The notes beneath the pieces were generated by a model that searched no databases, had not been told where the DNA came from, and saw only the letters and a program-made list of their open reading frames with translations. The position numbers were made by a program, and so were the translations under genes. DNA of 64,000 nt, taken from Siphonodentalium dalli (lineage: Eukaryota > Mollusca > Scaphopoda > Gadilida > Siphonodentaliidae). This document shows positions 1 through 64,000 of this stretch, one piece after another. Position 1 is the stretch's first letter; each line of letters starts with the position of its first letter. Location of the stretch: the NCBI GenBank assembly GCA_032622095.1, contig CP136068.1:120967989-121031988 (forward strand), read 5' to 3'.

Positions 1-354
1 GTAATATATTTCTTTGTTAATACTTGCTCCTTATTAATATATTTCACATTAGGGGTGGTTCCAGCTCGAGATTGCATGATTTTTGTGACTTCGGTGATCC
101 GATATCGCAATAGAGATTGAATAGATTATCCGTGACGAATGTCTTGATTGTAAGCGACGCAAAGTAAACCCGACACACAAACGTCCGTCACCTAAATCAT
201 GCTATTCGTGAATTACATTGTTAATTAACAGGTATTAACTAAGAAATGCATTACCTCCGCAGGCTGCATTGTTTTTTTCAATGTTATAAACTTCCCTGTC
301 AGCACATCAAACAGTTCCTATGTTTTGAACTGGTGGAGTATGATCTCTGCTGGG
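1..354. repeat. Dispersed repeat R, left part
   Basis: The stretch around GATTGCATGATTTTTGTGAC and GTAAGCGACGCAAAGTAAA is recognisable, diverged, near 7030-7120 and 29425-29600; the part from 320 continues as at 8150-8300. It was split by the hAT-type element at 355-595. No coding potential seen. Confidence 0.55.
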
Positions 355-595
355 CAAGCCTTGAAATAGTGTGCCTGTCATTTGCAGAATGAGGTCCACA
401 GAGGGTGAATTTAGTGATGCTAGTCCGCTATACCAAATTCACCCTCTGGGAACCTCATTCTGATGAGTTGTAAGCAGAATGAGGTCCCCAGAGGGTGAAT
501 TTGGTGATGCTAGCCCGCTATGCGGGGTAGCATCACTAAATTTACCCTATGGGGACCTCATTCTGCAAATGGCAGGCACACTATTTCAAGGCTTG
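355..595. mobile_element. Family A fold-back element, hAT-type, 8-bp target duplication
   Basis: Terminal inverted repeats CAAGCCTTGAAATAGTG/CACTATTTCAAGGCTTG flank a near-complete palindrome. Direct repeats CTGCTGGG lie at 347-354 and 596-603. The uninterrupted target is seen at 8165-8185 (a related copy of repeat R), confirming insertion. An 8-bp duplication and CA-rich end fit the hAT superfamily. No transposase; non-autonomous. Confidence 0.85.
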
Positions 596-604
596 CTGCT
601 GGGC

Positions 605-1439
605 GTTACCTGGAGTACTTTACTGATTGAACACCATATGCATCCAGATCGTACCAGCTGTGTTCATAATCCAAGCCCATTTGGTTCTCTGTTAATTCGC
701 AAAAATAGGGGGGTTGTGACCTTTCGGGTAATTTCTACCTGGTACTTATCAACGAATTATTGGTTGTGCATGGTGGAGCAATCTATCCAAGGCTTACACT
801 TTGGTGGTACAAACTACACATCCGGTCACCGTTATACCCTATATAACCGAAGAAGGTTTGTCTATTTACATACCGTATGAGTTCATCATCACCACCATCA
901 TCGTTATCATCACCATCATAATATACGGAACAAGTCTTGCGACTTTTCGTCCCAATAACGTTATATGCAATAGACCGTGAGCCCATAATTATGCCCCCCC
1001 CCCCATGCGGATTTTTGCCGACTATGCTTTTCCGATAGACTGATGTATTTCATACATATTCTGCTTGTTTGCCACTCGGGCGTTGGGGCTTTTTCATTTT
1101 TCAACAATCTACTGTGCCTTTTTTATGCGATAAAAACCTTACTGGGGGTAGGGGAAGTATATCTCAAAATTAATACTAAAACTATGTTTCTCTTCAAACT
1201 CAGTTTCATTTGAACGGTATATAGTAAGTGTCCGCGTCGATGGCGTTACATGGGCACCTGACTCGATATTTTACTTAAAGTGACACCGACGATATGATTT
1301 TGTATTTATTTTGAAGATATACACTGAGATATATCCGAAAAAGTAGTGTGTGAACTTACGCATGCATAACGTAATTAAACTATGAACAATACCGATGTTT
1401 CCATGATTTTCAAAGAGAATATAGTCCAGGGCAATTTTC
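605..1439. other. Repeat R continuation, then unassigned AT-rich sequence
   Basis: From 605 to about 860 the sequence parallels 8176-8420 (GAGTACTTTACTGATTGAAC and following), the right half of repeat R. From 880 to 1439 there is a CAT/CAC-rich microsatellite (884-925), a C run (993-1003) and otherwise nothing recognised. Confidence 0.5.
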
Positions 1440-2074
1440 TACAACAACTTTTACTTACAATTTACTTACAATTTTTCAAGATTGCAGCCAAAATTGAATA
1501 TCTGACCTGGTAAATTTTAATTCGCAATTGCTCAGGTAGTTTATGAGGTATTAAGTCGTGCGATATGTCATTATATTGATAATTTAGTACACATTATTCA
1601 TTGGTATGAATAAATATCATATATTCAGAATGGCCGTCAAAATGGCGGGCCGGAAGTGGAAAATAGGACGCCCTTTCACTAATATCTTCTAGATAAGTTT
1701 CTGCTGTTTAGAAGTGGTTGAGAATTGTGACTTTATTTTGAATTTTTATATTAACTGATCAATGGGGCAAGATATTAGCATTTCTTGGGTCCTATAGCCA
1801 CTTCTGATCCCTCAAAAAATAGATTTTACAGAACACGGTATAAAATAAAATAAAAATCACAATTGGGTTTCTAGTCATATTTCAACAAGAAATAAGCAGA
1901 ACTGTGGAATGTAAGTGAGGCATACCATAATCCATGAATATTCCAATTCATAGGAACAAATATTGTTACTTTGGCTCAAAATGGCCACCAAAATGGCCGC
2001 CAAAATATGGAAAATAATAGATATTGCCTCAGTGTGCCCTGCAATCGCTTACCTGTTATCGTTGATGAATAAGT

Positions 2075-2245
2075 AGAGAATACCTACAGTTTTTGTTTGA
2101 ATACCAAAATATCTCATGAGTATCTAAAAATAAATATCGAATTTTCACGAGCGACTGCAAGCCGCGAGTGAAAATTAGATATTTCTTTCCAGACGCGAAT
2201 GAGATGTTTCAGGTATCCAAACAAAAAACTGTAGGTATTCTTTTT
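2075..2245. repeat. Palindromic element M, copy 1
   Basis: An imperfect palindrome from AGAATACCTACAGTTTTTGT to its complement near 2240, with CATGAGTATC/GAATGAGATG inner arms and a GC-rich loop. A second copy is at 58230-58405. Confidence 0.65.
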
Positions 2246-2582
2246 ATTATATGCACCTAATTAAAACTCAAAGTTGCTAAGCGATGCGGCATTTTTCCTT
2301 TTATTAGTACATCAATTTAAAGAATACTTCCTACTAATCATAAGTGCACATGCAATTACCTAAATAAAGCAACAAGATGCGTCACCAGTCACCACAGTCA
2401 ACATATATAAATCCCACGTGCACGGCCCCAGTTGCACGGTGCGTGATAAGTACCTGCTAGCCAATCAAAAACGCCGAAAATACTGACGACACTTTACGCG
2501 CGCGTGTGGTTTTCTGTTGAAAGTTTTTCAATTGTTTTACTACTCCCTTCTACTTATGGTGGTCCCCCTGTGAAATAACGGA

Positions 2583-2957
2583 TTAAAGTGATGTGAAACA
2601 CTCCGGTTGGGTGATCAAATAGAAATAGAGAATAATCTTGCTCAAAGTAGTTATTTTTATGACTATTAATCAAAATTTACAACACACACTGTCAATCTTA
2701 TATATTAATTAAATGCAATGAGTATCGATGGCGAAATCATTTGCGTTAGTTTATTGAGGATTGTTGCGTTCCGAATCGAGATGTATATGTTTACAATTGA
2801 GCGTAGTTCAGACGGTGTTTTCTATGGTTTTGTATGGTCGATTTACTTGAGATTTTCGACCATGTTAGTAGAATGCTAAATTCTCCCAGTTGGCATAACA
2901 CCTGAGTACTAATTTATCAGTTCCACGCACCCGAACAAGTCCATAATATGTCTTTAA
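2583..2957. mobile_element. Family H TTAA-flanked element, copy 1 (375 bp)
   Basis: Runs from TTAAAGTGATGTGAAACACT to CCATAATATGTCTTTAA. Another complete copy at 54793-55165 is almost the same length (373 bp) and is also bounded by TTAA. Terminal inverted repeats are short or absent, so class is uncertain; the TTAA borders suggest a piggyBac-like non-autonomous element. Confidence 0.6.
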
Positions 2958-4245
2958 ATTAGAAGAAATAACTCATGTTTCGAATAAGCTTATGCGTTAT
3001 AACCGATAAGTTTGCAGACAGTTTACTATAACGTGCGGTTGTAGTATTTGTTTTCAAATTTTTCGCTTGCGTCACGGTAAACCACCGACAGGCTACAGTG
3101 AAATATAACGAAACCTACAGTGAAATAACGAATCGTATTTCACTGTGGCTTCTAAGAGATACATACAAAGATCTACGTTTCGGTAATTTCACGCTATTTT
3201 ATAGCAAGCATATACTAAAATTGTCTATTCTACCTTCTGTACATTGAATACATTGAATACTAACATGTCTGATGCACTTTGGTTAATTGTTACTATTGTA
3301 ACCATGACATTTTCTCTTACAAAAAAAAATGGCAAAAAAATCACTTTCCAGGTTTGAACCATTGTTTTCAAGTAAAATGTAACTATCGTAGGTATGAAAA
3401 GTGTTTATTGTTTTGGGGTAAAAAGTTGATTTGTCACATTTATCCGGAACATAATTCTCTGCTGTTCCGAAAATGTAGCAAAGTGTAACTCGTTTGGTTA
3501 TTAGACATGTTAGTTAATCCACTGACAACTAAATGTTCTATTCTGTGTTGTCCCATTGCCTTAAGTGGCACCGAAAACGTCTTTTGGGATTCTGGTCATG
3601 TGTTGTGAAGGAAATGGGCAGAACCTTGAAACGAAACTGAGAGGGACCATAATATGTTGCTCATCTAGCCCATTAGCATCCAACTTTCAATTCGTTTATG
3701 GATCGGAAGAGGCTAGGACTCCAAGAATTACTTATTGCATTGCCCCAATGATCAGTTAATATAAAAATTCCAAATAAAGTCACAATTCCCAACCAGTTCC
3801 AAGCAGCAGAAACTGATCTAGAAGATATTAGTCAAAAAGCGTCATATTTTCCAATTTTGGCGGCTATTTTGAATATATGAAATTTATTCATACCTATAAA
3901 TAAGGAGTACTGAATTGTCAATAGAATGACATATCGCACGATTTAATAACTCAAACACTTCCTGAGTAATTGCGAATTAAAATTACCAGGTCAGATATTC
4001 AATGTTTGAGGCCATCTTGGATTCAATGACCGATAACTCTAAAAAGCCCCCATAGCCAGATGGCAAACAACGGGCAAATTGAAGGACTAATAAGTTATAC
4101 AAAGATATCATAACCACCAAATATCCACATATGGGGGGAGGGGGTCTACATGCATCTCAAGATATACAGATCTGCAGTCAGTTGACTCTGGTGACCAATA
4201 TATAGGTGCTATTATAGATGGTCCAAGATATAAGTATCGTGTGGT

Positions 4246-4732
4246 TTAAAGGTACTCAATCCGTAAAGAGGGTCCCCATCTCAACAGATTCCAACAAGAA
4301 CAATCCGATCAGAGGGTCCTACATTACTATTTCTTTGGCTTTGGGGGTAAAAAATATTTGATTCGAGCCGAGGAACCCATCAAACAAAGCTCAGAGTTAT
4401 TAGATATTGATTTTTGAAATTTTTTAATTGCTCGAGATGAGTACTAATAACTGCCGTCAATTTGGTAACCTGCTCGAGATTTTACGCCAAAACTCTATTC
4501 AAACAGACAAGGATGGATAACTCTATAATCAAGTGGTAATAATAACGAAATTTTGACTGTCTTCTGGGCCAGAAAGAATTCCAGATAATGAAAAATAATA
4601 GATTTCTAAAATCGATATCTAACAAATCTGAGCTTTGATGGGTGACTTCCTCGACTCGAATCAAATATTTTTGACCCCCGAAGCCATTGAAATAGTAATT
4701 GAGAGGAGTTTTATCGGATTGAGTACCTTTAA
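4246..4732 (-). mobile_element. Family G TTAA element, copy 1
   Basis: TTAA target duplication at both ends; terminal inverted repeat AAGGTACTCAA.CC. It contains long inverted arms around TATTTGATTCGAG. It is the inverse of the copy inside the LINE at 22706-23182. No coding capacity. Confidence 0.8.
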
Positions 4733-5099
4733 TGGTCCGTAGTATTTCAGCACACTAGCAGTGCATGGGCCATTATTCATAACTGATATACTCAGAGATT
4801 GGTGCATCAGAATAACTGTATCTCGAAGTTTCAAACAGTGTATAATGCTCCACGATTGTGAACGACAATAGCCTTTCAACTGATTCAGTGTTATAGTTCT
4901 TGTGATATTCCCATTATATTTTCCATTGGAAATGGCAAGAACGTTATTTAGCAGCGAAGAGGTTAAGGTGGGTCTTTAATATAAATTGCTGGCGTTTGGG
5001 AATATAGGCGAATAACCGTTGGTTGTGTGGATCCAATTCACAAGGAGTTGGTGCACATGGTTATGTGAGTGAGATACATGTATCCAGCCATAGGGGTGG
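4733..5099. other. No gene or repeat recognised
   Basis: AT-rich sequence between element G and the minisatellite; short open frames only. Confidence 0.4.
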
Positions 5100-5107
5100 G
5101 GCTATCA

Positions 5108-6085
5108 GACACACTATCATTAATAATAACAATAGTTATTTGATTGAGCTATTTACATTCATATATACATCGAATTGTACATTAATATATTTTGTCACTT
5201 ATCATTATAATTATAATCACACTATCATTAATAATAACAATAGTTATTTGATTAAGCTATTTACATTCATATATACATCGAATTGTATATTATATTTTGT
5301 CATTTATCATTATAATTATTAATATTATTTATTTTGAATCAGGCATAAAGCGCCCATATATTATATAACAATTTAGCATACATATGTTACATTATAATAG
5401 AGATTATATTAAAGATTACATATAAAGTAGATTATTCCAATGACGAAATAAGTATGAGCTGAATAACAAATCAGAATTATAAATGGCATATAGTATCTTA
5501 TTTGTAGAATTAGACGTTCTCTCTCGGAACCCATGCACACCCTTGCGCACTAACACTGAAATCGAACACATTCTGTCATTCACAAACATTCCACTGGCAC
5601 TGCACGCTCTTTCATATCCCATTAACTTCCTATATGCATTATTAAAACATACTGTTAACTTATTAAAACAACGTTTGGTGTAATTATCATCACACTATCA
5701 TTAATAATAACAATAGTTATTTGATTGAGCTATTTACATTCATATACATCGAATTGTACATTATATTTTGTCAATTATCATTATAATTATCATCACACTA
5801 TCATTAATAATAACAATAGTTATTTGATTGAGCTATTTACATTCATATACATAGAATTGTACATTATATTTTGTCAATTATCATTATAATTATCATCATA
5901 CTATCATTAATAATAACAATAGTTATTTGATTGAGCTATTTACATTCATATACATAGAATTATACATTATATTTTGTCAATTATCATAATAATTATCATC
6001 ACACTATCATTAATAATAACAATAGTTATTTGATTGAGCTATTTACATTCATACATACATCGAATTGTACATTATATTTTGTCTG
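5108..6085. repeat. Minisatellite J, ~105-bp unit, six copies
   Basis: Units begin CACTATCATTAATAATAACA at about 5110, 5219, 5690, 5795, 5898 and 6002, giving spacings of about 103-109 bp. A 360-bp unrelated segment (5330-5688) separates two units from four. Unit ends vary by small indels, as expected for slipped arrays. Confidence 0.85.
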
Positions 6086-6103
6086 TATGAAACGGTTATC
6101 ATC

Positions 6104-6570
6104 CAAATATTATATAAGGATTAACTGTCATGTGGACTGTTTTTATGGAGATGTAACCGTGAGGTAAGTGGTCATAACTTGTATGTAAAACCCGAACACA
6201 TGACAGTTAATCCTTATATTTATATACATTTAGCGAAAAAGCCACTTTTGTAAATGTATTTAAATCGAAAAGTGTATCGTGACAAAACCAGCCCAAAATA
6301 TCCCATAGCACCCTTGGCAAAAGTTAACAGGAACAATTTCTTTATATTGAAACCTGATGATTTAATTTAAGTCAATCCTGCGCGAGTCCAAATGCGCCCA
6401 AAACATTACGCGTTTTTCTTTCCGGTATCGATGACGTATCGGTGAAATTATGGGGTTGCAGTTATGAGCTGTTGTGCGTTCACCGAGAAATAACTGCAAC
6501 AAGTCACGTGGGCGCCGACCAGTCGGAATGCTGGATTTAGTGATAATCACACTTAGTATGTAAATATATA
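6104..6570 (-). mobile_element. Family I element, copy 1
   Basis: Contains AAGGATTAACTGTCATGTGG and its inverse at 6200-6225, then about 330 bp shared with 10185-10530 in opposite orientation (AAATCGAAAAGTGTATCGTG and GGCGCCGACCAGTCGG). Ends near CACTTAGTATGTAAATA. Superfamily not determined. Confidence 0.65.
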
Positions 6571-8079
6571 TGTATATAGGAGATGGCTTATATATAGATA
6601 GGCACTATGGTTACTGTCAAATCCTGTTATAACCAACATTCCGTCATCATACCGCAAATTATGTACAATACTTTGGTCAAATAGAATATGTTTAAACTAT
6701 AAAGCCATGGTTGTGGCAGCACTGGTTGGTTTAATTGTGTCTCGGATTTTTTTTTCGGGCGGTAGTTGGGTGGGTCATTGATACAAGTAATTGGTGATTG
6801 GGTGAGTTCCAATCACGAACATCGGGAGGCTGTTGTATCCAATTAATATACAAGAATCCGTAGACTGTTTGGCTCCTAGACATGGCTGTAGAAACAAGAA
6901 CTGCATGTGTGGTTAGATGGGCACAAAACACAATTAATTAGCATATAGTTTGGTGGGTGACAGCTATGAGGAGATAGGTCGAAGATATATATGCCAAGCA
7001 TTTGATGGTCGGGCTGATTACCCGGGAGAAATTCCATGACTGTAAGCAACGCAAAGCAAAATCTACAGCTGGGACCTCCACACACTGTGAATTATAACAT
7101 TGTTAAGGAACAGGTATTAACAAGAAAACCACAGTCAAAATGGTAACGCCCTCAAGATAATATTTATATTAGCCATATATAAAATATATTGGTTTCATTA
7201 ATGCACCACCTCAGAATTCCGTTAAACAACTATTCCTTCAAGTTATTACAACAACTACGGCTTTTCACTGAACGTTTCTTATTCACCACACCAGAAAGCC
7301 TCTAAATGCGAACCAAAAATCTACTAATCAGATTAAATACACCCTCGATTCTTCGCAATACGACCCGTAGTCTACATTCCCACTGAGACATACTTCATCA
7401 GTAATGTTAGCTGTTGTATTATGCATTGTGTTCCCGCAATAGAATCTTCAAGAGTGGTCCAGCCATTGTTCACACCTAAATATCGAAAGCAAATAACGCA
7501 GTCATAAAAGTTACGTACTGCAACAATGAGACATCCGCGAAGATACATTAGCGAATACATACTTCCTGCAAAAAGTCTAACCGGTACGCAATATACGTTA
7601 TTAATCAAAGATACCCCGTAGCTCCTATTTTTTTTTTTTTTTTAATAAATTTTATTCGTCAAAAATATCACAAGTAACCAATATGTAAACAGAAAACAGT
7701 TCATAAAAATACAATGCAAATACAATACATTTATTATTATGTTACTATTTTACTATTATATATTATTATAAGGTATATATCATATATGCAACGTCAGACA
7801 TTGTTGATTAATCCTTTCTTATCTAAGTGGTTTCCGTTACCTGTTTACCTCCGTTCCGCTTTTTTGATTTGTCGTAATATTTGGCTTCGCGGATAAAAGA
7901 GTTTGTTATATATTTACTGAAATTAAATTATATCTTCTGCAAATGATACCCGATGTCTTGGTTATATTACTAATCTTGTAATTTTGTGTTATATTGTAGG
8001 AATTGGACATAATCTTCGTTCTACTACAATTTCCTAAAATATGTTGTTCTGCGAGATCTCCCAATGGATCCATTGACAC
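6571..8079. other. Unassigned intergenic sequence
   Basis: Only a diverged piece of repeat R (about 7030-7130) and an A/T-rich stretch near 7630-7780 are recognised. No open frame here has splice sites or composition that convinces me. Confidence 0.4.
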
Positions 8080-8460
8080 GGCCAGATCAGCGTAACTAAG
8101 AAATAAATCACCTGCATTGTTTTTTCAATTTCATAAACTTCTCATGTTTTTAACTGGTGGAGTATGATCTCTGATGGGCGTCACATGGAGTACTTTACTG
8201 ATTGAACAACATGTGCATCCAGATTGTACCAGCTGTGTTCATGATGCAAGACTATTTGGTTCTCTGTTGATTCGCAAAGAAACTAGACATAGGGGTTTTG
8301 GCTTCGCTGTGTTGTACCTGGTATTCATCAGCAACTAATTGGTTGAGATGATTTACACTTTGGTGGTATATGAATTGCATCTCCTATAAAACCAAAGAGG
8401 GTTGTCGATATACAATCTGAACGATTTGCCTATAGATAGCCCGGGTATACACAATACAGA
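8080..8460. repeat. Dispersed repeat R, uninterrupted copy
   Basis: Matches 230-354 plus 605-860 without the family A insertion, e.g. GAGTATGATCTCTGATGGGC. It serves as the empty-site control for 355-595. Confidence 0.6.
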
Positions 8461-8497
8461 TCAACAAGCCAGCTGACTCAAGATTGTTGTTCTGCAG

Positions 8498-8607
8498 TTA
8501 AAGTGATGTGAAACACTCCGGTTGGGTGATCAAATAGAAATGGAGAATAATCTTGCTCAAAGTAGTTCTTTTTACGAATATTAATCCTAACAGTACACAC
8601 ACAGTCA
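8498..8607. mobile_element. Family H element, left fragment of a split copy
   Basis: TTAAAGTGATGTGAAACACT to about ACACACACAGTCATC matches the first 110 bp of 2583-2957. The remainder resumes at about 10713, so roughly 2.1 kb of younger elements lie inside this copy. Confidence 0.75.
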
Positions 8608-9035
8608 TCTCATATATATTTTGAAGACCTCTGTCTGTTTGTTTGTCTGTCTGTATGTTTGTCTGTATGTTTGTCATTAATACAAATCTACGATTCTCGA
8701 CCGATCGGGACGAAACTTGGTACGTGTGTGTAGTTTGACCAGGCGGTGGACGTTGTCGTATTGGCGAGCCCGTGCGACGCCCGTGCAGCGCATGCGCAGA
8801 CGAGATCTCGGAAACGGATGGAGCTATCGACTTGAAATTTGGTATGTGAATGTATCTTGCCCCGGATGCGAATTTTATCGGGTCGCCGATCTCGTGCGAC
8901 GCCAGCTTCGCGCATGCGCAGACCAGATCTCGGAAACGGGTAGAGCTATCGACTTGAAATCGTCGGGCTGGGTAGAGCTATCGACTTGAAATTTGGTTTT
9001 TGAATAGCCCGGACAACGTCGGGCTCATCGGCTAG
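8608..9035 (+). mobile_element. Non-autonomous Helitron 1
   Basis: Starts TC in TCTCATATATATTTTGAAGA. Its 3' end has a GC hairpin (GCCCGGACAACGTCGGGC, 9007-9024, with one bulged G) followed 7 bp later by CTAG at 9032-9035. This is the Helitron 3' signature (hairpin plus CTRR before T). Between them are GTCTGTTTG microsatellite and ~120-bp repeats with GACTTGAAATTTGGTATG. No Rep/helicase. Confidence 0.7.
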
Positions 9036-10172
9036 TCTATTATATATTTTGGAAGATCTGTGTGTGTGTGTGTGTGTCTGTGTGTGTGTCTGTAATCGAT
9101 GGACTCCAAAACGGCCGAGCCGATATCGATGAAACTTGGTATGTGTGGGTATTTTCGGCTGGGGAGTGACATGGGCCTATTAATTTACCCGTGTGACGTG
9201 ACCTTGACCTTGAAATCGGGTAATGTCAAGGTCAAACGCCAGAATATCACGGGATTTCGATGAAACTTGGTATGTGGAGGTACTTTCGTATGGGGAGTCT
9301 CATAAGCATATTAATTTGCCCGTGCGACATGACCTTGGCCTTGAAATCGGGTCATTTCAAGGTCAAACGCCCGAATATCACGGGATTTCGATGAAACTTG
9401 GTATGTGGGGGTACTTTCGTATGGGAAGTCTCATAAAATTTTCTTAGCTGTACAATCATTCATCCGTGAGACAAAACTAGATGCTATTGACCAAGTCTAG
9501 CAAATACATATACAAGCCAGCAAATGACTCAATCAAAGACGACTTCCAAGTAATTCATGTATAAACAAAAGACTGACTCGGGGGCGGGAAACGACCGGTG
9601 ATATGTACATGTATATAAGTTCAACTTGCCTTTGGTAGTCATGTTGCAATACCATTATTCTTGATTTATTTTTCAGTGTAATAGCAAATGGGAGAGGAGG
9701 TACTCATAAGTGAGTAAGCACTTGTCCTCCAATCCCATTGTCTATATAAAAATGTATGTATCATTTCCTATATGTGTTATTGAAATCAGACAAATAAATA
9801 TGTTTAAACTAAACTAAGTCTCATAAGCCTATTCGTTTGCCCGTGCGACGTGACATTGACCTTGAAATCGGGTCAATTCAAAGTCAAATCGCCAATTTTG
9901 ATGGAATTTCGACGAAATTTTATACATAGGGTTACTTTTGTCCACTGAGTGTTTTGGACGGGTCCAATCGTGACCCCGACCTGATCTTGACCTTCAAAGT
10001 GATCAATTCAAGGTCAAATCGGGTAAAACCGGATGGATTTCGACGGGCACGTTTGTCGGGTACTTTTGTCCGGGCAGTGTTTTGGACTGGTCAAATCGTG
10101 ACCCCACTTGACTTGACCTTCAAAATGGACAACTCAAGCTCAAAGCCCGGACGAAGTCGGGTCACCTTCTAG
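9036..10172 (+). mobile_element. Non-autonomous Helitron 2, directly after Helitron 1
   Basis: Begins TC in TCTATTATATATTTTGGAAG immediately after the first element's CTAG, and ends with CCCGGACGAAGTCGGG hairpin then CTAG (10169-10172) before T. The body is ~140-bp tandem units containing GATGAAACTTGGTATGTG and CTTGACCTTGAAATCGGGT. It is interrupted by a LINE tail at 9437-9816. Confidence 0.7.
9437..9816 (+). mobile_element. 5'-truncated LINE tail with 10-bp target duplication
   Basis: Direct repeats AGTCTCATAA at 9427-9436 and 9817-9826 flank it. The start still reads as a LINE C-terminus in frame (FLAVQSFIRETKLDAIDQV then stop). The 3' end, ACAAATAAATATGTTTAAAC, resembles the 3' end of the LINE at 17.3-23.3 kb, followed by a short AAACT repeat. 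It sits inside a Helitron repeat unit. Confidence 0.8.
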
Positions 10173-10712
10173 TTATTATATATTTACATACTAAGTGTAA
10201 TTATCACTAAATCCAGCATTCCTATTGGTCGGGGCCCACGTGACTAGTTACAATTATTTCTCGGTGAAAGCGCAACAGGTCATAACTGCAGCCCCGTAAT
10301 TACATCGACGCGTCATCGGTTTCGGAAAGAAGAACGCGTAATGTTTTGGGCGCATTTGGACTCGCGCATGGTTGACTTAATAAATCATCATGTTTCAATA
10401 TAAAGAGCCTCGTTGTTCCTGTTAACTTTGCCAAGGGCGCTATGGGATATTTTGGGCTGGTATTGTCACGATACACTTTTCGATTTAAATACATTTACAA
10501 AAGTGGCTTTTTCGCTAAATGTATATAAATATAAGGATTAACTGTCATGTGGACTGTTTTTATGGAGATGTAACCGCGAGGTGAGTGGTCATAACTTGTA
10601 TGTAAAACCATTTGGGTTTTACACAAGTTATGACCTTCGGGTTTTTACACACGTTATGACCACTCACTTCGCGGTTACATCTCCATAAAAACAGTCCACA
10701 TGACAGTTAATC
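10173..10712 (+). mobile_element. Family I element, copy 2, with long terminal palindrome
   Basis: Shares 10185-10530 with copy 1. Its right side is a 180-bp palindrome (10532-10712): AAGGATTAACTGTCATGTGG to CCACATGACAGTTAATCCTT, the inner arm reading CGCGAGGTGAGTGGTCATAA. It forms the last inserted block before element H resumes. Confidence 0.65.
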
Positions 10713-10970
10713 CTTAATATATTAATTAAATGGAATGACTCTCTTTGGTGAAATAATTTGCGTTAGTTTATTGTCGATTGTCGCGTCCCGAATCGAGATG
10801 TAAATATTTACAATTAAGCGTAGTTCAGACGATGATATCTATGGAGTGGTATGGTCGATTTCTTTGAGATTTTCGGTGATGCTAGTAGAATGCTACATTC
10901 CTACAGTTGGCATAGCGCCTGAGTACTAACGTATCAGTTTCTCACACCCGATTTAGTACGTGATATGTCG
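10713..10970. mobile_element. Family H element, right fragment of the split copy
   Basis: ATATTAATTAAATGGAATGA and following matches positions ~120 onward of 2583-2957, through TAGTACGTGATATGTCGTC. Its terminal TTAA is degraded. Confidence 0.7.
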
Positions 10971-11350
10971 TCAAAGGTAAAAAAAATCCGATTCAATTGT
11001 CCCCATATCATCAGATTCCAACAATAAAAAAATTTGAAATGCCGCTTCAGTTATCAGAATCGATTGATTGCCCAAAAATAATGCCAATCACAATCAACTA
11101 TTGTATAAAATTGCACAAAACGTGTTATTTATCAACATTTTGTTCAACGAAATTTGGACCGATTGTCAAATATCTAACACCCAAAGCCACTTGATTTTAG
11201 AGTTATCCATCTTCATCCGCAATTTGGTCCGAGACCGTCGGCTTGGCGAATATTTGCCAGCCCTAAAAAAAAATTACATATCTCGGAAAATAACAAATTT
11301 AAAAATCGATATCTTATCACTCTGAGCTTTGGAATCTTATTGGACTATCT
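10971..11350. repeat. Degenerate relative of family G
   Basis: Contains ACTTGATTTTAGAGTTATCC and AAAATCGATATCTTATCACT, matching interior parts of 22706-23182. Ends are too decayed to place. Confidence 0.45.
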
Positions 11351-11596
11351 TATTCCACTGTAACAGTAATGTTTACAGAACAATGGTTTGACTTTCTGAA
11401 TCTCATGTTTGGAGAGTTATTTATAATGAAAATAAGAACAAATTCAATCAATTTGTTCATGTACCAGTTGATGCTAGATGTTTTATAGACGTGTATGTTA
11501 TTACACATGAACCCACTGCGAGGCCTTGTGACCCTTTACAAGCTTCAGCAGTTGGATAATGTAAGACCGGACAAAATTTAAGATTGTTCGGATAGT

Positions 11597-12145
11597 TTAA
11601 CCCTTTCATGACTAGAGCTTCCTGGATTTTTTGCGAAAACCCTGTGCCAATGCATTCTCTTATATATGTGAGTCGACCATAGGTCGCCTCGCAAATATAA
11701 GAGAATTCATTGGCCTAACAATTTTTTTTTTTATTAGTGTTAAAGAATGTAAGTGAAAAAAAAAGTAAACAAATTTATAAAAACTTGTTAAAGAATGCAA
11801 GAAATAATGATAAAAAATGAAAAAAAAATTGTTAAAGAATGTAAGAAAAATGATAAAACAAAAATGATAAAATTGTTAAAGAATATAAAAAAAATGATAA
11901 AAATTGTTAAAGAATGTAAGAAAAAATATATATAAATTGTTAAAGAATGTAAGAAAAAAAATATAAAAAATGATAAAAATTGTTAAAGATTGTAAGACAC
12001 ATTGATAAAAATGATAAAAATTGTTAGGCCAATGCATTCTCTTATATATGCGAGGCGACTATGGTCGACTCGAATATATAAGAGAATGCATTGGCACATG
12101 GTCTTTAATGTTGCGCCAGCGAAGCTCCCGTCATGAAAGGGTTAA
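11597..12145 (+). mobile_element. Family B' TTAA element with expanded internal minisatellite
   Basis: TTAA at both ends; inverted termini CCCTTTCATGAC/GTCATGAAAGGG. It carries two hairpin cassettes (about 11645-11720 and 12027-12098; arms CCAATGCATTCTCTTATATA). Between them a TGTTAAAGAATGTAAGAAAA unit is repeated about eight times (11735-12000), an expansion not seen in other copies. Confidence 0.85.
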
Positions 12146-12561
12146 ATTTCCAAATTTGTTTTATACTAAGAATCGAACGTGTGTATATATGCGGTCAGAT
12201 TTTTAGAGCCTCCACATTTTGTCATTGTATAATTTGGAAGGTCGAATGCAATAGGTCGATAAATACACGAAATATTGCTGTACCGGCTCAATTATAGACA
12301 AGACTAATGTGGAGGTTGTGATCAGACGGCTCCAACGCTGGACATAAATAATTGTCCTGCTATAATGCTATAGGATACCACCCCTGGTTTAGTAATCCTG
12401 CTAACTTGCTAAGGTGCTAGTGGGTCTTGCTGATTTGATATAAGATATGCAGGTGGGGGAAATGATGATATTTAGAAAAAGTACCGTTATTTTTCATGAA
12501 ATTGTTATTTTCGCTTTGGCTAATCCGAGCCATTTGAGAAATTTGTGAATCATGGTGGGAT

Positions 12562-13412
12562 TTGTCACATACGCAATATACCACGATAGAACGCGCTTAT
12601 CGCATGTGTGTTAAGAATTTACAGCGCATTCTGAAACGCAGTAGTACAATATTATCCCTATCACTACTCGGACTTCTCCCTATTGAGTACGAAATTCAGC
12701 GGAGAAAATTATTGTTTCTTGGAACACTGATTAACTTACCACGGAATCACAGAGCAGCTCTCGATGTATTCCTATATTCAATTATCACGGTAATCGAATA
12801 TACGATCGCCCGATGACAGGATTTCTAAAAGATATATCTGATACTCTCCATAAATTCAACTTATACCATTATCTTCCATCTTTTACGGAAACGGGTTTCT
12901 TCCCTACCCAGTTCACTTGGAAGAAAATTGTCAGAGATTGTCTCTCTGCTCACTACTCACGCGAAGTGAGTCAGAGTGGTCAGAGAGACGATTCTCTATC
13001 TTTTCTATTCAAGGTAAAACCCGACAACCAGTCACTGTGGAAACTTTGGCAGCTCTCTCGAGAAGAACCTGAGTATTTTCCAATCTGTATCAAGATGGCC
13101 AATATTTTGACCAAAACCACGTATGACAATGACGCTCAATGCAATCGCTGCAACCAAACATATTCAAATCTCTTGTTTCATATATATCTCGAGTGTACAT
13201 CTGAGTTTGCACAGATGGTACGGAACACATTTTGGTATTCACTGATTGACATATTTGGAATTGAAACTTTTACCTTTCTTGACAGCATGAATAGCGATAC
13301 ATTCCTTGCGTTCTGCCTTGGCGGGTGTATCCCAATGCAAATTGAACTGATTTGTGATGAGTATCGTCTTTTCAAGCGATGTGTGAGGTTTTATTTTCAT
13401 CCTGTGTTCTGA
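12562..13412 (+). pseudogene. C-terminal remnant of a LINE polyprotein
   Basis: Two frames joined by a frameshift near 12785 give about 275 residues. The first (IERAYRMCVKNLQRILKR, then LGLLPIEYEIQRRKLLFLG) is the post-reverse-transcriptase region. The second continues GNRIYDRPMTGFLKDISD and has a CCHC-like cluster, CNRCNQTYSNLLFHIYLEC, near its end. The LINE superfamily is clear from this layout; the clade is not. Its RT and endonuclease are absent, so this is a 5'-truncated dead copy. AATAAA follows at 13599. Confidence 0.65.
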
Positions 13413-14557
13413 CTATAAGTTTTATGATGAAGACTTCATATCGGATACTTCACTATATATATATGCCTTAAACATCTTATCTTGCAGTATATCATTCCCA
13501 CAATGAATTTCTCAAGTTAAATTATATTGCATGTGTATATATGTCTTCATGTAACTTTTGTATATATATAGTGTACCATAATGGTCTCCATATTTGGAGG
13601 AATAAACATATCTCTCTCAGAGGTGTACTTTTGTGCGACACTTTTCTCATAACAACACGGCATCTATACGTTCCATTTCTATTGCTAACGATATAACTGA
13701 ATACCTGGCATATGTGGAGATGTAATAGAATTACTTTGAAACACGCTCCATTTCGTGTTGAAATTCGACAGCGTTGACAAAATGCACACCGAGAACGTGA
13801 CGTGACACCGAACCGCATTAAAATTAAAAAAGTGCATGTATTTCACAAATGCCGGGTTGTTGCGCTTTGGCACTAACGACATGGACTGAGTTGGGGATTT
13901 GACTGGTTCAAGGACTCAATGGATCTTTTACGTTGGACAAATCTTGAACGAAGAATCTCTAATCTTGTCCCTGAAAAAGCCACACCGATATGGAGGCTAT
14001 GATAAATGAGACCTTGGCGCAGTCAATGTTGTGTTCGGAATGTGGAATATGGGGAGTAACTCTAAAACAACGAAGTTTAACTTACTGTTTTGTGCAATGC
14101 AATAGTTTTTTTAGTTTTTTTTTTAGCCACATCAACAATCGGAAGACATCGTCACAGGTCCCATGGTGCGACAACCCCACCGTGAGTATCGACCTTAATA
14201 CTTTTATACAAGGATTGTATCTATCAGACCAATATTGAGCATAGACTCACTTGGGAACAAAATTCACCAAAATCCCCTATGCATGAGATAATTCCACAAA
14301 CCCAGTTCTTTAGACCATATTCGCACCTTTAATTTGATGTATCTCCCTCATCGATATTTCTTCAACTTTAAGTTGAAGATCACCAAAGATATATATGATT
14401 AGGTGCACACTATCAAAATCGGACAAACCCTTGAACAGATTCCCATCAAATATTGCGTATAGTAGCACTGTAGCATTAGCTGCAGCACAAATCATTTGCG
14501 CTTCAGTTTCTGACTTCGATCCCTGCAAGCAAGGCCATGCATCATTGGCGCTGAAAT
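13413..14557. other. LINE 3' flank and unassigned sequence
   Basis: The first 200 bp may be LINE 3' UTR. On the minus strand, 14570-14310 is open for about 85 residues (NDHFSANDAWPCLQGSKSET and following) with protein-like composition but no recognised family or convincing splice sites. Confidence 0.35.
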
Positions 14558-15490
14558 GGTCATTGTCACCCATTTCGTTCAGTTGGGTACCCAGCATGTT
14601 AAAGTTTTCAGTTGGGTACCCAGCTTTTATAAAATATACATTTGAGTACCCAGCTTTATGAGTAGTCAATCTGCAGCACCTATGTCATATGCACACAATT
14701 CTTCTCCGCTATTATTTTCAAGCATCGTGACGAATAGACATCATAATTCATATATAAACACATTTAACATGTTCATTTCGCAATCAACAGGCGGCAATCA
14801 CTAATTAAATCACGCTCTGTTTGAGATTTCATAAAGCTGGGTACCCAAATGTAAATTTTACAATAGCTTGGTACCCGGGGGGGGGGGTGGCGGGGGGGGG
14901 GGGGGGGTCGGAAAATATTTTCAGGCACGTATGGCATTTTTTCCCTTTCGATCATTTTTTTTTACCCACCCACCCCCACCGCCAAATTATTTTCCGTTTT
15001 CGGCAGTTTTTTCCGACCATTTTTTGACACCCACCCCTCCTTTTAACACTAAAACAGAGATTTGCGGGGGGGGAAATTCACTGTAAACAGCTGTATATGA
15101 ATTTCTGTGCATACTATTTATCATGGATGTTAACATGGACATGTAAATAGGAATGAGTCATTTTGAGGTCATTCGGCCAAAAAAAATGGCTGCCAGCGGC
15201 CATCTTGGATTTCAAAATTTGCAACAAAATACAACTCGATAACTGCCTGCAGTCAGTTTACCAGTTAGAATTACATTATTTATCTCATTCAAAGTGGTTT
15301 TGAAGCCCAACTCATTGCCAAAACACTAAAAAACAAGCAGGAATTTTTTTTTTTAGTTGCGGACAAAATTGCTTGTTGGTGGCTTTTCACCCCCCCCCCC
15401 CCCCCCCCCCCCCCCCCCACTGGGTACCCAACTGAAAATTTTAAAAAGCTGGGTACCCAACTGAACGAAAGGGGGGTGACAGTGACCATG
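14558..15490. mobile_element. Inverted-repeat element with homopolymer core
   Basis: GGTCATTGTCACCCATTTCG plus GTTCAGTTGGGTACCCAGC on the left are inverted at 15420-15487 (GCTGGGTACCCAACTGAAC ... GTGACAGTGACC). GGGTACCCA occurs several times. The interior has G runs (14878-14887 and 14892-14907) and a 29-base C run (15390-15418), whose lengths may be assembly-sensitive. Confidence 0.65.
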
Positions 15491-15599
15491 TTGTCTCATA
15501 GTATCCTTACATGCATGGTCTCTGCTTGCATGACACTCAGTCTGGTCAACGCCAGAAGACCTTTGATACAGGCCCATGTTTGAATGGTGTCTCCATAAT

Positions 15600-16576
15600 T
15601 ATGGCAAGCCAAACCGCTATTTAATATTAATTAATAACATCATATTTTATTTTACTTAAGTATAATAACGGTCATTTTTTATTTCACTTAAGTAAAAATA
15701 ACCATGTTTTAACTTAAGTGCAATTCTTTTTTACTTAAGTAAAATTAAAAAAGGGCGTAACATAATGGTAATTTTATTTCACTTAAGTAAAATTAGTGTG
15801 CGTTTTAATTTTACTTAAGTAAAATAAAACCATGTAGATGGCGCTTTATTTAACTTAAGTAAAATAAAATGAAACTTTATTTTACTTAAGTAAAATAAAT
15901 TGTCATTTTATTTTCACTTAAGTGAAATAAAGTGTCATTTTATTTTACTTAAAGGGATACTGTACCCAAATGTTGTTGTTGGTTTCTGTAGTCTCTGAGT
16001 CGGAGAATAAGGTAAAAAAAATTCCATTATTTGAAAGTCTGTTGAGTACGAAGTAGTGTTACGGATGGCAAATTTACCGGAATGCAAAAATACAAATTGT
16101 TGTTGTCGAGTAATTTTTGTACAGTTTTCAACTAAATGTATCAAATAAAAGTTTTATTATATATGCATACTAGTCCCATATACTCATTTATCGTCACTAG
16201 TCAGTGAGTGGCCTGAGTTTTCTCCCCGTATCAGCATAATGTTTCAAACGGTCGTGTGTGCAATGGGTTTACTAATCCAGTATCCCTCAATTATAATTTG
16301 ATTACGTCTGGTACACGGAAATTCGTATTTTAATTTACGCCATTTTATGGCTCCAGCCATAAATTCAATTTATATTAAATTATTAACTTTTAAATTATTA
16401 AATTTTAAGATAGCCTATTAACCTGAGCGTTTACAGAATACATCTTCGATTCAAATTACTTATGTTTCTATATATTATCGATAATAGATCGTTGTTATCA
16501 TCGGAAATTTATTGAAAATGGCGTACAGTACCCCTTTAAGTAAAATTATTATTAAATAGCGGTTTGGCTTGCCATA
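15600..16576. mobile_element. Family F TA-flanked element made of ACTTAAGT palindromes
   Basis: TA duplication and inverted termini TGGCAAGCCAAACCGC/GCGGTTTGGCTTGCCA. The body is an array of TTTTACTTAAGTAAAA-like palindromes (about ten between 15645 and 15955), interrupted by a family E element. TA target suggests a Tc1/mariner-type element. Confidence 0.75.
15949..16539 (-). mobile_element. Family E TTAA element, copy 1, nested in family F
   Basis: TTAA on both sides and termini AGGGATACTGTACCC/GGCGTACAGTACCCCT. Removing it restores a TTTTACTTAAGTAAAA unit of the host element. The second copy, inside the LINE, is inverted relative to this one. Confidence 0.9.
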
Positions 16577-17299
16577 TCTCCAATGACGTGGGGAGATGTC
16601 TCAAACCCAACTTTGGTTAAAATGTTCAACAGTAACTGTTGGAGATTTCATAGCTGACACAACATTAGTTGGAAATAATACACTAACATGCAATAGGTTG
16701 GATGTGTTACAGTTTGATTTTCCAACAATTAATTTCAGGGGAATTTGTTGTTTTTAGACAAACATCTGCATAATTTCCTACTTTTTGTCCAAATTCTGGA
16801 CCTAAATAAACATCAGTTGGAAATATTCCAACCTTAGGGGGGGGGGGGTGTGTCGGTGTGTCATGTTAGAAATTTCCAATACTTGGAAAGCTTGTGTCCT
16901 GGTTCCTCCCCCGTGGCCAGTCAAAATGTTTTTAAACTGCTAGTTATAATTTAAGAAATCAATATTTTGCTACATTTTTTTCAAAATTGTGGACGGAAAT
17001 AGTCATCAGTGGAAAATGTTCAAACCTAAGTACATGGGGTGTCAGGTTTGAAATTCCAACACTATAGCTTGAGGCTAGTAGACCTATAGATGCTAGCATT
17101 TTGGCGATTTTCTTTTTCAGTTTTGTTCTCACACGTCCTGCATGGTCTCTCGCCCGTGTCCGTGTCAATTTGGCTGGAGTTAGACCAAGCGCGTTAGATG
17201 TTAGGATTTATGAATTTTTCATGTTCAGATCTCAAAATGTTCTCTTACCGGGTATTTAGAACCATGGTTCTGTGCATCGAGCTGGCTATAGTGACAAAA
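16577..17299. repeat. Unassigned sequence with a diverged internal duplication
   Basis: A ~190-bp segment repeats loosely (CATCAGTTGGAAATATTCCA near 16812 and CATCAGTGGAAAATGTTCAA near 17004). A G run lies near 16847. The 5' boundary of the following LINE lies somewhere here or just downstream. Confidence 0.4.
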
Positions 17300-17481
17300 A
17301 GAATAGGATAATATGATATATCCGGCCTGTAAGGGAGCAGGTGTGTGCATGCAAAGGAGGGTGTGGGAATGGAATGCAACACCAAATCAGCTCTATATAT
17401 ACGACGGATCTTCCACAGGACCAGGACTCAATCGCTCCCCTATATATATACTCACATCGAATCACAGACTAAAACACTGTT

Positions 17482-18705
17482 ATGACTTGTTCGACACAGC
17501 AGTATAGGGCAGCGATTGGAGTCTTCGACTTGAGGAAGAAAACTAAAAAATCTCAGGCGGCAAAAAATGTTGGACCCTTAAAATGCAACTTCCGAATATT
17601 CAATCTGAAGATATGTTTGATTATGATCTGTCTAATCCTTATGTTATCCGGCGACATTGAAAAGAACCCAGGCCCTAATACCTTACCTGTAAATAGTCAT
17701 TCAATCTCTATATTTCATTACAATATCCGAAGTATTCGCAATAAGCTCGAAAAGATAGTTGATATCATTGACGAGTATGACATCCTGTGTTTTAGTGAGA
17801 CCCATCTTGACCCTTCATATCCATCCGACAAATTAATTATTCCTGGCTACTACCCACCTGTCCGCAAGGACCGTGATTCCAAAGGAGGGGGAATGTGCGT
17901 AATGTTTGCAAATCACATAGTCCATAGACGAAGACACGATTTAGAATTCGATTCCTCGATATTATGGTTTGATATTTTCTCGAAGAAAACTCACATTCTC
18001 TTAGGAATGTCCTATAGATCAGAACAATACTGTGATCCAAACTATTGGGAGTACCTTGATAACTCAATAGCAGACGCTCTAGAAATAACCGAAAATGTTA
18101 TCATTACAGGTGACTTTAATTCTAACCTTCTAGATAGCTCTTCCAAACTTAAAGAAATTATAGATTTTTATAGTATTAAAAATGTGATAACAGCCCCTAC
18201 TAGGATCACAAATACACCGAGCACACTTCTTGATCCAATTGTAATCAGCAATACCTTCCGCTTTCTTGACACCGACGTCATTAATCCAGGAGTCTCAGAC
18301 CACCGTGGTGTTTATGTAACATTAGAATACGATTACTCCCCCACCACCTCTTTCCAGAGAACGGTTTGGAATTATACTAGAGCAAATTTTGAAAGAGCAA
18401 ATAGCCTGCTTAGTAACACAATTAACTGGGATGATCTCCTATCTGCACCCGACATAGATACTATAGTTAACAATTTTCAGGAGACATTTCTCTCCATCAT
18501 GAATCAAACAATCACACAGTCAAAAGTGACAATACGCCCAAAAGACAAAATTTGGTTTAATTCCGACATTAGAAAAGAAATCCGCAAAAGAGAAAAATTA
18601 CGAAACAAAGCGCTAAAAAACAATCGCCCTGATACGTGGCAACAGTATAAGAATACCAGAAACAAAATTAATAACATGAAAAAGTTCGCAAAAGCAAAAT
18701 TTTAA
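17482..18705 (+). pseudogene. LINE N-terminus: 2A peptide and AP endonuclease
   Basis: 407 residues. A basic leader and a hydrophobic stretch (CLIMICLILML, about residues 45-55) run into SGDIEKNPGP (residues 56-65), a canonical 2A motif (DxExNPG/P) predicted to separate the leader from the enzyme during translation at G64/P65. Next comes an AP endonuclease: HYNIRSIRNK, FSETHL, GDFNSNLL and SDHRGV carry the expected catalytic Asn, Glu, Asp and His positions. The frame stops at a TAA after KKFAKAKF, before the RT, which continues in another frame. The true start codon could be upstream or downstream of 17482. Confidence 0.85.
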
Positions 18706-18835
18706 GAGAAACTGGAAAATCGGGTTAAAGACTCATCATCCCCCCGCGATTTTTGGCAATTAATAAATTTCTTGCTATATAAAAAGAAAACAAATTGTAT
18801 CCCGCCCCTATATATCTACTCCAAGCTCTTTCCCC

Positions 18836-19398
18836 AACACGAGCAACACGGTTGATATAAACGGAAAACTCTACGTAACAGACGATCTGGACAAAGCCAA
18901 CCTGCTGAATAAAAGTTTCATTTCCAATTCTTCGATTAACGATTCATCCCATAAATTACCACCATTCAAATCGCGTTGTGAAAAAGAACTAACGGAATTG
19001 GAATTTACGCAGGATGAGATAATTTCTGTATTAACATCGCTCAAACTGAATAAAGCCCATGGACATGATGGAATAAGTGCGAAAATGTTAAATTCAATAG
19101 CTGAATCAATAGCATATCCTCTGTCAATAATTTTCAATAAATCCTTCAACAACGCAAAGTTTCCATCTACCTGGAAAAAGGCTAACGTTGTTCCAATTTT
19201 CAAAAAAGATGACCCAGCCGACACAAAAAACTATCGACCTATCTCCCTGCTTCCTTGTCTTGGGAAAGCGTTTGAAAAACTTGTACTAAAACAAATAAGT
19301 CCGTTCTTCGACGACAATAAATTACTTTATTCCAACCAATCGGGTTTCATAACCGGCCACAGCACATCTCACCAACTGATAGACCTCTACAATCACCT
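18836..19398 (+). pseudogene. LINE reverse transcriptase, first part
   Basis: From INGKLYVTDDLDKANLLNKS the frame continues through FTQDEIISVLTSLKLNKAHG and NVVPIFKKDDPADTKNYRPI to SNQSGFITGHSTSHQL and YNHL, the RT fingers region (KxxGxDGI, NYRPISLL, QSGF). It is cut at 19398 by a 1.1-kb transposon and resumes at 20519. Confidence 0.88.
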
Positions 19399-20518
19399 TA
19401 GTCCAAGTCTTCTTGTACTAAAACCAGCTAAGATATTGGGATGGCGATGAGTTACGCCCACGATCTGTGGCGGGAATTTGTGGTGTATTTTACTCGATTT
19501 ACCTAGCAAATCAATACATGATGCTATATACATCGGAAAGGCTTACATCTAATGGTCATAATGGTGTATAATAATCTAACTTTAATGTTAAATTACACAT
19601 AGAATATTCCGGTTGATTGCCACAAACATCGATTTTTTCTCTGTTTGTTTACGTTTTAACCGAAAGCCGAAGTGGTCCGAATAAGTTCGGCATAATCCGC
19701 TGTTTGTTCTGGGAATTCTACTTTCCGTTTCTATATATAGCGCGGGTTTTCCGAACAAAAATGGCGAAAACCGATCGCCCGAAAGTCCAGTTTTCTATGT
19801 GCTTTCAGAACAATTCCCGCACTAAAAACTTAATGACATAATGGAGGATCAGAACGGTAGTTTTGTTGACAATTATCGCAAGCAACTTGTCAAAATTGGA
19901 GCAAATTAGATCTCTTGTGTCTGACTTGCCATGCGTGTGGTGTGCATTTTGACATCTGTGTTGATAACATAATCGGAGAACCGAATCACACAGTTTCGAA
20001 ATATAGTTCTTCCGTTTTAGTGGGACTTTTCAAACTTAAGGTTCATTTATTTAGTGTATTACATTTATATCTCCAATGTTTAATTAATCTATTTATTATT
20101 TTATTTATTGACACACATAATTACGATTACAATGGAGAATTCATCGTAATTTGCGTTGTTGTCCAAAATCTACGGAATATTTTCAACGGAAAATGCCGAA
20201 CACAGTTCGCGAGGTCAACCGAGTTCGCATACTTTTAAAACATTGTAAACATTGAGGTAAATGTCTCTTTTCGCATTAAATTACCGTTTTAAATTCACAA
20301 CTGATGTGGGTTTCAGATAAAATAGCATGTCTTCTGCGGAAAATATCCGTTTATTGTCGCAATTGTGATATTTTATTTCATATAATTGTGGTTTTATTTG
20401 AGCGGGTCACTAACGCTTAAGCCGTGTCATAAGCGAGCATATAGGGCGGTCTTGGACTAAACGCCAGCATCGCCATCCCAATATCTTAGCTGGTTTTAGT
20501 ACAAGAAGACTTGGACTA
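19399..20518. mobile_element. 1120-bp inverted-repeat transposon with 9-bp target duplication
   Basis: Long inverted termini (TAGTCCAAGTCTTCTTGTAC at the left, complement at the right, about 50 bp) flanked by CAATCACCT at 19390-19398 and 20519-20527. Excision restores the LINE frame (YNHL then CQSLDKG). A 9-bp duplication fits Mutator-like or Merlin-like elements; no transposase was recognised. A second, partial copy is at 63805-64000. Around 19730-19912 there is a TATATATAG motif and short open frames, one of which is kept in the second copy. Confidence 0.85.
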
Positions 20519-20941
20519 CAATCACCTATGTCAATCTCTCGACAAAGGACTATATACATGCTCTGTTTTCTGTGATATTTCCAAAGCCTTCGAGAGAGTT
20601 TGGCACAGGGGACTGTTATATAAGCTATATAATTATGGAGTTCGCGGGAGAACATTGAGATGGATAGAGGACTACCTTCATAAACGGCAACAAAGAGTCT
20701 TAGTAAATAACACCTTTTCTGAATACGAGATCATCCCAGCTGGTGTACCACAGGGCTAAATCTTAGGACCCTTCCTCTTCCTTGTCTATATCAACGATTT
20801 ACCAGACAACATACTTTATTTTACGAGAATGTACGCCGACGACACATGTCTAACAAATAGTCACTATGACCCAAATGAATTAGGCCGCGTCATGAATAGT
20901 GACCTCCAAATCATAGCGGTCTGAAAACTGGTTAGTAAACT
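20519..20941 (+). pseudogene. LINE reverse transcriptase, catalytic part
   Basis: NHLCQSLDKGLYTCSVFCDI leads to SKAFERVWH and, after a premature TAA in PQG-stop-ILGP, to FLFLVYINDLP and the catalytic YADD box (MYADDTC). A frameshift before SENWLVNFN places the following thumb region in another frame, cut at 20942 by element E. Confidence 0.88.
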
Positions 20942-21542
20942 TTAAAGGGGTACTGTACGCCATTTTCATAAAATTTCCGGTGATAACAACGATCTAATAT
21001 CGATAATATATAGAAACATAAGTAATTTGAGTCGAAGATGTATTCTGTAAACGCTCAGGTTAATAAGCTATCTTAAAATTTAATAATTTAAAAGTTAATA
21101 ATTTGATATAAATTGAATTTATGACTGGAGCCATAAAATGGCGTCAACTAAATTACGAATTTCCGTTTACAAGACGTAATCAAATAAAGTAATTGAGGGA
21201 TACTGGATTGTTAAACCGATCGCACACACGATCGTTTAAACATAATGATGATACGGGGAGAAAACTCAAACCACTCACTGACTAGTGACGATACAATAAC
21301 GTAAATGAGTATATGGGACTAGTATGCATATAATATAACTTTTATTTGATTCATTTGGTTGAAAACTGTACAAAAATTACTCGACAACGACAATTTGTAT
21401 TTTTGCATTCTGGTAAATTTGCCATCCGTAACACTACTTCGTACTCAACAGACTTTCAAATAATGGAAAAATTGTTACCTTATTCTCCGACTCGGAGACT
21501 ATAGAAACCAACAACAACATTTTGGGTACAGTATCCCTTTAA
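20942..21542 (+). mobile_element. Family E TTAA element, copy 2, inside the LINE
   Basis: TTAA at 20942-20945 and 21539-21542; termini AGGGGTACTGTACGCC and GGGTACAGTATCCCT. Removal restores the LINE reading WLVNFNASKT. About 600 bp, no coding region. Confidence 0.92.
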
Positions 21543-22600
21543 TGCTTCTAAAACAATTAGTATGTCCTATGCACTAACGGGGACTTATGGGGAAGCCCCC
21601 GACTTAACATTTAAACAGGATCCAATCTCATTTGTTGAAACACATAAACACCTCGGTCTGGAACTCCAAGCTAACTTAAAATGGAATAATCACCTAAATG
21701 GTATAAAAAAACAGAATAGCCTCACGCTTAGCACAGCTCCGAAGATTTAAGTATCAGCTTGACCGAAGATCGCTTGAAAGCATTTATAAAACTTTTATCC
21801 TACCACTATTTGATTACTCCGATGTAGTCTGGGATTGTGCCCCCAAATACCTAACCGAGAAGCTCGACCGATTACATTGCGATGCCGCCCGAACAGTTAG
21901 TGGCCTCACACGATCAGTGTCCAATATAAACCTCCTAAATGAAGTTGGCTGGCCAACACTGAGCAAGAGAAGAGAGATCCATAAACTACAAGCAATGTAT
22001 AAAATAGTAAATGACGATGCCCCCGAATACCTACAAAATCTCCTAACACCTAGATCATCTGAAGTCTCTGGATATAACTTGAGAAAACCGGGAAAATTCT
22101 ATTCTTACTTCTGTAACACCGAGCATTTAAAAAAATAATTCTTCCCCGCTACTTTAAAATCGTGGAATGACATACCCACAGAAATAACAGATGCCGAATC
22201 TATCGCAGACTTCAAATTTTATCTCGAATTAATAGATCCTACAGTAAAACCACCAACATACTTCTATACAGGTCGTAGAACGCTTAATGTCGCCCATGCC
22301 AAATTGCGTAACAAATGCAGCAGCCTACGTTCCGATATGTTCCAAAATTATATCTCTGACAGCCCCCAATGCCATTGTGGAAATCCATGCGAAGATACTT
22401 ACCACTACCTCTGGGCGTGTCCCCTATTTCACACCGAACGAATGGAAATGTGTCAAAAATTTTACCAAGAAGGACTGAAAATTACACATATCAATGATTT
22501 ACTTCTCGGAATTCCCGATATCTCAAATAGAAGAAACAAAATTCTCTTCAAAATAGTCCATCGATATATAACAGCGACTAAACGATTCGAAGTCGGATAA
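21543..22600 (+). pseudogene. LINE thumb and C-terminal CCHC-like region
   Basis: Three frames give NASKTISMSYAL, FVETHKHLGLELQANLKWNN, then FILPLFDYSDVVWD and GYNLRKPGKFYS, ending with a zinc-knuckle-like CHCGNPCEDTYHYLWACPLF and a stop at 22598. HKHLG and DYSDVVW are typical of Jockey/CR1-group LINEs. Frameshift in an A run near 21710; in-frame TAA at 22136. Confidence 0.85.
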
Positions 22601-22705
22601 TCAAACGCATTTCAGAATAGCCACAAAAAGCAAATTAGTCACAAATCGGTTTTGGCACCTCCCACCCCAAACCCCGAACCCACTCATTTGTAAATGTAAA
22701 TATGT

Positions 22706-23182
22706 TTAAAGGTACTCAACCCGATAAAACTCCTCTCAATTACTATTTCAATGGCTTCGGGGGTCAAAAATATTTGATTCGAGTCGAGGAAGTCACCCAT
22801 CAAAGCTCAGATTTGTTAGATATCGATTTTATAAATCTATTATTTTTCATTATCGGGAATACTATCTGGCCCAGAACTCAGTCAAAATTACGTTAAAATT
22901 ACCACTTGATTTTAGAGTTATTCATCCTTGTCTGTTTGAATAGATTTGAGGTACACATCCAGAGCAGATTACGGCAGTTATTGGTACTCATCTCGAGAAC
23001 ATAACAAATTTGAAAAATCAATATCTAATAACTCTGAGCTTTGTTTGATGGGTTCCTCGACTCGAATCAAATATTTTTTACCCCCAAAGCCAAAGAAATA
23101 GTAATATAGGACCCTCTGATCGGATTGTTGTTGTTGGAATCTGTTGAGATGGGGACCCTCTTTACGGGTTGAGTACCTTTAA
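22706..23182 (+). mobile_element. Family G TTAA element, copy 2, in the LINE 3' UTR
   Basis: TTAA on both sides, termini AAGGTACTCAACC/GGTTGAGTACCTT. Sequence matches 4246-4732 in reverse. It is the third element nested in the LINE. Confidence 0.9.
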
Positions 23183-23335
23183 CCTATATATGATTTTGAA
23201 TCTTTCCTTCAACATTTTGTATGAATAATATTATTGTAAACAGGGAGAGGGGCAAAGTAAGTTTTGTAACTTGTCCCCAATCCCTTTTGTATTATTCGAT
23301 ATACAAATAAAATATGTTTAAAGAAAATGGAATGC

Positions 23336-23950
23336 AATTTAATTCCTAGGGTGGACACCCCACCCCAAACGGAGACCCTCTATTCGAGTCCATGTGTGCA
23401 TATATGTCTCAATGGCTGGGTCAAATTGAGTTTATGGGGAGTCTCTACTGAAGTGCATATTAATTGTTTATTTGAAATGATTTACGATTTGAACAGTGCA
23501 TTTTTGCGCTTACAAGAACAGAGTTTAAATTATTTTCGTTTGGACAGTACAAATAAGGAATAACGTGAAAAGCCCCCTCCATACAACTTGAAACACGAAG
23601 AACAATGAGTCGTTTTGGGTGTACGTGTGTATCACTTGGAACAACCCAAAGTTCTGCATGCATGCACCGAGAATCCTCCAAATTCGCACATAGAATCCGT
23701 CGATCGGTTGGTCTAATTTGGTCAGGATGATATAAGATAAGATCAGATAAGTTTTAATGGTGCTACTGCCACAATAACTAATAGGTATAAGTATATTATG
23801 TGCCGCAGGCTCCCCTCGATCATTAGAGTGTAGAGGTTAGTTACCCACACACCTCCCCATCCCGCCATCCCATAGTATCTTATGCGCCGCTGGCGCCCCC
23901 ATAGAGGCTACTGCCACATAAATAATAGGTATATATAAGTATCTTATCGA
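23336..23950. other. Low-copy intergenic sequence
   Basis: A loose tandem duplication is visible (GTGCTACTGCCACA near 23760 and GGCTACTGCCACA near 23907, each followed by AATAGGTAT). No gene recognised. Confidence 0.4.
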
Positions 23951-24056
23951 TTTAGGTCCTGATTGATCCAGATTACAGAATGTTTAAGCATAGGGACTGT
24001 TGATTTCAGTTCGATTGCTGATATAAAGGATCATAAAAAAGAACGGGGCACATGCA
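23951..24056 (+). repeat. Second copy of the par-3 upstream 106-bp segment
   Basis: Starts TTTAGGTCCTGATTGATCCA and ends GGGGCACATGCA. It repeats 27984-28089 with two visible mismatches, in the same orientation 4 kb upstream. Flanking sequence differs. Either a local duplication of the par-3 leader or a short dispersed repeat of which one copy now lies at the par-3 leader. Confidence 0.85.
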
Positions 24057-24280
24057 TAACAAGTAACAGACAACAATACAAATAAAATGACAAGTACAAG
24101 AGATAGCTTTTATAAAACCTATTATATGTCGTGAATAATGTGCATTGTAGTAAAGTTGAGTTACATGTAATAAACTGTACATATGGCAATGTATCTGAGT
24201 TAGCTCTGCAAAGAGGTTGTCTAGCTAGCTGGCACTATCAGGTGACCAAAAAAGCATATGGGGTAGCATAAAACAACAGT

Positions 24281-24455
24281 CTAACGACCATTTATTTCCA
24301 TTATGGTCCCCAATGGTATCCGATCACATGAAAGGCCAGAAGGCACTCCAGACAGCATCCTATAATTGTAATTATGCCAAGTATGGCGTAAAAGTTGATT
24401 TCTTAGAGAAAATGATGAATGCTCACAGAGTATAAATTTAGCTGCATGGCTACGT
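24281..24455 (-). CDS. Possible terminal exon of the same minus-strand gene
   Basis: On the minus strand an acceptor-like GTATGTGCAG is followed by an open frame from about 24488 that reads GHGYINCFTMEERSHAAKF and then RNQLLRHTWHNYNYRM, with a stop at 24281-24283. A second frame of the same stretch is also open for about 30 codons, so frame and exon limits are uncertain; the interval given is a conservative core. No family recognised. It could be a chance open frame. Confidence 0.2.
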
Positions 24456-25934
24456 TCTTCCATAGTAAAACAGTTAATATATCCATGTCCCTGCACATAC
24501 ATAATTATGTGTAAACATACTTCTAATTGTCATACCCACCCAACTGCCTCCACACCTCTCCAACATCTCTATAAGAAGTGGCTTAGATGGTAAGCCCATG
24601 CTGACCAAAGATGGTAAACAATAGCAACAGTGTAGGAGGGATGGGGGATCGAGACACTCGGGGGGATTTAATACACATATGTATATAATGATGCAGTGAC
24701 ATTTGAAATAGAATTAAGTCAAAAGTGGTACAAGGTGTACCATTTATAACCCTTCAGATCAGCTATAAATTTAATAGAATTTGTAATCAGTTTTTCAAAA
24801 TTACGAAATATCTTAAATAACTCTTCTGTTCATGTAGTGCCCAACGAATGCTAAAATGCTATTGAGTGTCGACATTCCAATTCGGTTTCAACTAAAAAAA
24901 ACTGCAGGTTACAGAAATAGTTGCCGGCTCCAGACATTTACAACTTCACCCCGAATCATCCGACAATCTATTTTAGACCAAGTAATAACTTTGAAACAAA
25001 CCCCATTTTGCACCTGAAAATCAGAACGAGGCTAATGGCGGCCAGATTGTACTCAAGCTCAAAGCAAAATGAATGAACAGGTGAAATGACGGATTTATCT
25101 TTAAATTCTTCGTGATTTTTCGGTTCGTTTGGTCACTGAAATGTTATACGTGAATTGATGACTGCTTACGCATATCTTTACAGGTAATTATATTCTATGC
25201 GAGAACAATTTTCGCCATTTTGGTTATTATTTTTTCACCAATTTTGAGGTGATTCAGAAATACTTCAAATAGAGAATCTCAGAATGAGAATCGGGTCACT
25301 GAAAATCGTTCCAGACTGATTGAGTCTTACGTATGAGCACTCACGGCTTCGAAAGATTGTTTGGCAATTACTGGCTTTAGGCCATTGAAAGTTGCAGAAC
25401 AAAAATGAACTTATGGAATGTTGACAAATATGAGTCGGATATCCACAGCCGTATCTTGTCAAGACTGTAAAGTAGTCTAGTGACCTATTTATTTTGAAAG
25501 TGAATCACAGTATCAGTCAGTGAATGAGTTATTCAATACTTATTGACAAACTTGAGCACAGTTGTTGATCATTATAAATAAATATTTGCTCTAGAATATA
25601 TACACTAGTAGAAAAAGTTTGGAAATAACATGTCCAAGGTACCATGATAACATCCAACCTCCCTTTTTGCACTTGAATTCTCATCAAAACAAATCTGCTT
25701 TGGACATAATTTCATAAACACCTACTTATATAAAACTATCTAATATCAAAATGCATACTTACCATGCACTCCTTGACAGGTTTTTTCCTGAATAACAACT
25801 TATCAGCAGAATATAATAAAAAACACGACTAAATTGGGATGACGCAACGACATAAGCATGAAGACGTGTGCTCGATGAGTGAGTGAGTTTATTCCTCCCA
25901 ATGCCATCGATAGCACTGGAAAGCCTCATTTTAC

Positions 25935-26205
25935 CTGTGACTTCATCGCCAACGTGATGCCACATTAGGGTTCTTAAATAACGTGCACACATTGTTGCAC
26001 ACAGGACAGCCATTAATGTCTGCTCCCGATCCGACATTGTGCCTAGCACAGTGTCATCCCTGAACATTACCACCATGGAGGAGTGGAGGTACGGAAAATC
26101 GGCCAGTACTTGTTTTTCAAATTTTGTCTGAGATTCTTTTTCTTCTGGAATTGTTCTCAGAACACTGATCATGGCATCGATGGTTGATTCGTGATGCCCA
26201 TCCAT
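25935..26205 (-). CDS. Candidate first coding exon of an unidentified minus-strand gene
   Basis: Reading leftward from ATG at 26205, the frame codes for 90 residues beginning MDGHHESTIDAMISVLRTIP and including FPYLHSSMVVMFRDDTVLG and MAVLCATMCARYLRTLMWHH. The ATG has a strong Kozak context (ACCATGG) and an in-frame TAG eight codons upstream. A good splice donor, CAG/GTAAAA, follows at 25935/25934. Composition looks like ordinary folded protein and no repeat overlaps it. I do not recognise the family. Its start is about 2 kb from, and divergent to, par-3, so the two could share a promoter region. Downstream exons could not be assigned with confidence; possible pieces are 25370-25331 and the exon near 24455. 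Confidence 0.45.
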
Positions 26206-26934
26206 GGTACTGGGTTTCAGATGGCAATGCTAAGTCTGACCGATACGTGTAGTAACATTTTTTCTCATAAAAAAATGAATAATGAACGTCTATAGCGACA
26301 ATTCAATTATTTGGTATATTATTCTCATTTGGTAGGGTCATATTCCTTTGCGCTCCTTGCTTTAATATGTTACGGCCAATCGCTCTTAATCATTGTGCGA
26401 GTGGCCGAAACATTAATCATGATTAGATCATGGGTGCTTGTCGCTAATAATTCCTGAGCTGATTACTAGTGTGAATAGCAGTCATTGAATTACGTTGAAT
26501 AGTTGTTGTTAATTGGTGAACAATGGTGATGTTCTAAACACACTACGCTATATATAATGGGTCTCGTCCGGGTATTTTAGATACCGGTAATCATTTCAAT
26601 TCAATCGATATATAATAACTGTTACTTGATATAGTCTTAAGATGGATAAACGTGGTATAGAACAAATAGTGCAGTCAACTGCATAATTATGTGACATGTA
26701 CTTTCGGCTTCTACCTGTGTTACGCTACCGCTGGTTATATACATGTACATGTACACGTAGATAGCTTTGTTATACTGCCGCTGCGTTTGTATACATTTTG
26801 ATAGTCTGACATACATAATTCAAAATGTCTACATGTTGTCGAACTATAAAGTTACCTACAGCGTACATGAGATGTCCCTTGTGTACATGACCATGCTAAT
26901 GAAATCAAGCGACTGAAATGACTGTTCCGGTATG

Positions 26935-27057
26935 CAGCCCTCGTAATTGGCTACGGCAATCGGCAATGCCGAAGCCATTTGCTGAAGCAAACTGGGCCAC
27001 GGTAAAGGGTTGCCGTAGCAGATTGCTGAAGCCAAACAATCTGAATTAAAAGGGCTG
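26935..27057. mobile_element. Family N palindromic MITE, copy 1
   Basis: CAGCCCTCGTAATTGGCT to AATTAAAAGGGCTG, a 123-bp near-palindrome with GGCAATCGGCAATGCCGAAG arms. Flanked by a 7-bp direct repeat CGGTATG (26928-26934, 27058-27064). The CAG start suggests hAT, but the duplication is one base short of 8. Confidence 0.7.
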
Positions 27058-27773
27058 CGGTATGCCAATTTTTTAACAATTTATATCGAGATATGCACAA
27101 TCATGTTAACGTGGCGTCATGCTTCCTCAAATCCAAAGTGTCACGTTCTTCCCTGGTGATCCCCGCTGTAATATATTGTTCAAACATAGACCCGTGGTAA
27201 TGGTATTCTGAAGAGGACTTGGCTGTATATCAAGTTTGTGTTTGGTAACACTTTCCCCGTGTTTACTCGTCATTTATTCAACAAAGCATCATCATATTTA
27301 ACACAGTTTATTGAAGACAAACAAGCACCTGATTATTATTTAGATAATCGGTAATGGCAATGTTGAAACCCAAGTGCCGATTGTCATCCGATGGGCCATA
27401 ATCAGCCGATTACGATTGTCGTTTCCGATCATTGTCTCACCACTATATACAGGAATAGAACCGGGTATATCGGTAGGCCCTATCGGAGCCGATATATGGA
27501 GTAAAAATATCGGATATCAGCTTTTACCCTCACGTCTCTAGGCACATTTCTTATTAATCTATATAGTGCAATATATCCTGACTTCACATTTTTGCAATTT
27601 ATTTAGATGACTCATTCATTAATTTTCAGCTTCTTGTTTCAAAGCCGCTTTGTATACTGGTGTCTGTTTATACACCTATGTATGGTTTAAATATTAAAAA
27701 AAATTAACTACCCGGTATTTACGTCAATGGTCTGGTCCATCTACTGTCTGTGCAAACCCGGTATTGTATTAGG

Positions 27774-27896
27774 CAGCCCTCTTAATTGGCTACAGCAATC
27801 AGCAATGCTGCAGCCATTTGCTAAAGCAAACTGGGCCATGGCAAAGAGTTGCCGCAGTGGATTGCCGAAGCCAAATATTATGAATTAAGAGGGCTG
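27774..27896. mobile_element. Family N palindromic MITE, copy 2
   Basis: CAGCCCTCTTAATTGGCT to AATTAAGAGGGCTG, same length as copy 1. Flanks share only ATTAG, offset by one base. Confidence 0.7.
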
Positions 27897-27983
27897 ATTA
27901 GATATAATAGTCTGTCCTAGTTAGCTGGGTTAGTCAATATTTCCATGGGTGAAAGAATAACAGGTCTCAATAACTTTTCATGT

Positions 27984-63296
<35,313 letters not shown>

Positions 63297-63320
63297 GTCA
63301 GTATAATATTTTCTTACAGC

Positions 63321-63657
63321 CATGTCTGAATATAGTTTGTCTGACATTTGCAGAATGAGGTCCCCATCGGGTGAATTTAGTGACGCTCTCCCGCACAGCA
63401 GGCTAGCATCACTAAATTCACCCATTCATTTTATCTTCTGCAAATTAGGGGATATAGAAACTCAAGAGAAGGGAAAAAGTAACTAAAAACAATGTTAATT
63501 TGGGACTATAGATACTTCCCAGATGATGAGGTCTAAGCAGAATGAAGTCACCAGAGGGTTAATTGGTGATGCTACTCCGCTGTGCAGGATAGAATCACTA
63601 AATTCAGCCTCTGGGGATCTCAATCTGCAGATGTCAGACACATTAAATTCAGACTTG
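63321..63657. mobile_element. Family A element, decayed copy
   Basis: TAGTTTGTCTGACATTTGCA to ATGTCAGACACATTAAATTC with the internal CTTCTGCAAATTAGGGGATA segment. Begins about 25 bp after exon 13. Confidence 0.75.
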
Positions 63658-63804
63658 AATATCATTATAAATTGAACTATTTGTTTATTAGATACACTGA
63701 AAACATAAATATGTTGATCAGAATCAATCTCTACCAGAGCGAACCAGTCATACTTCCTTTCAGACTCTGTCACCTGCTGGGTGTCTGTGGTTTCTATATT
63801 TAGC

Positions 63805-64000
63805 ATGTGGTTTTCTGGCCAAAATGATGAAAACTGATCGCCCCAAATTCAAATTTCATGTGCTTCGAGAACAATTTCCGCACTAAAAACTTTATGACAG
63901 AATGGAGAATCAGAGCGGTAGTTTTGTTGACTATTTTTGCAAGATACTAGTCAAAATTGCAGCAAATTAGAACTCTTGTGTTTTACTTGCCATGATTGTT
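63805..64000. mobile_element. Partial second copy of the 9-bp-duplication transposon
   Basis: TGAAAACTGATCGCC through AATTTCCGCACTAAAAACTT and GCGGTAGTTTTGTTGAC matches 19765-19950. The remainder lies beyond the window. Confidence 0.8.

Follow-up and report, generated by a model that had tools for sequence, protein, structure and literature searches.

Sequences of the 2A (StopGo) type are rare in cellular genomes. In the trypanosome element L1Tc such a sequence reportedly lies upstream of the endonuclease region. As described where it is cited, L1Tc (Heras et al. 2006, cited in PMC5972666) shares with the locus analysed here a 2A sequence within the open reading frame of a LINE, and by that description it is set apart by its host lineage and its leader. 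APE-type LINEs of animals are also known to carry 2A sequences (Odon et al. 2013, as reported in PMC4981915 and PMC12846837). Those elements share with our locus a 2A core in an animal APE-type LINE polyprotein and the same expected recoding, whereas our locus differs, as far as the two accounts describe the earlier elements, in having the 2A directly before the endonuclease, a single ORF with no ORF1 found, and a leader that carries the motif QYRAAIGxF.

Two further systems resemble the sequence just before the core. In sea urchin NLR proteins, 26-residue N-terminal 2A signal sequences have been assayed both for skipping and for secretion (Roulston et al. 2016, PMC4981915), and they share with our locus a hydrophobic run directly before a 2A core near the N-terminus. 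However, the NLR is a host immune gene, while the element here is a LINE, read from its sequence, whose leader has 64 residues rather than 26, with the run starting at residue 44 and an additional conserved motif upstream of it. Among viral StopGo sequences, LLLLSG-like contexts (motifs 2 and 6) form a class of their own (Li et al. 2026, PMC12846837), and assays of four StopGo contexts, motif 6 among them, gave efficiencies between about 92.7% and almost 100% (PMC12846837). Our locus likewise has a leucine-rich hexapeptide ending in SG before DIExNPGP, with Asp at p12 (PMC12846837), and its LILMLSG falls into the LLLLSG-like class when compared by eye. It differs from the viral contexts in lying in a retrotransposon and in its longer run, of about 12 residues here and up to about 21 in other families.

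The element and the state of the window copy

The window (the whole stretch of 64,000 nucleotides that was analysed) contains a single-ORF APE-type non-LTR retrotransposon (LINE) with its ORF at 17482-18705, and this copy is broken. Comparison with other copies in the 2.23-Gb genome gives the element a span of about 17380 to 23325. Its features are the following.

17368-17379, no strand assigned: left target-site duplication, AATGGAATGCAA, an exact 12-bp flanking repeat
17380-17481, + strand: 5' UTR remnant; same-subfamily relatives extend further upstream
17482-18705, + strand: ORF, reading MTCSTQQYRAAIGVFDLRKKTKKSQAAKNVGPLKCNFRIFNLKICLIMICLILMLSGDIEKNPGP and then the endonuclease
17482-17673, + strand: leader peptide of 64 residues ending in NPG, with predicted release by skipping (upstream in-frame stop; ATG context common to subfamilies)
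17500-17529, + strand: leader motif QYRAAIGVFD, residues 7-16, invariant or nearly so in subfamilies A-F
17611-17646, + strand: hydrophobic run ICLIMICLILML, residues 44-55, modelled as a helix with low confidence
17647-17676, + strand: 2A/StopGo core with context, SGDIEKNPG/P, with the predicted break between codons 64 and 65
17719-18303, + strand: APE-type endonuclease domain, residues 80-274 (PF03372, Exo_endo_phos, E=1.1e-18)
18703-18705, + strand: in-frame stop that ends the window ORF; other copies read through
19202-19390, + strand: start of the reverse transcriptase (RVT_1, Pfam match), interrupted downstream
19399-20518, no strand assigned: inserted DNA element that splits the reverse transcriptase, with 51-bp perfect terminal inverted repeats
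20946-21536, no strand assigned: second insertion, missing from other copies
22710-23177, no strand assigned: third insertion, close to the 3' end, in which 22717-22846 and 22998-23127 form long imperfect inverted repeats
23326-23337, no strand assigned: right target-site duplication, an exact repeat of 17368-17379 that puts the element end at 23325

The original prediction, a LINE polyprotein in which a hydrophobic stretch runs into SGDIEKNPGP and then into the endonuclease, is borne out in this ORF on the + strand, and the leader, put there at about 64 residues, has exactly 64 up to NPG. What stands of the polyprotein claim is the succession of leader, 2A and endonuclease; the ORF is not the whole polyprotein, since relatives reach 824-1141 codons. 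Translation starts at M1, and no longer frame runs into the leader from upstream, because an in-frame TAA (17470-17472) lies four codons 5' of the ATG and in-frame stops sit close upstream in related subfamilies too.

The endonuclease is of the apurinic-like type, with GDFN and SDH motifs, and a reverse transcriptase follows downstream in the same element, as an RVT_1 fragment in the window and in full relatives too. The 12-bp duplication (17368-17379 and 23326-23337) and the truncated 5' UTR are signs of target-primed insertion. The window copy is dead: it is 5'-truncated, as we see from same-subfamily copies whose common 5' UTR is longer by several hundred bases, its ORF stops early at 18703-18705 where relatives continue, and it carries three insertions. 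Despite the truncation, the whole leader is retained. As a separate observation, GTACTGTACGCCATTTT occurs in inverted copies at 16515-16531, just upstream of the LINE, and at 20950-20966, at the start of the second insertion, and is probably a second repeat family.

In longer relatives a single ORF runs for about 1120-1140 codons; its endonuclease occupies residues 78-276 and its reverse transcriptase residues 567-792, where RVT_1 in full relatives matches with E about 1e-30 or better; sequence matches in the PDB were to R2 elements only. The window ORF, compared by sequence with solved structures, gave no match, and a search for relatives in viral contigs found none. We modelled 400 residues from 10 sequences (mean pLDDT 67.8), and Foldseek matched the model to human LINE-1 ORF2p and its endonuclease, then to APE1 and the R1Bm and TRAS1 endonucleases. 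In the model, a low-confidence helix spans residues 42-55, the 2A is unstructured, and the first endonuclease strand starts at residue 72, 7 residues past the 2A break.

The 2A core, its conservation and its variants

The core, DIEKNPGP, lies at 17653-17676 and has the form D(V/I)ExNPGP. We searched at the DNA level for a 2A core pattern whose third residue may be Glu, His, Gln or Asp; the window has a single occurrence (17653-17675) and 100 shuffles have none. Genome-wide we count 645 sites of D(V/I/M)ExNPGP against 1 for the reversed pattern. A query of leader and endonuclease gave at least 103 genome matches, with subfamilies at about 97, 72 and 60% identity. Coordinates could be compared for matches that fall within the site lists, which span contig 1 and the beginning of contig 2 for the E-type and contigs 1-3 for the H-type. 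Of the leader-covering copies that this check reaches, 21 of 21 have the core where it should be; copies that are intact yet without the motif, which the prediction had named as evidence against itself, were thus looked for in this set and not found. Nearly all loci that we read directly have the core as well; L008 reads NTGP and has a stop inside the region.

Between subfamilies, the ten codons of SGDIExNPGP have pN of 0-0.15 and pS of about 0.5-1.1, silent sites being near saturation, while pN is 0.07-0.22 in the endonuclease and 0.27-0.70 in the 7 residues after the break. By this contrast few stretches of the protein are as constrained as the core, and the residues after the break are free until the endonuclease begins. 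As judged from these substitution patterns, the 2A motif is kept by selection, and the canonical 2A predicted for this APE-type LINE is real. One might still suppose that the motif is a chance or relic sequence with no activity, seeing that the window copy is dead and that 2A activity here is a prediction from sequence. Strong purifying selection on the core, its occurrence within long open frames in several subfamilies, and counts of 645 (E-type) and 307 (H-type) where the reversed patterns give 1 and 0 make this very improbable in our view.

Position 14, which is Glu in the window core, varies. Subfamily D (L031, L088, L104) has DIHxNPGP in frame before the endonuclease, with DIHINPGP in long open ORFs of this subfamily. 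Genome-wide, counting copies and not independent events, position 14 is Glu at 645 sites, His at 307, Gln at 31 and Asp at 5, with 1197 sites for all residues, and the corresponding reversed-pattern controls give 1, 0, 0, 0 and 14. In viruses, His at p14 is a rare variant with more than 95% activity, and a change of Glu to Gln leaves the sequence partly active (PMC12846837). The preference of this genome at p14 matches that reported tolerance, which lends indirect support to the view that these sequences are selected for skipping.

Two observations on the wider distribution may be added. D(V/I/M)HxNPGP is found in many LINE families, for example L031, L088, L090, L095, L101 and L104. At approximately 200 further D(V/I/M)xxNPGP sites p14 holds a different residue, and these sites repeat as families (for example DISPNPGP, DVSLNPGP, DIKPNPGP and DINPNPGP).

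The hydrophobic run and translation of the ORF

We think it probable that the polyprotein is split during translation by the 2A, and that the hydrophobic run serves chiefly as the exit-tunnel context of skipping. Translation would initiate at M1, so that the 64-residue leader is made first. The context held in the tunnel, together with the core, would then block formation of the Gly64-Pro65 bond, the leader would be released, and the ribosome would continue to make a separate endonuclease-reverse transcriptase with proline as its first residue and the first endonuclease strand 7 residues further on. The run would act first as tunnel context: with 9 residues between its end and the break, it should not yet have left the ribosome, as judged from the known length of the ribosome tunnel, at the moment that decides on skipping, and that moment would come before any signal recognition. 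With the run in the tunnel at that moment, the freed leader would bear a hydrophobic helix near its C-terminus, much like a tail anchor, and may have a minor membrane-bound role. We infer the skipping, the part that the run plays in the tunnel and any membrane role; the anatomy, the conservation, the purifying selection and the survey of copies are observed.

Could the run do more than provide context? In the window's group it has about 12 residues (-14 to -3), and in several other families 19-21. Its KD11 is 2.6-3.5 across all seven subfamilies, with basic residues preceding it; the window run has KD11 3.5 and KD19 2.3, and the other subfamilies have KD19 of 1.1-2.0, the lowest value, in subfamily D, being under the usual transmembrane cut-off. 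The conserved hydrophobicity reaches beyond the six residues that precede the core, and across three independent subfamily pairs the run has taken up 1 polar residue, fewer than the 5.8 of simulated drift (P=0.008). A run that is conserved past those six residues and that resists drift may, besides its part in StopGo, have a membrane role.

The original prediction went further and proposed a switch between two destinations, membranes for the unskipped product and the nucleus for the skipped one. Spelled out, the unskipped leader would act as a signal or signal-anchor that takes the endonuclease-reverse transcriptase to the ER, the skipped enzyme would stay free and reach the nucleus, and the ratio would be regulated and useful. 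The premise that 2A-coupled signal sequences exist is correct, and the sea urchin NLR 2A sequences do behave in this way in HeLa and plant cells (PMC4981915); the hydrophobicity of the run in all seven subfamilies, its persistence under drift and the basic residues before it would also suit a signal. However, the run is itself StopGo context (PMC12846837), it begins at residue 44, away from the N-terminus, and other 2A LINEs of the same genome have no such run, so that dual targeting as it was stated is not supported. Moreover, the KD19 of subfamily D lies under the transmembrane cut-off, contexts of the LLLLSG-like class skip efficiently and would leave little unskipped enzyme, and an ER-bound retrotransposase has no known use. 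We therefore regard such a switch as improbable.

The families that do without the run are L060, L061, L084, L091 and L094. In these, the 2A lies directly before the endonuclease, and its context is amphipathic, with charged or polar residues at -3/-4, -8, -11 and -15 and, where computed, KD11 of 0.7-0.9 against 2.6-3.5 in the window's group. Since these families of the same genome place 2A before the endonuclease with no run, a hydrophobic leader is not required in a 2A LINE. A further arrangement is seen in L047, L058, L070 and L071, where a cysteine-rich domain resembling a PHD finger comes immediately after the 2A; L047 has an endonuclease match further on.

The leader peptide and its possible function

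StopGo gives no explanation at all for the QYRAAIGxF motif near the start of the leader. Looser forms of this motif (YRQAIGLF, YRASIGCF and YRLRIGSF, or YRxxIGxF) recur in more distant 2A LINEs, and the N-terminus of the leader is under purifying selection, with a ratio of 0.13-0.34 where computable. Extra constraint on silent sites was considered for this region and set aside, pS there being not clearly below that of the rest of the ORF.

An ORF1 was looked for upstream in the element and in its relatives, and was not found. Open frames of 95-186 codons do lie before the ATG or overlap it in several subfamilies, and were considered as candidates. Between B and B2, however, the upstream frame has pN 0.34 and pS 0.38 with single-base indels, and among subfamily A copies it is shifted; with pN close to pS, with such indels between subfamilies and with frame shifts among copies, we take these frames to be non-coding.

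Might the freed leader then be a working small membrane peptide, which the 2A co-produces with the endonuclease-reverse transcriptase in place of an ORF1 protein? This would be compatible with the split by 2A set out above, and both can hold together. The lack of an ORF1 among the frames searched, the non-coding nature of the upstream frames, the purifying selection on the leader N-terminus and the recurrence of its motif in distant 2A LINEs all argue for it. Yet the linker shows poor conservation, no domain was detected in the leader, the structure model there is of low confidence, and the conserved block also spans the DNA just before the ATG. Because conservation extends 5' of the ATG in this way, part of the leader conservation may be at the RNA or DNA level. 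On balance we consider a working membrane peptide possible but unlikely. The fuller proposal, in which a leader composed of QYRAAIGxF, a basic stretch and a C-terminal helix replaces ORF1 and is co-produced by StopGo from a core with interchangeable Glu and His at p14 in hundreds of copies, we offer as a doubtful one.

The short conserved stretch just 5' of the ATG belongs to a pair of conserved 5' UTR blocks that we observe in L033, L030, L035 and the window (near 17449-17481). One lies directly before the ATG and the other around CAGGTGCCAAC, both are common to subfamilies A and B, and they are possibly promoter or RNA elements.

More generally, 2A sequences in APE-type LINEs (as reported in PMC4981915 and PMC12846837) and dual-targeting 2A signals in sea urchin NLR proteins (as described in PMC4981915) were already known. 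What is less expected is that one animal genome has so many copies of the His variant, that it has two types of context and that the leader motif is conserved. Many families of this one genome together hold about 950 sites; two contexts stand before the same endonuclease, and Glu and His are naturally swapped. It is therefore directly testable whether the leader has a function of its own, and whether the hydrophobic run serves the tunnel or a membrane.
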